Assembly: GCA_900314605.1 (NCBI GenBank)
Contig: OMVX01000003.1
Location: 1 to 64,000 of the forward strand
Direction of reading: 5' to 3'
Origin: an uncultured Methanobrevibacter sp.
GTDB lineage: Archaea > Methanobacteriota > Methanobacteria > Methanobacteriales > Methanobacteriaceae
Length of the DNA stretch: 64,000 nucleotides
Made by a program: the position numbers and the translations under genes. The notes under the pieces were generated by a model. It ran no database searches. It saw nothing but the letters and a program-made list of their open reading frames with translations, and was not told the origin of the DNA. Of this stretch, positions 1 through 64,000 are shown piece by piece. Within the stretch, counting starts at the first letter, position 1. Every line of letters begins with the position of its first letter.

Positions 1-2
1 GA

Positions 3-83
3 GCTAAAAGACAAATAAAATCAAATAATATAAAATGGATGGAAAATAATGTTTTAGAATTTAAAAAAAAATTTATCAGTTAA
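3..83 (+). CDS. C-terminal end of an upstream gene (partial)
   Basis: The window opens inside an open frame of 26 codons that ends at TAA 81-83. The residues are mixed polar and basic (ending FKKKFIS), and there is no stop back to the window edge. Nothing in so short a piece identifies a family. It could also be non-coding, because AT-rich DNA gives few clues over 80 bases. The following CPBP protease gene starts 50 bases later on the same strand. Confidence 0.35.
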   Translation, partial: AKRQIKSNNIKWMENNVLEFKKKFIS

Positions 84-133
84 ATTTTTTACAGCCCCAT
101 TTAATTGATAAAAATTTATTATGTAGTGATTAT

Positions 134-979
134 ATGAATTTATTTGGAAAAATTACAGATTATAAATCAGATTTTATTACATATGCAAGAACATTTGAAA
201 AGTATAAATGGTATAAACCTATTTTAATTACGATTTTAGGAATTATTTTCTTTTTGTTATTAAATCTTTTAATGTTTATCCTATTTGCGTATATAAATAA
301 TTTTGTTAAAATGGATATAAATCTTGAGACTATTGAAAATAATTTAATTGTTATTATGATTATTCCTTCTATATTTTTGTCATCAAAAATTATTAAAGAC
401 AGACCTTTTAGTTCATATTTAAATTTAAATAATAGTTGGAATTGGAAAGTATTTTTTAAATCATTTGCTATTGCATTAATAATTATATTAATCATTGAAG
501 GTGCTCAAGTATTATTTGAGGGTGGAGATCAATTTAAAAATACTTTCACTATTTTAACATTTTTAGCAATACTAATTGTTACTCCGTTACAATGTTTTGC
601 TGAAGAGTTATTTAGTCGAGGCCTTTTTATGCAAACCTTTGGGTCATGGTTTAAAATACCTATTTTAGCAATAATTATACAGGGATTAATTTTTGCATCA
701 TTACATTATTATAACGCTATTGGTTTATTGAATATTTTTATTATTGGAATAGGTTATGGATTTATAGCATGGTATAGTAAAGGTTTAGAAATTTCATCTG
801 CAATTCATACAAGTAATAATCTATTTGTTAACATATTAGAGGGATTTACTTTAACTACTGTTCCTTATGAAATTCCAATAGAAACTGTGATTATTAGTGT
901 ACTAATATTAGTAGTAACAATAATAACAATAATCTTTATTGAGAAGAAATTTAAATGGATTGGATTTAGCAGTGTTTAA
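134..979 (+). CDS. CPBP family intramembrane metalloprotease
   Basis: A 281-residue membrane protein with about seven hydrophobic segments. It carries the CPBP (CAAX protease/bacteriocin-processing, also called Abi) signature: EELFSRG with Glu157, Glu158 and Arg162, then His191 in FASLHYY, then His225 and Asn229 in the last conserved helix. In this family these residues hold a catalytic metal within the membrane. Substrates are unknown; members process prenylated or small secreted peptides, or act as self-immunity proteins. A GTGAT site just upstream supports this ATG. There is no operon partner, since the next genes are on the other strand. The family is clear, but the physiological role is not. 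Confidence 0.85.
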   Translation: MNLFGKITDYKSDFITYARTFEKYKWYKPILITILGIIFFLLLNLLMFILFAYINNFVKMDINLETIENNLIVIMIIPSIFLSSKIIKDRPFSSYLNLNNSWNWKVFFKSFAIALIIILIIEGAQVLFEGGDQFKNTFTILTFLAILIVTPLQCFAEELFSRGLFMQTFGSWFKIPILAIIIQGLIFASLHYYNAIGLLNIFIIGIGYGFIAWYSKGLEISSAIHTSNNLFVNILEGFTLTTVPYEIPIETVIISVLILVVTIITIIFIEKKFKWIGFSSV

Positions 980-1468
980 GTGAATTTTTTTTTTTTTTAA
1001 AATTTATATCTATTTGATGATTGGTTCTTTAAAATAATTAAAGTTTAAAAAAATCATTGAAATTTAAAAACAAAATAATTGAAGTTCAAATAATAATAGA
1101 TTATTAAATTCTTTTTTTTATTTTTCTTATTTTATTTTCTTTTTTTCTTATTTAATTTTCTTATTTAATTTTTTTATTTTATTTTCTTTTTTTCTTATTT
1201 AATTTTTTTATTTTATTTTCTTTTTTTAATTTTTCTTATTTTTCTTATTTTAATTATTAAGATTTTTTCATTTATTTTTAAAAGTAGTTTAAAGTATATT
1301 TCTGTATTATATTTTAGTTTAAAAAGTCTTATAATTATTTAAAGAGTTTTTATTTAAAGAGTTTTATTTAATGAGTTTTTATTTCAAAATTTTTAATATT
1401 TTCAAATCTCATTATAAAAAATAAAGGTTAATAAATTAAAATTAATTAACCTAAAAAAAAGTTTGAAA
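980..1468. other. Non-coding T-rich region with G-free tract
   Basis: This stretch lies between two convergent genes. No coding frame is visible. From 1100 to 1260 the plus strand has no G at all and consists of T-runs split by C and A. Within that tract a 33-34 base unit occurs twice in tandem (1161-1194 and 1195-1227). T-runs downstream of the protease gene could serve as its archaeal terminator. Confidence 0.6.
1161..1227. repeat. Tandem 34-bp duplication in polypyrimidine tract
   Basis: The unit begins TTATTTAATTTTTTTA and ends CTTTTTTTC. It is present at 1161-1194 and again, identical for 33 bases, at 1195-1227. It looks like replication slippage in low-complexity DNA. Confidence 0.7.
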
Positions 1469-1648
1469 TTAAATGTTTAATAAAGTATTGTTTCTTGCAT
1501 TTTCCATTAATCTATCTAATGAGATATTAATGTCTTCATATATTTGGAACATAATTACTCCAACAATAATTATCATCATAGTCATTGCTCCAATAAGTAA
1601 TATTAATTCTGCACTTAGTTGAGCATTATCTTCATTAATCAATTTCAT
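1469..1648 (-). CDS. Class III signal-peptide (pilin-like) small protein
   Basis: A 59-residue frame. After a short charged N-terminus the sequence reads NAQLSAELILL, which fits the archaeal class III signal motif Q-x-S-x-E-x-x-x-L (DUF361), with Gln10 as the first residue after cleavage. A hydrophobic helix of about 20 residues follows. Such proteins are cut by the prepilin peptidase EppA and assemble into pilus-like fibres or stay membrane-bound. The ATG (1648-1646) directly abuts the stop codon of the upstream gene at 1649, so the two are surely co-transcribed and translationally coupled. The polar tail after the helix is only about 22 residues, so it may be a minor pilin or a regulator of assembly rather than a major subunit. 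Confidence 0.75.
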   Translation of the reverse strand: MKLINEDNAQLSAELILLIGAMTMMIIIVGVIMFQIYEDINISLDRLMENARNNTLLNI

Positions 1649-1852
1649 CTAACCACGACTAGTTAAGTTAGATCTAAGTTGGTCTACATCAGCTGTAGAA
1701 GATAATGTTGATGTTTGGAAATAGTTTCTATAAATTAAAAGTGCAGCAATTGCAATAACTACTACACCACCAAATAATAGAATGTATTCACTAGCACCTT
1801 GTCCATTAGTTTCACTATTTAATCTTTTTAAATCATAAATTATTTTATTCAT
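1649..1852 (-). CDS. Class III signal-peptide (pilin-like) small protein
   Basis: A 67-residue protein. The N-terminal 17 residues are basic and polar. Then comes [21 protein letters not shown], where QGASEYILL is a common Methanobrevibacter form of the class III prepilin motif (cleavage before Gln18), running into a hydrophobic helix. The mature protein would be about 50 residues, helix plus a short polar tail. The start is well supported by GGTGATAAGATG on the minus strand. The gene directly abuts a second protein of the same class downstream, so the pair is a two-gene operon. No pilus assembly ATPase or prepilin peptidase lies nearby. Function as an archaeal pilin is inferred from the motif alone. 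Confidence 0.8.
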
Positions 1853-2364
1853 CTTATCACCAGTTAAATAGTTTTAATTGATATATTAAAAAGATTATTT
1901 ATTTTATTTTAAAATTTAACAGTAAAACATTATTTATTTTAAATTTTAATATTTTTATTTATTCAAAATTATATTGATATCTTAAAATTATTTTTATTTT
2001 TATATCATTTTTTTTAAAGAATATTTTTTTTTAAATTCTGGTCTAATAATGTCTAAATTTCTCTATTAGCTCTAAAAGAATAAGTTTTATTATTTGTTAG
2101 AGGTCTTTTAGAAAATTTTTTTTTTAAAATTTATATTTTTTTTTAGAAAAATTAAGTTAAACAATAGTAATTTAGTAATATTTTTGGTTTTTTGCCTAAA
2201 CTTTTAGATTTGATAAAAAAATTTATTTTTAACTTATTTTTTAGGTAAACTTTAAGTATTGTAAAATTTATAACTATTATTATATTATTTAATTATAGGG
2301 TGTTCGCCAAAATATAGGGTTTTATAAAAATTATTTTTTCTTCTTTCTAATATAAGGAGGATTA
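1853..2364. promoter_or_regulatory. Divergent upstream region of pilin-like and membrane-protein genes
   Basis: About 500 bases lie between the minus-strand pilin-like operon and the plus-strand gene at 2442, so promoters for both must be here. No coding frame is convincing. A perfect 9-base inverted repeat, TCTAAAAGA (about 2072-2080) and TCTTTTAGA (about 2105-2113), encloses an AT-rich loop. A strong AAGGAGG lies at 2354-2360 in front of a very short frame. Confidence 0.4.
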
Positions 2365-2433
2365 GTGAGTTTTATAAATATTTTTTTTTTTCATTTTGCC
2401 GCACATCTTTTTACAAATTCATACTTAAATTAG
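2365..2433 (+). CDS. Possible 22-residue leader peptide
   Basis: A GTG codon at 2365 follows GGAGG (2356-2360) by four bases, one of the best ribosome-binding sites in this region. The frame runs 22 codons and ends at TAG 2431-2433, which overlaps the AGGTG site of the next gene. The peptide is hydrophobic and rich in Phe. It may be a leader peptide or a small membrane peptide, but the frame is short enough to be chance. Confidence 0.25.
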   Translation: MSFINIFFFHFAAHLFTNSYLN

Positions 2434-2441
2434 GTGTAGTG

Positions 2442-3755
2442 ATGGCTGGAAAATTAAAAGCTTTTTTAGGTTTTTTATTAGTTGCTATAGGTATAGCAGT
2501 ACTAATATTAGGTTTCATTCACAGGTTCAAAAATCTTATTATGGTATTGGCTTCCTTAACAGTTCTTGTAGGTTTAGGTGTAATTTTAAGTTCTCGCCGT
2601 AATAATGTTGTTAGTTTTGCAGATGAAAAGAAAGTTCTTAAAGATTCATCTGATTCTAAATTAGATAAACTTAAAAATATTGAGGTTAAAGGTTTAAGTC
2701 AAGATTCTCAAACTCGTAATCTTGATGAAATGAAATCTTTTGAGTTTGATAGTTTAGATCCTGAACCAGATAGTATGACAAAAGAATTAAATGAACTTTA
2801 TAAATTTGAAAATTATGATAAACCTCCTAAAAAATTACATAAAGTTGAACATGACAATTCAAAATTTACAGATAAAACTTATCAATTTACACCTAACTAT
2901 GAAAGACCTTTAAAAATCACTCGTAAACCTTCTAAAAAACAAACTATTAAAAATAAATTATTTAATATTTCTAATATACCTAAATCAGAAAAATCAAAAA
3001 GAATTGAAGAGGAATTAGGTAATAATTCTGATAAAAAGGTAATTTCCTCATTATATCCAAAAAATAATGATACTAATATGGAGGAAGATCTTCACAGTGA
3101 CCACCCTCATAATAAAGTTCAAATTTCTGGAGGGAAATCTTTAGAAAATACAGATATTTTAACTAATAATAATCCAAATAAATTCGTAAATGAAGATTTG
3201 GATAGTCAAACACATTCTCTTTCCTCTGCTAAAGATTTATTAGGAACTCAAGAAGATAAGGAAATTATTATAGATCCAAACAATCCAGAATCTATTCCTA
3301 TTCCAAAAATCTTAAAAAGTTATGTCATTGGTCCAAATGGCAGGCTTTCAACTCAGGAAGCATTTGATGATTTATCTGCAGAAGCAGAGTTTGAAGTATG
3401 TTTAATTACTAATTCCCTTAAGGATTTATCACATAAGTTTTTAAAAAATATTTCACATATTCACACAAAAATCATTATTGAGGAGATGAATTTATCTGAT
3501 TTATCTGAGGCATTAATTGTAAGTTCAATGATTAATAAAAATATTGAAATTAGGACTATGCCTAAACTTAATACTATTAATTTAATTATTGATGATGATT
3601 ATGCTTTAATTGTTTCTTCTTCTGAAGAATTTGAATCCACCCAATATGGTGCTATTTACACTGATTATGATTCAATCGATGATGTTAAAAAGTTATTTTA
3701 CTCCACTTGGGAATTTGCAGAAAAAATTCATTCTATTGAATTAATGACTTCTTAA
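2442..3755 (+). CDS. Membrane-anchored protein of unknown function, long acidic linker
   Basis: A 437-residue protein. Two hydrophobic helices (about residues 5-25 and 32-48) are followed by a basic RR, then about 230 polar, low-complexity residues rich in Lys, Asp, Asn and Ser that are probably disordered. A folded C-terminal domain lies at about 285-437. That domain alternates beta and alpha segments and contains HTKIIIEE and INLIIDDDYALIVSS. This faintly recalls the phospholipase-D-like or TrmB sensor fold, but no HKD motif is present, so I do not assign a function. ATG 2442 was chosen over GTG 2439 because AGGTG (2432-2436) gives proper spacing. It probably sits in the membrane with the C-terminal domain in the cytosol. 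Confidence 0.7.
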   Translation: MAGKLKAFLGFLLVAIGIAVLILGFIHRFKNLIMVLASLTVLVGLGVILSSRRNNVVSFADEKKVLKDSSDSKLDKLKNIEVKGLSQDSQTRNLDEMKSFEFDSLDPEPDSMTKELNELYKFENYDKPPKKLHKVEHDNSKFTDKTYQFTPNYERPLKITRKPSKKQTIKNKLFNISNIPKSEKSKRIEEELGNNSDKKVISSLYPKNNDTNMEEDLHSDHPHNKVQISGGKSLENTDILTNNNPNKFVNEDLDSQTHSLSSAKDLLGTQEDKEIIIDPNNPESIPIPKILKSYVIGPNGRLSTQEAFDDLSAEAEFEVCLITNSLKDLSHKFLKNISHIHTKIIIEEMNLSDLSEALIVSSMINKNIEIRTMPKLNTINLIIDDDYALIVSSSEEFESTQYGAIYTDYDSIDDVKKLFYSTWEFAEKIHSIELMTS

Positions 3756-3969
3756 TTTCTTTTATTCTTAGATTTATTTTCCTTTTTACAGATTTTTCAT
3801 ATATATTAATTATTCACATCTTTTTTTTAACTGTTAAATTTATTTTATTATAGAAAGAATTTTTTTTTCAATTTTTTTTTTAAACTTTTACATAAATATT
3901 TATTTTTTTAAAACAAAGATATATTATGAAATAAATTCATTATTAAAATTTATTTTTGGAGGTTTGATT

Positions 3970-4686
3970 ATGGAGATAAGATGGTTAGGTCATTCAGCAT
4001 TTGAAATTACAACTGATGAGGATATTAAAATTTTAATAGATCCTTTTATTAGTAATAATCCTAGTTGTAATATTCCAGTTGAAGAATTAACTGCTGATAT
4101 TATTTGTATTACACATGGTCATTCAGATCATTTTGGAGATGCATATGAGATTGCAGAGAAAAGTAATTCTATTGTAGTTTCTAATCATGAAATTGGTATG
4201 TTTTTACAAAAACAAGGTATTGAAGCTGTTAATATGAATATTGGAGGTTCTACTTCTATTAGGAATATTAAGTTTACTATGGTTGATGCTATACATTCTT
4301 CTGATGTTGATTTTGTTGAGGAAGGCGCTGTTCCAGGAGGTAGTGCTTGTGGATTTATAATTACTTTTCCTAATGGTGATAAAATTTATCATGCAGGGGA
4401 TACTGCATTATATGGAGACATGGAAAGTATTATTGGTAATATCTATAAACCAGATATTGCAATAATTCCTATTGGGGACAGATTTACTATGGGGCCTTTT
4501 GAAGGTGCTTTAGCTACCCGTTGGGTTTCACCGAAAGCTGTAATTCCTATGCATTATAATACTTTTCCAGCTATTGAACAGGATCCCGTTATTTTCTCTA
4601 ATTTTGTTAAACAGTTAGATCCATCCATTGATGTTGTTATAATGAATCCTGGTGAAGTATATAAAGTAGAATTAGAAAAGGAATAA
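3970..4686 (+). CDS. UPF0173 metal-dependent hydrolase (metallo-beta-lactamase fold)
   Basis: A 238-residue protein matching the UPF0173 family. The zinc ligand motif HGHSDH is at about residues 49-54, AGDT follows at mid-protein, and IPMHYNTFP is near the C-terminus, giving the last His of the two-metal site. The whole length is the beta-lactamase domain. The natural substrate of the family is not known. ATG 3970 follows GGAGG (3958-3962) at good spacing, whereas a TTG six bases earlier is inside the spacer. It stands alone, with T-rich DNA before it and a decayed insertion sequence after it. Confidence 0.85.
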   Translation: MEIRWLGHSAFEITTDEDIKILIDPFISNNPSCNIPVEELTADIICITHGHSDHFGDAYEIAEKSNSIVVSNHEIGMFLQKQGIEAVNMNIGGSTSIRNIKFTMVDAIHSSDVDFVEEGAVPGGSACGFIITFPNGDKIYHAGDTALYGDMESIIGNIYKPDIAIIPIGDRFTMGPFEGALATRWVSPKAVIPMHYNTFPAIEQDPVIFSNFVKQLDPSIDVVIMNPGEVYKVELEKE

Positions 4687-4756
4687 TTTTTTAATTTATA
4701 TATTTTAATTATTTTTAGGTAATTGAATTTTTTTCTAAATCAAATTCGACCTAAAA

Positions 4757-5559
4757 TCTCTTATTTTTTATTATCCGTAAATCTTTAAAAAGAGAACATG
4801 GAATTGAAATTTCACATCAAAGTATAGAAAACATCATATTAAACTTAGATTATAAAATAAACCATGAAATTTGGACTTATTCTGGATGTTACTTATTTGA
4901 TAGTCTTTGGGTTAAGAAAAATGGAAATTGGTAATACTTTTTAGCTTATTCGACCTAAAATTAAATACTATTGTTTCAAGAGAATTAGCCGATTCAGAGT
5001 CAGTAAAGACAGTATATAAATTTTTAGAAAAATCCCTACGTAATCAAAATAAAAATTGCATAATAACCGATTTAAAAAACGAATATAGAATTGCAATTAA
5101 TAAATTACAAATTAAACAACAGTTCTGCACATCTCACTTAAAACAATTAATAAACAGGAAAATATACAACTATATCCAACAAATTAATTCAACGAAAGGG
5201 AAATAGAAACAATATATGATTATAAAGAATTATTTTTTAAATCATAAATGCATATTCAATAAATGAAGCTAAAAAAAAGAAATCAATTATTTTATTTAAA
5301 TTCAAATGTTCCAAATGTTATACATGATTTAGCAGAAAAATTAATTATTCCTGAATTTAAAAAAATCACAAATCATTTAACTTATCCTAAAATAATCATA
5401 AATCCGAATAAATTTGAAAATTGTTTCTAAAAAACTTTTTGAAGTATATTAAAGATTATATAAAACAGAAAATGGAATTTTAAAAAGATTTGACTTAAAA
5501 TTAAACTTTTGGGATGAAAATGCTTTTTTTCTAAATATCACTTAAGTTTTGAAAATACC
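4757..5559 (+). mobile_element. Decayed insertion sequence (ISM1-like)
   Basis: This remnant covers a broken transposase gene and a recognisable right end. At 5538-5559 the bases TCACTTAAGTTTTGAAAATA and following match, with about three differences, the right terminal inverted repeat of the MITE 300 bases further on. The left end cannot be found, and a direct repeat ATTCGACCTAAAAT (near 4744 and 4948) suggests rearrangement there. From memory, ISM1 of Methanobrevibacter smithii makes 8-bp duplications, as does the MITE here. The family link is inference. Confidence 0.6.
4770..5534 (+). pseudogene. Transposase pseudogene (DDE type, multiple frameshifts)
   Basis: Pieces in successive frames read as one transposase. 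Around 4770-4932 the frame contains REHGIEISHQSIEN and ends WVKKNGNW before a stop. From about 4946 a second frame carries LFDLKLNTIVSRELADSE, SLRNQNKNCIITDLKNEYR and QQFCTSHLKQLINRKIYNY, up to a stop at 5206. A third region (5200-5534) reads IYDYKELFF, LNSNVPNVIHDL, and finally RFDLKLNFWDEN, with at least two more breaks. The ITDLKNEYR segment is the usual second acidic site of this transposase type. With at least three disruptions no active enzyme can be made. Confidence 0.75.
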
Positions 5560-5658
5560 TAATTAATTCTAAACATTTATATATTTATCCTAACAAAATA
5601 TATATAAAATTTAATATCTAAATTTAATGTTTTTCATATGTATATTATAAAATTGTTT

Positions 5659-5666
5659 GACATATA
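5659..5666 (+). repeat. Target-site duplication, left copy (GACATATA)
   Basis: The 8 bases GACATATA sit directly before the left inverted repeat and recur directly after the right inverted repeat at 5895-5902. That is the mark of a transposition event. Confidence 0.75.
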
Positions 5667-5894
5667 GGCACTTTCAAAAACTTAAGTGATTTTAATTTTT
5701 ACAAGTTATACAACTCAAAAATCTTCCGTCGATTTATTATTTATTTTTAATTTAAAAAACTATAACTTAATATATTAAGTAAAACTTATATAATATTTGT
5801 GTAATTTAAAAATTAAAGTTCTATATGTTAAACCAATGTTTTCTAAGGTGAAAAAATTGAAATAAATTTTATCACCCAAGTTTTTGAAAGTGCC
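5667..5894. mobile_element. MITE, 228 bp, 23-bp terminal inverted repeats
   Basis: The left end (5667-5689) starts GGCACTTTCAAAAACTTAAG. The right end (5872-5894) is its reverse complement with two mismatches. An exact 8-base duplication, GACATATA, flanks the element. The interior of about 180 bases is AT-rich and has no coding frame, so this is a non-autonomous element. Its ends match the surviving right end of the decayed insertion sequence at 5538-5559, so a transposase of that type probably moved it. The perfect flanking duplication suggests a fairly recent insertion compared with the broken transposase. Confidence 0.8.
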
Positions 5895-5902
5895 GACATA
5901 TA
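5895..5902 (+). repeat. Target-site duplication, right copy (GACATATA)
   Basis: This is an exact copy of 5659-5666, on the outer side of the right inverted repeat. Confidence 0.75.
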
Positions 5903-6154
5903 CTATTTAATAAGCATTTATAATGCAATTTTTATTAAAATTAATGAAAATTAATTCGTATTTTTACAATTTTTTTTTCAATCAACCCGATAATTATGAA
6001 AAATAAGATATTTAGATTAAATTAAGTTAAAATAAAATTTAGACCCTAATATTATGTTAATCCATAATATTATTATTAGCATATCTAAATACTGATAAAT
6101 GTAAAATCTGAGGTGTTATAAATAAAAAATAAAAAAATATATTTATTTGCATTA

Positions 6155-9100
6155 ATGTTACTTGTTTGTATTTTAAGCATTTCAACAATAAGTGCAACAG
6201 AAAATACTGTATATAAAGATGTTATTAATGTTAATAATGATAAAGATAATAATTTAGAAATAAATAATCAAGATAATGAAGTTTCAAGAAGTAAAGAGAA
6301 TTCTGAACAAATTTTAGTAGAAAATCATAATAATTATAAAGTGAGTATATCTGAAACAGATAAAATAACAACATCAAATGAAGATCCACTAACTTTCACA
6401 GACCTAAATACAACAATTAATAATAATTCTGATTCTACAATCAATTTAACTAAAAACTACAAATATGACAAGGATAAAGATTCTAGTTTACAAGGCGGAA
6501 TTTTTATTAATAGAAATTTAACAATTAATGGAAATGGAATAACAATAGATGGAAACAAAATAGCAAGAATATTTAAAGTAGATGAGAATGTAATTGTAGA
6601 ATTTCATAATATAAAATTCATAAAGGGTAAAGCAGACAACGGTGGAGCAATATATGGAGGAAATGCATACGATTGCACATTCACCGAAAATGAAGCAGTC
6701 ACTGGCGGAGCAATATATGGAGGTAATGCATACAACTGTGAATTCAGCGAAAACCAAGCAGAGAATCATGCTGGAGCAATAGGTCATGGTAATGCATACA
6801 ACTGTACATTCACCGAAAATGAAGCAAATCTTGGCTATGGTGGAGCAATAGACACTGGAGATGCATACAACTGTACATTCAATAATAACAAAGCAGGTAA
6901 TGGTGGTGGAGCTCTAAAAGGAGGTAATGCATACAACTGTGAATTCACCGAAAACGAAGCAGCGGATACATTGTATAGTGGTGGAGCAATCTACGAGGGA
7001 AATGCATACAACTGTACATTTAACAAAAACCATGCATTAAGTGGTGGAGCAATATATGGAGGTAATGCATACAACTGTACATTCAACCAAAACACTGCAG
7101 ATGATGGTGGAGCAATAGACCATGGAGATGCATACAACTGTGAATTCACCGAAAACGAAGCAGATAGGTATGGTGGAGCAATATGCAGGGGAGCAGCATA
7201 TTACTGTAACTTCAAAGAAAACAAAGCAAAAGATGATGGTGGAGCAATATATGGAGGTAATGCATACAACTGTACATTCACCGAAAACCAAGCAGATAGG
7301 TATGGTGGAGCACTTTTTGATGGAAATGCAACCAACTGTACATTCAAAAAAAACAACGCAGATAATGATGGTGGAGCAATATGGAACGGACCAACATACA
7401 ACGTATACAACTGTGAATTCACCGAAAATAAAGCAAGTGGTAAGGGTGGAGCAATGTGTGGAGGTAATGCATACAACTGTACATTCAACAAAAACAGCAT
7501 AAGCAAATATGGTGGAGCAATATATGGAGGTAATGCATACAACTGTGAATTCACCGAAAACGAAGCATACAATAAACACAAACACGCCTATGGTGGGGCA
7601 ATATACGATGGAAATGCAACCAACTGTACATTCACTAGTAATGTAGTAAGCGATGGAGAACATGAAGACTGTTTTGGAGGAGCAATGTGCAAAGGAAATG
7701 CATACAACTGTGAATTCATCGAGAACGAAGCATATTCCCAAGGTGGAGCGACATCTGAAGTTAATGTATACAACTGTACATTCAAGAAAAACAAATCCCA
7801 CGGTGTTGGTGGAGCAATGTACAAAGGAAATGCATACAACAGCACATTCACCCATAACCATGTATATTCCGAAGGTGGAGCAATATACCAAGGAAATGCA
7901 TACAACTGTATATTCACCGATAACACTGCCGAGCACACGGATAGTGAAGCAATGTATGAGGGAAGTGCTTTTTTATGCATATTTAATGGAGATTCTAATA
8001 TAGATACAAAGATTATTCATGCTATAATAAATGTATTAAATTACAGCTCCACTTACAAATCAGGTGAAAAATTGATATTCAACTTAACCGGAAAGGATAA
8101 AGTGTATGATGGGTATAATATAACTATTAACATATATAAAGACGGTCAATTATATACTACAGTTTATGGTTTATCTGGTGAAGGATGGATTGTAGATTTA
8201 GAATATGGTGAATATATAGCAGTTTTAAGTATCCCAGACCATCCAGACGAAAAATCATCAAATGCAACTATCTCCGTAAGATCAACATTCACTGATTTAA
8301 ATACAACCATTAATGGCAATGATAATTCTACAATCTACTTAACTAACAATGATTACTACAAATATGATAATAATTCAGACATGGAATTAATAAATGGAAT
8401 TATTATAAACAGAAATTTAACAATTTATGGAAATGGAGCAACAATAGATGGAAACAAAATAGCAAGAATATTTAATGTCACAAATCCTAATCTTAATATT
8501 AACTTTTATAATATAACTTTCAGAAACGGTAAAGCATACAATGGTGGAGCAATCTACTATGGAAATGCATACAACTGTACATTCACCAATAACACTGCAG
8601 AAAACATGGGTGGAGCAATATACCAAGGAAATGCATACAACTGTACATTCACCCAAAATAAGGCAGAATATGGTGGAGCAATATACCAAGGAAATGTAAC
8701 TAATTGTACATTCACCCAAAATAAGGCATATAATGGTGGAGCAATATATGAAAGTAATGCATACAACTGTAACTTCACAGGAAACAAAGCAGATAAATAT
8801 GGTGGAGCAATATATAGTACACCAAATAATTTTACTGCATACAACTGTACATTCACCAATAACGCTGCAGAAGATCAGGGAGGAGCAATATATGGAGGTA
8901 ATGCATACAACTGTAACTTCACAGGAAACAAAGCAGACGTAGATGGTGGAGCAATATGCGAAGGAAATGCAACTAATTGTACATTCACCGAAAACCAAGC
9001 AGATAAATATGGTGGAGCAATATACCAAGGAAATGCATACAACTGCGTGTTCCAAAACAATAGTGCAGGTAAAAATGGTGGAGCAATAAATCAAGTAAAT

Positions 9101-10801
9101 GCATCCAACTGTAAATTCACAGGAAACAAAGCAGATGATAAGGGTGGAGCAATAGACCATGGAAATGCATACAACTGTACTTTTGAGAAAAACCAAGCAG
9201 ATAATGGTGGAGCAATAACTTTTGGTAATGCATTCAACTGTGAATTCATCGAGAACGAAGCATATTACCAAGGTGGAGCGATATCTGATGGTAATGCATA
9301 CAATTGTACATTCACCCAAAATAATGCAGAATATGGTGGAGCATTACGCTATGGAAATGCGATCAACTGTACATTCACCAAAAACAGAGCAGACAAAGAT
9401 GGTGGAGCAATAGAAACTGGTAATGCAACTAATTGTACATTCACTGAAAACGAAGCAGATAGGTATGGTGGAGCATTACGCTATGTAAATGCATACAACT
9501 GTACTTTCCAAAACAATAGTGCAGGTGAAAATGGTGGAGCACTAAATCAAGGAAATGCGATCAACTGTACATTTATCGAAAACAACGCAACTGAAAATGG
9601 TGGAGCAATAGACCATGGAAATGCATACGCTTGTACATTCAAAGGCAACAATGCAACAAATGGTGAAGCTATGTATAAGGGAACTGCTTGCTTATGCAGC
9701 TTTAATGAAGATTCAACTGAAGATACAAAGATTATTGGGGCTACCATAAATGTATTAAATTACACCTCCACATATAAATCAGGTGAAAGATTAATATTCA
9801 ACTTAACAGCAAATGATATAGTGTTGGATGGGTTTAATACTACTATTAACATATACAAAAATGGTCAATTATATACCACAGTTTATGGTATATCTGGTGA
9901 AGGATGGATTGTAGATTTAGCTCCTGGCGAATATATTGCTGAGTTAAGTCTTCCATTATATCCAGAAGTAACACCAAAAAATACAACCCTTAACATTTCA
10001 AAAGGAATTACAACAGTTGTTATTGATCCTATTATTGATGCAGATGTGGGAAAAGAAATAACAATAAACTACACTACCAATAGTAATGGAACAGTAACAA
10101 TCAAAGTAAATGGACAAAAAATAACTGATGGAAAATTCACCCCAACTACAGTAGGTACTTATAATGTAACAATAGAAGTTGCAGAAAACCTATACTACAC
10201 TGCAGCAACAAACCAAACCACATTTACAGTTGCTAAAGCAGGAAGTAAAATTACCGCAAAACCAGTAACCACCACTTACAATGTAGGCAAATATTTAACA
10301 ATTACATTAAAAGATTCAAATAACAAACCTATTAGCGGAGCAGTATTAACAGTAAACCTTGGTGGAGCTAAAAACTATAAAACTGATAAAAACGGTCAAA
10401 TAAAAATAAATGTTGCAACACTTACACCAAAAACCTATAATGCAAAAATCACATATAAAGGATCAAATAATTATAATGCTTCTACCTCATCAGTAAAAGT
10501 CACAGTTAAAAAAGCTACACCAAAAATAACAGCAAAATCAACAAGCTATAAACTTAAATTAAGAACAAAAAAATATGTAGCAATCTTTAAAGACAATAAA
10601 AACAAAGCACTCAAAAACACAAAAGTAAGCTTAAAAGTTCATGGAAAAACATATACTGTTAAAACTAATAGTAAAGGTCAAGGAGTATTTAAAATAACAA
10701 ACCTTAATAAAAAAGGAACATACACAGCAGTTATAACAGTCCCAACAAACAAATACTACAACAAAATAAGCAAAAAAGTGAAAATCGCTGTAATATTCTG
10801 A
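6155..10801 (+). CDS. Adhesin-like protein, two beta-helix blocks and Ig-like tail
   Basis: A secreted protein of about 1548 residues. A signal peptide ends near ISA|TE. Residues about 75-160 form a lead-in (TFTDLNTTIN to GNKIARIF). Residues 163-607 hold about 20 rungs of the type GGAIYGGNAYNCTFTENEA (21-22 residues, right-handed beta-helix). A domain with GEGWIVDL covers 620-705. Then the whole lead-in/helix/GEGWIVDL unit repeats (helix 792-1176, about 18 rungs). Three Ig-like domains follow (about 1280-1365, 1365-1455, 1456-1548). There is no sortase motif or C-terminal membrane anchor. Such proteins are thought to bind host, microbial or cell-wall surfaces. The ATG used here (6155) lacks a Shine-Dalgarno site. 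The frame is open back to ATA 6122, which follows AGGTG at proper spacing and gives an N-terminus like that of the paralogue at 14677, so translation may start at ATA or the start may be mutated. Confidence 0.85.
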   Translation: MLLVCILSISTISATENTVYKDVINVNNDKDNNLEINNQDNEVSRSKENSEQILVENHNNYKVSISETDKITTSNEDPLTFTDLNTTINNNSDSTINLTKNYKYDKDKDSSLQGGIFINRNLTINGNGITIDGNKIARIFKVDENVIVEFHNIKFIKGKADNGGAIYGGNAYDCTFTENEAVTGGAIYGGNAYNCEFSENQAENHAGAIGHGNAYNCTFTENEANLGYGGAIDTGDAYNCTFNNNKAGNGGGALKGGNAYNCEFTENEAADTLYSGGAIYEGNAYNCTFNKNHALSGGAIYGGNAYNCTFNQNTADDGGAIDHGDAYNCEFTENEADRYGGAICRGAAYYCNFKENKAKDDGGAIYGGNAYNCTFTENQADRYGGALFDGNATNCTFKKNNADNDGGAIWNGPTYNVYNCEFTENKASGKGGAMCGGNAYNCTFNKNSISKYGGAIYGGNAYNCEFTENEAYNKHKHAYGGAIYDGNATNCTFTSNVVSDGEHEDCFGGAMCKGNAYNCEFIENEAYSQGGATSEVNVYNCTFKKNKSHGVGGAMYKGNAYNSTFTHNHVYSEGGAIYQGNAYNCIFTDNTAEHTDSEAMYEGSAFLCIFNGDSNIDTKIIHAIINVLNYSSTYKSGEKLIFNLTGKDKVYDGYNITINIYKDGQLYTTVYGLSGEGWIVDLEYGEYIAVLSIPDHPDEKSSNATISVRSTFTDLNTTINGNDNSTIYLTNNDYYKYDNNSDMELINGIIINRNLTIYGNGATIDGNKIARIFNVTNPNLNINFYNITFRNGKAYNGGAIYYGNAYNCTFTNNTAENMGGAIYQGNAYNCTFTQNKAEYGGAIYQGNVTNCTFTQNKAYNGGAIYESNAYNCNFTGNKADKYGGAIYSTPNNFTAYNCTFTNNAAEDQGGAIYGGNAYNCNFTGNKADVDGGAICEGNATNCTFTENQADKYGGAIYQGNAYNCVFQNNSAGKNGGAINQVNASNCKFTGNKADDKGGAIDHGNAYNCTFEKNQADNGGAITFGNAFNCEFIENEAYYQGGAISDGNAYNCTFTQNNAEYGGALRYGNAINCTFTKNRADKDGGAIETGNATNCTFTENEADRYGGALRYVNAYNCTFQNNSAGENGGALNQGNAINCTFIENNATENGGAIDHGNAYACTFKGNNATNGEAMYKGTACLCSFNEDSTEDTKIIGATINVLNYTSTYKSGERLIFNLTANDIVLDGFNTTINIYKNGQLYTTVYGISGEGWIVDLAPGEYIAELSLPLYPEVTPKNTTLNISKGITTVVIDPIIDADVGKEITINYTTNSNGTVTIKVNGQKITDGKFTPTTVGTYNVTIEVAENLYYTAATNQTTFTVAKAGSKITAKPVTTTYNVGKYLTITLKDSNNKPISGAVLTVNLGGAKNYKTDKNGQIKINVATLTPKTYNAKITYKGSNNYNASTSSVKVTVKKATPKITAKSTSYKLKLRTKKYVAIFKDNKNKALKNTKVSLKVHGKTYTVKTNSKGQGVFKITNLNKKGTYTAVITVPTNKYYNKISKKVKIAVIF
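6641..7975 (+). repeat. Beta-helix coding repeats, block 1
   Basis: About 20 imperfect repeats of 63-75 bases lie head to tail, each with a core like GGTGGAGCAATATATGGAGG followed by AATGCATACAACTGTACATT. The DNA identity is high enough for slippage or recombination between copies. Every unit encodes one beta-helix rung with one Cys. Confidence 0.85.
8530..9680 (+). repeat. Beta-helix coding repeats, block 2
   Basis: About 18 further copies of the same 63-75 base unit, separated from block 1 by the GEGWIVDL domain and a second lead-in domain. Block 2 uses the same core bases as block 1, consistent with a large internal duplication within one gene. Confidence 0.85.
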
Positions 10802-10811
10802 AAAAATTTAT

Positions 10812-10849
10812 ATTAAGAGTTTATACAATAACTCTTAATCTTTTTTTTT
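10812..10849 (+). terminator. Terminator of adhesin-like gene 1
   Basis: A perfect 10-base stem, ATTAAGAGTT (10812-10821) and AACTCTTAAT (10830-10839), with an 8-base loop, is followed by C and nine T. The same stem ends the second adhesin gene. Confidence 0.7.
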
Positions 10850-11184
10850 AATGAAATTTCAGGCCCCTAAAAACAATATAAAACAAATAAGCAAAACTTT
10901 GAGTAAAACAATAGATAAATATTAGCAATAAATCAAAAAATAAACTTGATATGTAGTATTTTAAGTGTAAAATCAACACATGAAACTTTACTAGCCAATT
11001 TAAAATTAATTAAACCATTTTAAAAATTCAAGCAAAAAATTGTATTATTGGACAAACTCTTAATTTTTATTATTTTTATTCACTATTTTTAATTCTAAAA
11101 AAATAAAAATTAGGATTTCTACAAAGCCTCAATTATTATATATTTTAACAAATATAAAAAAAATTGTTTAATGCTTTATAGAAA
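10850..11184. other. Non-coding AT-rich region
   Basis: No coding frame or clear signal is seen between the adhesin terminator and the transposase scrap that starts near 11185. Confidence 0.5.
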
Positions 11185-11325
11185 AAGATAATTTAATTGA
11201 AATTTAAATATGTTTCCAAAAAAACTTTCATAAGCATATTAAAAAACTATACCAAATAGAAAAAAAGGGAACTTTAAAAATTTTATGGGTTTTTATTTTA
11301 TTTATTAAATTAAACTTAATTTTTT
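11185..11325 (+). pseudogene. Scrap of the same transposase (C-terminal part)
   Basis: One frame reads DNLIE, then a stop, then CFQKNFHKHIKKLYQIEKKG. This corresponds to the ENCF..KTF..YKTENGILK segment of the broken transposase at about 5415-5490. It is followed by KLN, matching LKLNFW. Only some 45 codons remain. It lies on the other side of adhesin gene 1 from the first remnant. Confidence 0.55.
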
Positions 11326-11356
11326 CTGGCTGTTTTTGTTTTAGATATCTATTTAA

Positions 11357-11692
11357 TTATTTTTCAACCATTTTTCTTAATTCTTCTAAATTTGATTCAA
11401 TAGCAGATTTATATTCAGGATTGGATAAGACTTTAAATTGTTTTTTATTCGTTTTTATATATGCTTCTTTCATTATTAACTGTAAATCATCTACATCTGT
11501 TTTTAATATTATATTTAGTTTAGTTTTCTGTTCTTCTGTTAAGCTATTCATATAGTGTTCTATGGTTGATTTAAATTTAGCAACTAGATTATGTTTTCTT
11601 TTTAACATTAACTCTATTATAAAAGGAGGTGCTATAGTAAATAGTTTTTCATATTCTTTTACATCTTCATAACCAATTTCTTCATTAGTCAT
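11357..11692 (-). CDS. Small protein of unknown function
   Basis: A 111-residue, largely helical and charged protein with no signal peptide or membrane segment. It has alternating hydrophobic spacing throughout and ends LEELRKMVEK. I do not recognise a family. A short IAPPFIIEL stretch interrupts the N-terminal half. The upstream GTTGAT site is weak. The gene follows the NFACT gene on the same strand by 59 bases, so it may be co-transcribed with it. Regular codon use and length make it a real gene rather than a chance frame. Confidence 0.6.
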   Translation of the reverse strand: MTNEEIGYEDVKEYEKLFTIAPPFIIELMLKRKHNLVAKFKSTIEHYMNSLTEEQKTKLNIILKTDVDDLQLIMKEAYIKTNKKQFKVLSNPEYKSAIESNLEELRKMVEK

Positions 11693-11751
11693 ATTATCAA
11701 CTTTTTTATGTTTTTTTTAGAATATTGAATATAGTAGAATTTAATTAATAT

Positions 11752-13749
11752 TTAATATTTTTTATCATCAAAGTCACATTTACCTGTTGGGAGTACTCTT
11801 ACTATATCATCAAGTTCTATTATGTTTTCTTCGTTAATTTTAGATAATATGCTTTTTGCCATAGCTTCTTTTTTTGTATATCCTGGTTTTATAACAACAT
11901 AATTATCTGTTAATGATTTCATTGCTTCTTCAGGTCCTGCCATTAGACGTTTTCCTTCATAGTCAACAATTCCTACGGCAATTCTTAATTTTGCCCCTCG
12001 TACATGATTTCTTTTACCTCTTATAATAAATGACCCTTTAGCTACATACTCTCCACTTTCAGGACTTTTGGAAACTTGCTCTGGTTTGACCCAATAAACA
12101 TCCTGTGTAGAATAACCATCGCTCCAAGCAGATGAAAATGATGCTGCAAAAATTGCAGATTCTTTAATGGTATTATCATCTATTTCATTACCATTTAATT
12201 TTATAGCTGTTGAAGGAGCACCATGTATATCAGCATGCATATAAATATCATTATTATCTAAATATTTTTTTACAACATTTTCATTACTATTAGCATCACG
12301 TCCACCAACTACAAGTATACCTGTAGAACTTACAAACCATCTTAATTTTTCATACCATTTAAGTTCTTTTTTAACTCTTTTTTGTGGAAGCATAATACTG
12401 CTCATTGCATTATCTTTTTTATTTAAAATATCTTCTAGTTGTTTTTTAGTGTTTTCAATAGCAATAGTTGCACCACTAATTTTATGTTTAGCTTTTTTAG
12501 CTTTTTCATAATATATATCTGCATTTTCAGGTATGGAGATTTTAGAGTTAATATTAATATCTGTATCTTCGATTGTGATTAGAATATTTCCCATTTTATC
12601 AACAGATTTAATTATTTCGGCTTCAGCCATACCTTCTTTTTTAGCCTTTTTTAAGATTTTATCTATTTCTTGGTAAGAATAATCTTTAGCTCTTGCATCT
12701 TCAACAACTTTTATTAGTGATTCTATTTTTTGATAATTAGAATAGATTAACTCTCCTTTTTTATGGGACTTTTCAATAGTATCTTTAAAACCTTCAAGGG
12801 TGCTTTCCTGAAATTCTAATCTTTTCTCAAATTTTGATATTTTCTTGTTCCATGCTTTTTCCTGTTCGGTTGTAATAGTGTTTTTTACAGCTTTTGAGTA
12901 GAACTCATCACATGCTTCATTAAAACTGTCAAAATAATCATGTTTGTATTCTTTATATTTTAAAAGCTCAATTGGTAAAACATCATTTTTATCACCACTT
13001 ACAATTTCAGGTTTAATTTCACCATCACTTAATGGTTTAAAAATAGATTTTAAAGATTTATAAACAGATTTAATCTCATCATCACTTAATTTAGAGGCAT
13101 CTGTTTTTTTATCAATCAAAGGTAAATCTTCATTTTTTCGCTGATTATTTGTTCTTAAAATAATTTCTTCAGCATATAAACTTCCCAAACCATTTTTTGC
13201 AAGTGTTCTGATTAAATCGTCTTCAGAGTTTTTAAATAAACTTTTTATTTCTTCAGATGTAATTGTAATAGGGTTAATACCATTTTCTGGAGGATAAATA
13301 TATTCTTTTTTAGCACTTATATCTCGATTACTCCATGATTTCCTTTTAAGAGGCATTATAATATTTTTATCCTCATCAAGTAAGATAATATTTCCTTTTG
13401 AAAATAATTCTACAACAATAGTATAAATCTGGTCTTTTTTAAGTGTAATCTCTACAATACGATCAAAATTATATTGTTTAATCCCTATAAGATTAGCACC
13501 TTTAAGTCTTTTTCTAAGTAACATTGGAAAAGAAGGAGGGGTAGTAGGATTAGGTAGAGGATATTGGCTTTTATGTATACGTTTTCCAGCTTCCATTACT
13601 AAATCTACTCTTCCAAAACCTGCCTTATGAAATCTCATAACAACAGTTTCTTTATTTGGCTGGAATGATTTATCTACTCTTGATCCTTCTAAAAAATTAT
13701 TTAATTCATGTGATATAGCATAAATATCAACATTAGTCATTGTTTTCAT
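11752..13749 (-). CDS. rqcH: NFACT family ribosome quality-control factor (Rqc2/RqcH/NEMF homologue)
   Basis: A 665-residue protein with the NFACT order: NFACT-N (about 1-240, with NFDRIVEI holding the Asp-Arg pair used for tRNA recognition in RqcH), a long coiled coil (about 290-450), and NFACT-R near 475-600 with DIYMHADIHGAPSTAIKL and NHVRGAKLRIAVG. In other organisms this protein binds obstructed large ribosomal subunits carrying peptidyl-tRNA and directs C-terminal alanine tailing; in archaea that role is inferred. It was once called fibronectin-binding protein. ATG 13749 follows GGATG. The small unknown gene downstream may share its transcript. Confidence 0.85.
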   Translation of the reverse strand: MKTMTNVDIYAISHELNNFLEGSRVDKSFQPNKETVVMRFHKAGFGRVDLVMEAGKRIHKSQYPLPNPTTPPSFPMLLRKRLKGANLIGIKQYNFDRIVEITLKKDQIYTIVVELFSKGNIILLDEDKNIIMPLKRKSWSNRDISAKKEYIYPPENGINPITITSEEIKSLFKNSEDDLIRTLAKNGLGSLYAEEIILRTNNQRKNEDLPLIDKKTDASKLSDDEIKSVYKSLKSIFKPLSDGEIKPEIVSGDKNDVLPIELLKYKEYKHDYFDSFNEACDEFYSKAVKNTITTEQEKAWNKKISKFEKRLEFQESTLEGFKDTIEKSHKKGELIYSNYQKIESLIKVVEDARAKDYSYQEIDKILKKAKKEGMAEAEIIKSVDKMGNILITIEDTDININSKISIPENADIYYEKAKKAKHKISGATIAIENTKKQLEDILNKKDNAMSSIMLPQKRVKKELKWYEKLRWFVSSTGILVVGGRDANSNENVVKKYLDNNDIYMHADIHGAPSTAIKLNGNEIDDNTIKESAIFAASFSSAWSDGYSTQDVYWVKPEQVSKSPESGEYVAKGSFIIRGKRNHVRGAKLRIAVGIVDYEGKRLMAGPEEAMKSLTDNYVVIKPGYTKKEAMAKSILSKINEENIIELDDIVRVLPTGKCDFDDKKY

Positions 13750-14069
13750 AAAAACATCCTTTTTTAATTATTACATCTGATTTTTAACTTTAATAAAATA
13801 ATTTTTAAAATTATTCTTTTTTTAGATTATAAAATAAGTTAATAATAGATATTATAAATCTATAATTTTATATAATATATTAAATAATATTTTATTATTG
13901 TTTATTTATATGAATTTTGCTACTTAATTTTATTAATATTTTTTTAAAGCTAGTTTAATTATATTTTTATATTTTTAAGTAGTCTAATTTTGTTACAAAT
14001 ATTAAAATTAAATTCATTTAATTTTATTTAGAAAGATTATCGATTTATAAGTTATTGGTAGGAGATATT
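13750..14069. promoter_or_regulatory. Divergent promoter region, otherwise empty
   Basis: About 320 AT-rich bases separate the NFACT gene (minus) from the three-helix membrane gene (plus). Promoters for both must lie here, but the many TATA-like runs make none decisive. No coding frame is seen. Confidence 0.4.
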
Positions 14070-14360
14070 ATGGATGATATACAAAAAGTTACAGCTATCC
14101 ACATTGTTCCAGCTGTCTTTTGTGGAATAGTTTCTGCAATGATTTCTTATGGAACATTCGGTTTTAAAAATGAGATTATTGCAACATTATTTGGTTTTGT
14201 TGTAGTATATATAATTGGTCAATATTGTCAAAGAAACTATGCTGAATCAATTGATGGTTTTAAGCAATGGTTTATGACAGGAATTATGCCTTTTGGATTT
14301 ACATGGTTTATTTCTTGGGTATTATTCTTGAGTTATGCTAAATTCATTCCATTTTTCTAA
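14070..14360 (+). CDS. Three-helix membrane protein, possibly EMC6-like
   Basis: A 96-residue protein with three hydrophobic segments (about 6-30, 33-52 and 66-90) and short polar ends. ATG 14070 was preferred over TTG 14055 because GTAGGAG sits between them as the ribosome-binding site. Size and layout resemble the archaeal Emc6-like family, the proposed small partner of EMC3-type insertases; this is a weak resemblance only. An EMC3/Oxa1-type gene lies in this window at 40431. A hairpin plus T-run follows the stop codon. Confidence 0.6.
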   Translation: MDDIQKVTAIHIVPAVFCGIVSAMISYGTFGFKNEIIATLFGFVVVYIIGQYCQRNYAESIDGFKQWFMTGIMPFGFTWFISWVLFLSYAKFIPFF

Positions 14361-14374
14361 AGTTTTACTTTTTT

Positions 14375-14403
14375 ATAGCTCTATAGCTATTTTCTTATTT
14401 TTT
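14375..14403 (+). terminator. Hairpin terminator after membrane gene
   Basis: ATAGCT (14375-14380) and AGCTAT (14385-14390) form a 6-base stem with a 4-base loop, followed by a T-rich run. Confidence 0.5.
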
Positions 14404-14676
14404 TAATTTAGTTTTAATTTATCTATTTTTTAAATATTTTTTGTAATAGTCTACTTTTTTTAAATTATTATTAACACATTTTTTAACTATAAATCTGCTT
14501 CTATCTTTACACATTAATTAATTTCATTTATTAATACTTTAATGATTTAAGTTATTGTTTATAATAATCAAGTATCGGTATAATTTTTTAAAAATATTTT
14601 TTTTTATGAAAAAATTTATTATTTAACAGGACATAATAGTAATTGTATTAATAATATAAGAGGTGAAATTTGCACA
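14404..14676 (+). promoter_or_regulatory. Upstream region of adhesin-like gene 2
   Basis: No coding frame is seen. The region should hold the promoter of the adhesin gene. The leader ends AGAGGTGAAATTTGCACA before the ATG, giving a GAGGTG ribosome-binding site. Confidence 0.4.
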
Positions 14677-16695
14677 ATGAATAATAAAAGTATATATGTA
14701 TTGGTATTGTTGTTTCTTTCTATTTTAAGTATTTCAACTATAAGTGCAACAGAACATACTGTAAATGAAGATAATTTAGAAACAATTAATCAATATGATG
14801 ATGTTTCAACCAGTAATGAGAATTTAAAAATTAATTTAGAAGTAAACAACGATAATGAGCAATCTAAATCTAAAACAGATAGAACAACAATAGTTAATGA
14901 GGGTTCATTAACTTTTTCTGATTTAAATAAAACTATTAATGATAATTCTAATTCTACAATCTATTTATCTAACAATTATACATTTAATGGGGCTTCAGAC
15001 CATGATTTTTCAGAAGGTATTCCTATTAATCGTGATTTAACGATTTATGGAGGGGGAGTAACATTAGATGCTAGTAGCATGGCAAGAATTTTCCATGTAT
15101 CTGATTTAAATCTTTCTGTTAATTTTTATAATATTAATTTCATAAATGGTTTCCAACCAAATTCTGGTGGAGCATTATATGGTGGTAATGCGTATAACTG
15201 TACATTCGCAAAAAACAACGCACAAGAGGATGGTGGAGCTATATATTGCGGTAATGCTTATAATTGTACATTCACAAATAATTATGCTAAAAAAAATGGT
15301 GGAGCAATATGTGGTGGTAATGCTTACAACTGTATATTTACATACAACAATGTTGAGGAATCTGGTGGAGCAATCAAAAAGGGGCATGCTTATAATTGTA
15401 CATTCACACAAAATACTGCTGCGGAATTAGGTGGAGCAATAGAAGAGGGTGATGGATACAACTGTGTATTTACACAAAACGATGCATCATTTGGTGGAGC
15501 AATGAGGAATGGAAATGCTTACAACTGTACATTTACTGATAACAGAGCTGATGTGGGTGGGGCAATGTATCAGGGTGAGGCTGTTTTATGTATATTTATT
15601 AATAATGATTATGAACAGACAACTATCATTCCTGCTACAATAAATGCATTAGATTACACATCATTTTACCGATCAGGTGAACGATTAATATTCAACTTAA
15701 CAGCAAAGGATATGGTATTTGATGGGTTTAATACTACTATTAACATATATAAAGATAATGTACTATATTCTACTGTTTATGCTTTATCTGGTGAAGGGTG
15801 GATTGTAGATTTAGCTCCTGGTGAATATATTGCTGAGTTAAGTCTTCCATCATATCCAGATGTAACACCAATAAATACAAATATTAGTGTTTCAAAAGGA
15901 AATACCACTGTTGTTATTGACCCTATTGTTGATGCTATAGTGGGAAAAGAAATAACAATAAATTATACTACTAATAGTACTGGAACAGTAACAATCAAAG
16001 TAAATGGTCTAGAAATAATTGGTGGTAAATTCACACCAACTACAGCAGGTACTTATAATCTAACTATAGATGTTGCAGAAGATCCATACTACAATGCAGC
16101 ATCAAATCAAACCACATTTACAGTTAATAAATTAGCAAGTAAAATTACTGCAAGTCCTGTAACCACCATTTATAATGTTGGTAAATATTTAATAATTACA
16201 TTAAAAGATTCAAATGATAATCCTATTAATGATGCAATATTAACAGTAAACTTAGCTACTACTAAAGAATATAGGACTGATAAAAACGGTCAAGTTAATA
16301 TCAATGTTGCTACACTTACACCAAAAACTTATACTGCAAAGATTTCATATGGAGGATCAGATAATATTAATGCTTCTACAGGATCAGTAAAAGTTACTAT
16401 TAAAAAAGCTACACCTAAAATAACAGCAAAAAGAGCAACATTTAAATATAAAGTAAAAACTAAAAAATACGCTGTAATATTTAAAGACAATAAAAACAAA
16501 TCACTCAAAAACACAAAAGTAACATTAAAAGTTAATGGTAAAACATATACTACTAAAACTAATAGTAAAGGTCAAGCTGTATTTAAAATAACTAATCTTA
16601 AGAAAAAAGGAAGATATACAGCAGTTATAACAGTTCCAACAAATAAATACTACAATAAAATCACTAAAAAGACAATAATAACTGTAAAACAATAA
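14677..16695 (+). CDS. Adhesin-like protein, single beta-helix block and Ig-like tail
   Basis: A secreted 672-residue paralogue of the adhesin at 6155. It has a signal peptide with a basic start (MNNKS) and an end at ISA|TE. The lead-in domain (about 85-160, LTFSDLNKTIN to MARIFHV) is followed by seven beta-helix rungs (164-305) such as GGALYGGNAYNCTF, each with one Cys. Next come the GEGWIVDLAPGEYIAELSLP domain (about 320-405) and three Ig-like domains (about 408-490, 490-580, 580-672). The tail is strongly basic and there is no membrane anchor. This gene has one copy of the module that adhesin 1 has twice. Its codons end in A or T more than those of adhesin 1. It ends with the same terminator hairpin as its paralogue. 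Confidence 0.85.
   Translation: MNNKSIYVLVLLFLSILSISTISATEHTVNEDNLETINQYDDVSTSNENLKINLEVNNDNEQSKSKTDRTTIVNEGSLTFSDLNKTINDNSNSTIYLSNNYTFNGASDHDFSEGIPINRDLTIYGGGVTLDASSMARIFHVSDLNLSVNFYNINFINGFQPNSGGALYGGNAYNCTFAKNNAQEDGGAIYCGNAYNCTFTNNYAKKNGGAICGGNAYNCIFTYNNVEESGGAIKKGHAYNCTFTQNTAAELGGAIEEGDGYNCVFTQNDASFGGAMRNGNAYNCTFTDNRADVGGAMYQGEAVLCIFINNDYEQTTIIPATINALDYTSFYRSGERLIFNLTAKDMVFDGFNTTINIYKDNVLYSTVYALSGEGWIVDLAPGEYIAELSLPSYPDVTPINTNISVSKGNTTVVIDPIVDAIVGKEITINYTTNSTGTVTIKVNGLEIIGGKFTPTTAGTYNLTIDVAEDPYYNAASNQTTFTVNKLASKITASPVTTIYNVGKYLIITLKDSNDNPINDAILTVNLATTKEYRTDKNGQVNINVATLTPKTYTAKISYGGSDNINASTGSVKVTIKKATPKITAKRATFKYKVKTKKYAVIFKDNKNKSLKNTKVTLKVNGKTYTTKTNSKGQAVFKITNLKKKGRYTAVITVPTNKYYNKITKKTIITVKQ
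15166..15590 (+). repeat. Beta-helix coding repeats of adhesin 2
   Basis: Seven imperfect 60-63 base units encode GGAx..GNAYNCxF rungs. They have diverged more at the DNA level than the repeats of adhesin 1. Confidence 0.8.
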
Positions 16696-16705
16696 AATAT
16701 TTTAA

Positions 16706-16746
16706 ATTAAGAGTTTACATAACTCTTAATCTTTTTTTTTTTTTTT
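16706..16746 (+). terminator. Terminator of adhesin-like gene 2
   Basis: ATTAAGAGTT (16706-16715) and AACTCTTAAT (16721-16730) form a perfect 10-base stem with loop TACAT, followed by C and a run of fifteen T. The stem is identical to that after adhesin 1. Confidence 0.75.
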
Positions 16747-16947
16747 AAATGGATAATCTTAATATAATATATAAAATTAACTTATTTTTAATTAAAGTAT
16801 TGTAACACAGTTATCCGTGGGAAATTTTAATATTCTTTTGTTTATTAAGCATTTCATCTAATGGATATTTGATAAAAAATTAGCATAAATTAAATAATAT
16901 AAATATATAGAAAATAAGTAAAATATAATGAAAAAAATTGAAATAAC

Positions 16948-18750
16948 TTAGTAAATTAACCATAAAAGGTTTAAAAATATAGCAACTATGAATGTTATTG
17001 GGGCAATAATTTTACTTACTTGAACAGTAGAACTTATGGTTGATATTAACTCTGTAGAATTATTTGGTCCAAAACTTCTAATACTTTTTATTTTTTCAGT
17101 AGCACATCCAGCTTCAACTTCTTCAAGATCATCTATAGCTTTTTGAACACTAGCTTTAGTATATTCAATAATTTTTTCTCTTTCGGATAATCCTATTGGA
17201 TTGTATCCACGGGATATTGTATTTACACTATGTGTATCTGTGGTCATAACTTCAGCTTCATCAATATCGAGTTTGCATACTGCATCGATGATTTCTTTTC
17301 TAAAACCAACTTCCATATTATTGGAATCAAATAAAAGATATGCTGTTTTTTGACCATCAACTTCAATAACCATAGTTTTTAGTCCACTATCACCAACACC
17401 ATTATCTTTAGTTAAATCTTCCATTGATGACTGGTTACAGCCCATTTTTATTCCTTCATATTTTTCATCAGATTCAATTGTATCAATAGCTTCAAGTAAT
17501 TCAAATACTTCAGAATCTCCTGGTAAAACTTGTCCAGACTCTTTAGAGAATGAATTGTGACAGTCTACAATTATTGCAGTTGTGTCTTCAAATTTTTTAC
17601 TAGCTCTAACCATCATTATTAATCCTACACTAAATTCAATATCATCACTACCTTGAGGTGCAAATGTAGATAGAACATTCATACCTTTATTGAAAAATTG
17701 CACTCCAATATTAGCAGTTTTATAGGAGTATCTTCTAAATTTACTTGCTTTGTTGGAATATTCAATTGTTTCAAGGGCTTTTTGAACACTAGCTTCAATT
17801 TTATCTATTTCTTTAATATGTGTAGGGTTAAAATCATGGGTTGATGGTCCATGAGCTACCATTGCAAATGGTTCAAATCTATCTGCAAGAATAGTTGGCA
17901 TATTTCCCCCTCCAATATTTCCAAGAGGGCCAGGATGAACTGCAGGACTTATAAATATTCCTTTAATGCCTTTTTTATTTTTAAAACTAACAACACTTAC
18001 AAGAGTATCAATATCTTGACCTACTTCTGTAAATTTGTCTTCAAGTAAATGTGTACCTTCGTTCATATGAGATACAAATAAGCTTATTAAATCTAACATA
18101 CCTATTTTAAGATTTTTCTTCATAGGTGCAGCAAGGGTTATAATAAACAAGATGATTGCAAGTTCAAATATTAATGATCCAACTATAATTTTAACAATAA
18201 GTGATATGGATAAATTTACTGAAATTAAATTAAGACCTAAAAAATTAATGAGTTCAAGTACAATTATTGAGAATAATGGTTGGAAAAAGGCTATTAAACT
18301 GGATTTAACAAGACCAATTCTTGTTACACTCCATAAAACAAGAAAGCTAAATGCAAATATGATTATACATCCAAATTCTAAGAATGCTAATATTGTCCCT
18401 GCTTTTGCAGAGAATATTACTCCACCTAAGGTTAAAAATGAGATTGCAGTACCATTTACTAATGTTAAAAACATTGAATGTTTAATCTTAAGATTTATAC
18501 CTCCCATAAGGTTAACTGCTCTTTCATTAACAATACCGCTGATTATTGAAGTTAATCCAAAACTTACAAAACTAACTATGATTGCTCCTGCAATCTGATA
18601 GAAAATATTTTTTTCACCATTAGGCACTATTATTCCAATTAATAAACCTATAATCGCTGTAAAAATAGAAATAGTTTTAATTGAAAATTTAGTAGTTGGT
18701 AGAGTGGTAATATATTTTGAAAGTCCTGCAACACTACTCATACTAGACAT
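16948..18750 (-). CDS. DUF2070 family membrane protein
   Basis: A 600-residue protein with six membrane helices in the first 215 residues, a large soluble domain (about 220-575) and one last helix (about 578-598). The soluble domain has the motifs ISPAVHPGPLGNIGGGNMP, MVAHGPSTHDFNP, VDCHNSF and TTDTHSVN, rich in His and Asp as in a metal-dependent hydrolase. This full architecture is the archaeal DUF2070 family. Its function is not established; the residues suggest an enzyme acting at the membrane. The start follows GAGGA. It is divergent from the fumarase subunit gene. Confidence 0.8.
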   Translation of the reverse strand: MSSMSSVAGLSKYITTLPTTKFSIKTISIFTAIIGLLIGIIVPNGEKNIFYQIAGAIIVSFVSFGLTSIISGIVNERAVNLMGGINLKIKHSMFLTLVNGTAISFLTLGGVIFSAKAGTILAFLEFGCIIIFAFSFLVLWSVTRIGLVKSSLIAFFQPLFSIIVLELINFLGLNLISVNLSISLIVKIIVGSLIFELAIILFIITLAAPMKKNLKIGMLDLISLFVSHMNEGTHLLEDKFTEVGQDIDTLVSVVSFKNKKGIKGIFISPAVHPGPLGNIGGGNMPTILADRFEPFAMVAHGPSTHDFNPTHIKEIDKIEASVQKALETIEYSNKASKFRRYSYKTANIGVQFFNKGMNVLSTFAPQGSDDIEFSVGLIMMVRASKKFEDTTAIIVDCHNSFSKESGQVLPGDSEVFELLEAIDTIESDEKYEGIKMGCNQSSMEDLTKDNGVGDSGLKTMVIEVDGQKTAYLLFDSNNMEVGFRKEIIDAVCKLDIDEAEVMTTDTHSVNTISRGYNPIGLSEREKIIEYTKASVQKAIDDLEEVEAGCATEKIKSIRSFGPNNSTELISTISSTVQVSKIIAPITFIVAIFLNLLWLIY

Positions 18751-18979
18751 CTTAGTTCCTCACAATCATATAATTAATCTATATAAAATAATTTATTCCT
18801 TTTATATAATGATATTATATTTTTTTATTTTAATAAGATTATATTTTATTTTATTATATTTAAGATATTATAATTTTTATTATTATTTTTTTTATATTTC
18901 ACTAAAATTATATAAATTAAGAATCAAAAATTATTGTATAAATATTTTTTATCTTAATTTTTTTTTTATAAGTGATATA
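18751..18979. promoter_or_regulatory. Divergent promoter region between DUF2070 and fumarase genes
   Basis: Almost pure A and T. An open frame running through it into the fumarase gene is an artefact, since it has no starting signal and overlaps the other gene's start. AGTGAT directly before ATG 18980 is the ribosome-binding site. Confidence 0.5.
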
Positions 18980-19501
18980 ATGATTAATTTAAAAACTCCT
19001 ATCTATTCAGATGATGTTAAAGATTTAAAAGTTGGGGATGTTATCTCTATTACAGGTACTATTTATACTGCACGTGATCAGGCTCATAAACGTATTGTTG
19101 AAGATGGTGAACCTTTTAGTTTAGATGGTCAGGTTATTTTCCATGCAGGGCCAATTATAAAAGAGGAAGCTAATGATAATTATGAGGTTATAGCTATTGG
19201 TCCTACAACTTCTATGAGAATGAATCCATATGAAACTGATGTAATTAAAAAAGGTGTAAGGGTTATTATTGGTAAGGGTGGTATGGATGAAAATGTTCGC
19301 CAGGCATTAATTGATAATGAGGCTATTTATACTGTTGCAACTGGAGGATGTGCTGCATTATATGTTGATGCTGTTTTAAAAACAAAGGATGTTACATGGT
19401 TAGATTTAGGTATTCCTGAGGCGATGTGGGAGTTAGAAGTAGAATCTTTCGGCCCTTTAATTGTTGCAATGGATTCTAAAGGAAATTCATTATATGATTG
19501 A
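18980..19501 (+). CDS. Fumarate hydratase class I, beta subunit
   Basis: A 173-residue protein equal to the C-terminal half of class I iron-sulfur fumarases. It has TGTIYTARDQAHKRI near residue 30, FHAGPI, GPTTSMRMNP and VIIGKGGM, all hallmark segments of the beta domain. In methanogens the alpha and beta parts are separate genes; the alpha subunit, which binds the cluster, is not in this window. It interconverts malate and fumarate in the incomplete reductive TCA branch. This links it to the pyruvate carboxylase subunit at 22481, which feeds oxaloacetate into the same branch. The start was set at ATG 18980 by homology and the AGTGAT site. Confidence 0.9.
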   Translation: MINLKTPIYSDDVKDLKVGDVISITGTIYTARDQAHKRIVEDGEPFSLDGQVIFHAGPIIKEEANDNYEVIAIGPTTSMRMNPYETDVIKKGVRVIIGKGGMDENVRQALIDNEAIYTVATGGCAALYVDAVLKTKDVTWLDLGIPEAMWELEVESFGPLIVAMDSKGNSLYD

Positions 19502-19756
19502 TTATTTAAAACATATCTCCATTTATAAAAATATTTAAATTTTTATTTTTTTTTTATATTATAGCTCTTTATTTTTTATATAAAAATTAAAATCTTATAG
19601 ACAAATCTATTTATACTATTTTTACATATATGATATTAATTTCATATGAATTTAAAGAAAATATTATATATGGTAAGAAAATATAATAGATTAACAAAAT
19701 AATTTTTTTAAATTTACTAAATTTCAAAAATTTAAATTAGCTTTATGGGTGATAAT

Positions 19757-20086
19757 ATGGCTAGTGAAATACAAGAGGCTGCAGAAAAAAAATATAAATC
19801 AAGAATGAGAAAACTTAAAAAGGTAGTTAAAAGTGATGAAGAAAAGGCTAAATTTTTCTCTCAATTAGGCGCTTCATTTGAAATATTTTTACCTACTAAA
19901 AATCCTGAAGAAATGGCTGATAGTATCCTTCTTTACTGTGATGTTGATGGAACCGTTGTAGATGGAGAATATACTTATAATGAAGGAGAAGAATTTGAGT
20001 CTATCACTGTTGATGAGAAGGATTTAAAAATTATAGTGGAAGCAGTTCAAGATTTTAAATTCACCACTTTAAATGAAGAAGATTAA
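19757..20086 (+). CDS. Conserved-looking small acidic protein, unknown function
   Basis: A 109-residue soluble protein with a basic, helical N-terminus (KKYKSRMRKLKKVV), then a mixed alpha/beta part with LPTKNPEEMADSILLYCDVDGTVV and an acidic end. GGTGAT four bases upstream fixes ATG 19757 rather than the ATG at 19745. I do not recognise the family, although it reads like a methanogen-specific protein. The DVDGT string resembles a phosphatase motif but sits in the wrong context for one. Confidence 0.65.
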   Translation: MASEIQEAAEKKYKSRMRKLKKVVKSDEEKAKFFSQLGASFEIFLPTKNPEEMADSILLYCDVDGTVVDGEYTYNEGEEFESITVDEKDLKIIVEAVQDFKFTTLNEED

Positions 20087-20234
20087 TTTAATTAATCCTT
20101 TTTATTTTTTATTAATTTTTATTTTTATCGTTTTTACTTGTTTTATTTTATAGTTTATAAGATAATTTTTTTTATTTCATTTACTTTTTATTTTATTTTA
20201 AATTTCAATATTTTTATTTTAGATTGTGGTTATT

Positions 20235-21398
20235 ATGATTGTTGAAAATTCTTTAGATGAGCTTAAAAAAAGAGAAGGAGCTTACAGGATAATTAAAAAT
20301 TTCATAGAATCTGATGTTGAATCTGAATTGTATGATTTAACAGGCCTTTCTGGAGGATTTATTGCCAGTGAGGAAGAAATTGATTTACTTCAAACCTATA
20401 TTGGCCCTGCTGTTTTTGAAGATAAACTTCAAGAGGTAGGAGTAAACCATATGGGTGGAGAAAAAATATTTGCACTAAATAGAACCAGTTCTGGAATTCT
20501 TGCAAGTATACTTGCACTTGTCAGTAAAGGGGATTCTGTTGTTCATTTTCTTAAAGCTCATCCTGCCCACCCTTCTATTATAAGGGCATGTAATTTAGTT
20601 GGTGCAGTCTATGATGAATATATTGATTTAGACCAGTTTAAAATTAAAGATAATACAAAGCTTGTTATTATTACAGGTTCTACTATGGATCATCAGGTAC
20701 TTGATGAAGAAAGCTTTAAAAAAGTTATAGAAAGGGCACATAATAAGAATATTCCTGTATTTGTTGATGATGCAAGTGGAGCTAGACTTAGAACAGCAAT
20801 ATTTAATCAAAAACCAGCATGTGATTTAGGTGCAGATTTATCTGTTACTAGTACAGATAAACTTATGAAAGGTCCTCGTGGAGGATTAATGGCAGGAAAA
20901 GAAGAGTATGTCAATATGGTTAAGGCGAAATCTAATGAATTTGGCCTTGAAGCACAGGCTCCTGTTATACTTGCAATGATAAATGCACTAAAAGATTATA
21001 ATCCTCAAAACTTAAGAGACAGTATTTCTAAAAAAGATGAACTCTTTATGCTTTTAATAAAATCATTTAATATGTTTGAGAAAACTCCAACTGGTGTAAT
21101 GGTTTCAAAGGAATCTTTAAAAAAAGAAGTGAATTCTAAAAGAGATAAATGTAACTTGTCTGAAACTGATTTATGTTTCCTTTGGAGTATGATTTTACTT
21201 AAAAACGAAAATATTATCACTATCCCTGCTGTTTCAATGCCTGGAGCATCAACTACAATAAGATTTGACCTATCAAGTAATGATGCAAATAAATTAGAAA
21301 TAAAAGAGATTTATGAAAAAATTTCAAGGTCCTTTGAATATTTATTGGAAGTCTGTGTTGATGAGGATAAAAGTAGAAAAATTATTTATAATTTATGA
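20235..21398 (+). CDS. PLP-dependent enzyme, MJ0158 family (SelA-like)
   Basis: A 387-residue fold-type I aminotransferase-like protein. VDDASGA near residue 176 holds the Asp that pairs with the cofactor ring. STDKLMKGPRGG near residue 205 supplies the lysine that binds pyridoxal phosphate. The family (MJ0158/TIGR03576) resembles bacterial selenocysteine synthase SelA, but MJ0158 is known not to do that reaction, and its true role is unsettled. GTGGT is the ribosome-binding site, so ATG 20235 is the start rather than GTG 20226. The last 32 bases of the gene are part of a 58-base tandem duplication that continues past the stop codon. Confidence 0.85.
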   Translation: MIVENSLDELKKREGAYRIIKNFIESDVESELYDLTGLSGGFIASEEEIDLLQTYIGPAVFEDKLQEVGVNHMGGEKIFALNRTSSGILASILALVSKGDSVVHFLKAHPAHPSIIRACNLVGAVYDEYIDLDQFKIKDNTKLVIITGSTMDHQVLDEESFKKVIERAHNKNIPVFVDDASGARLRTAIFNQKPACDLGADLSVTSTDKLMKGPRGGLMAGKEEYVNMVKAKSNEFGLEAQAPVILAMINALKDYNPQNLRDSISKKDELFMLLIKSFNMFEKTPTGVMVSKESLKKEVNSKRDKCNLSETDLCFLWSMILLKNENIITIPAVSMPGASTTIRFDLSSNDANKLEIKEIYEKISRSFEYLLEVCVDEDKSRKIIYNL

Positions 21399-21482
21399 GG
21401 ATTAATTAGTCTTTTTTGTTAAAAATAAAAGTAGAAAAATTATTTATAATTTATAAGGATTAATCAGTATTTTAAGTTAAAA
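21367..21482 (+). repeat. 58-bp tandem duplication covering the 3' end of the PLP gene
   Basis: Copy 1 (21367-21424) contains the last codons and the TGA stop at 21396-21398. Copy 2 (21425-21482) begins with the same ATAAAAGTAGAAAAATTATT and keeps near identity for about 45 bases. In copy 2 the stop is altered (TATGAGG to TATAAGG). A short third piece starts at 21483. Confidence 0.8.
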
Positions 21483-21517
21483 ATAAGTAAAATTAATAAA
21501 AAAAAATAAATAAAAAA

Positions 21518-22426
21518 TTAGTTTAGGAGTTTACATTCTCCGGATAGTATTTTAACTAATTTTCCATTGGTATCTTCAAGGATTAATGCTCCTTCTTTAT
21601 TGATTCCAACAGCATAACCTACTATATTTTTTCCTAAAGGTTGTCTAATTTCAACCATTTTTCCAATAGTGTGACTGTACTTTCTCCATTCATCAAAAAT
21701 CTCATCAGTATTATCTTCAACGAATTCTTTATAAATTTTGTCAAATTCTTCAAGTATTAGTCCAATTTCTTTTTCATTATTAATTTCCTTATTACTTACG
21801 TCTTTAAGTGCAATACTATTTTCAATAAGTTCTGGAGGGAATTCATTAACATCATTATTAGAGTTTATTCCAACACCAATAATAATACATTCTAATTCAT
21901 TTAATTTAGCTATTGATTCGGTTAAAACTCCACAAACTTTTTTATCATTAATTAAAATGTCATTAGGCCATTTTATTTCAGATTTAATGTCAGATTTTTC
22001 GAGAGCACGGGTTACTGCAACAGCAGTTGCTAATGTTAAAATTGGAGCTTTTTGTGGGGGAATTTCTGGTTTTAAAATTATTGAAAACCATATCCCTCCT
22101 TCAGGTGATTCATATTTTTTACCACTTCTACCTTTTCCCATAGTTTGTGTTTTAGAAACCACTACACTTCCATGTGATACTGATGGAGCTATAAATTTTC
22201 CTACAAGATTTGTAGATTTTATAGAGTCATAATAGTAAATTTCTTTACCAATAATCTCTGTTTTAGTATAGGATTCTATTAACTCTTTAGATTTTGTATC
22301 ATCAGGATTTAATCCAGTTTCTTTAATTTTCTCTCTTAACTCTGTTACACTCATTTCGAGTATTTCTTCAGCACTTTTATTTATTTTATCAAATTTTGAT
22401 AAAAGTTTTAAGATTTCCCTATCCAT
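21518..22426 (-). CDS. birA: Biotin-[carboxylase] ligase BirA
   Basis: A 302-residue protein. The first 75 residues (LLSKFDKINKSAEEIL..) form a short N-terminal helical region, possibly a degenerate or non-DNA-binding head. The catalytic domain follows, with GRSGKKYESPEGGIWFSI (biotinyl-AMP loop), KWPNDI and the C-terminal cap domain. It activates biotin with ATP and attaches it to a carboxylase lysine. The target is surely pyruvate carboxylase, whose A subunit gene lies 55 bases upstream on the same strand, so the two form an operon. On the minus strand GTGAT precedes ATG at 22426, so that start is preferred to the GTG at 22435. Confidence 0.9.
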   Translation of the reverse strand: MDREILKLLSKFDKINKSAEEILEMSVTELREKIKETGLNPDDTKSKELIESYTKTEIIGKEIYYYDSIKSTNLVGKFIAPSVSHGSVVVSKTQTMGKGRSGKKYESPEGGIWFSIILKPEIPPQKAPILTLATAVAVTRALEKSDIKSEIKWPNDILINDKKVCGVLTESIAKLNELECIIIGVGINSNNDVNEFPPELIENSIALKDVSNKEINNEKEIGLILEEFDKIYKEFVEDNTDEIFDEWRKYSHTIGKMVEIRQPLGKNIVGYAVGINKEGALILEDTNGKLVKILSGECKLLN

Positions 22427-22480
22427 TTTTATCACAGATTATATTTATTAGAATATTTTTAATTAAAAATTTATAATAAA

Positions 22481-23968
22481 TTATTTTGGTTGTTTCTTTT
22501 TTGCTTCATTTAAGTAAGAACCAACAGCTGTAGAAATTGCTGCTATTTTTTTAGCAGGCATAAATGTTGATTTTAAACGATTAACATATTCTAAATCTTC
22601 TTCTATTACAACTTCCATTTCTTCATAAATTTTATTTTTATTATCATCAATAAAGTGTGTATTCAAATCTCCTGATAAGAAATTAGGATTTCGAATAATT
22701 GCTTTATGGAATGGAATAGTAGTCTTAACACCAAGTACAATATATTCACCAAGTGCTCTTTTCATTCTTAAAATCGCTTCGTTTCTGTTATTTCCATAGG
22801 TAATTAATTTGGAAATCATTGAATCGTAGAATGGAGGTATAGTATAATTTGCATAAACTCCACTATCTAAACGTATTCCAGGACCTCCTGGAGAACGGTA
22901 TGCAGTAATTTTACCAGGATTTGGTGCAAATTCTGCAAAAGGATCCTCAGCATTTATACGGCATTCAATTGCATGGCCTTTAACTGTAATATCATTTTGT
23001 GAATATGATAATTCTTTACCTGATGCAACTTTAATTTGTTCTTTAACAATATCTACATTTGTAACCATTTCGGTTATAGGATGTTCTACTTGTACACGTG
23101 TATTCATTTCGAGGAAGTAGTAATTTCCATTGTCATACAAGTATTCAATTGTTCCAGCACTAGTATATCCAATATACTCTGCTGCCTTAACAGTACTTTC
23201 TCCCATTTCTTCTCTTAATTCATCGGTCATAATTGGGGAAGGTGCCTCTTCTAAAAGTTTTTGATGTCTTCTTTGAATAGAACATTCCCTATCTGCTAGA
23301 TGAATTACATTACCTTCTTCGTCTGCTAAAACTTGGAATTCTATATGTCGAGGTTTTTCTAAATATTTTTCAATAAATACTGTAGAATCACCGAAATTTG
23401 TTTTTGCTACAGATTGGGTGGATTCAATTGCACGTATTAATTCATCTTCTTCATAAACAGTACGCATACCAATTCCACCTCCACCTGCAGATGCTTTAAC
23501 AATAACAGGATAACCAATATCTTCAGCTATTTTTGTAGCGGTGTCAATATCTGAAACTCCTTTTTCTGTACCTTCAATAACAGGAACTCCTGCTTTTTTC
23601 ATAATTTGTTTTGATGTTATTTTATCTCCCATTTTATTAATAACATCTCCACTTGGTCCAATAAGAGTGATTCCATTTTTTTCACATTCTTTTCCAAATT
23701 CCGGATTTTCAGCTAAAAAACCATATCCTGGGTGAATAGCATCTGCTTTAGAATCTACTGCAATATCAATAATTTTCTCAATATTTAAATATGATTGTTG
23801 AGGGCTTGGATTTCCAAGAGGATATTTTTCATCTGCATAATTTGTATAAAGAGAAGCTTTATCTGCATCAGAATATACTGCCACACTTTTAACTTCAAGA
23901 TCACGGCATGCTCTCATAATTCTTATTGCAATTTCGCCTCTGTTTGCAACTAATACTTTATCAAACAT
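22481..23968 (-). CDS. pycA: Pyruvate carboxylase subunit A (biotin carboxylase)
   Basis: A 495-residue ATP-grasp enzyme with the biotin carboxylase N-domain ([23 protein letters not shown]), the glycine-rich ATP loop [16 protein letters not shown]-type [10 protein letters not shown], and [15 protein letters not shown] with catalytic Glu and Arg. It carboxylates biotin using bicarbonate and ATP. The B subunit carrying biotin and the carboxyltransferase is elsewhere. In methanogens this makes oxaloacetate from pyruvate. The roughly 45 residues after the catalytic core match archaeal PycA length. GAGGT precedes the ATG. It is co-transcribed with birA. Confidence 0.92.
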
Positions 23969-24285
23969 TTAAAACCTCATTTATATTTTTTTTAGACAAA
24001 ATACAATTAGTATAATCAATTATTTTTCTATTGTTTTAATTATTATAATACAATTTTTTTTTATAAAATACAATTTTTTTATAAATTTATTTTCAAAACA
24101 AAATATATTATATATAATATTTATTAAATATTTTATATCTATATTTTTATTTATTAATTTTTTTATGATATTTTTTTATTAAATTAAAGAATTATTAAAA
24201 ATTAACTTTATAGATTTCAATGATTATTTGATATATTTTTATTTTTTTTTTTAAATTTTTTAAAATATATTTTGACTAGGATAAT
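23969..24285. promoter_or_regulatory. Divergent upstream region of pycA and METTL5-like gene
   Basis: About 317 bases of nearly pure A and T with several TATATA runs (for example near 24105-24117). Promoters of both genes must lie here. No coding frame or ordered repeat is seen. Confidence 0.4.
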
Positions 24286-24945
24286 ATGAAAATCAGACGT
24301 TTAAAAAATCTTGAGATGTTACTTGAAAATATATCTCCTCACCCAAATCCTAAAGTTGAACTTGAACAATATTCTACACCTGCAAATATTGCTGCAGATT
24401 TAATGTGGAATGCTTATACCTTAGGGGATATTAAAGGTAGAAATATTATAGATTTAGGATGTGGTACAGGTATATTTTCAATATCTTCGCTACTTTTAGA
24501 TGCAAATAATGCACTTGCTATTGATATAGATAAGGAATCTTTAGAAAATGCAAAAAAAAATTTAACACATATAGATGTAGATAGTGAAAATCTTAAGTTT
24601 ATTGAAAAAGATATTTGTGAAATTTCAAGTGTTCAGGAATTGGATATAAAAGGATTTAATAAAAAATCAGATACATTAATTCAAAATCCTCCATTCGGAT
24701 CTCAAAAAAAAGGTATAAGACATATAGATAGAAAGTTTATAGAAATTGCAATCTCTAGTGCAAATGTAATATATTCCTTTCACATGAAAAGTACACATGA
24801 TTTTGTATATGATTATTTTGAAAGTTTAGGTGGAAAAATTACTCATGAATTTTCATATGATTTTCCAATTAAAAAAATATATGATTTTCATAATAAGGAA
24901 TCTGTAAATGTAGATGTTATAGTTTTCAGAGTTGAAAATTTTTAA
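24286..24945 (+). CDS. METTL5-like RNA N6-adenine methyltransferase
   Basis: A 219-residue Rossmann methyltransferase with the SAM site DLGCGTGIFS near residue 66, AIDIDKES, and the catalytic NPPFG motif near residue 143 that marks N6-adenine methylation of nucleic acid. The N-terminus LEQYSTPANIAADLMW is typical of COG2263, the archaeal relatives of METTL5, which modifies one adenine in small-subunit rRNA. An rRNA target is therefore likely here, and the next genes are the ribosomal operon. No strong Shine-Dalgarno is visible before the ATG. Confidence 0.85.
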   Translation: MKIRRLKNLEMLLENISPHPNPKVELEQYSTPANIAADLMWNAYTLGDIKGRNIIDLGCGTGIFSISSLLLDANNALAIDIDKESLENAKKNLTHIDVDSENLKFIEKDICEISSVQELDIKGFNKKSDTLIQNPPFGSQKKGIRHIDRKFIEIAISSANVIYSFHMKSTHDFVYDYFESLGGKITHEFSYDFPIKKIYDFHNKESVNVDVIVFRVENF

Positions 24946-25079
24946 CAGCTATTTTTCATTTTATTATTATTATTTATGGCTATATTTAATTTATTTTTTT
25001 TTAAATGCACCCTTTAATTTAAAAAAATATTTGAAAAAACAATACCTTTATATAATAATAAAACATAGATTATAGTATT

Positions 25080-25187
25080 ATATTCTCTTGAGTATAATAA
25101 TTTTTGTAGCTGAGCTACAGGTATTATAGTTGATATAATATTGATTGATAAGTTTATTTAGTGATAGCTATCGAAGATTAGCATACA
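25080..25187. promoter_or_regulatory. Dyad-rich upstream region of the SPOUT/ribosomal cluster
   Basis: Two dyads precede the promoter. The first is TATTATA and TATAATA around a 10-base spacer (about 25076-25100). The second is the palindrome GTAGCTGAGCTAC (25106-25118). They could bind a regulator of this growth-linked cluster. Confidence 0.35.
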
Positions 25188-25200
25188 TTTATATATAATT
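25188..25200 (+). promoter_or_regulatory. Box A promoter of SPOUT gene (leaderless transcript likely)
   Basis: TTTATATATAATT is a good archaeal TATA box. Its centre is about 25-27 bases before ATG 25219, and no ribosome-binding site lies between, so transcription should start at or next to the ATG. Confidence 0.55.
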
Positions 25201-25218
25201 TTTAACAAATGTTTATAA

Positions 25219-26040
25219 ATGCAAAATATTAATTTATTTATACCTAATTCATTTCTTGCAGAAACTAATGATTTAAAGATTAAAACCTATAAAGTAGGTA
25301 TTATATCTAGAGCATTAGCTGTTTTTCGTATAAAAAATGTTATTATTTATAAGGACAATTCTTTTAATGATGAAAAAGGCATTAAAGATGCTAAATTCAT
25401 AGAGACAGTTTTAAATTATATGAATACTCCTCAATATTTGAGAAAAAGAGCATTTCCTATACAATCAGATTTAAGACATGTTGGAATTTTGCCTCCTTTA
25501 AGGACTCCACATCATCCTACAGATAATTCTCCTCAAAAAGGAGATTACAGACAAGGATTTACAGTTAAAAGAAATAATAAAGGTACGTTTGTCGATATTG
25601 GTATGGATAAATTAGCTTTTTGTAAAGAACAATTATCTGTTAATAAAATTTTTAGCTTTAAAGTCACTAAAATTGCAAAAGAGATAATAGTCACACCTGA
25701 TGAACCAGATGACATTTATTGGGGATATAAGACGATTAATAAAAATGATGGTCTTAAAAAAAGCTTAAATAAGTTCGATCCCAACCTTGTTGTTATTACA
25801 ACAAGATATGCAGAAACAATAAATTCTATTTTTGATGAATTAAGGTATAAAATAAATAAATCTAACAATATTGCTATTGTCGTTGGTGGTCCTTATTCTT
25901 CTGTTGAAAATGATTATTCTGATTTCAAATGGGAATCTATTGAAATAAATACTATTCCTGAACAGGGTACTCAAACAGTAAGGACTGAAGAAGCAGTTGT
26001 TGCTACATTATCTTTATTTAACATATTACTAACAGATTAA
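25219..26040 (+). CDS. SPOUT-fold RNA methyltransferase (MTH1/DUF171 family)
   Basis: A 273-residue protein of the DUF171 family, whose Methanothermobacter member MTH1 has a SPOUT (knotted) methyltransferase fold with an inserted OB-like domain (here about 100-170, GFTVKRNNKGTFVDIGMDKLAF). VVGGPYSS near residue 222 and the IPEQGTQTVRTEEAVV segment near the C-terminus form the SAM knot. The proposed reaction is RNA uridine N3 methylation, probably on rRNA. In related genomes it sits directly before uL3, as it does here. No Shine-Dalgarno is present; see the promoter entry. Confidence 0.85.
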   Translation: MQNINLFIPNSFLAETNDLKIKTYKVGIISRALAVFRIKNVIIYKDNSFNDEKGIKDAKFIETVLNYMNTPQYLRKRAFPIQSDLRHVGILPPLRTPHHPTDNSPQKGDYRQGFTVKRNNKGTFVDIGMDKLAFCKEQLSVNKIFSFKVTKIAKEIIVTPDEPDDIYWGYKTINKNDGLKKSLNKFDPNLVVITTRYAETINSIFDELRYKINKSNNIAIVVGGPYSSVENDYSDFKWESIEINTIPEQGTQTVRTEEAVVATLSLFNILLTD

Positions 26041-26395
26041 ATTAATAATTTAGTTAGAATATTGCATTTTTATCTTTAATTTTATAAATTAGTTAATTTG
26101 CTAAATTGTTCATAATCGATAGTTTTAAATTTTTTTATTCTATTTATAAACTAATCTAATTTGAATTTATCACTTTTAATAGTGTTAAGTATAAAATACT
26201 TTATTAATACTTATATAACTTAGTCTACATTATGTAAGATTTAGTTATTTATATATAGAATTAATTGATGATTTTATTATCTTTTAATTCTTGTTTACTT
26301 CAGGTTAATGTTTAATAAAAGCATTTTCCGAAAAATGATTTAAAATCAGTTTAAGAATATTAATTATAAAATACGAATATAATGGAGGTTAATTA
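26041..26395 (+). promoter_or_regulatory. Promoter and long leader of the ribosomal super-operon
   Basis: A Box A-like TTTATATATAG lies at 26248-26258, which would start transcription near 26283 and leave a leader of about 110 bases before uL3. The leader contains the small hairpin CATTTTCCGAAAAATG near 26324. A leader of this length is a usual place for autoregulation by a ribosomal protein; that is inference. Confidence 0.45.
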
Positions 26396-27409
26396 ATGGT
26401 TAGACATCATCAACCAAGAAAAGGGTCAGTTGCTTTTAGTCCTAGGAAAAGAGTAGCAAAAGAAACTCCTAGAATTAAATCATGGCCCGCATGTGATGAA
26501 TCTAAATTACTTGCAATTGCTGGTTACAAAGTTGGTATGACTCATGCTACTGTTGTAGATAACAATAAAAATTCACCAACTAATGGTATGGAAATATCAA
26601 CTCCAGTTACTGTATTGGAAGTACCACCAGTTGTAGTAATGGGAATAAGATCATATGAAAAAACAAATCGTGGGTATAAAGTTATTACTGAGGTTCTTGC
26701 AGATAATTTGGATGAAGAATTATCTAGGAAAATATCACTTCCTAAAGATTATAATAAATCTGAAGCTATTGCAAAAATACAGGATGCTTTAGACCGTACA
26801 GAAGAAATTAAAGTTTTAGTTCACACTAATCCTAAATTAGTATCTGGTATACCTAAGAAAAAACCTGAAATATTTGAGTGTGCAATTGGTGGAACTTCTG
26901 TTGAAGAAAAACTTAATGCAGCTATGGAATTATTAGGTAATGAAGTAAAAGCTAGTGATGTATTAAATGAAGGTCAATTTGTAGATGCTATTGCAACCAC
27001 TAAAGGAAAAGGATTCCAAGGTGTAATTAAAAGATGGAATATTAGAATACAATATGGTAAAGCTGCTCGTAGTAGTAAAAAAAGACACGTTGGTTCTATT
27101 GGTCCATGGACTCCTAATAGAACTATGTGGACTGTTGCACAAGCAGGACAAATGGGTTATCATAAAAGAACTGAATTTAACAAAAAAATATTAAAAATTG
27201 GTTCTCAAGCTGAAACTAGTGAAGTTAATCCTGATGGAGGATTTATCCGCTATGGTTTAGTTAGGAACGATTATGTTTTAGTTAAAGGTTCTCTTCCAGG
27301 TCCTAGTAAAAGATTAGTTGTCTTAAGAAAAGCAATTAGACCTAAATCTGATGATGAAGCTGCTCCGCAAGTAAACTTTATTAGTACTAAATCTAAACAA
27401 GGGGTCTAA
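26396..27409 (+). CDS. rpl3: Ribosomal protein uL3
   Basis: A 337-residue protein beginning MVRHHQPRKGSVAFSPRKR. The long form is typical of archaea and eukaryotes, with IKRWNIRIQYGKAARSSKKRHVGSIGPWTP in the part that reaches toward the peptidyl transferase centre. It nucleates 50S assembly. It is the first gene of the super-operon, with a GGAGG site and stop two bases from the uL4 start. Confidence 0.95.
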   Translation: MVRHHQPRKGSVAFSPRKRVAKETPRIKSWPACDESKLLAIAGYKVGMTHATVVDNNKNSPTNGMEISTPVTVLEVPPVVVMGIRSYEKTNRGYKVITEVLADNLDEELSRKISLPKDYNKSEAIAKIQDALDRTEEIKVLVHTNPKLVSGIPKKKPEIFECAIGGTSVEEKLNAAMELLGNEVKASDVLNEGQFVDAIATTKGKGFQGVIKRWNIRIQYGKAARSSKKRHVGSIGPWTPNRTMWTVAQAGQMGYHKRTEFNKKILKIGSQAETSEVNPDGGFIRYGLVRNDYVLVKGSLPGPSKRLVVLRKAIRPKSDDEAAPQVNFISTKSKQGV

Positions 27410-27411
27410 AT

Positions 27412-28176
27412 ATGAAAGTTAATGTTTATTCTATAGAAGGTAAAGTTTCTGGAGATGTAAAACTTCCACCTATTTTTGAAGAAGTTTATAGGCCAGATCT
27501 CATTAAAAGAGCAGTTATATCTATTCAAACTGCTAGAATTCAACCTATGGGTAACAATCCTATGGCAGGTAAAAGAACTTCCGCTACATCTTGGGGTTCA
27601 GGTAGAGGTGTTGCTATGGTACCAAGGATTAAAAATGGTTCTAAAGCAGGATTTATTCCACAGGCTATCGGTGGAAGAAAAGCTCACCCATTAAGAGTTG
27701 AAAAAGTACATCATGAGAAAATTAATAATAAAGAAAGAAGATTTGCAATAAGATCTGCTATTGCAGCTACTGCTAATAAAGAAATAGTTGAAGAAAGAGG
27801 ACACAGAATTGAAAATGTTCCTGCATTCCCACTTGTTGTTGATGATGATCTTGAAGCAGTTAAAAAAGCTAAAGAAACTCGTGAAATCTTCCAAAATTTA
27901 GGTATTTATGATGATGTTATCCGTGCTAAAAACGGTAAGAAAATTAGAGCAGGTAGAGGAAAAACTAGAGGCCGTAAATATAAAAAAGTAAAAGGACCTT
28001 TAGTTGTTGTTGGTGATGATAAAGGTATCAGTTTAGGTGCTAGAAACCACGCTGGTGTTGATGTTGTATCTGTTGAAAATTTAAATGCAGAACTATTAGC
28101 TCCTGGTACTCATCCTGGAAGACTAACTATTTTTACAAAATCTGCTGTTGAAAAATTAGGAGGATTATTCCAATAA
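27412..28176 (+). CDS. rpl4: Ribosomal protein uL4
   Basis: A 254-residue archaeal uL4 with the loop GNNPMAGKRTSATSWGSGRG that lines the peptide exit tunnel, and GRGKTRGRKYKKVKGPLVV near residue 185. It starts two bases after uL3 ends. In bacteria this protein regulates its own operon; archaeal regulation is not known. Confidence 0.95.
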   Translation: MKVNVYSIEGKVSGDVKLPPIFEEVYRPDLIKRAVISIQTARIQPMGNNPMAGKRTSATSWGSGRGVAMVPRIKNGSKAGFIPQAIGGRKAHPLRVEKVHHEKINNKERRFAIRSAIAATANKEIVEERGHRIENVPAFPLVVDDDLEAVKKAKETREIFQNLGIYDDVIRAKNGKKIRAGRGKTRGRKYKKVKGPLVVVGDDKGISLGARNHAGVDVVSVENLNAELLAPGTHPGRLTIFTKSAVEKLGGLFQ

Positions 28177-28212
28177 ATTCATAAGAATTTATTGTAAAAG
28201 AAGGTAGATAAT

Positions 28213-28473
28213 ATGGATCCATATGCAGTTATTGTTAAACCTCATGTTTCTGAGAAAACTATGAATGCAATTGATTTAAATAATGAACTTACTTTTGTTG
28301 TAGATAGAAATTCTTCTAAAGCAGATATTAAAAGAGCTTTTGAAACCTTATTTGAAGAGCAAGTTGAAAGAGTTAATACTCATATTTCTCCAAAAGGTTT
28401 AAAATTAGCTTATATTAAACTTGCTGAAGAAGAAAAAGCTGAAGATATTGCTGTTAAAATAGGAGTATTCTAA
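28213..28473 (+). CDS. rpl23: Ribosomal protein uL23
   Basis: An 86-residue protein, start VIVKPHVSEKTMNAID, the standard uL23 N-terminus. It sits at the tunnel exit and is a docking site for SRP and the translocon. It is 36 bases after uL4. Confidence 0.95.
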   Translation: MDPYAVIVKPHVSEKTMNAIDLNNELTFVVDRNSSKADIKRAFETLFEEQVERVNTHISPKGLKLAYIKLAEEEKAEDIAVKIGVF

Positions 28474-28485
28474 GGAGGAAGTTGA

Positions 28486-29211
28486 ATGGGAAAACGATTA
28501 ATACATCAAAGAAGAGGTAGAGGAAATCCCCCTCATCGTGTAGCTTCTCACAGGTTCAAAGATAAAATCCAATATAGAGCTTATGATAATATTGAAAAAG
28601 AAGGTAGTTTAAAAGGAATAGTTACAGATATTATTCACGATCCTGCTAGAACTGCACCTATTGCTAAAGTTAAATTTGAAAATGGAGAACAAAAATTTAT
28701 TTTAGCTCCTGAAAGTATTCAAGTTAAAGATGAAATTGAATGCGGTATTTCTGCACCAATTAGTTTTGGTAACACATTACCACTTGCAGAGATTCCTGAA
28801 GGTACTCCAGTTTATAATATTGAAAATAGACCTGGTGATGGTGGAAGATTTGTAAGATCTTCTGGAACTTATGCTTCCTTAATTACTCATGATGCAGATA
28901 AAGCTGTTATTGAGTTACCTTCTGGTGAATTAAAGTCTTTCAATCCTAATTGCCGTGCAAGTATTGGTATTGTAGCTGGTGGAGGAAGAAAAGAAAAACC
29001 ATTCCTTAAAGCAGGTAATAGATGGCATTTACTTAAAGCTAAAGGTAAGAAGATGATGACCGTTAGAGGTGTTGCAATGAACGCTATAGACCACCCTCAT
29101 GGTGGAGGTAACAGACAACACCCAGGACGTCCTACTACTATTTCAAGACATGCGCCACCTGGAAGAAAAGTTGGTTCTATTGCTGCTAAACGTACAGGTA
29201 AAAGGAGATAG
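28486..29211 (+). CDS. rpl2: Ribosomal protein uL2
   Basis: A 241-residue protein with start [16 protein letters not shown] and the near-universal [18 protein letters not shown] at about residue 197, including the His implicated in peptide bond formation. An AAGGAGG site precedes it, 12 bases after uL23. Confidence 0.95.
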
Positions 29212-29228
29212 ATGAAGGAGGTATCACT

Positions 29229-29639
29229 TTGGCTAGAAAAATATATAAATATCGTGGATACACTTTAGAAGAATTACAAAACATGTCTTTAGAAGACTTT
29301 ATTCAATTATTACCCGCAAGACAAAGAAGGTCTTTAAAAAGAGGATTTTTACCAAGACAACAAATTGTCTTAGATAAAATGAGAAAATTAAATGAAGAAG
29401 GTAAAAAAGATGGTAGGCCAGTTGTCATTAGGACTCATTGTAGAGATATGATTGTACTTCCTGAAATGGTTGGCACTACCTTTGGAATATATGATGGTCA
29501 TAATTTTGTTGAAGTTACAATTATGCCTGAAATGATTGGTTGTTACTTTGGTGAATTTGCACCTACAAGGCAAAGAGTTCAACATGGTGACCCAGGTATG
29601 GGAGCAACAAGATCATCTATGTTTGTACCATTGAAATAA
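29229..29639 (+). CDS. rps19: Ribosomal protein uS19
   Basis: A 136-residue archaeal uS19 with a 50-residue N-terminal extension, then [15 protein letters not shown], and [19 protein letters not shown]. The start is TTG 29229 behind GAAGGAGGT. It binds the head of the small subunit near the A site. Confidence 0.93.
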
Positions 29640-29652
29640 GGAGATTTTTAAC

Positions 29653-30117
29653 ATGGCTAAAAAATATGCTTATAATGAAGATGAAAATAGTGAAAAACAA
29701 ATTGCACATGCTATGGCTAGATCTCTTAAAGTTTCTCCTAAACATTGTGTGGATATTTGCAGTGCTATTAGAGGAATGAATGTTCAAAAAGCTAAAAATT
29801 ATTTAAATGATGTTATTGATATGAAACAAGCAGTTCCTTTTAAAAGACACAACAAGAAAGTTGGTCACAGAAAAGGTTTAAAAGGTTGGACTGCTGGAAG
29901 ATATCCTGTTAAAGCAGCATCAGCAGTTTTAAAAGTTTTAGAAAATGCTGAAGCAAATGCAGAATATAAAGGTATGGATATTGAAAATCTTAAAATTGAA
30001 CATATATCCAGTCATAGAGGAATGGTTATTAGAGGTGCAATTCCAAGAGCATTTGGAAGAGTAACTCCATTTAACACACCTACTACTCATGTACAAATAG
30101 TTTTAATGGAGGCTTAA
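29653..30117 (+). CDS. rpl22: Ribosomal protein uL22
   Basis: A 154-residue archaeal uL22 with [21 protein letters not shown] near the N-terminus and [12 protein letters not shown] at the end. Its extended loop lines the exit tunnel. It is 13 bases after uS19. Confidence 0.94.
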
Positions 30118-30121
30118 ATCT

Positions 30122-30955
30122 ATGATAGAAAAAGATTTTGTTACAGAAGGTCTTAAGAGGACAAAAATTGATGAATTCTTAGAATCCGAACTTGATAGAG
30201 CAGGTTACGGTGGAATGGATGTACAAGTTACTCCTCTTGGAACTATGGTTATTGTTCGTGCTGAAAGACCAGGTATGGTTATTGGTAGAGGTGGAAAAAC
30301 TGTAAGAGCAATTACTCAAACTCTTAAAAATGAATTTGAATTAGATAATCCTCAAGTTGAAGTTAAACAAGTTGATGTTCCTGAACTTAATCCAAGAATA
30401 ATGGCTTCTAAAATTGCTAATATGTTACAAAGGGGTATGCATTTTCGTAGAGTTGCATATTCTAATATTCGTAGAATTATGGGAGCTGGAGCACAAGGTG
30501 TAGAAATTACAATTTCTGGAAAAATTAGAGGTTCAAGATCTGCTGTTGCTAAATTTGTTGAGGGTTATATTAAAAAATGTGGTGAACCTGCAACTAAATA
30601 TGTACAAGAAGGATTTTCAACTGTACGTTTAAAACCAGGTGTTTTAGGAGTATATGTAAGAATTATGCCTCCAGAAGCAGTTTTACCTGATAAAGTTGAA
30701 ATTATTGCTCCTCAAATAGAAGAAACTATTGAAGAAGTTGAAGAAGTTGTTGATGAATCTGAAAGTGTTGAAGTATCTGAAGAAATTGAATCTTTAGACG
30801 ATACTGAAGAACTTGAAGACTTAGAAGATTTAGAAGAAATTTCTGAAGATATTGAAGAAGTTGCTGAAGATTCTGAAGAAGTTGAAGAAGTAGAAGTTGC
30901 TGAAGAATCAGATTCAGATGATTCTGAAAAAAGTGAGGATTCTGATAAAGAATAA
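30122..30955 (+). CDS. rps3: Ribosomal protein uS3, with long acidic tail
   Basis: A 277-residue protein with the KH domain (GMVIGRGGKTVRAI near residue 55), HFRRVAYSNIRRIMGAGAQG, and the C-terminal uS3 domain up to about 200. The last 75 residues are almost entirely Glu, Asp, Ser and Val, with no fold expected. Archaeal uS3 tails vary, but this one is long and strongly acidic. It binds mRNA at the entry tunnel. Confidence 0.94.
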   Translation: MIEKDFVTEGLKRTKIDEFLESELDRAGYGGMDVQVTPLGTMVIVRAERPGMVIGRGGKTVRAITQTLKNEFELDNPQVEVKQVDVPELNPRIMASKIANMLQRGMHFRRVAYSNIRRIMGAGAQGVEITISGKIRGSRSAVAKFVEGYIKKCGEPATKYVQEGFSTVRLKPGVLGVYVRIMPPEAVLPDKVEIIAPQIEETIEEVEEVVDESESVEVSEEIESLDDTEELEDLEDLEEISEDIEEVAEDSEEVEEVEVAEESDSDDSEKSEDSDKE

Positions 30956-30971
30956 TTAGAGGGTTGAAATA

Positions 30972-31178
30972 ATGGCAATTTTAAGAAGTAAAGAAATTTG
31001 GGAAATGGAATATGAAGAAATTCAAGAGAAATTACTTGAACTCAAATCAGAATTATCAAAAAATGTTTCTAAAAGTGCTGCTTCAGGAGTTGTTGAAAAC
31101 CCTGGTAATATCAGAGAACTTAAAAGAACTATAGCACGCGTTCTTACAATCATGAATGAAAAGGAGAAGGAGAATTAA
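30972..31178 (+). CDS. rpl29: Ribosomal protein uL29
   Basis: A 68-residue helical hairpin protein with start AILRSKEIWEMEYEEIQ and end NIRELKRTIARVLTIMNEKE. It lies near the tunnel exit beside uL23. Its stop abuts the aIF1 start. Confidence 0.93.
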   Translation: MAILRSKEIWEMEYEEIQEKLLELKSELSKNVSKSAASGVVENPGNIRELKRTIARVLTIMNEKEKEN

Positions 31179-31526
31179 ATGTCAAAAATCTGTGATGTAT
31201 GTGGTCTTCCAGAAGAACTTTGTGTTTGTGAAGAAATTGCAAGAGAAGTTCAAACCGTAAAGGTATATACTGTAAGACGTCGGTTTGGTAAACTTATGAC
31301 AATTGTCGAAGGTATTGATGAACATGATATTGATATTAAAGAGCTTACTAAATCTTTAAAAGCCAAATGTGCATGCGGAGGAACATCTAAAAAAGGTCAA
31401 ATAGAACTTCAAGGGGACCATAAGGTTAAAGTTAAAGAAGTTTTATCTGGCATGGGTTTTTCTTCAGACACAATTGAAATTAGAGAGTCTAAAAAGAATA
31501 AGAAACGAAATCGTGGGAGAAGGTAA
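31179..31526 (+). CDS. Translation initiation factor aIF1 (SUI1/YciH family)
   Basis: A 115-residue protein. The N-terminus has four cysteines ([13 protein letters not shown]), a likely zinc knuckle. Residues 25-105 are the SUI1 fold with [19 protein letters not shown] and [18 protein letters not shown]. It binds the small subunit near the P site and guards start-codon choice. It starts on the base after the uL29 stop. Confidence 0.9.
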
Positions 31527-31559
31527 TTTCTAATAAGCTTTAGACTTTATAGGTAAAAT

Positions 31560-31841
31560 ATGATAAGTTCGAAAAATTTAATTTATCATGAATTAATCGG
31601 TCTTAATGTTGAAATAATCGATAGTTCTGCGGAATCTTTAATTGGAATTAAAGGAAAAGTGATTGATGAGACAAAAAAAACTTTGATGATTGAAACTTCA
31701 GATAAAAATGAAAAATTAGTAGCTAAGGATGTTTCGATTTTTCAATTTGAAGTTCCAGATGGAACATATCTTGAAGTTGATGGGAAAATTTTGTTAAGTC
31801 GTCCAGAAGATCGTATAAAGAAGAGATATAAAAAAATTTAA
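31560..31841 (+). CDS. rnp1: Ribonuclease P protein component 1 (Rpp29)
   Basis: A 93-residue Sm-like protein with [17 protein letters not shown] and [17 protein letters not shown], the usual Rpp29 core. It is one of the archaeal RNase P protein subunits that help the catalytic RNA mature tRNA 5' ends. It is placed between aIF1 and uS17, as in other archaea. Confidence 0.9.
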
Positions 31842-31852
31842 TTGGTGATAAT

Positions 31853-32170
31853 ATGGTTGGTCTTAATGTTCAAGAACCCGAAAACGAATGCAATGATCCA
31901 AATTGTCCATTTCATGGTGATTTGCCTGTAAGGGGACAAGTTCTTGAAGGTACTGTTACTACTAATAAAGCAGAAAGAACAGTTACTGTGGAACGTAGTT
32001 ACTATAAATTTATTCGTAAATATGAAAGATATGAAAAAAGAAAATCAAGAATCAATGTTCATAAACCTGATTGTATTGATGTAAATGTTGGAGATGAAGT
32101 TAAAATAGCAGAATGCAGACCTTTAAGTAAAACTAAACATTTTGTTATTGTTGAAGTAAAAGGAGAATAA
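31853..32170 (+). CDS. rps17: Ribosomal protein uS17
   Basis: A 105-residue OB-fold protein with the N-terminal archaeal stretch [17 protein letters not shown] and the core [25 protein letters not shown]. It binds 16S rRNA early in assembly. A GGTGAT site fixes the start. Confidence 0.93.
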
Positions 32171-32173
32171 ATC

Positions 32174-32572
32174 ATGAAAGCAATTACATCTAATGTTACA
32201 AAAGCATTACCTATAGGTGCAAGACTTGATTGTGTAGACAATACCGGTGCACGTGAAATTGAAATTATATCAGTCAAAGGATTCAAAGGAGTCCGTAGAA
32301 GAATTGATACAGCGGGTGTTGGAGATTTAGTTATTGCTTCAGTTAAAAAAGGTACTGCTGATATGAGAAGAGAAATTGTTCAGGCTGTAGTAGTCAGACA
32401 GAAAAAAGAATACAGACGTGTTGATGGTCTCCGTGTAAAATTTGAAGATAATGCTGCAGTAATTATTACTCCAGAAGGATTATTAAAAGGATCTGAAATT
32501 AGAGGTCCTGTAGCAAAAGAAGCAGCTGACAGATGGCCTAGTGTAGGTAGTGCAGCTAGTATATTAGTATAG
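32174..32572 (+). CDS. rpl14: Ribosomal protein uL14
   Basis: A 132-residue protein with [22 protein letters not shown] and [14 protein letters not shown], the conserved uL14 beta-barrel. It forms an intersubunit bridge. It starts three bases after uS17 ends. Confidence 0.95.
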
Positions 32573-32580
32573 GTGATAAG

Positions 32581-32931
32581 ATGTCAAAACAACCTAGAAA
32601 ACAAAGAAAAGCTCTTTACGAAGCACCATTACACAAACGTAACGCTCGTATGGCTGCTACATTAAGTAAAGATTTAAGAGAAGATTTAGGTAGAAGGTCT
32701 TTACCTGTTAAAGTAGGAGATAAAGTAAAAGTTCTCCGTGGTGATTTTAAAGGTGATGAAGGTAAAGTTGAATCCGTTAATTATAAAAATTATACCGTCA
32801 TTGTTGAAGGTGTAACTTTAAATAAAGCAGATGGAACTACCATATATCTTCCAATTCATCCATCAAATTTGATGATTATTGATGTAGATTTAGATGACGA
32901 AAGAAGAAGTAAATCAAGTGAGGGAGAATAA
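32581..32931 (+). CDS. rpl24: Ribosomal protein uL24
   Basis: A 116-residue protein, start [19 protein letters not shown], followed by the KOW motif [20 protein letters not shown]. It initiates 50S assembly. The last base of its stop overlaps the start of eS4. Confidence 0.94.
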
Positions 32932-33656
32932 TGGCAAAAATGGGATCTAGAAAGCATTTAAAAACTTATAAAGCTCCAAAAACTTGGCCTATTCATCCAA
33001 AAGAACATACTTGGACTGTTAAACCTCAAGCTGGGCCTCATGCTATTGAAGATTCTTTAACTTTAATGATTATTGTTAGAGATGTTTTAGCTCTTGGTGA
33101 TAATTCTAGAGAAGCTAAAAGGGTTATTAACTCAGGTAATGTTTTAATTGATGGTAGAGCTAGAAAAGATTATAAATTCCCTGTTGGATTTATGGATATT
33201 ATCTCTATTCCTAAAACTGGGGAAAATTATAGGGTACTTTTAGATAATAAGAAAAGATTAACTTTACACCCTATAGATGATGGTAGCTTTAAATTATCTA
33301 AAATTGTAAATAAAACCACTATTAAAGGTGGATTAACTCAGTTAAATCTCCATGATGGTAGAAATGTTCTTACTGAAGAAGAATATTCTGTTGGAGATGT
33401 TGTTAACTTAAAAGTACCAGAACAAGAAATTGTTGAATCTTATCCTCTTGTTGAAGGGGCTAATGTTCTCGTTACTGGTGGTAAACACACAGGAGAACTT
33501 GGTACTGTTAAAGAAATTATTATTAATGAATCATCAAAACCAAATACTGTAATTATTGAAGACTCAAGCAAAAATCAATTCTTAACCTTAAAAGATTATG
33601 CATTTGTTGTTGGAAATGATAAACCAGTTATTTCTTTATTGGAGGTTAATAAATGA
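32931..33656 (+). CDS. rps4e: Ribosomal protein eS4
   Basis: A 241-residue archaeal/eukaryotic protein with the S4-like RNA-binding domain ([22 protein letters not shown], about 63-85) and a KOW segment ([18 protein letters not shown], about 172-190). It overlaps uL24 by one base and uL5 by four. Confidence 0.94.
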
Positions 33657-34180
33657 ATCCAATGAATGAAGTTGTAATTGCAAAAGCTACTGTAAATATT
33701 GGTGTAGGTGAAGCTGGTGATAAATTATCCAGAGCACTTAATTTAATTGAATCTATGTTCGGACAAAAACCAGTTAGGACTTTTTCTAAAGTTACCAATC
33801 CAGAATTTGGTATTAGGAAAAAACAACCTATTGCTTGTAAAGTTACTTTACGTGGTGAAAAAGCTGATAATGCAATTAAAATGGTGTTAGATGGTATTAA
33901 CAACAATATTAAATCAACTCAATTTGATGCTCAAGGTAATCTTTCTTTCGGTATTGCAGAACATATTGATATTCCTGGAATGAAATATGATCCGGATATA
34001 GGTATTTTAGGTATGAATGTTTCTGTAACTTTTGAAAAACCAGGATACAGGATTAATAGAAGAAGAATTCAAAATCATAAAGTTCCTAATAGACACAGAA
34101 TTACTAAAGAAGAAACTATGCAATATATGAAAGAGAATTTCAATGTTAATTATGTTGATTTAGAAGAAGAGGAAGAATAG
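33653..34180 (+). CDS. rpl5: Ribosomal protein uL5
   Basis: A 175-residue protein with [15 protein letters not shown] and [19 protein letters not shown]. It holds 5S rRNA together with uL18. Its ATG overlaps the stop of eS4. GGAGG precedes the start. Confidence 0.94.
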
Positions 34181-34192
34181 ATAGGTGATACT

Positions 34193-34336
34193 GTGGCAAA
34201 AAAATACGGTAGAGGTTCTAAAAAATGTTCTAGATGTGGGGACCATTCTGCTATGGTTAGTAGATATGGTATCAATCTTTGTAGACAATGTTTTAGAGAA
34301 GTTGCTCCTAAAATAGGATTTAAAAAATATAATTAG
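34193..34336 (+). CDS. rps14: Ribosomal protein uS14 (zinc-binding, 47 residues)
   Basis: A short gene starting with GTG 34193 behind AGGTGAT and ending TAG 34334-34336. The protein [20 protein letters not shown] and onward has Cys12, Cys15, Cys30 and Cys33, a complete zinc ribbon as in archaeal uS14. It lies between uL5 and uS8, its usual position. Confidence 0.92.
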
Positions 34337-34347
34337 AGGTGAATTAA

Positions 34348-34740
34348 ATGACTCTTATGGACCCTCTTGCAGATGCTTTAACTAATATTAGAAATAATGA
34401 ATTACAAGTAAATTCTTCTTGTACTATTCGTCCTGCATCCAAACTTATAGGACATGTTTTAAGTGTTATGAAAAAAGAGAATTATATCAGTAATTTTGAA
34501 TATGTAGATGACGAAAAAGCAGGTATATTCCAAGTTGAATTAGATGGTAACATCAATCAATGTGGTGTAATTAAACCTCGTCATGCTGTTAAAAAAGACG
34601 AATTCGAAAAATTTGAAAAAAGATATTTGCCAGCAAAAAATTTTGGTATATTAATAGTTACTACTCCTGAAGGAATTATGACTCATAAAGAAGCTAAATC
34701 TAAAGGAATTGGTGGACGTTTGTTGGCTTACATGTATTAG
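34348..34740 (+). CDS. rps8: Ribosomal protein uS8
   Basis: A 130-residue protein with [15 protein letters not shown] at the start and the C-terminal segment [24 protein letters not shown]. It binds the central 16S domain. Its stop abuts the ribosome-binding site of uL6. Confidence 0.95.
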
Positions 34741-34749
34741 GTGATTAAT

Positions 34750-35286
34750 ATGGTATTAGCTGCAGCTTTAAGGGAAGAACTTATTATCCCTGACGGCGTT
34801 GAAGTTATATTAGATGAAGGGGTCACTGTAAAAGGACCTCAAGGTGAAATTAGTAGAAAATTCAACTATCCTAATGTTAAAATTTCAAAAGATAATGATA
34901 AATTATTATTAGATGTTGATTTTCCAAAAAGTAGAGATAAATCAATGATAGGTACTATCAAAGCTCATATTTCCAATATGATAATTGGTGTAACAGACGG
35001 TTTTACATATAATATGAAAATAGTCTTTGCACACTTTCCAATGACTGTAAAAGTTAATGGAAAAACTGTAACTATTGATAATTTCGTAGGTGAAAGACAC
35101 CCAAGGACTTCTAAAATTGTTGGAGACGATACAAAAGTTACAGTCAAAGGGGACCAAGTTATTATAACTGGTATTAATAAAGAGCATGTTGGTCAAACTA
35201 TGGCTAATTTAGAACAAGCAACTAAAATTAAAGGCAAAGATCCTAGGGTATTCCAAGATGGAATTTATTTAGTTAGTAAAGAATAG
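34750..35286 (+). CDS. rpl6: Ribosomal protein uL6
   Basis: A 178-residue two-domain protein with EGVTVKGPQGEISRKFNYP and the C-terminal AHFPMTVKVNGKTVTIDNFVG. ATG 34750 is chosen over GTG 34741 because that GTG belongs to the GGTGAT ribosome-binding site. It lies close to the factor-binding site of the 50S subunit. Confidence 0.94.
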   Translation: MVLAAALREELIIPDGVEVILDEGVTVKGPQGEISRKFNYPNVKISKDNDKLLLDVDFPKSRDKSMIGTIKAHISNMIIGVTDGFTYNMKIVFAHFPMTVKVNGKTVTIDNFVGERHPRTSKIVGDDTKVTVKGDQVIITGINKEHVGQTMANLEQATKIKGKDPRVFQDGIYLVSKE

Positions 35287-35294
35287 GTGATTCG

Positions 35295-35621
35295 ATGAGT
35301 AAACAATTTAAAAGACAAGAATACGCTAGATATAAAAAACTTGGAGAAAAATGGAGAAAACCTAGAGGAAGAACTAGTAAAATGAGAAGATATGAAGCAG
35401 GAAAACCTAAAATGCCTGCTATAGGTTATGGATCTCCTAAAGAATCTAGGAACTTACACCCTTCAGGTTATGAAGATGTTCTTGTTTACAACTTAAAAGA
35501 ATTAGAAAACTTAGACCCAGCATCTCAAGCTGCTAGAATAAGTTCTTCTATTGGTAAAAATAAAAAATCTAGGATGTTAGAAAAAGCATCAGAACTAGGA
35601 ATTAAAGTTTTAAATAAATAG
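35295..35621 (+). CDS. rpl32e: Ribosomal protein eL32
   Basis: A 108-residue short archaeal form. FKRQEYARYKKLGEKWRKPRG and GYGSPKESRNLHPSGYEDVLV are diagnostic. It is nine bases after uL6. A promoter-like gap separates it from eL19. Confidence 0.93.
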   Translation: MSKQFKRQEYARYKKLGEKWRKPRGRTSKMRRYEAGKPKMPAIGYGSPKESRNLHPSGYEDVLVYNLKELENLDPASQAARISSSIGKNKKSRMLEKASELGIKVLNK

Positions 35622-35636
35622 ATTAATTTAATTTAC

Positions 35637-35690
35637 TTTTATATAAATTTTATTTTATTATAAAGGGGACTTAAATATTTTATTTAAGTA
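35637..35690 (+). promoter_or_regulatory. Internal promoter and hairpin before eL19
   Basis: TTTTATATAAA (35637-35647) is a Box A-like element. It is followed by a perfect 8-base stem, CTTAAATA (35670-35677) and TATTTAAG (35681-35688), with loop TTT, then the GGAGG of eL19. This is the only sizable gap within the uL3-uL15 run, and it could give separate control of the second half. Confidence 0.45.
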
Positions 35691-35712
35691 GTAATAATAA
35701 GGAGGTTAATCA

Positions 35713-36162
35713 ATGAATCTTACTACTCAAAAAAGATTAGCTGCAGATATACTTAAAGTAGGACTCAATCGTGTATGGATTGATCCTGAAAGAATTGAAC
35801 AAGTATCCAGGGCTATTACTAGAGATGGAGTTAGGCAGTTAATCGATCAAGGGGCTATTAAAGCTAAACCTCAAACGGGTATTAGCAGTTACAGGTCTAA
35901 AAAAATAGCACAACAAAAGAAAAAAGGAAAACGTAAAGGTAAAGGTAGTGTTAAAGGAGCAAAACATGCAAGAACTCCTAAAAAACAAGCTTGGATGACT
36001 ACTATCAGAGCTTTAAGAACTGATTTAAGAGATATGCGTGATGCTGGAGAAATCGATGCTACTACCTATAGGAAATTATATAAAATGGCAAAAGGTGGAG
36101 CATTTAAAAGTAAATCTTATATGAAAAATTATGCTCGTGACCATGATATGATTAAAAATTAG
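35713..36162 (+). CDS. rpl19e: Ribosomal protein eL19
   Basis: A 149-residue, very basic helical protein, with start NLTTQKRLAADILKVGLNRVW. The middle region, KGKRKGKGSVKGAKHARTP, is the rRNA-penetrating segment. It forms an intersubunit bridge. An AAGGAGG site precedes it. Confidence 0.94.
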   Translation: MNLTTQKRLAADILKVGLNRVWIDPERIEQVSRAITRDGVRQLIDQGAIKAKPQTGISSYRSKKIAQQKKKGKRKGKGSVKGAKHARTPKKQAWMTTIRALRTDLRDMRDAGEIDATTYRKLYKMAKGGAFKSKSYMKNYARDHDMIKN

Positions 36163-36173
36163 GAGTGAATAGA

Positions 36174-36755
36174 ATGGCACAAGGTTCAAATTATAAAGTA
36201 GCATTTAGAAGAAGAAGAGAAGGCAAAACTGATTATGGTCAAAGATTTAAATTAGCTGATTTAGATACTCCTAGATTAGTTGTCAGAGTTTCAAATGCTA
36301 ATGTTATTGTTCAAGTTATAAATATTCGTAATGGTGGAGATGAAACCGTTGTATCCGCTCATAGCAAAGAACTTAGAAAATTAGGCTGGTTAGGTGGTTC
36401 TAAAAATACTAGTGCAGTATACTTAACTGGTTACTTATGTGCTAAAAAAGCATTAAGTGAAGGTGTTGAATATGCAGTATTAGATATTGGTTTAAAATCT
36501 TCTATCAAAGGTTCAAAAGTATTTGCTGCTCTTAAAGGAGCAGTTGATGCTGGTTTAGAAATTCCTCATGGAGAATCTGTTCTTCCTGAAGATGATCGTG
36601 TCAAAGGTCAAAATATTGCTGATTATGCAGAATCATTAGATGGAGATGAACTTAATAAAAAATTCTCACAATATATTGAAAGAGGTCTTCAACCTGTAGA
36701 TTTACCTAATCATTTTGAAGAAATTTTAAATAAAATTGATGAGGCTGAGGTATAA
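36174..36755 (+). CDS. rpl18: Ribosomal protein uL18
   Basis: A 193-residue 5S rRNA-binding protein with [18 protein letters not shown] and [18 protein letters not shown] 36174 is chosen because AGGAGTG, which contains the earlier GTG, is the ribosome-binding site. It works with uL5 on 5S rRNA. Confidence 0.94.
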
Positions 36756-36757
36756 AT

Positions 36758-37402
36758 ATGAGTTTTAATTTAGAAGAATGGGAACCTAAAACCAATGTCG
36801 GTAGAATGGTTAAAGATGGAACCATTACTGATATTGATGAAATATTTGAAAAAGGTCTCTCAATAATGGAATTAGAAATTATAGATACTTTACTTCCTGA
36901 TTTAGAAGAAGAAGTCATGGATGTTAATTTAGTTCAAAGGATGCACAAATCCGGTAGAAAAGTTAATTTTAGAGTTATTGTTGCAGTAGGTAACAAAAAT
37001 GGTTATGTTGGTTTAGGCCAAGGTAAAGCTAGAGAAGTTGGTCCTGCAATTAGAAAAGCTGTTGATAATGCTAAATATAATATTATAAAAGTTAGAAGAG
37101 GCTGTGGAGATTGGGGTTGTGTTTGTGGAAGACAACATACCGTTCCATTCAAAGTCAATGGTAAAGCAGGTAGTGTAAATGTTACCCTTATGCCTGCTCC
37201 TGCAGGTGTAGGTCTTGCTATTGGTGACGTTGGTAAAACTATAATGTCTCTTGCAGGTTATGAGGATGTATGGTCTCAAACTAGTGGTCAAACTCAAACT
37301 ACTATTAACTTTGCAAATGCAGTTTTTGATGCATTGAAAGAAGTTTGTAAAGTTAAAGCAAGTGAAAATGATCTTAAAGCAATGGGAGTTATATCCAAAT
37401 AA
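36758..37402 (+). CDS. rps5: Ribosomal protein uS5
   Basis: A 214-residue protein. The S5 N-domain has [21 protein letters not shown] near residue 67; the C-domain has [22 protein letters not shown]. It also carries the archaeal stretch [14 protein letters not shown]. It contributes to decoding accuracy. It starts two bases after uL18 ends. Confidence 0.95.
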
Positions 37403-37412
37403 TGGTGATTTT

Positions 37413-37871
37413 ATGTTTTTAGTAATAAGAATTAGAGGAAGAACTGGAGTTAAAAAAGGCATTTCAGATACAATGGAGATGTTAAGACTCAATAGAATCA
37501 GCCATGCTGTATTAATTGATGAAAATGACAGTTATAAAGGTATGCTCCAAAAGGCTAAAGATTATATTACTTGGGGTGAAATTGATGCTGAGACTTTAAC
37601 TAAAATCATCTCTAAAAGAGGTAGATTAGTTGGAGATGTACATATCAGTGATGAATACCTTAAAGAGAATACTGATTATAAATCTATTGAAGAATTAGCT
37701 AATGCTTTAATTGCTGGTGAAGTCAAAGCTCAAGATGTTGGTATGAAACCTGTATTCCGTTTCCATCCTCCTAGAAAAGGTTACAAAGGAATTAGAAAAC
37801 CTATTACTGAAGGTGGATCTTTAGGTTATCGAGGTGAAGATATTAATGATCTTGCTTTAAGAATGGCATAA
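37413..37871 (+). CDS. rpl30: Ribosomal protein uL30
   Basis: A 152-residue archaeal form, start [20 protein letters not shown], longer than the roughly 60-residue bacterial uL30. The start was placed at ATG 37413, after GGTGAT. The frame is open further upstream only because it overlaps the end of uS5. Confidence 0.94.
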
Positions 37872-37885
37872 ATTAGGTGATTAAT

Positions 37886-38323
37886 ATGATTAGACAAAAA
37901 CGTAAAATTACTAAACAACGCGGAACCAGAACTAATGGTGGAGGAGTTGTTAAAAATCGTAGAGGTTATGGTAACAAAGGTGGAAGAGGTAAAGCAGGTT
38001 CTGGAAAACAACATTGGACCAGAACTGTAATTGAAAATAAAAATTACTTCGGAAAACATGGTTTCAAAAGACCTCAAAAAATGATTAAAAAAGTTAATCC
38101 TGTAAACATTAGTTATTTAGAAGATCAATGTGATGTTTTAATTGAAAAAGGATTAGCTAGTGAAGAAGGAGATTCTATTGTTATAGATGTTACTGATTTA
38201 GGTTATAATAAAGTTTTAGCTAAAGGAAATATTAGCAAAAAATTAGTTATTAAATCTCCTAAATTTTCTGAATCTGCTAAATTCAAAATTGAAGAAGCAG
38301 GTGGGGAGGCAGTAGAATTATAA
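37886..38323 (+). CDS. rpl15: Ribosomal protein uL15
   Basis: A 145-residue protein with TKQRGTRTNGGGVVKNRRGYG and NKGGRGKAGSGKQHW. ATG 37886 follows AGGTGAT. It is the last ribosomal gene before secY. Confidence 0.94.
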   Translation: MIRQKRKITKQRGTRTNGGGVVKNRRGYGNKGGRGKAGSGKQHWTRTVIENKNYFGKHGFKRPQKMIKKVNPVNISYLEDQCDVLIEKGLASEEGDSIVIDVTDLGYNKVLAKGNISKKLVIKSPKFSESAKFKIEEAGGEAVEL

Positions 38324-38439
38324 ATAATAAATTTTAATAAATATTATTTATTATTTTATTATTTTTTAAATTTAATATTATATTGTGATATTTTTTATTA
38401 CTTTAAAATTAAGAACAAATTTTTTTATAGAGGTAAAAT

Positions 38440-39798
38440 ATGAGTAGTTTAGATATTTTCACTCCAATATTTAAATTTTTACCTGAAGTTAAAGCTCCAA
38501 CACATAGGCAAGACTTTAAAGAAAAAGGAAAATGGACTATTTTAGTATTAGTCTTATATTATATACTTTCTCAAATACCTTTGTATGGTTTAAGTTCAGG
38601 TGCAGTTGATCAATTTGCACAAGTAAGAGCTGTTATGGCAGGTAGTTTTGGTTCTATCCTTACGTTGGGTATTGGTCCTATTATTACAGCATCTATTGTT
38701 CTTCAGTTATTAGTTGGTGCTAAATTATTAAACTTAGATTTATCTACTCACCATGATAAAGCTCTCTTCCAAAGTACTCAAAAAGTTTTAGCAATACTTT
38801 TTACATTGTTTGAAGCACTTGTTTTAGTATTTACGGGAAGTTTATCTCCTATTGATAATTCATATTTCGGTGTATTATTATTACAACTTGTTATTGGTGC
38901 AGTTTTAATTTTATACCTTGATGAAGTTGTTTCAAAATGGGGATTTGGTAGTGGAATTGGTTTATTTATTGCCGCTGGTGTAGCTGAACAGATTGTAGTA
39001 GGTTCTTTCAACTTTATTCCAACTGCTAGTGGTGCACTTCCAGGAAAAATTCCAGGATTTATTCAAGGATTAATAGCAGGATCTCCAGACTTTACTATGT
39101 TAATTCCAATATTTGCTCTAATAGTTGTATTTTTAGTTGCAGTATATGGAGAAAGTATGAGAGTAGAAATCCCTATTTCTCATGGTCAAGTTAAAGGACA
39201 TGGAAGAGTTAGAGGAGCTGTTGGAAAATATCCATTAAAATTCATTTACGCAAGTAACATGCCAGTTATTTTAACTAGTGCACTTTTAGTTAATGTTTCA
39301 TTAATTGCAAGTATTTTCCAAAAAGTAGGTTTCCCTATTTTTGGTGAGGTTCAACAAGGTAAAGCAATTAGTGGTCTTGCATTGTGGTTATCTACTCCTA
39401 CAGGAAGTGTTATATTTACTAATCCTTTAAGAGTATTATTCTTTGCAATTGTATATTTATTATGTTGTGTACTATTCTCTTGGTTATGGGTTGAAATCAG
39501 TGGATTAAATGCAAGAGAGGTTTCTAAAAAGTTATACCAATCTGGTATACAAATTCCTGGATTTAGAAGTAGTAAAAGACAATTATATAAAATTATGAAA
39601 AAATATATTCCTCCATTAACTATTCTTGGAGGTTTATTTGTAGGATTATTAGCATTTGGTGCTGATTTAACCGGGGCTCTTGGAGGAGGTACTGGTGTTC
39701 TTCTTACTGTAGGTATTGTCTATAGGTTATATGAGGAAATTGCTCAAGAACAACTTATGGAAATGCATCCAATGTTAAGAAACTTCTTAGGACAGTAA
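38440..39798 (+). CDS. secY: Protein translocase subunit SecY
   Basis: A 452-residue protein with ten hydrophobic segments. It has GIGPIITASIVLQLLVGAKL in helix 2, the region that forms the plug and lateral gate, and GKYPLKFIYASNMPVIL in the ribosome-binding cytoplasmic loop. It is the channel for secretion and membrane insertion, here needed for the adhesins. A 116-base AT-rich gap after uL15 may hold its own promoter. Confidence 0.95.
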   Translation: MSSLDIFTPIFKFLPEVKAPTHRQDFKEKGKWTILVLVLYYILSQIPLYGLSSGAVDQFAQVRAVMAGSFGSILTLGIGPIITASIVLQLLVGAKLLNLDLSTHHDKALFQSTQKVLAILFTLFEALVLVFTGSLSPIDNSYFGVLLLQLVIGAVLILYLDEVVSKWGFGSGIGLFIAAGVAEQIVVGSFNFIPTASGALPGKIPGFIQGLIAGSPDFTMLIPIFALIVVFLVAVYGESMRVEIPISHGQVKGHGRVRGAVGKYPLKFIYASNMPVILTSALLVNVSLIASIFQKVGFPIFGEVQQGKAISGLALWLSTPTGSVIFTNPLRVLFFAIVYLLCCVLFSWLWVEISGLNAREVSKKLYQSGIQIPGFRSSKRQLYKIMKKYIPPLTILGGLFVGLLAFGADLTGALGGGTGVLLTVGIVYRLYEEIAQEQLMEMHPMLRNFLGQ

Positions 39799-39843
39799 TT
39801 GTAATGAATATTAAATAATTTAAAAATTGATTGAGGCAAAAAA

Positions 39844-40401
39844 ATGACATTAGTAATTTTAACAGGTATTCCGGGGTCTGGTAGTTCAACAATAATTAAT
39901 AAAACTTTAGAACAAGTTGATTATCTTCATTTAAACTATGGAGATGTTATGACTCAGATTGCTATTGATAAAAATCTTGTAGAAAATAGAGATCAGATAA
40001 GAAAATTATCTCCAGAAACTCAAAAAGATATTCAAAAGCAAGCTGCAGCTAAAATCAGTGAAGAATCTAAAAATAATAATGTTATTGTTGATACACATTG
40101 TACTATTAATACACCAAAAGGGTTCCTTCCAGGTCTTCCTAAATGGGTTCTTGAATCTTTAAATCCTGATTTATTTGTTTTGGTTGAAGCTAATCCTGAT
40201 GAAATTATCTTTAGAAGACTTAACGATGAAACTCGTGATAGGGATGTTGAAAAAGCTGATATGATTAAACTTCATCAAGAAATGAACAGAGCAGCAGCAA
40301 TGGCTTATGCTACATTAACTGGTGCTACTGTTAAAATAATAGAAAATCATGATAATCATCTAGACCCTACAATTAGAAAAATGGTAACTCTTTTAGGATA
40401 A
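39844..40401 (+). CDS. adkA: Adenylate kinase, archaeal type
   Basis: A 185-residue protein with P-loop GIPGSGSSTI and VDTHCTINTPKGFLPGLPKWV, the archaeal AdkA pattern rather than the bacterial LID-domain type. It interconverts AMP, ATP and ADP. It sits after secY as in bacteria and archaea alike. Confidence 0.93.
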   Translation: MTLVILTGIPGSGSSTIINKTLEQVDYLHLNYGDVMTQIAIDKNLVENRDQIRKLSPETQKDIQKQAAAKISEESKNNNVIVDTHCTINTPKGFLPGLPKWVLESLNPDLFVLVEANPDEIIFRRLNDETRDRDVEKADMIKLHQEMNRAAAMAYATLTGATVKIIENHDNHLDPTIRKMVTLLG

Positions 40402-40430
40402 TAAAGTTTTAAATTTATAGAGGTAATATT

Positions 40431-41021
40431 ATGGCTGGTATATTTGATTCAGTGATAAATGCTATGAATAGTATTTTTGGGCCAATTTTAGCTCATGATC
40501 CTACTCCAAATAATCCAATATTAACAATTTTTATTATTTCATTTATCGTTTCTCTTATTACAACGATTGCAAATAAATATTTGGTAGATCAAAAAGAATT
40601 AGCTAAAAACCAAAAAGAAATGAAGGAATTCCAAAAAAAGTTTAAAGAGGCTCAACAAAGTGGAAACGAAAAAGAAATTAAGAAAATGAAAGATAAACAA
40701 GTAGAAATGATGCAAAAAAATAGTAAAATGATGACTCAGCAATTTAAACCTATGATTGCTACTATGGTTCCAATTTTACTTGTATTTTATTGGATGAGAT
40801 TTTCTGCTGTTGCAAAAGCAGTTGTAATCTTACCTCCTGTAGTTTATTATTGTACTTTAGTACCTGTATTCCATTTTATAGGTCCTCTTATACCAGGTTA
40901 TGGTGCCGTTAACCCTCATGCTCCAGCATGGAGTATAGGTTGGTTAATGTGGTATATGATTTGTACATTTGGAATGTCTCAAATATTAAGAAAATTTATG
41001 GGATTCGAACAAGGATTTTAG
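40431..41021 (+). CDS. EMC3/TMCO1-type membrane insertase (DUF106, Oxa1 superfamily)
   Basis: A 196-residue protein. A first helix (about 25-46) is followed by a cytosolic coiled coil (QKEMKEFQKKFKEAQQSGNE) and two or three more helices. This arrangement is that of archaeal DUF106 proteins, relatives of Oxa1, Get1, EMC3 and TMCO1, which help insert proteins next to the ribosome and SecY. Its place three genes from uL15 and right after secY-adkA fits that role. Confidence 0.88.
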   Translation: MAGIFDSVINAMNSIFGPILAHDPTPNNPILTIFIISFIVSLITTIANKYLVDQKELAKNQKEMKEFQKKFKEAQQSGNEKEIKKMKDKQVEMMQKNSKMMTQQFKPMIATMVPILLVFYWMRFSAVAKAVVILPPVVYYCTLVPVFHFIGPLIPGYGAVNPHAPAWSIGWLMWYMICTFGMSQILRKFMGFEQGF

Positions 41022-41203
41022 TTAATATTTCTAGAAATGATAATATTTTTGGATATTTTATTTTCCATAAATCCTTTCAATACTCATATTTTTTATAATA
41101 TTAAAAATATAATATTTATTTATTATTCACTCAATTTGAATAATTTTTATTAGTTATTATTAAAATTTAATGTATTAAAAAATAAAGTTAATTAGGTGAT
41201 ATA

Positions 41204-41470
41204 ATGCCTGCAAATAGGTTTAGATCTCGTTCTTATAAAAGAATGAATAAAAAAACTCCTGGTGGAGTAAATGTTTTAAGATATAAAAAGAAAAAACCGG
41301 GTAAGCATGTTTGTGCAGAATGTGGAGCAATTTTACACGGTGTCCCTCGTGGTCGTCCATTTGAAATTAAAAAATTGTCCAAATCTCAAAAAAGACCAAA
41401 CCGTCCATTTGGCGGTAATTTATGTCCTAAATGTGCTCGTAAACATTTTAAAAATGAGGCAAGGAAATAA
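41204..41470 (+). CDS. rpl34e: Ribosomal protein eL34
   Basis: An 88-residue, very basic protein with the zinc pairs HVCAECG and LCPKCARKH. The start follows AGGTGAT. Its stop overlaps the cytidylate kinase start by one base. Confidence 0.93.
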
Positions 41471-41988
41471 TGATTATTACAATCGGTGGGCCTGCAGGTA
41501 GTGGAACAACTACTGCTGCTAAAGTATTATCAGAAAAATTAGATATTCCCTTTTTATCAACTGGATTCATTTTTAGGGATATGGCTAAAGAGTATGGGAT
41601 GACACCTATTGAATTTAGTAAGTTTGCTGAAAATAATACGGACATCGATAAAGAAATTGATAAAAGACAAGCTGATATAGCTTATGAATCTGGAAACATT
41701 ATAGTTGAAGGTAGATTATCAGCACATTTTATTGAAGCTGATCTTAAAGTTTGGTTAACTGCACCATTAGATATACGTGCAGAAAGAGTTCATGATAGAG
41801 AATTTAAGTCAATTGAACAAGCAGCTCGTGAAATTAAAATACGGGAAGATAGTGAGGCTTCAAGATTTAAGGAAATACATGGTATAGATATTTATGATTA
41901 TGATATTTATGATGTAGTGTTAAATACAGATTCATTTAGTCCAGAAAGTATTTCTAAGATTATTTTAAATATTTTAAAGGTGATATAA
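41470..41988 (+). CDS. cmk: Cytidylate kinase, archaeal type
   Basis: A 172-residue protein with P-loop GGPAGSGTTTAAKVLSEKL and VEGRLSAHF. It phosphorylates CMP and dCMP. The position between eL34 and eL14 is standard for Methanobacteriales. It overlaps both neighbours by a single base. Confidence 0.93.
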   Translation: MIITIGGPAGSGTTTAAKVLSEKLDIPFLSTGFIFRDMAKEYGMTPIEFSKFAENNTDIDKEIDKRQADIAYESGNIIVEGRLSAHFIEADLKVWLTAPLDIRAERVHDREFKSIEQAAREIKIREDSEASRFKEIHGIDIYDYDIYDVVLNTDSFSPESISKIILNILKVI

Positions 41989-42209
41989 TGGCATCAATCG
42001 AAGTTGGTAGAGTATGTGTTAAAACTGCTGGTAGAGAAGCAGGAGAAAAATGTGTAATTGTGGAAATTATTGATGAAAGTTTTGTTGAAGTTGTAGGTAC
42101 TGAAGTTAAAAATAGACGTTGTAATATTAACCATTTAGAACCTACTGAAGATACTGTTGAAGTTTCTGATGATATTGAAGCAGTTAAATCCGCATTAGAA
42201 TCTTTATAG
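41988..42209 (+). CDS. rpl14e: Ribosomal protein eL14
   Basis: A 73-residue short archaeal eL14 with VGRVCVKTAGREAGEKCVIV. AGGTGAT overlaps the end of cmk and provides the ribosome-binding site. It is the last gene of the continuous transcript; the next gene is 312 bases away. Confidence 0.9.
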   Translation: MASIEVGRVCVKTAGREAGEKCVIVEIIDESFVEVVGTEVKNRRCNINHLEPTEDTVEVSDDIEAVKSALESL

Positions 42210-42521
42210 AACAATTTATATTGTTTTATAAAATTCATTCCTACTTTTTTTTTAAATTCGTTTATCTTTTTTTTTTAATAAAAAATTAGTTTTAATTTTT
42301 CTTTATATATTATTTTATAATTTTTTTTATATTATTTAATTCTTTTATAGTCTTTTTTAGTTTCATATTAGTTTTTAGATAATTATTTTAATTTTCATGT
42401 TTTTTGATATTTTTTATTTGTTTTAACTTTTAAAATTATTTTAATTTAATTTCTAATTATAAAATCTTAAAAATAGTAAAGATTATTATTTATTTAATTC
42501 ATATACTATAATGGTGTAAAA
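42210..42521. promoter_or_regulatory. T-rich gap between eL14 and cbf5
   Basis: Runs of eight or nine T just after the eL14 stop (42246-42275) can terminate transcription. The rest should hold the cbf5 promoter. No coding frame is seen. Confidence 0.4.
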
Positions 42522-43484
42522 ATGGGAGAACTTATTGAGAAATCTCATAGTGAAACAGATTATAAATATGGTCTAGAACCATATAAACGCCCTATAGAAG
42601 AACATATTAATAAAGGGCTTATTAATTTAGATAAACCATCAGGACCTACTTCTCATGAAGTTGATTCATGGGTTTTAAAAATTTTAAATGCTTCTAAAAC
42701 AGGTCATGGAGGAACTCTAGATCCGAAAGTTACTGGGATTTTACCTATGGGAATTAATTCTGCTACTCGTTCTATTCAACTTTTATCTTCTGCAGCTAAG
42801 GAATATGTATGTCTTATGAATATTCATGCTTCTTTAAATGAAGATCAAATTATTAAAATATTCGATGAATTTACAGGTAAAATATTTCAGATGCCTCCTG
42901 TTAAATCAGCTGTTAAAAGAGAATTACGTGCAAGAAATATTTATTATGCAAACATTGCAGAAATTGATGATAGGTATGTCTTGTTTAGAATAGGTTGTGA
43001 AGCTGGAACATATGTTAGAACATATTGTCATGATATTGGTGAAGCTTTAGGTTGTGGTGCTCATATGGCTGAACTTAGAAGAACCCAAGTAGGTTCTTTT
43101 AATGAAGATTTTAATCTTGTAACTCTTCAGGACTTAACTGATGCATATTATTATTATAAACATGAAGATAACGAAGAAGAACTTAGAAAAATTATTATAC
43201 CTATGGAAGAGGCTGCTGCACATATGCCTAAAATTTATGTTAAAGATTCGGCTGTTGCTGCTCTTACTCATGGTGCTGACCTTGCAGCTGGAGGAGTATC
43301 TTTATTGTCTAATAATATTCGTCCGGGAGATAATGTTGCAATTTTTACATTAAAAAAAGAGCTCATTGGTTCAGGTATTAGTCGATATTCATCAGAAAAT
43401 CTAATGAATGCTGATTCAGGTATTGTTTTAACAACAAACCATATTTTCATGTCTGAAGATACTTATCCTATCTGTTGGAAATGA
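42522..43484 (+). CDS. cbf5: tRNA/rRNA pseudouridine synthase Cbf5 (TruB family)
   Basis: A 320-residue protein. The TruB catalytic domain has KPSGPTSHEVDSWV and GHGGTLDPKVTG (the Asp of this motif is the catalytic one), followed by a C-terminal PUA domain (about 235-320). In archaea it works alone on tRNA U55 and within H/ACA guide RNPs on rRNA. Confidence 0.93.
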   Translation: MGELIEKSHSETDYKYGLEPYKRPIEEHINKGLINLDKPSGPTSHEVDSWVLKILNASKTGHGGTLDPKVTGILPMGINSATRSIQLLSSAAKEYVCLMNIHASLNEDQIIKIFDEFTGKIFQMPPVKSAVKRELRARNIYYANIAEIDDRYVLFRIGCEAGTYVRTYCHDIGEALGCGAHMAELRRTQVGSFNEDFNLVTLQDLTDAYYYYKHEDNEEELRKIIIPMEEAAAHMPKIYVKDSAVAALTHGADLAAGGVSLLSNNIRPGDNVAIFTLKKELIGSGISRYSSENLMNADSGIVLTTNHIFMSEDTYPICWK

Positions 43485-43729
43485 TTATTTAAGTTTTAAA
43501 AAAATTTTCTTTAGTTTAGATTCCCTTTTTTATCAAAATTATATTTTTTTTATAATTGTAATTTTATTGTAATTTTCTTAGAATTATCAAAACCTTTATA
43601 TATAAAAATTTTATAATATTATTATATCTTATTATATTAATAACATAATAAGTTTATAAGTTTATTAACTTATTTTTTTTAATTGGTATGTATAACTAAT
43701 GTATCTACTTAAATGGTTATTATACTTAT

Positions 43730-43813
<84 letters not shown>

Positions 43814-43927
43814 TTTATTGGTAATTTTCAATTTATTAATTTAATTTTTTTGTTTGATTTTAACTTTTTAGTTATTTTCTTTGAATTTAATTTTTTTAAT
43901 AATTGTAATTAACTAATAATTTGTATG

Positions 43928-43955
43928 CTTAGATTGTTTTTAATCTAAGTTTTTT
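43928..43955 (+). terminator. Hairpin terminator after tRNA-Ser
   Basis: CTTAGATT (43928-43935) and AATCTAAG (43942-43949) form a perfect 8-base stem with loop GTTTTT, followed by six T. Confidence 0.6.
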
Positions 43956-44077
43956 GATTGTAAAAACTGTGTTTTGTAAATTATTTTATTTACTTTTATG
44001 TTTTTAAGATTATTTGCAAAATATTCGAATCTATAATCATCTCGTAGGTTCGCTCTGAAAAATATGGAGGTTAATAA

Positions 44078-44527
44078 ATGGCAGATGAAGAATTTAAACA
44101 TTTAGTACGTATTTCAAGAAAGGACGTAAATGGTAATAAAACTTTCGAATATGCTTTAACTGATATTAAAGGTATCGGTTTATCTTTATCTAGAACTATC
44201 GGTCTTATTTTAGGTTTCGATTTAAATGAAAAAATCGGATATATTTCTGATGAAAATGTTTTAAAAATCGAAGAAATTTTAGAAGATCCTAAAAAATTTG
44301 GCATACCTGATTGGATGTTGAATAGAAGAAACGACTATGCTACTGGTGAAACTATTCATTTAATTGAATCTGATCTTGATATGATGTTAAGAGAAGATTT
44401 AAATAGAATGAAAAAAATCAGAAGTTATAAAGGTAGAAGACACGAAGTAGGTTTACCTGTCAGAGGTCAAAGAACTAAAGCTACATTTAGACATGGTTCT
44501 TCTGTAGGTGTTAGTCGTAGCAGATAA
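44078..44527 (+). CDS. rps13: Ribosomal protein uS13
   Basis: A 149-residue protein with [14 protein letters not shown] (helix-two-turn-helix) and the C-terminal [20 protein letters not shown] that contacts P-site tRNA. GGAGG precedes it. It is the first gene of the second translation cluster. Confidence 0.95.
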
Positions 44528-44597
44528 GGATTAATGACTTTTTTTTAAATTATTCCTATGAATTTTTATAAATAAATAATTATAAGGAGATATTATT

Positions 44598-45137
44598 ATG
44601 GGACATCCACGTAAAGCAAGAAAAAAATATAATACCCCTCCTCATCCTTGGAATGCTGAAAGAATTAAATCAGAAAACAAGTTAATGGTTAAATACGGCT
44701 TAAAAAATAAAAAAGAAATTTGGAAAGCTGATACTTTAGTTAGAAAATACAGTAGGGAAGCAAGATATTTACTTGGTTTTGCTCAAGATCAAGCTGTTGA
44801 AGAAAAAAATGAATTATTAGGGCACTTAGTTAGAATCGGTGTTTTATCTGAAGATGCTCATCTTGAAGACATTCTTAATTTAAATGTTGAGGATATTTTA
44901 AGAAGGAGATTACAAACTGTTGTTCATCGTAAAGGTTTAGCACGTACTGCTAAAGAAGCTAGAATGTTTGTTGTTCATGGTCATATTGCTATGAATGGTA
45001 AAAAAATAGATTCTCCTAGTTTCATGGTTAAAAGAGGAGAAGAAGAATTTGTTGGTTTCTATGGTAACTCTTCTGTAGCTAAACAAATTGAGGAATTTAA
45101 CAATAACAAAGCGAAAGCTGATGAAAAATCTGAATAG
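44598..45137 (+). CDS. rps4: Ribosomal protein uS4
   Basis: A 179-residue archaeal uS4: [19 protein letters not shown], then the S4 RNA-binding domain with [22 protein letters not shown] primary 16S assembly protein. AAGGAG precedes it. Confidence 0.95.
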
Positions 45138-45148
45138 TAGGTGTAATT

Positions 45149-45541
45149 ATGGCGAAAGATGAAAAATGGGGAATAGCTAATATTTATTCATCATTTAATA
45201 ACACTATTATAACTGTAACCGATATTACTGGTGCTGAAACAATTACCCAATGGTCTGGTGGAAAAGTTGTACGGTCTGATAGACAAGAATCCTCTCCTTT
45301 TGCAGCTATGGAAGCAGCAACTCGTGCAGCTGAAGATGCTAAAGAGAAAGGTTTCATTGGATTACATATTAAAGTAAGAGCTCCTGGTGGAAACGGACCT
45401 AGAAGTCCTGGTCCAGGTGCACAAGCAACTATCCGTGCTTTAGCTAGAGCGGGTATTAAAATTGGTAAAATTGAAGATATAACTCCAATTCCTCATGATG
45501 GTACTGGTCGTCCTGGTGGTAAAAGAGGTAGAAGAGTATAA
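45149..45541 (+). CDS. rps11: Ribosomal protein uS11
   Basis: A 130-residue protein with [20 protein letters not shown] and [19 protein letters not shown]. It is part of the platform near the exit site. It has the standard place between uS4 and rpoD. Confidence 0.95.
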
Positions 45542-45555
45542 GAAGGTTTTTTAAA

Positions 45556-46362
45556 ATGGAGATTGAAGTCAAGAGTAAAAAAGATGATGAAATTATTTTC
45601 ATTATCCGTGATGCAAATGTACCTTTTGTCAATGCTATTAGGAGGGCTGCTATGATGTCTGTTCCTAAATTAGCAATTGAGGATGTTAATATTATTAAAA
45701 ATGATTCCGCAATGTTTGATGAAGTACTTGCTCATAGATTAGGTCTAACTCCTTTGGTTTCAGATTTAAAATCTATTGAAGGTCTTGTTGTTGGTGATGA
45801 TTGTGACTGTGATGATTATTGTTCAAGTTGCAGTGTATCATTTACTTTAAAAGAGAAAGGACCTGGAGTTGTCTATTCTAAAGATTTAGTCTCTTCTGAC
45901 CCTAATATCAAACCTGTTTATGACACAATTCCTTTAGTTAAACTAAAAGAAAATCAAGAAATCGAACTTGAAGCGGTAGCTAAATTAGGTTTTGGTAAAG
46001 ATCATGCTAAATGGATGCCTACTACAGTTTGTGCATATAAACAATATCCAAAAATCACTTTCAATAAGGATGTAGACCCAGATTATGATTGTGCTTCAAA
46101 ATGTCCGAGAGGTATTTTAAAATCTGATAAAAGGTCTAAAATCATTAAAGTTTTAGATATTGAAAATTGTTCTATGTGTAAAAGTTGTGTTAGGGCTTGT
46201 GTCAATGATTATATTCAAGTTGGATATGAAGAAAATAATTTTATTTTTAAGATTGAAACAGATGGATCAATGCCTCCAAAAGAGGTTTTATTAAAAGCTT
46301 GTGATGTTTTATCAGCTAAAACAGATGATATAATTGAATTTAGTAAAGGAGGAAATCAATAA
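45556..46362 (+). CDS. rpoD: RNA polymerase subunit D (Rpo3), with Fe-S domain
   Basis: A 268-residue alpha-like subunit that dimerises with subunit L to start polymerase assembly. The start is [21 protein letters not shown]. An extra domain (about 170-230) contains CASKCPRG and [11 protein letters not shown], a ferredoxin-like pattern. The cysteines suffice for one [4Fe-4S] cluster; the first CxxCxxC is incomplete, so a second cluster is doubtful. Another cysteine group, [10 protein letters not shown], lies at about 77-86. It overlaps eL18 by one base. Confidence 0.94.
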
Positions 46363-46727
46363 TGGTTAAGAAAGTACATAAAACAAATCCTAACCTTATT
46401 AAGCTTATTAGAACTCTCAGAAAAAAATCTAATGAAGAAGATGCAGCTATATGGAAAGTTGTTGCATCAAAACTTGAAAGGTCTAATAGAAGAACTGCTG
46501 AAGTTAATATATCTTCAATTAACAGATATGCAAATGAAGATGAAGTAGTTTTAGTTCCTGGTAAAGTTTTATCAAATGGTAATTTAGATAAAAAAGTAAC
46601 TGTTGCAGCATTAAATTTCTCTGAGACTTCTATTGAAAAAATTAATAGTGCTGGAGGAAAGTGCCTTACTATTAGTGAAATTCTTGAAGAAAATCCTAAA
46701 GGCAGTAATATTAGGATTATGGAATAA
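46362..46727 (+). CDS. rpl18e: Ribosomal protein eL18
   Basis: A 121-residue protein with [20 protein letters not shown] and [22 protein letters not shown]. It follows rpoD as in other archaea. The start codon shares its A with the rpoD stop. Confidence 0.94.
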
Positions 46728-46745
46728 ATTGGCCGTGGTGTTATT

Positions 46746-47168
46746 ATGATTATTAATGGTGAAGGATGCATTTTAGGAAGACTTGCTAGTGTAGTAAGTA
46801 AATCACTTCTCAATGGTGAAGAAATTATAGTTATTAATGCTGAAAAAATAATGATTACTGGTAATAAGGATTGGGCTTATGCTAGATACAAACAAAGAGT
46901 AGATAGGAAAAGTATCTCTAACCCTAGAGATTTAGGTCCTAAATATCCTCACAGACCAGATGACATATTTAGAAGAACTGTAAGAGGAATGTTACCTATG
47001 AAAAAATCTAAAGGTAAAACTGCTTTCAAAGGCTTAAAAGCGTTTGTTGGTGTTCCAGCTGAATATGCAGATTCAGAACTTACTTCAGTTCCTCAAGCAG
47101 AATATGAAAATATTAAAAAAGGAATGGAATTAGGCGAAATTTCAAAATTATTAGGAGCTAAATTCTAA
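46746..47168 (+). CDS. rpl13: Ribosomal protein uL13
   Basis: A 140-residue archaeal uL13 with [20 protein letters not shown] and [26 protein letters not shown] serves as the ribosome-binding site. Confidence 0.94.
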
Positions 47169-47190
47169 AATTTTAAGGGGATGTTTGATT

Positions 47191-47589
<399 letters not shown>

Positions 47590-47744
47590 ATTAGTTATTT
47601 TTTTCTTTTATAATTATTAGGACTTATTTAGAAATTTAAATTTTAATTAATGATTATTTTAAAATTTTATTTTTATTAATCCTAATTTTTTCAAATAATA
47701 TAAATTTATATTTTGATAAAAAGAAAATGGAAATGATGATTTAA

Positions 47745-47915
47745 ATGATTCCTATAAGATGTATAAGTTGTGGTAAACCAGTATCTGCATACTTTGATGA
47801 ATATAATAGAAGATTGGCTGATGGTGAAGATTCTAAAGATATTTTAGATGATCTTGGTTTAAGTAGATATTGTTGTAGAAGAATGTTGATTTCTCATGTT
47901 GAAACTTGGGAGTAA
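47745..47915 (+). CDS. rpoN: RNA polymerase subunit N (Rpo10), 56 residues
   Basis: A short gene from ATG 47745 to TAA 47913-47915. The protein begins MIPIRCISCGKPVSAYFDEY and has Cys6, Cys9, Cys43 and Cys44, the unusual zinc bundle of Rpb10/RpoN. It joins subunits D and L in the polymerase. It stands 155 bases after uS9, so it may have its own promoter. Confidence 0.93.
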   Translation: MIPIRCISCGKPVSAYFDEYNRRLADGEDSKDILDDLGLSRYCCRRMLISHVETWE

Positions 47916-48080
47916 ATAATTTTCATTTTTTTAAGGTTTATTTATTCCTTAAATAAAGATTTTATAAATCTTTTTAATTTCTAAATAAAATAGGATTTTT
48001 TAAAATCATTGAAATATTTTTTAAAAATCTTTATTTGAATTCTTTTAATTTAATAGATATGTTAATTTAGGAGATATAAA

Positions 48081-48287
48081 ATGACTAGAAAAGATTTAAC
48101 CAGATTTGAAAAAGCAAGAATTTTAGGTGCAAGAGCTATCCAACTGTCTATGGGTGCAGAACCTCAAGTTGAAGTAAATGAGGCATTAGATTCTATTGAC
48201 ATTGCTTATCAAGAATTAGAAGCTGATGTTTTGCCTTTAGATGTTTTTAGAGAAGTATTAACTGATGAAGGTTCAGATGATTCTTAA
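48081..48287 (+). CDS. rpoK: RNA polymerase subunit K (Rpo6, omega-like)
   Basis: A 68-residue protein with [21 protein letters not shown], the conserved Rpb6/omega core. It clamps the largest subunit. GGAGAT precedes it. Its acidic tail ends DEGSDDS. Confidence 0.92.
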
Positions 48288-48619
48288 AATCTGGATATAA
48301 CTTATATTCTTTTAAAGAATTAAGTTTATAATTTATATTAAATATTAATTTTAGTTTTATAATTTAATTTTCATTAAATTATTTTATTTAACTATTAATA
48401 ATATTATAAAACTAAGAATATAATTAAAATTTAAATACTTAGTTTATTAATATTATATTATGATTAAATTTTTTAAATATTTAATCTATAAAAAAATAAA
48501 TAAAAAATATCATAAGAATCTATAAAAGAAAATACTGTTTTTTAAATGATTATTTTTTTTAAATAATCTCATTATAGATATTAGGGTAATAAATTGAACA
48601 TACACTTGAGGTGTTTTTT
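48288..48619. promoter_or_regulatory. Gap between rpoK and enolase
   Basis: About 330 AT-rich bases with no coding frame. It must hold the enolase promoter. GAGGTG at 48608-48613 is the ribosome-binding site for the TTG start at 48620. Confidence 0.4.
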
Positions 48620-49867
48620 TTGGATAGTATTATAGAAGATGTCAGAGTTCGAAAAATATTGGACTCTAGAGGCAATCCTACTGTTGAGGTAGAAATCATT
48701 ACCTGGAATGGTATAGGTAGGGCTGCTGCACCTAGTGGGGCTAGTACAGGTTCTAGGGAAGTTGTATCTTTTCCTGAAGGTGGAGTAGATAAAGTTATTG
48801 CTGAAATAGAGGATATTATTTCATCTGAACTGATTGGAATGGATGCTGAATATTTATCTGACATTGACTCAGTTTTAAAGGATGTTGATGGAACAGATAA
48901 TATGTCTATTATTGGTGGTAATACTACAGTAGCAGTATCTATGGCAGCATCTAAAGCTGCAGCTGCATCTTATAACTTACCTTTATATAAATTTTTAGGG
49001 GGAAATATGAAAAATGAATTACCGTTTCCTCTTGGAAATATGATGAATGGTGGAGCTCATGCTGGTTCTAATGCACCTGATATTCAGGAATTTTTAGTAG
49101 TTCCTGTTGGAGCAAAAAATATTTCTGAAGCTGTATTTGCAAATGTCTCTGTTCATAAAGAACTTAAAGAATTAATTGCAAATAAGGATTCAAACTTTAC
49201 TGGAGGTAAAGGTGATGAAGGTGGATGGATACCTAATGTTAGTAATGATATTGCATTAGAGATTCAAACACAGGCATGTGAAGAAGTATCAAATGAATTA
49301 GGATTTGAAATAAAACCTGCACTTGATATGGCTTCATCTGAGTTCTGGGATTCGGATAAAGGTAAATATGTATATGGTCAAGATGGAATAGAAAGAGATA
49401 CTGGTGAACAGGTCGAATATGTTAAAGATATTATTGAAACATATGGAATGTTTTATGTTGAAGATCCTTTTGATGAAAATGATTTTGAAGGATTTGCACA
49501 GTTAACTTCTGCATGTGGAGATAAATGTCTTATTTGTGGTGATGATTTGTTTGTAACAAATCGTGAAATCCTTCAAAAAGGTATTGATGAAAAGGCAGCA
49601 AATGCTATTATTATTAAACCAAATCAAATAGGTTCATTATCCCAAACTTATGCAACTGTTAAATTAGCTAAAGAAAATGGTATTGTTCCTGTGGTTTCCC
49701 ACAGATCAGGTGAAACTACAGATGAGACAATTGCACATTTAGCTGTAGCATGGGGTTCTCCTATTATTAAAACAGGTGCAGTTGGTGGGGAAAGAATCGC
49801 TAAACTTAATGAACTTATACGTATTGAAGAAGAATTATCTTGCCCTGTTATGGCTAGTTTCAAATAA
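48620..49867 (+). CDS. eno: Enolase (phosphopyruvate hydratase)
   Basis: A 415-residue glycolytic/gluconeogenic enzyme. Segments seen: [14 protein letters not shown], GAxxVLPFP-like [36 protein letters not shown] (metal ligands), [29 protein letters not shown] (active Lys) and [11 protein letters not shown]. It interconverts 2-phosphoglycerate and phosphoenolpyruvate. The start is TTG 48620, since the upstream GTG 48611 overlaps the GAGGTG site. Confidence 0.95.
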
Positions 49868-49911
49868 TTCAAAATTATATTTATAATAAAAAAAAATTAA
49901 AGTTAGATATT

Positions 49912-50103
49912 ATGGTTTTAATTACTATTGATGAGGATAAATGTGAAGGTTCAGATTGTGCTGAATGTGTTGATATTTGTCCTATGGAAATATTATTAAT
50001 AGATAAAAATAAAATTATTATTACAAATCAAGATGAATGTAGCATATGTGAAGTATGTATGGACGTATGTCCTGAGATGGCTATTGAAGTTATTGATGAT
50101 TAA
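49912..50103 (+). CDS. 2[4Fe-4S] ferredoxin
   Basis: A 63-residue protein. The first cluster motif is CEGSDCAECVDICP, with two extra residues between the first and second Cys. The second is CSICEVCMDVCP. Eight cysteines fit two [4Fe-4S] clusters. The protein is strongly acidic. It is a small electron carrier with no partner evident here. No strong ribosome-binding site is seen before the ATG, so a leaderless transcript is possible. Confidence 0.9.
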   Translation: MVLITIDEDKCEGSDCAECVDICPMEILLIDKNKIIITNQDECSICEVCMDVCPEMAIEVIDD

Positions 50104-50166
50104 TAATATAATAAATTATGGAATTTGATTAAAATAAAAAAATAAGATTATAAAATAGGTGATATT

Positions 50167-50763
50167 GTGTCAGAACTTTTAATACAATTAGATAGTTATT
50201 TAGCAGCAGGTTTACATATTGGAACTCAACAAAAAACTAGTGATATGGAAAAATACATTTTCCGTGTAAGATCCGATGGTTTACATGTTTTAGATATTAG
50301 AAAAACTGATGAAAGAATTCAAAAAGCAGCTAAATTTTTAGCAAAATATGATCCTCAAGATGTTTTAGTTGTATCTACCAGATTATATGGTCAAGCTCCA
50401 GTTAAAAAATTCGGAGAAGTAGTTGGTTGTCAAACTATTCCGGGTAGATTTATTCCTGGAACTTTAACTAATCCGGAATATGCTAAATTTATTGAACCTA
50501 AAGTTATTGTTGTAACTGATCCAAGATCTGATAGTCAAGCTATATTAGAAGCTAAACAAAATGGTATTCCTGTTGTAGGTTTATGTGATACTGAAAACTT
50601 ACTCAGTTACATTGATTTATGTGTTCCTGTAAACAATAAAGGTAAAAAAGCTATTGCTTTAGTTTACTGGTTACTTGCTAGACAAATTTTAAGAGAAAAA
50701 GAAATCATTCCTGAAGATGGTGAATTAGACTTAGAACCATCTGATTTTGAATTAAAATTCTAA
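50167..50763 (+). CDS. rps2: Ribosomal protein uS2
   Basis: A 198-residue archaeal uS2 with [20 protein letters not shown] and [21 protein letters not shown]. The start is GTG 50167 after AGGTGAT. It links the head and body of the small subunit. Confidence 0.94.
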
Positions 50764-51030
50764 TTTTAATTTTTTTCTTTTTATTTTAACTTTTTTTTTA
50801 TTTATTTTTTTAAATTCTAATATTTTTTTCAGTTTTTGCTTTTTTTTATAATTTTCATAACTTTTTATTTTTTAAATCATTTTAAATTTTTTAAAATCTT
50901 TTTATCTTTATTTATAATTATTTTTATGTTATTTTATTTTATTTTATTTCTTGTTGAATTTGATTTTAAAAAATTATATTTATTTTAATTTACATAATAA
51001 AATTAATTAAACAATTTAAGCAGTGATTTT

Positions 51031-51879
51031 ATGATTAGACAACCAGCAGTTTCAGGGGCATTTTACCCAGATAATCCTAAAATATTAGAAGAGAGTATTG
51101 AAAAAAGTTTCACCAATGAATTAGCAATAGGAAACATTCCTAAATTAAACAAATCTTTTAATGATAATCTAACAGGAATTATGGTTCCTCATGCAGGCTA
51201 TATCTATTCAGGTCCAACTGCATCCTATGGATTTTATCATTTGGTGGAAAATGGCTTTCCAGATACTTTTATAATTTTATGTCCAAATCATACAGGCCTT
51301 GGTTATGATATTTCTGTATATGATGAAGGATACTGGCAAACACCTTTAGGTAATGTGGAGGTTGATAGTGACTTTGCATCAAAATTTATTAACTATTCTG
51401 ATTATGCTGTTAGTGATGTAACGGCCCATTTAAGAGAACATAGTATAGAAGTTTTACTTCCTTTTTTACAATATTTTTCACATGATTTTAAAATTGTTCC
51501 AATATGTATTGGAACTCAAAACATAAATACATCATATGATATTGCAAATGCAATAAAGCTTACAAAAGAACAATGTTCATCTTCAATTTCCTTAATTTCA
51601 AGCACTGATTTAACACACTTTTGCCCACAAGATGTCACTTTAATGAAAGATGAAATTGTTTTAAATGATATTAGTGAAATGAATAATGAAAAATTACTAA
51701 GTGATGTAGATAAACACAACATAACTATGTGTGGTTATGGAACTGTAGCTAGTAATATAATATATTCTAAAGATTTAGGTGTGGAAAAGTGCAAAATTTT
51801 AAAACATTCCACAAGTGGAGATGTTTCTGGAGACTATTCTTCTGTTGTAGGTTATGCTTCAGGGATTTTTATGAAATGA
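51031..51879 (+). CDS. MEMO family protein (AmmeMemoRadiSam system protein B)
   Basis: A 282-residue protein with RQPAVSGAFYPDNP at the start, GIMVPHAGYIYSGPTA, CPNHTGLG and STDLTHF. The conserved His residues resemble those of extradiol dioxygenases, and human MEMO1 has been linked to iron binding. Its fixed position between uS2 and mevalonate kinase is common in archaea, but the reaction is not established. Confidence 0.88.
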   Translation: MIRQPAVSGAFYPDNPKILEESIEKSFTNELAIGNIPKLNKSFNDNLTGIMVPHAGYIYSGPTASYGFYHLVENGFPDTFIILCPNHTGLGYDISVYDEGYWQTPLGNVEVDSDFASKFINYSDYAVSDVTAHLREHSIEVLLPFLQYFSHDFKIVPICIGTQNINTSYDIANAIKLTKEQCSSSISLISSTDLTHFCPQDVTLMKDEIVLNDISEMNNEKLLSDVDKHNITMCGYGTVASNIIYSKDLGVEKCKILKHSTSGDVSGDYSSVVGYASGIFMK

Positions 51880-52127
51880 AATTTATATTTTTTTATAATA
51901 AGGATTTTTTAATGTTTTTTTTTTTATTAATTGTTTTTTTAGATATGCCCTTAATTTTTTGTATATATTTTAATTTTTTTTTTTCAAAGTCTTCTTATAA
52001 TTTTTTCAAAGTATTCTTATAAATATATATTATATCTAAATACAAAATAATAATAATAATAAAAATAATTATTAAATGAATTTTATCATATGACATTTAA
52101 AATAATCAAATTTAAGGGAGAGTAAAA

Positions 52128-53423
52128 ATGGAGGTTATGGCATCTGCACCTGGAAAAACAATCTTATTTGGAGAACATGCTGTTGTATATAGCCAACCTG
52201 CAATTGCAGCGGCTGTTAGCAAAAGAGCAATAGTTCATATTAAAGATACTCAATCAAATAAAACTATATTAAAATCTGAAGATTTAGGCTTTGAAGCAGA
52301 ATTAGATACAAAAAATAAGAAATATATTTTAAAAAAAGGTAAACCAGGTATAATCAGATATATTTTAGAGGCCTTACATATAGCTCATAATCATAATCCT
52401 ATTGAAATCACATTATCTATTGATATTCCAATAGGTTCTGGATTAGGTTCTTCTGCAGCTGTAACTGTTGCAACATTAGCTGCACTATATCGATATCATA
52501 ACATTTATTTCACTAAAAAAGAATTAGCTGAAATAGCTCATCAAGTTGAATTTAATGTTCAAGGTGAAGCAAGCCCTTTAGATACATTAATTTCTACTTA
52601 TGGCGGATTAATATACCTTGACCGTAATAAAGAACTTCATAAAATTAATGCTCATATTAATGCACCATTTGTTGTAGGAGTTACAAGTAAATATGGAAGT
52701 ACCAGTAAGATGGTTAAAGGTGTAAAACTTTTAAAAGAACGTTTTCCAAAGGTTATGGATCCTGTTATTGAAACAATAGGTGATTTAACTGATGAGGCAA
52801 AAACTGCTATTGAAAAAGGCAATATTAATAAAATTGGAGAGTTAATGAATATTAATCACGGTTTGTTAGATGCTATTGGAGTAAATACTAAAGAATTATC
52901 TCGTATGGTTTATATTGCAAGAGGTGCTGGAGCAATTGGTTCAAAAATAACTGGTGCTGGAGGTGGTGGAAGTATTATTTCATTATGTCCAGGTAAAGTT
53001 GATGATGTTTCAAATGCTATTGGTGTGTATGATTCAACAATAAAACTTACATTCTCTAAAAAAGGAGTTACATCTAAATTAATTGGTGCTAGAAATATAA
53101 ATAATTACGGTAAAAATAATAGAAAAAATAATCCTAATAGTAACTACAATAATAACAATAATCCCAATAACAACAATAATAACAATAATAATAAAAAATA
53201 TCCTACTAAATATACAAATACAAATTCTAAAAAATCTAATTTTGTAAATAACAATAACTCTTCAGCTAGCAATTCACGAAATATTGAAAAAAGAGTAAAT
53301 AATGTCAAATCAAACAATAATAACAAATCTAAAATTAAAAATAATAATAAAGATAATAAGAAATTTTACCAAAATCAAAATGCTCAACCAATAAAAAATA
53401 ATAGAAAAGACTATGCTCGTTAA
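52128..53423 (+). CDS. mvk: Mevalonate kinase with Asn-rich C-terminal extension
   Basis: A 431-residue protein. Residues 1 to about 324 are a complete GHMP kinase: MEVMASAPGKTILFGEHAVVY, IPIGSGLGSSAAVTVATLAA (phosphate loop), and GAGAIGSKITGAGGGGSIISL. It makes mevalonate-5-phosphate for archaeal lipid precursors. Archaeal mevalonate kinases usually end near here. Instead about 107 residues follow that are nearly all Asn, Lys, Ser, Arg, Pro and Tyr, with runs such as NNNNNPNNNNNNNNNKK, encoded by AAC/AAT repeats. The tail is basic and must be disordered. GGGAG precedes ATG 52128. Isoprenoid partner genes ipk, fni and idsA follow. Confidence 0.93.
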   Translation: MEVMASAPGKTILFGEHAVVYSQPAIAAAVSKRAIVHIKDTQSNKTILKSEDLGFEAELDTKNKKYILKKGKPGIIRYILEALHIAHNHNPIEITLSIDIPIGSGLGSSAAVTVATLAALYRYHNIYFTKKELAEIAHQVEFNVQGEASPLDTLISTYGGLIYLDRNKELHKINAHINAPFVVGVTSKYGSTSKMVKGVKLLKERFPKVMDPVIETIGDLTDEAKTAIEKGNINKIGELMNINHGLLDAIGVNTKELSRMVYIARGAGAIGSKITGAGGGGSIISLCPGKVDDVSNAIGVYDSTIKLTFSKKGVTSKLIGARNINNYGKNNRKNNPNSNYNNNNNPNNNNNNNNNKKYPTKYTNTNSKKSNFVNNNNSSASNSRNIEKRVNNVKSNNNNKSKIKNNNKDNKKFYQNQNAQPIKNNRKDYAR

Positions 53424-53424
53424 T

Positions 53425-53580
53425 TAATAGAAAATAATGTTAACAATAGTTTTGATTTTTGATTAAATTTAATAATGTATGTTTAATAGTTAATAGAAAA
53501 TAATGTTAACAATAGTTTTGATTTTTGATTAAATTTAATAATGTATGTTTAATAGTTAATAGAAAAATAATGTTAACAAG
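53425..53580 (+). repeat. 66-bp tandem repeats between mvk and ipk
   Basis: Two identical 66-base copies (53425-53490 and 53491-53556) begin TAATAGAAAATAATGTTAAC. A third partial copy runs from 53557 to about 53580 with one inserted A. The repeat starts two bases after the mvk stop and runs up to the ipk ribosome-binding site. Confidence 0.9.
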
Positions 53581-53593
53581 AGTAGGTGTTAAA

Positions 53594-54409
53594 ATGATTA
53601 TTCTTAAAATAGGAGGAAGTATAATTACTGAGAAGGATTCAAAAGAACCTAAAGTTGATTATAAAAATCTTAACAGAATATGTAATGAAATCAAAGAATC
53701 TTTTTCAACAGAAAATATTAATGCAGATTTAATGGATGGTTTAGTAATAGTACATGGTGCAGGTTCATTTGGTCATCCTCCTGCAAGTGAATATAAAATC
53801 GGTCAGCCATTTCCAAATGAGGAATTTCCAGAAAAACGAATAGGTTTTGCTAAAACCCAGAGTGCTGTAAAAGAATTAAATACTTATGTATGTAATGCTT
53901 TAATTGAACATGGTCTTCCAGCAGTAAGTATGCAGGTATCATCATTTGTAACTACTTCTGATAAAAGGATATATGATTTTGATTTAGAATTCATTAAAAA
54001 TTATTTAAACAATGGTTTTATTCCAGTATTATATGGAGATCCTGTTCTTGATGAAAAATATAAAATGGCTATCTTATCAGGTGATCAGATTCTTCAATAT
54101 ATAGCAAGATTTTTAGTATCAGATAGAGTTGTACTTGGAACCGATGTTGATGGTGTTTATGATAAGAATCCTAAAACACATGATGATGCAAAATTAATTG
54201 AAGAGGTCAGTTCCATTGAAGAGATTATACAGGTAGAATCAACAACTAATATAGATGTTACAGGGGGTATGGTTGGAAAAGTTAATGAACTTTTATCTCT
54301 TGCAGAAATTGGTGTTGATTCAGAAATAATTAATGCTAATCGTCCAGGTGCAATTGGTGATGCATTACAAAATAAAAAGGTTAAAGGAACTAAAATCACT
54401 AAAAAATAG
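53594..54409 (+). CDS. ipk: Isopentenyl phosphate kinase
   Basis: A 271-residue amino-acid-kinase fold protein with ILKIGGSIITEKDSKEPKVD, VIVHGAGSFGHPPASEYKIG (its His is the family's catalytic residue), and LGTDVDGVYDKNP. It converts isopentenyl phosphate to isopentenyl diphosphate in the archaeal mevalonate pathway. ATG 53594 follows AGGTG; an upstream extension runs only through the 66-base repeats. Confidence 0.94.
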   Translation: MIILKIGGSIITEKDSKEPKVDYKNLNRICNEIKESFSTENINADLMDGLVIVHGAGSFGHPPASEYKIGQPFPNEEFPEKRIGFAKTQSAVKELNTYVCNALIEHGLPAVSMQVSSFVTTSDKRIYDFDLEFIKNYLNNGFIPVLYGDPVLDEKYKMAILSGDQILQYIARFLVSDRVVLGTDVDGVYDKNPKTHDDAKLIEEVSSIEEIIQVESTTNIDVTGGMVGKVNELLSLAEIGVDSEIINANRPGAIGDALQNKKVKGTKITKK

Positions 54410-54500
54410 TTTTTTCTTCATTATTTTTAATATTTTTTAAATATTAACAATTAATATATTGTTATATATTTTTTATATAAAGTTTTAAGGAAGTGAAAAA

Positions 54501-54953
54501 ATGGATAAAAAAAGGATTATTATAATATTACTAATTATAATCTGTATTTTATTAAGCTGTATTTTATATCAGACATTTTTATCTCCAAAAGCAAATTATG
54601 TTACTTCTATTGATAATGTAACTTTTAATACAACATTTAAGACAGATTTTAAATTACATAATGAAACTGAAGGTTGGAAATATTATTTAAGTGAAACTAA
54701 AGATGAGAGATATACTCTTTCAATATGTGATTCCGATACAATAGGTAACGAACTATTTTATCTATTAAACTGCCCTTCACAGACAATAAATGGAATAGTA
54801 ATATACACTGGCACTGCAAACACAGGACAACACATCGGAGAACCCACATATGTAGCAGTCATAGAGAACAAAGATATAGGTAAAGGAGTAAAAATAGGCT
54901 CATCTGATCCAAAAGAAACAGCAAAGATGGCTTCATCCTTAAAATTTAGTTAA
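54501..54953 (+). CDS. Small secreted or membrane-anchored protein, unknown function
   Basis: A 150-residue protein. Lys-rich start MDKKR, then one long hydrophobic helix (about 5-26), then an exported domain of about 120 residues with a repeated theme of beta strands (VTSIDNVTFNTTF, YTLSICDSDTIGNELFYLL). A Cys follows the helix region in LLSCILYQTF, but it lies within the membrane segment, so lipidation is doubtful. I do not recognise the family. GGAAGTG precedes the start. Confidence 0.65.
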   Translation: MDKKRIIIILLIIICILLSCILYQTFLSPKANYVTSIDNVTFNTTFKTDFKLHNETEGWKYYLSETKDERYTLSICDSDTIGNELFYLLNCPSQTINGIVIYTGTANTGQHIGEPTYVAVIENKDIGKGVKIGSSDPKETAKMASSLKFS

Positions 54954-55020
54954 TATTAGTGGATAATTATTCAATGAAGTAATTAACAACAAATGTACAT
55001 TGTGTTTGATTAATTATATT

Positions 55021-55073
55021 TTTGATGTTCTTGATATTTAACATATCTTCATCAATATTTCAAGAACTTCAAA
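55021..55073. repeat. Imperfect long hairpin
   Basis: TTTGATGTTCTTGATATT (55021-55038) pairs with AATATTTCAAGAACTTCAAA (about 55054-55073), with one mismatch and a small bulge, around a loop of about 15 bases. It is too long for a simple terminator. It may be a terminator for the gene at 54501 or a relic of a mobile element. Confidence 0.5.
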
Positions 55074-55221
55074 CAAATATAAATATTTAAAATATAATTT
55101 AAAATAAATAACTTCTTAATAAACTAAATTATTTTAGCTATTGTCATAATTTTCTTTTTGTCTAATATATATTCTATTTCTTTTATAAATAATGCTTAAA
55201 TTTAATATTAAAAGCACTACA

Positions 55222-55500
55222 TTAAAATATATTAGTATCTTTAAAAACTACTGCACTTGATTTAATATCATTATGGAATGGACATAAACAGGTTACTTTA
55301 TTCCCATAATCTTTTACAGTTTCTACTCCATAATATCTTATAATATCTAACATATTCTTATTAGTTGAATTTTTATATCTTCTATTTTGTATTATCTTTT
55401 TTTGCTTTAATAATTGTTTATCATATTTAGTTTTAGCTATTTTATTATCAAGATGTTTTAAATTATTTGTAAAATCATCTGTACTTATATATTTGTCCAT
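55222..55500 (-). CDS. CHC2-type zinc-finger primase fragment
   Basis: A 92-residue frame. After a charged helical N-terminus (DKQLLKQKKIIQNRRYKNS) it reads IIRYYGVETVKDYGNKVTCLCPFHNDIKSSAVVFKDTN, which is the CHC2 zinc-binding motif of DnaG-like primases (C-x-C-P-F-H). It then stops where the remainder of the domain and the TOPRIM domain should begin. It is probably the stump of a plasmid or virus replication gene. Its ATG overlaps the end of another truncated frame upstream. Confidence 0.5.
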   Translation of the reverse strand: MDKYISTDDFTNNLKHLDNKIAKTKYDKQLLKQKKIIQNRRYKNSTNKNMLDIIRYYGVETVKDYGNKVTCLCPFHNDIKSSAVVFKDTNIF

Positions 55501-55692
55501 CTGAAGTCAATTACTTTGGGTTTATTTTTTAAGATTTTTAATATGTCATCAAAATTTGTATCTGATGATATTGGAGTTGTTATCATATCTGTATTCGAAT
55601 GATAAGCGTATTGTACTCTTTGCTTTGACCTATGATTGCCAAGTACACTAAAATCTAATAATTTTAAGTTAAGTTTATTTTTTAAATATTAT
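55485..55692 (-). pseudogene. C-terminal remnant of an element gene
   Basis: An open frame without a start codon ends at 55485. It reads DFSVLGNHRSKQRVQYAYHS, then TTPISSDTNFDD, and finishes VIDFRWTNI. A stop lies just upstream of 55692. Its end overlaps the start of the CHC2 fragment by 16 bases, as in a compact replication operon. The family is not recognised; prim-pol or helicase ends would fit the context. Confidence 0.4.
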
Positions 55693-56264
55693 CAATTTAT
55701 TTTTCTTTTTTTTTCTTTTTTTTTTAAATTATTTGATAAATTTTTATTTTATTTTATTAATTTTTCTAAGGTTTCTCTTAATAGATAATTTAATTTATAT
55801 ATTATAATTTATAAAATAATATTAGTTATAATTTTTATATTATTATTTTACTTGATTTTTAAAAATTCAAAATCTTTAATATTTTTAATATAAGTTTATT
55901 GTTTTTAAAATTAAGTTATTTTAATGTAAAAATGGTTTAACGGGGAATGTTAAAATTTCATTATTTTAACGACAGAAACATTTTTAAACTTTATATTAAG
56001 GGACTTTATTTATTAAATAAAGGTATATTCACATTTAGCTTTGAAAAAAGAGTAATATTATCAATTCATAGTTAATATTTTTTTAAAAATTTTGTAGAAT
56101 AATTAGTTTTATTTATAAATTATAACATTTTTTCATATTTATCTAAGAATTAGTATTTTAATTTAAATTTAGAGACTTTTGTACTAAAATTTTTAAAATA
56201 CTATTCTTATTTACTAATTAATAATATTTAATTTATATTTTAGTTTTTTGGAGGAAACTAAATA
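55693..56264. promoter_or_regulatory. Long non-coding region upstream of fni
   Basis: About 570 AT-rich bases with no coding frame. Two perfect hairpins lie in a less AT-rich patch: GTTAAAAT (55949-55956) with ATTTTAAC (55963-55970), and CTTTATTT (56004-56011) with AAATAAAG (56015-56022). They may mark a small RNA or a long leader of fni. TTTTGGAGGAAAC at the end is the fni ribosome-binding site. Confidence 0.4.
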
Positions 56265-57320
56265 ATGATTCAAAATAGGAAATTAGAACATCTTAATATT
56301 TGTAATGAAAAGGATGTTGCTTATAAAAAGTCAACAGGATTTGAAAATATAGAATTTGTTCACAGAGCTCTTTGTGAAGTTAATAAATCAGATATTAATA
56401 TTTCAACATATGTTTTTTCTAAAAAATTAGATTCTCCTTTATTTATTTCAGCTATTACTGGAGGTCATCCTTTTGCTGAAAAAATCAATAAAGAATTAGC
56501 TATTGTTGCAGAAGAATTTAATATTGGATTTGGTCTTGGTAGTCAAAGGGCAGGTATTGAACATTCTGAATTAGCTTCAACCTATACTGTTGCACGTCAA
56601 TATGCTCCAAATGCTTTACTTGTTGGTAATATTGGTGCTCCTCAAATGGAACTTGCAGATAGTGCAGTTGATATGATTGATGCAGATATTTTAGCTATTC
56701 ATTTAAATCCTCTTCAGGAGTCTATTCAGCCAGGTGGTGATTTAGATGCTAAAGGTTTTATTGATTCTATTGAAGAGATATCTAATTCAGTTAATGTTCC
56801 TGTAATGGTTAAAGAAACAGGTGCAGGCATTTCTTATGAAGATGCAATTGCACTTCAAAAAGCAGGTGTTTCATATATAGATATTGAAGGAGCTGGTGGT
56901 ACTAGCTGGGCAGCTGTTGAAACTTATCGTTCAGAAGATAAATATTTAGGTTATGAATTTTGGGATTGGGGAATACCTACTGCAATAAGTACTGCAGAAG
57001 TGTGTTCTACTGTTGATATTCCAGTTATATCTTCTGGAGGTATACGTTCTGGTTTAGAAGCTGCAAAAGCTATTGCTTTAGGGGCAGATGCTGTTGGTAT
57101 GGCTTTACCATTTTTAAAAGCAGCTTATTTAGGTCATGATAATATTATTAATTTAATCCATAATTTTAATGAATCTTTAAAATTAGCCATGTTTTTAGTT
57201 GGAGCTGAAACTATTGATGATTTAAAGAAGGTTCCACTTGTTATTAAAGGAGAAGCTAAAGAGTGGCTAGAAAGTAGGGGATTTAATACAAAAATTTATA
57301 GTAGGAGGAAAGAATTTTGA
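56265..57320 (+). CDS. fni: Isopentenyl-diphosphate delta-isomerase, type 2 (FMN)
   Basis: A 351-residue TIM-barrel flavoprotein with [15 protein letters not shown] at the start, [44 protein letters not shown], and [23 protein letters not shown] in the FMN phosphate site. It interconverts IPP and DMAPP. Its stop overlaps the RNase J start (57317), so the two are co-translated. Confidence 0.94.
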
Positions 57321-58672
57321 CTGTAGAAATTATAGCAATCGGTGGTTATGAAGAAGTTGGTAAAAACATGACTGCTGTAAAAGTTAATGATGATGTAATT
57401 ATTTTTGATATGGGTATCCATTTGGATAGGATTAATATTCATGAGGATACTGATATAGACCGAATGCATAGTTTAGATTTAATTGAAAGAGGGGTCATTC
57501 CTGATGATACATTAATGAAAGATGTTGATGGTAAGGTTAAAGCTATTGTTTTTTCTCATGGGCATCTTGATCATATTGGTGCTGTTGCAAAACTTGCACA
57601 CAGATATGATGCACCTTTAATTGGAACTCCTTATACTATAGCACTTATTAAAAAACAAATTAAAGGTGAACGTAAATTTAAAGTTAAAAATCAGATTAGA
57701 ACTTTAAATCCAGGTAGTAAATTAAAATTGTCTAAGGGTATTACTTTGGAATTTGTACCATCTACTCACAGTATTCCTCAGGCAGTATTTCCAGTTTTAC
57801 ATACACCTGACGGGGTTATTATATATGCCCTTGATTTTAAATTTGATAATCATCAGAAAGTTTCTCCCCCACCAAATTATAAAAGACTTAAAGAATTAGG
57901 TCAAGAGGGTGTACTTGCACTTATTGTGGAGACAACAAATGCACTTAATTTTGACCAGGTTAAAATCTACTCTGAAAGAGTTCCAAGAATAATATTAGAA
58001 GATTTAATGGAAGAACCATTAAGAGATGATAAGGGTTTAATTGTAACAACTTTCTCTTCACATATTGAAAGGATTCAAACTATTGCAGATATTGCTAAAA
58101 AGAGTGATAGGGAAATATTATTCTTAGGTAGGTCTATGGAAAGATTTTTAGGAATCGCTGAGAATTTAGGTATTTTAAAATTACCTAAAAATTCATCTAT
58201 TCATGGTTCACCAAAGGCAGTAAACCGTGCACTTGCAGCTGCTGATGATGATAGGTCTAAATATGTACTTGTAACAACTGGTCACCAAGGTGAACCTGAT
58301 GCTTTACTTCCAAGAATTGCAAGTGGAAAAACTCCATTTAATGTTAAAAAAGGAGATAATGTTATTATATCAGCTACAATAATTCCAAACCCTACTAATA
58401 CTGCAAACAGACATATTATGGAAGCAAAACTTAAAGCATCTGGTGCAAGAATTTATGCTAATGCTCATGTATCAGGTCATGCTGGTAGAGAAGATCATAG
58501 AGAATTTTTAAGAATGCTTAAACCTGTTCATATTATTCCTGCCCATGGTGATTTAAGTATGTTAACAGCATATGGTCAACTTGCAGAAGAGGAGGGGTAT
58601 AGAATAGGTAGTAATGTTCATATTTTAAGAAATGCTCAAGCACAGGTCTTTAATGATTATGTTAATGAGTAA
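57317..58672 (+). CDS. RNase J (beta-CASP ribonuclease)
   Basis: A 451-residue protein of the metallo-beta-lactamase/beta-CASP class. It has [17 protein letters not shown] (metal site), [42 protein letters not shown] and IPAHGDLS at the end. Archaeal RNase J is a 5'-3' exonuclease acting in RNA decay and maturation. The start is TTG 57317 inside the end of fni, behind TAGGAGG. The same fni-RNase J-idsA order is known from Methanothermobacter. Confidence 0.92.
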
Positions 58673-58890
58673 TTTTTTTTAATATTTTCTTTTAAATAAA
58701 TTAATATTTATTCATATATTAATAAAAAATAGATAATTATTAATTTAATAAGGAATATAAATATATTAAATATTTTAAATTTAAAATTTAACTTAAATTC
58801 ATTTATCATAAATATTTAAGTATTTTAAATTTATTTATGGTCATTAATTATAAGATAATTTTATAATATAAACTGATTTGGAGAATATTT

Positions 58891-59886
58891 ATGTCAGATG
58901 TTACAGATATTTTAACAGATTATTCTAAGGATGTTAAAAAGCTTATTGAAGATCATTTATCAACAATTGTTCCAGAAGAATTATATGAATCTTCAATTTA
59001 TCTTACAGAAGCAGGAGGTAAAATGTTAAGACCTGCTTTAACTTTACTTTCAGCACAGGCTGTTGGGGGTAAAAAAGAAGATGCACTCAAAACTGCTGGA
59101 GCATTAGAATTGATTCATACTTTCTCTTTAATCCATGATGATATTATGGATGATGATGATATGAGGAGAGGAAAACCTTCTGTTCATATGGTATGGGGCG
59201 AACCATTAGCTATTTTAGCAGGAGATACTTTATTTTCAAAAGCTTTTGAACTTGTCATTTCATCTAAAGATGATAATTGTCCACCAGAACATGTTGCTGA
59301 AGCTTTACGTGTTGTTGCTGATTCATGTGTAAAAATTTGTGAAGGTCAAGCTTCAGATATGGGTTTTGAAGGAAATTTTGATGTTAGTGAAGATGAATAT
59401 TTAGAAATGATCTTTAAAAAAACTGGTGCTCTTATAGCTGGTGCTTGTGAAGCTGGAGCTATTATGGGTGGAGCTGATGAGAAAACTATTGCTGCAATGT
59501 ATGAATATGGTAAAGCAATTGGTTTAGCTTTCCAAATTCAGGATGACTATCTTGATGTAATGAGTGATGAGGCAGATTTAGGTAAACCTGTTGGCAGTGA
59601 TATTGTTGAGGGTAAAATGACTTTAATGGTTGTTAAAGCATTATCTGAAGCAGATGAAAATGATAAAAAAGTTCTATTAGATATTTTAGCAGACCCTAAT
59701 TCTCCACAAGATGATGTAGATAAAGCAATTGAAATATTCAATAAATATGGTTCTATTCAATATGCTTATGATGTTGCCCAAGCAAATGTTAATAAGGCTA
59801 AAGAAATACTTGAAATATTAGATGATTCTGAAAGTAAAGATGCACTTATTATGTTAGCAGATTTTGTCATTGACAGAATTAATTAA
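58891..59886 (+). CDS. idsA: Farnesyl/geranylgeranyl diphosphate synthase
   Basis: A 331-residue trans-prenyltransferase. The first Asp-rich motif is [17 protein letters not shown], and the second is DDYLD with the preceding FQIQ. It builds the C15 and C20 chains used for archaeal ether lipids. The region before the first motif (LIHTFSLIH) is typical of short-chain bifunctional enzymes. GGAG precedes the ATG. Confidence 0.93.
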
Positions 59887-60026
59887 TTCCAGTATTTTTT
59901 TTCTCTTAATTAGATTGAATATTAATCTAATTTTTATTTTTTTTATATCTTGTTTTAAAGTGATATTAGGTTTTAGTACTAATTTTTAAGTTTCCTATTT
60001 TTAAGTTTTTTATAATTGGTGTTATA

Positions 60027-61424
60027 ATGGGAGAAGTCAAGTCCTATAATAAAAATATTAAAAATATGATGGGAGAGTATCATAAGGCTACTTGGACTAT
60101 GGCATGGCCTATGATAATAAGCATGCTTATAACTACAAGTTATAATTTAGGTGATGGGATTATAGTTTCTATTTTAGGAACAAAAGCTTTTTCTGCAGTT
60201 GGTTTTGTAACTCCTTTATTTATGGTTGCAACTGGACTTGCAAATGGTTTAGCTGCAGGATCATCATCATTTATCGCACGAAAAATCGGTGCAAAAGATA
60301 AGGAAGGTGCAGATTTAGGTGCAAGCCAATCAATTTTTATCAGCATCTTTGTATCCATTATCTTGACAGTCATCATCTTGATTTTTCAAAAAAATATTTT
60401 ACTAACTCTCGGTGCATCAAGTGTAATAGATTTGGCTTTAGAATATTCTACAGTATCATTTATAGGCATAATTTTTATATTAATCTCATCTATTCTAACA
60501 GGAGTTTTTCGTGCTGAAGGGGATGTTAAAAGACCATTATATGTATTAGCATCAACTGCAGTATTAAATACATTTTTAGATTATATTTTTGCAAGTCCTG
60601 ATGGTTTCAATTTAGGTATTAGTAGTGTTGCACTTGGAACAATTATAGCAAGTGGAATATCATCTTTTATCTTTCTCTATTGGTTAATTATTAAAAAAGA
60701 CACATATGTAAATGTTAAAAAGGAGTATTTAAAACCGAATTGGAATGTTATGAAAGGAATTTTTACAGTAGGAATTCCTGCTTCTTTAGAGATGTTTTGT
60801 AGTGCAGTAATGGTAGTAATTATAAATGCAGTTTTCGCTCATATAGCAAATAATCATGCTGTTGCTTCATATGCAGCAGGTATGAGAATAATCTTATTTG
60901 CTATGGTTCCTACTGTTGGTTTATCAACGGCAACAATTTCAGTTGCAGGTTCATCTTATGGAGCAGGTTTATACAAAAAAGTTAGAAATATATTTTTATA
61001 CTCTTTAAAATTAGGATTAATATTATCGGTCTCAATTGGTTTAATTATATTTATATTTGCTCCACATTTATCATTATTATTTTGTTTAGCTGAAGATAAT
61101 AAATCTTTAACAGATTTAGTTGCAATAATGCTTAGAATATATTTTGTATTCTTCATTGCAATGCCTATAGGTTTAATTCCTGGAGCATTTTTCCAGAGTT
61201 TAGGAAAGGGTTCAATTTCACTTGGATTAACTATTATTAGAGAAAATATACTTTCAACATTATCTATCTACATATTTGCATTTGTATTAAATATGGGAAT
61301 TTTAGGTGTATTTTTAGCATTAGTTTTAGGAAAACTTGTAGGTTCACTTATCGGATTTTTATATGCTAATTATTATTCCAAAAATTTAATAAAAAAAATG
61401 GATAAGAATAAAGCTACTACTTAA
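60027..61424 (+). CDS. MATE family efflux transporter
   Basis: A 465-residue protein with 12 hydrophobic segments in two homologous halves. The N-half starts WPMIISMLITTSYNLGDGII, and the C-half has GIPASLEMFCSAVMVVIINA. This is the usual MATE pattern of sodium- or proton-driven export of drugs or small organic ions. The substrate cannot be told. It stands where gltX is found in some relatives. Confidence 0.9.
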   Translation: MGEVKSYNKNIKNMMGEYHKATWTMAWPMIISMLITTSYNLGDGIIVSILGTKAFSAVGFVTPLFMVATGLANGLAAGSSSFIARKIGAKDKEGADLGASQSIFISIFVSIILTVIILIFQKNILLTLGASSVIDLALEYSTVSFIGIIFILISSILTGVFRAEGDVKRPLYVLASTAVLNTFLDYIFASPDGFNLGISSVALGTIIASGISSFIFLYWLIIKKDTYVNVKKEYLKPNWNVMKGIFTVGIPASLEMFCSAVMVVIINAVFAHIANNHAVASYAAGMRIILFAMVPTVGLSTATISVAGSSYGAGLYKKVRNIFLYSLKLGLILSVSIGLIIFIFAPHLSLLFCLAEDNKSLTDLVAIMLRIYFVFFIAMPIGLIPGAFFQSLGKGSISLGLTIIRENILSTLSIYIFAFVLNMGILGVFLALVLGKLVGSLIGFLYANYYSKNLIKKMDKNKATT

Positions 61425-61496
61425 TGATTTTATTCACAATAAATTAAATAATTTAACTATTAATATTTTAGATGAAAAATAGATTTAGGTGTACTA

Positions 61497-62681
61497 ATGG
61501 TAAAGGAATCAGATTTAAAAAAAGAAGAATTATATGATAAAGGAATTTATGCTTATAAAAATAATAATTATGAAGAAGCTTTAAACTTATTTAATGAAGC
61601 AATTGTCTGTGACGGGAAATTTTACAAAGCAAAAATTGCAAAAGTAGATTGTTTATATAAGATGGGTCGTTTAAATGAAGTTCATCCTATATGCACTGAA
61701 ATATTCTCTTCAGATTGCTTAGATGAAGAAGTATGGTATAAACTTGGAGAGTTCTACTATAATGTAGGTCGTATGTTTGAAAATGCTTTAGATTGTTTTA
61801 ACAAAGCAATAGAATTAAAAGAAGATTATGCAGATGCATGGGATATGAAAGGCTCTGCATTATCTTTTATGGCTAACTTTGAAGAAGCATTAAATTCCCA
61901 TAATAAAGCTGCAGAATTAAATCCTGATAACCCAAATATATATGACAATATTGGTTATTGTTATGCAAGCCTTGGAATGTTTGATAATGCTCTAGAAGCA
62001 TATGATAAGGCACTTGAAATAGATAGTCATGATATAAATGCATTATCAAATAAAGCAAGTATTTTAAACAATATGGGAAAATCAGAAGAAGCATTAAATT
62101 ATATTAACCGAGCATTAGAAATTAAAGAAGATTATAATTTGTTATATTATAAAGCAGTAGCTTTATTCACACTTGAAAAATATGAAGATTCACTTGAGGC
62201 AATAAACAGATCTCTTGAACTTTATAGCTTTAATCATAATGGATGGAAATTTAAAGGTCAGTTATTAATAGAAATGGAAAACTACAAGGAGGCTATAATT
62301 GCATATGATAAGGTAATATCCTATGACCCATCAGATATTCAGGGATGGTTTTATATGATAACTTCACTAGTAAACTTAGGCATGCTTGAAGAAGCATTAG
62401 CAGGTTGTGATGAAGTTTTAAAAAGAAACTCTGATGTATTTTTTATTTTTGAGAAAGCTAATATTTTATATGAACTAAACCGTTTAGATGAATCTCTAAA
62501 AATATGTAATAATAGATTAAGTATTGATGAATTTGATTCAGATTTCTATCTGCTTAAAGCAAAGATTTATAATAAAAAACAGGATAAAAAGAAAGCTATT
62601 GAGTTTACAGAAAAGGCTATTGAATATAATCCAATAATGGAAGAAGCAATATCATTTAGAGAAGAACTTTTAAATCAATAG
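61497..62681 (+). CDS. Tetratricopeptide-repeat protein
   Basis: A 394-residue, entirely helical protein made of about eleven 34-residue TPR units, such as YYNVGRMFENALDCFNKAIE and CYASLGMFDNALEAYDKALE. It has no signal peptide or membrane segment. TPR arrays bind partner proteins, and nothing shows which. AGGTG precedes the ATG. It lies 72 bases after the MATE gene on the same strand. Confidence 0.88.
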   Translation: MVKESDLKKEELYDKGIYAYKNNNYEEALNLFNEAIVCDGKFYKAKIAKVDCLYKMGRLNEVHPICTEIFSSDCLDEEVWYKLGEFYYNVGRMFENALDCFNKAIELKEDYADAWDMKGSALSFMANFEEALNSHNKAAELNPDNPNIYDNIGYCYASLGMFDNALEAYDKALEIDSHDINALSNKASILNNMGKSEEALNYINRALEIKEDYNLLYYKAVALFTLEKYEDSLEAINRSLELYSFNHNGWKFKGQLLIEMENYKEAIIAYDKVISYDPSDIQGWFYMITSLVNLGMLEEALAGCDEVLKRNSDVFFIFEKANILYELNRLDESLKICNNRLSIDEFDSDFYLLKAKIYNKKQDKKKAIEFTEKAIEYNPIMEEAISFREELLNQ

Positions 62682-62769
62682 CTATTTTTTTTATTTTGAG
62701 ATTTTTTTAATAGGCTTTATATTATAATCATTTTTTATTTTTTTTATCCAGTTATTTTTACATTACTTT

Positions 62770-63603
62770 TTATTTTTCTTCTTTTTTCCACCAGATTAAT
62801 ATCCAATCGGCTTTATCACGTTTATTATATAATATACCAGTTTCTTCATCTTTAATTAAAATCTCTTTTAGGTATGTTTTTAATTTTTTAATTTCATCAT
62901 CATTTAAAAGGTCTACTCTAAATTTACCATTGTCTATAACATCTTCAATACTTGAATATTTATTATAATCATTTATTTTTAGTCTTTCTATATTTGGATA
63001 TATTCCTAAATCTTCAAGTATATGGATTATATATAGATATGAAGGATATTCTTTAGTTTCATTTCCTAAGTACTCTTGAAATTCCTTTTCAATAATCCAA
63101 TTTTCAGGTCCGAATAGTGTTATAAAAACATATTTATTAGCTATTTTATTTATTTCATTTAATGTATCTTTTATTGGTATAATATTATTTAATGACCTAG
63201 AAGCTATTACAACATCATAATCTCCTATATCCTTATGTTTTATATCTTCTATTTCCATTTGGATAGTATTAATATTAGTTATATTCCTCTGTTTAGCTCT
63301 TTCATTTAGAAGTTTTAACATTTCTTTAGAGGAATCAATTCCTGAAACTTTTTTAACCTTTTTAGATAGGGGTATAGTTATACTCCCTTCACCACAACCC
63401 AAATCAAGTACAGTATCTTCTTCTGTAAGAATTAAACTGTTTAGAAGTTCATTTTTATAGTCATCTCTTCTATTTTTCTTATGAAAAGTTTTTGCAACTT
63501 TATCCCAGTCTTTTTTTCCTTCATTTTTTTCTTCTAGCTTTTTTGCCCAAAAATAAGCCCAATCTATATCTTCCGGACTTTTAATACATTCATTATTTTT
63601 CAT
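62770..63603 (-). CDS. SAM-dependent class I methyltransferase
   Basis: A 277-residue protein with SAM motif VLDLGCGEGSITIPLSK near residue 68, SGIDSSKEML and DVVIASRSLNN, which is the standard Methyltransf_11/25 layout. The N-terminal WAYFWAKKLEEKNEGKKDWDKVAKTFHKKN is found in methyltransferases that often sit beside metal or corrinoid transporter genes in methanogens, but no such gene is inside the window. ATG 63603 is preferred, since GGAGG lies between it and the earlier TTG 63615. Confidence 0.82.
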   Translation of the reverse strand: MKNNECIKSPEDIDWAYFWAKKLEEKNEGKKDWDKVAKTFHKKNRRDDYKNELLNSLILTEEDTVLDLGCGEGSITIPLSKKVKKVSGIDSSKEMLKLLNERAKQRNITNINTIQMEIEDIKHKDIGDYDVVIASRSLNNIIPIKDTLNEINKIANKYVFITLFGPENWIIEKEFQEYLGNETKEYPSYLYIIHILEDLGIYPNIERLKINDYNKYSSIEDVIDNGKFRVDLLNDDEIKKLKTYLKEILIKDEETGILYNKRDKADWILIWWKKEEK

Positions 63604-64000
63604 ACTATCCTCCAAGTAAATTATTCTTTTTACTTTATTATATTGTTTATTCTTACTTATGGTTTTTTATGTTTGTTTGCTTTTTTTATCTTTCCTATGG
63701 TTTATTATTATGTTTATTTTTATATTTTTATTTTTGTTTTTTTTATCATATACTTAAATTTAAGATTTAAATAATTGTATATTCTAATTAAAGGATGTTA
63801 ATATAGTTATATTAATTTATCTTCCATCTTTGATTTTATATATAAATATTTTGTTTAATTTATATTTATATTGGGGTTTTAAGGAAAAATTAATATAGAT
63901 TTAGTAATAATAAGTATTATTATGTAATAAAATTACTGTGTTTAATTTGTTTAATTAAACATATATTTTATCAAAAGAATAAAGGGGGGGTTTTATGTAG
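63604..64000. promoter_or_regulatory. Right-edge non-coding region with two palindromes
   Basis: No coding frame is seen. TAATAATAAGTATTATTA (63905-63922) and GTAATAAAATTAC (63924-63936) are near-perfect palindromes, one base apart. A run of seven G at 63984-63990 precedes an ATG at 63995, but the next codon is TAG, the last three bases of the window. The palindromes look like operators for a gene that begins beyond the edge. Confidence 0.4.

Follow-up and report, generated by a model that had tools for sequence, protein, structure and literature searches.

An open reading frame at 52128-53423 (+) of the window, i.e., the whole 64,000-nucleotide stretch of Methanobrevibacter DNA analysed here, encodes 431 residues (ATG to TAA) and appears, judging from its sequence, to be a complete and catalytically ordinary archaeal-type mevalonate kinase (MVK) with an additional C-terminal extension. 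What is conserved in this extension is a long, basic tail, predicted to be disordered, whose short terminal stretch is fixed; it is present in all four species examined of one genus, to which Mbb. wolinii and Mbb. boviskoreani probably belong. There is about an even chance that it represents a selectively maintained polycationic C-terminal tether, gained once in the ancestor of this genus-level clade, whereas a serious rival, nearly as good an explanation, is that these very AT-rich genomes tolerate the expansion of A-rich DNA.

The kinase core and its tail

The features of the locus are as follows (IPK, isopentenyl phosphate kinase):

52128..53078 (+): mevalonate kinase core (GHMP kinase), residues 1-317; TIGR00549, Pfam and PDB matches, motifs
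53079..53420 (+): Asn/Lys-rich disordered basic tail, residues 318-431; in 4/4 species of the genus, not in other genera; AlphaFold2
53166..53192 (+): run of nine Asn with mixed AAT/AAC codons; from the sequence
53391..53420 (+): conserved C-terminal decapeptide IKNNRKDYAR; 4-6/10 identity between two subclades
53424..53583 (+): 66-bp tandem duplication in the MVK-IPK spacer; 2.4 copies, the first two identical
53584..53588 (+): Shine-Dalgarno-like AGGTG of the IPK gene; from the sequence
53594..54409 (+): IPK by pathway context, amino acid kinase family, tail-less; Pfam AA_kinase 3e-45

The family model, Pfam domains, solved structures, and motifs all agree with the initial annotation of this protein as a mevalonate kinase. 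The core scores 273.4 bits against the TIGR00549 family model (curated cut-off, 163), matches both GHMP_kinases_N and GHMP_kinases_C, and keeps all family motifs intact in the MVK alignment (PGK, GEH, PIGSGLGSSAA, ASPLDT, and TGAGGGG), including D152 (in ASPLD152T), which we take to be a catalytic residue. Residues 3-305 match the PDB mevalonate kinases 8TEB, 6MDE, and 4HAC with E-values of ~1e-59. Archaeal MVK structures (4HAC and 6MDE from Methanosarcina mazei, 8TEB, and 1KKH from M. jannaschii) share the GHMP core and catalytic motifs with the window protein, whereas their chains of 303-324 residues stop at the core and have no comparable tail. A search of genome contigs for MVK relatives returned only a weak, unrelated locus. 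In the MVK of genome G002 (L005), three residues (IAA/AIA) are missing around residues 25-28, where the N-terminal sequence is otherwise conserved.

The start of the tail was set by tail-less homologues, which end at residue 317-320 of the window protein or a few residues later. The extra part previously described on this frame is indeed absent from these homologues, but it begins slightly earlier (53079, around residue 318; 114 residues) than had been proposed (53100, with the core ending near residue 324). It contains 46 Asn, 23 Lys or Arg, and 3 Asp or Glu (net charge +20), and its best 40-residue window is 57% Asn, compared with 30% for the runner-up ORF in the 64-kb window. Instead of several nine-Asn runs, as originally reported, there is a single run of nine, the others being shorter. 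AlphaFold2 gave pLDDT values below 50 (about 26-36) and no secondary structure over residues 321-431, in a run based on an alignment of only ten sequences in which parts of the core were low too, and a charge-hydropathy plot also predicted disorder for all four tails, consistent with the earlier description of a disordered, basic, low-complexity segment.

The tail had also been called prion-like. Prion-like domains are commonly recognized by a content of at least 30 Q/N per 80 residues, a level that is reached in the best 80 residues of the window protein (38) and of its G002 orthologue (31) but is not conserved in the other two species (18 and 23); accordingly, two of the four tails are Asn-dominated and two Lys-dominated. 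A condensate-forming, Q/N-rich prion-like domain is quite improbable: the first two proteins and their scattered Tyr residues speak for it, but the Lys-dominated tails do not, and the high net charge should work against self-association. Q/N-rich prion-like domains have been surveyed previously (PMC3654983), and N-rich low-complexity domains show higher per-residue occupancy in eukaryotes than in archaea (PMC11132505). The window protein is likewise very Asn-rich; however, the genus does not conserve Asn richness, and what its members share is positive charge and low hydrophobicity.

Distribution and sequence evolution of the tail

In the four species of the genus, whose cores are 76-83% identical to that of the window protein, the tails comprise 114, 145, 93, and 96 residues with net charges of +20, +32, +24, and +25, respectively. 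The MVK gene was detected in 131 of 139 genomes of the family, and open frames of 410-465 residues occur in exactly these four species, whereas no comparable frame was found in the other 127 genomes (maximum 361 residues, a figure that counts upstream codons; a few of the 127 are fragments). Comparison of tail presence and length across relatives, as suggested in the initial annotation, thus yields 93-145 residues in 4/4 species of the genus and 0/127 elsewhere in the family. The claim that such a tail is unusual in archaea holds within the family (4/131 genomes, all in one genus), with archaea at large being thinly sampled. A literature search found no paper on a tail of archaeal mevalonate kinase.

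It had been considered that an assembly error might have removed an earlier stop codon. An artefact of this kind, or a lost stop codon, is hardly credible: although the low-complexity DNA adjoins an exact 66-bp tandem duplication, tails are also present in the independent assemblies of three further species, which excludes an assembly error, none of the tails has an in-frame stop, and their end is conserved. The four diverged tails contain 31-50 stops in the +2 frame and 2-8 in the +1 frame, so single-base indels would truncate the tail at once. For the window tail, zero in-frame stops compare with 37 in the +2 frame and ~10.6 expected from shuffles, and none of 1000 simulated intergenic stretches of tail length stayed open. 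The open tail frame is therefore more than chance. Paralogous spread of the tail was also rejected, since the window tail, when searched against four genomes of the genus, matched only itself, and the DY[AS][RN] ending was found nowhere else among the ORFs of genome G001, being unique to MVK.

Among the four species, pN/pS was 0.69-1.16 in the tail (rough values, as tail alignments are uncertain) versus 0.17-0.33 in the core, and aligned tails are 27-50% identical, compared with 76-95% for the cores. The last ten residues, which follow the pattern NN[RK]xDY[AS], are better preserved, with 4-6 of 10 positions identical between the two subclades versus 0-4 in seven upstream ten-residue blocks. 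Part of this end is also constrained by the IPK Shine-Dalgarno sequence (AGG TGA) in L006 and L007 (the MVKs of the two other tailed species), whereas in the window genome (G000) and G002 the end is free of this overlap and DYA is still kept.

Compared with second-order simulations of G001 intergenic DNA, the tails are depleted in hydrophobic residues (z -6.5 to -8.5) and enriched in Asn (z 2.3 to 10.5), and Lys plus Arg is enriched in three of the four species (z 3.1-3.9). Against the tail's own A-rich base composition, hydrophobic residues are still depleted (z -3.5 to -4.6); net charge is as expected (z -0.5 to 1.5), suggesting that AAN codons may account for the positive charge with no selection acting on charge itself.

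Origin of the tail and parallel expansions

In a tree of MVK cores, the four species form one clade (100/99) that is sister to g5+g6 (95/91), two other genera of the family. In g5, g6, L006, and L007, the IPK gene starts only ~3-13 nt after the MVK stop, and in L006 and L007 the final codons and stop of MVK overlap with the IPK Shine-Dalgarno sequence (AGG TGA N4 start). In G000 and G002, ~170 and ~60 nt, respectively, separate the MVK stop from the IPK start; none of the spacers in the other three species showed the 66-bp tandem duplication of the window. The simplest reading of these sequences is that the common ancestor had a tight MVK-IPK junction and that longer spacers arose later, in the G000/G002 branch. 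Since this tight arrangement is common to g5/g6 and L006/L007, an in-frame insertion or expansion shortly before the final codons probably produced the tail, and the loss of a stop codon running into AT-rich spacer is disfavoured, although spacers of up to several hundred nucleotides in more distant genera leave room for such an origin.

The junction also bears on a possible role at the RNA level, in which the A-rich 3' end of the MVK message, unstructured and covered by ribosomes, would lead into the IPK gene and couple translation to it, the peptide being incidental. Such coupling would need an open frame, and the Shine-Dalgarno overlap in L006/L007 fits it; nevertheless, we consider this role improbable, as g5 and g6, the sister genera, combine an equally tight junction with a tail-less MVK, and G000 and G002 have kept both tail and decapeptide despite their more distant stops.

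Slippage, which had been suggested as the source of the sequence, is unlikely for the tail as a whole. Among eight arrays of at least seven AAY codons in the genome, the MVK run alone mixes AAT and AAC, whereas the other seven are pure (AAT)n (the three inspected all lie outside long ORFs), and recent (AAT)n slippage was rejected on this basis. A Borg-type amino-acid tandem repeat was rejected as well, since perfect unit repeats are absent and the tail region has only imperfect 9- and 12-bp periodicities (69-83% matches). The amino-acid tandem repeats carried by Borg elements of Methanoperedens archaea (PMC9879509) resemble the MVK tail in their A-enriched DNA, their location in fast-evolving disordered ends or linkers, and the sparing of the core domain; however, they are perfect unit repeats on extrachromosomal elements, whereas the tail is irregular and chromosomal.

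Within the G001 sample (1.84 of about 2.0 Mb, 92%; 1221 ORFs), the MVK tail has the highest net charge (+26) among low-hydrophobicity 80-residue windows, followed by a glycosyltransferase and then by ribosomal proteins and a Nop5-like protein (read from sequence). In the window's own genome (15% sampled), no segment is richer in Asn, but other proteins are more basic, exceeding the MVK net charge per 80 residues (16). The basic disordered tail of the Nop5-like protein (C21:46632 of G001) is similar to the MVK tail in composition, charge, and C-terminal position; unlike the basic tails of RNA-binding proteins, the MVK tail belongs to a metabolic kinase that gives no further hint of binding RNA.

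In all four species of the genus, the two domains of a glycosyltransferase (GT2 plus family-1 domain; L202:7420-9504, orthologues L229-L231) are joined by an Asn-rich, basic linker that is 143-239 residues long and has a net charge of +26 to +32; in seven outgroup genomes the linker measures 81-101 residues and is near neutral (net -1 to +7). Such segments have thus been gained by two or more proteins of the clade, and this parallel expansion makes a lineage-wide tendency to expand them likely, as opposed to an MVK-specific role. In a VWA-domain protein, whose linker was extracted for the four genus members only, open frames are alike in length across genera and no expansion was found. An Rrp4-like exosome subunit was rejected as a third case because its tail charge varies both ways, from +12 in G001 to -102 in a genome of g10, another genus of the family. 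In the latter, the protein (L246) ends in a tail of 220 residues, and the tail in G001 is mildly basic.

Candidate functions and gene neighbourhood

Under the tether reading, the ancestor of one genus-level clade would have gained, once, a disordered polycationic tail on an ordinary MVK, with A-rich DNA inserted or expanded in frame upstream of the last codons and the old MVK-stop/IPK-start junction left intact. Selection would act mainly on bulk properties, namely disorder and positive charge, and the tail, taking no part in catalysis, would tether the kinase electrostatically and with low specificity to a polyanion; RNA or ribosomes would be the first candidate target and an anionic membrane surface the second. 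Judged by composition and company, weak electrostatic tethering to RNA, ribosomes, or membrane is the best-supported candidate function. The genus-wide presence (4/4 species versus none of the other family genomes with the gene), the open frame, the depletion of hydrophobic residues, the predicted disorder, the kept decapeptide, and the top charge rank in G001 argue for it, and it is weakened by a charge no higher than A-rich composition predicts and by the more basic proteins of the window's own genome.

Tolerated, near-neutral expansion, to which we assign a real but less than even chance, would mean that the very AT-rich genomes in this clade let A-rich DNA expand where protein ends and linkers are permissive and already disordered, and that selection removes only stops, frameshifts, and sticky hydrophobic segments, leaving a tail without positive function. 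The enlarged, basic glycosyltransferase linker of the genus, its low GC content (24.2% in G001 and 28% in the window), the low coding density of published genomes of the Mbb. wolinii clade (PMC6120340), a charge equal to the A-rich codon expectation, and the variable tail length are all consistent with this possibility. On the other hand, no tail loss has occurred among four diverged species, the decapeptide is conserved, hydrophobic residues are depleted even relative to the tail's own base composition, and the MVK tail ranks first in G001 for such a segment. The glycosyltransferase expansion can be used by both the tether and the tolerated-expansion views.

It is conceivable, though rather unlikely, that the core isoprenoid enzyme of this clade is now RNA- or ribosome-associated or membrane-tethered via its new tail, within a clade-wide acquisition that includes the glycosyltransferase, and that lipid-precursor synthesis is spatially organised. 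Here, the gain of a long disordered segment by a core archaeal enzyme is bracketed phylogenetically, the untailed sister genera serving as natural controls, and selection for bulk charge and disorder can be tested against a tolerated by-product of extreme AT-richness. Binding of the tail to RNA or membranes, if real, would demonstrate spatial control of isoprenoid synthesis in an archaeon.

The neighbourhood is that of the mevalonate pathway: MVK is followed by the gene at 53594-54409, identified as IPK by pathway context, and by an FMN-dependent enzyme at 56265-57320, which by context is IDI-2. Between IPK and the next mevalonate gene, 54501-54953 encodes a 150-residue protein without a Pfam match that has an N-terminal hydrophobic segment. 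A 92-residue ORF on the opposite strand, at 55222-55500 (-), weakly matches the CHC2/DnaG zinc ribbon (E 8e-4, short of the curated cut-off) and is possibly what is left of a primase-like gene within the mevalonate cluster.
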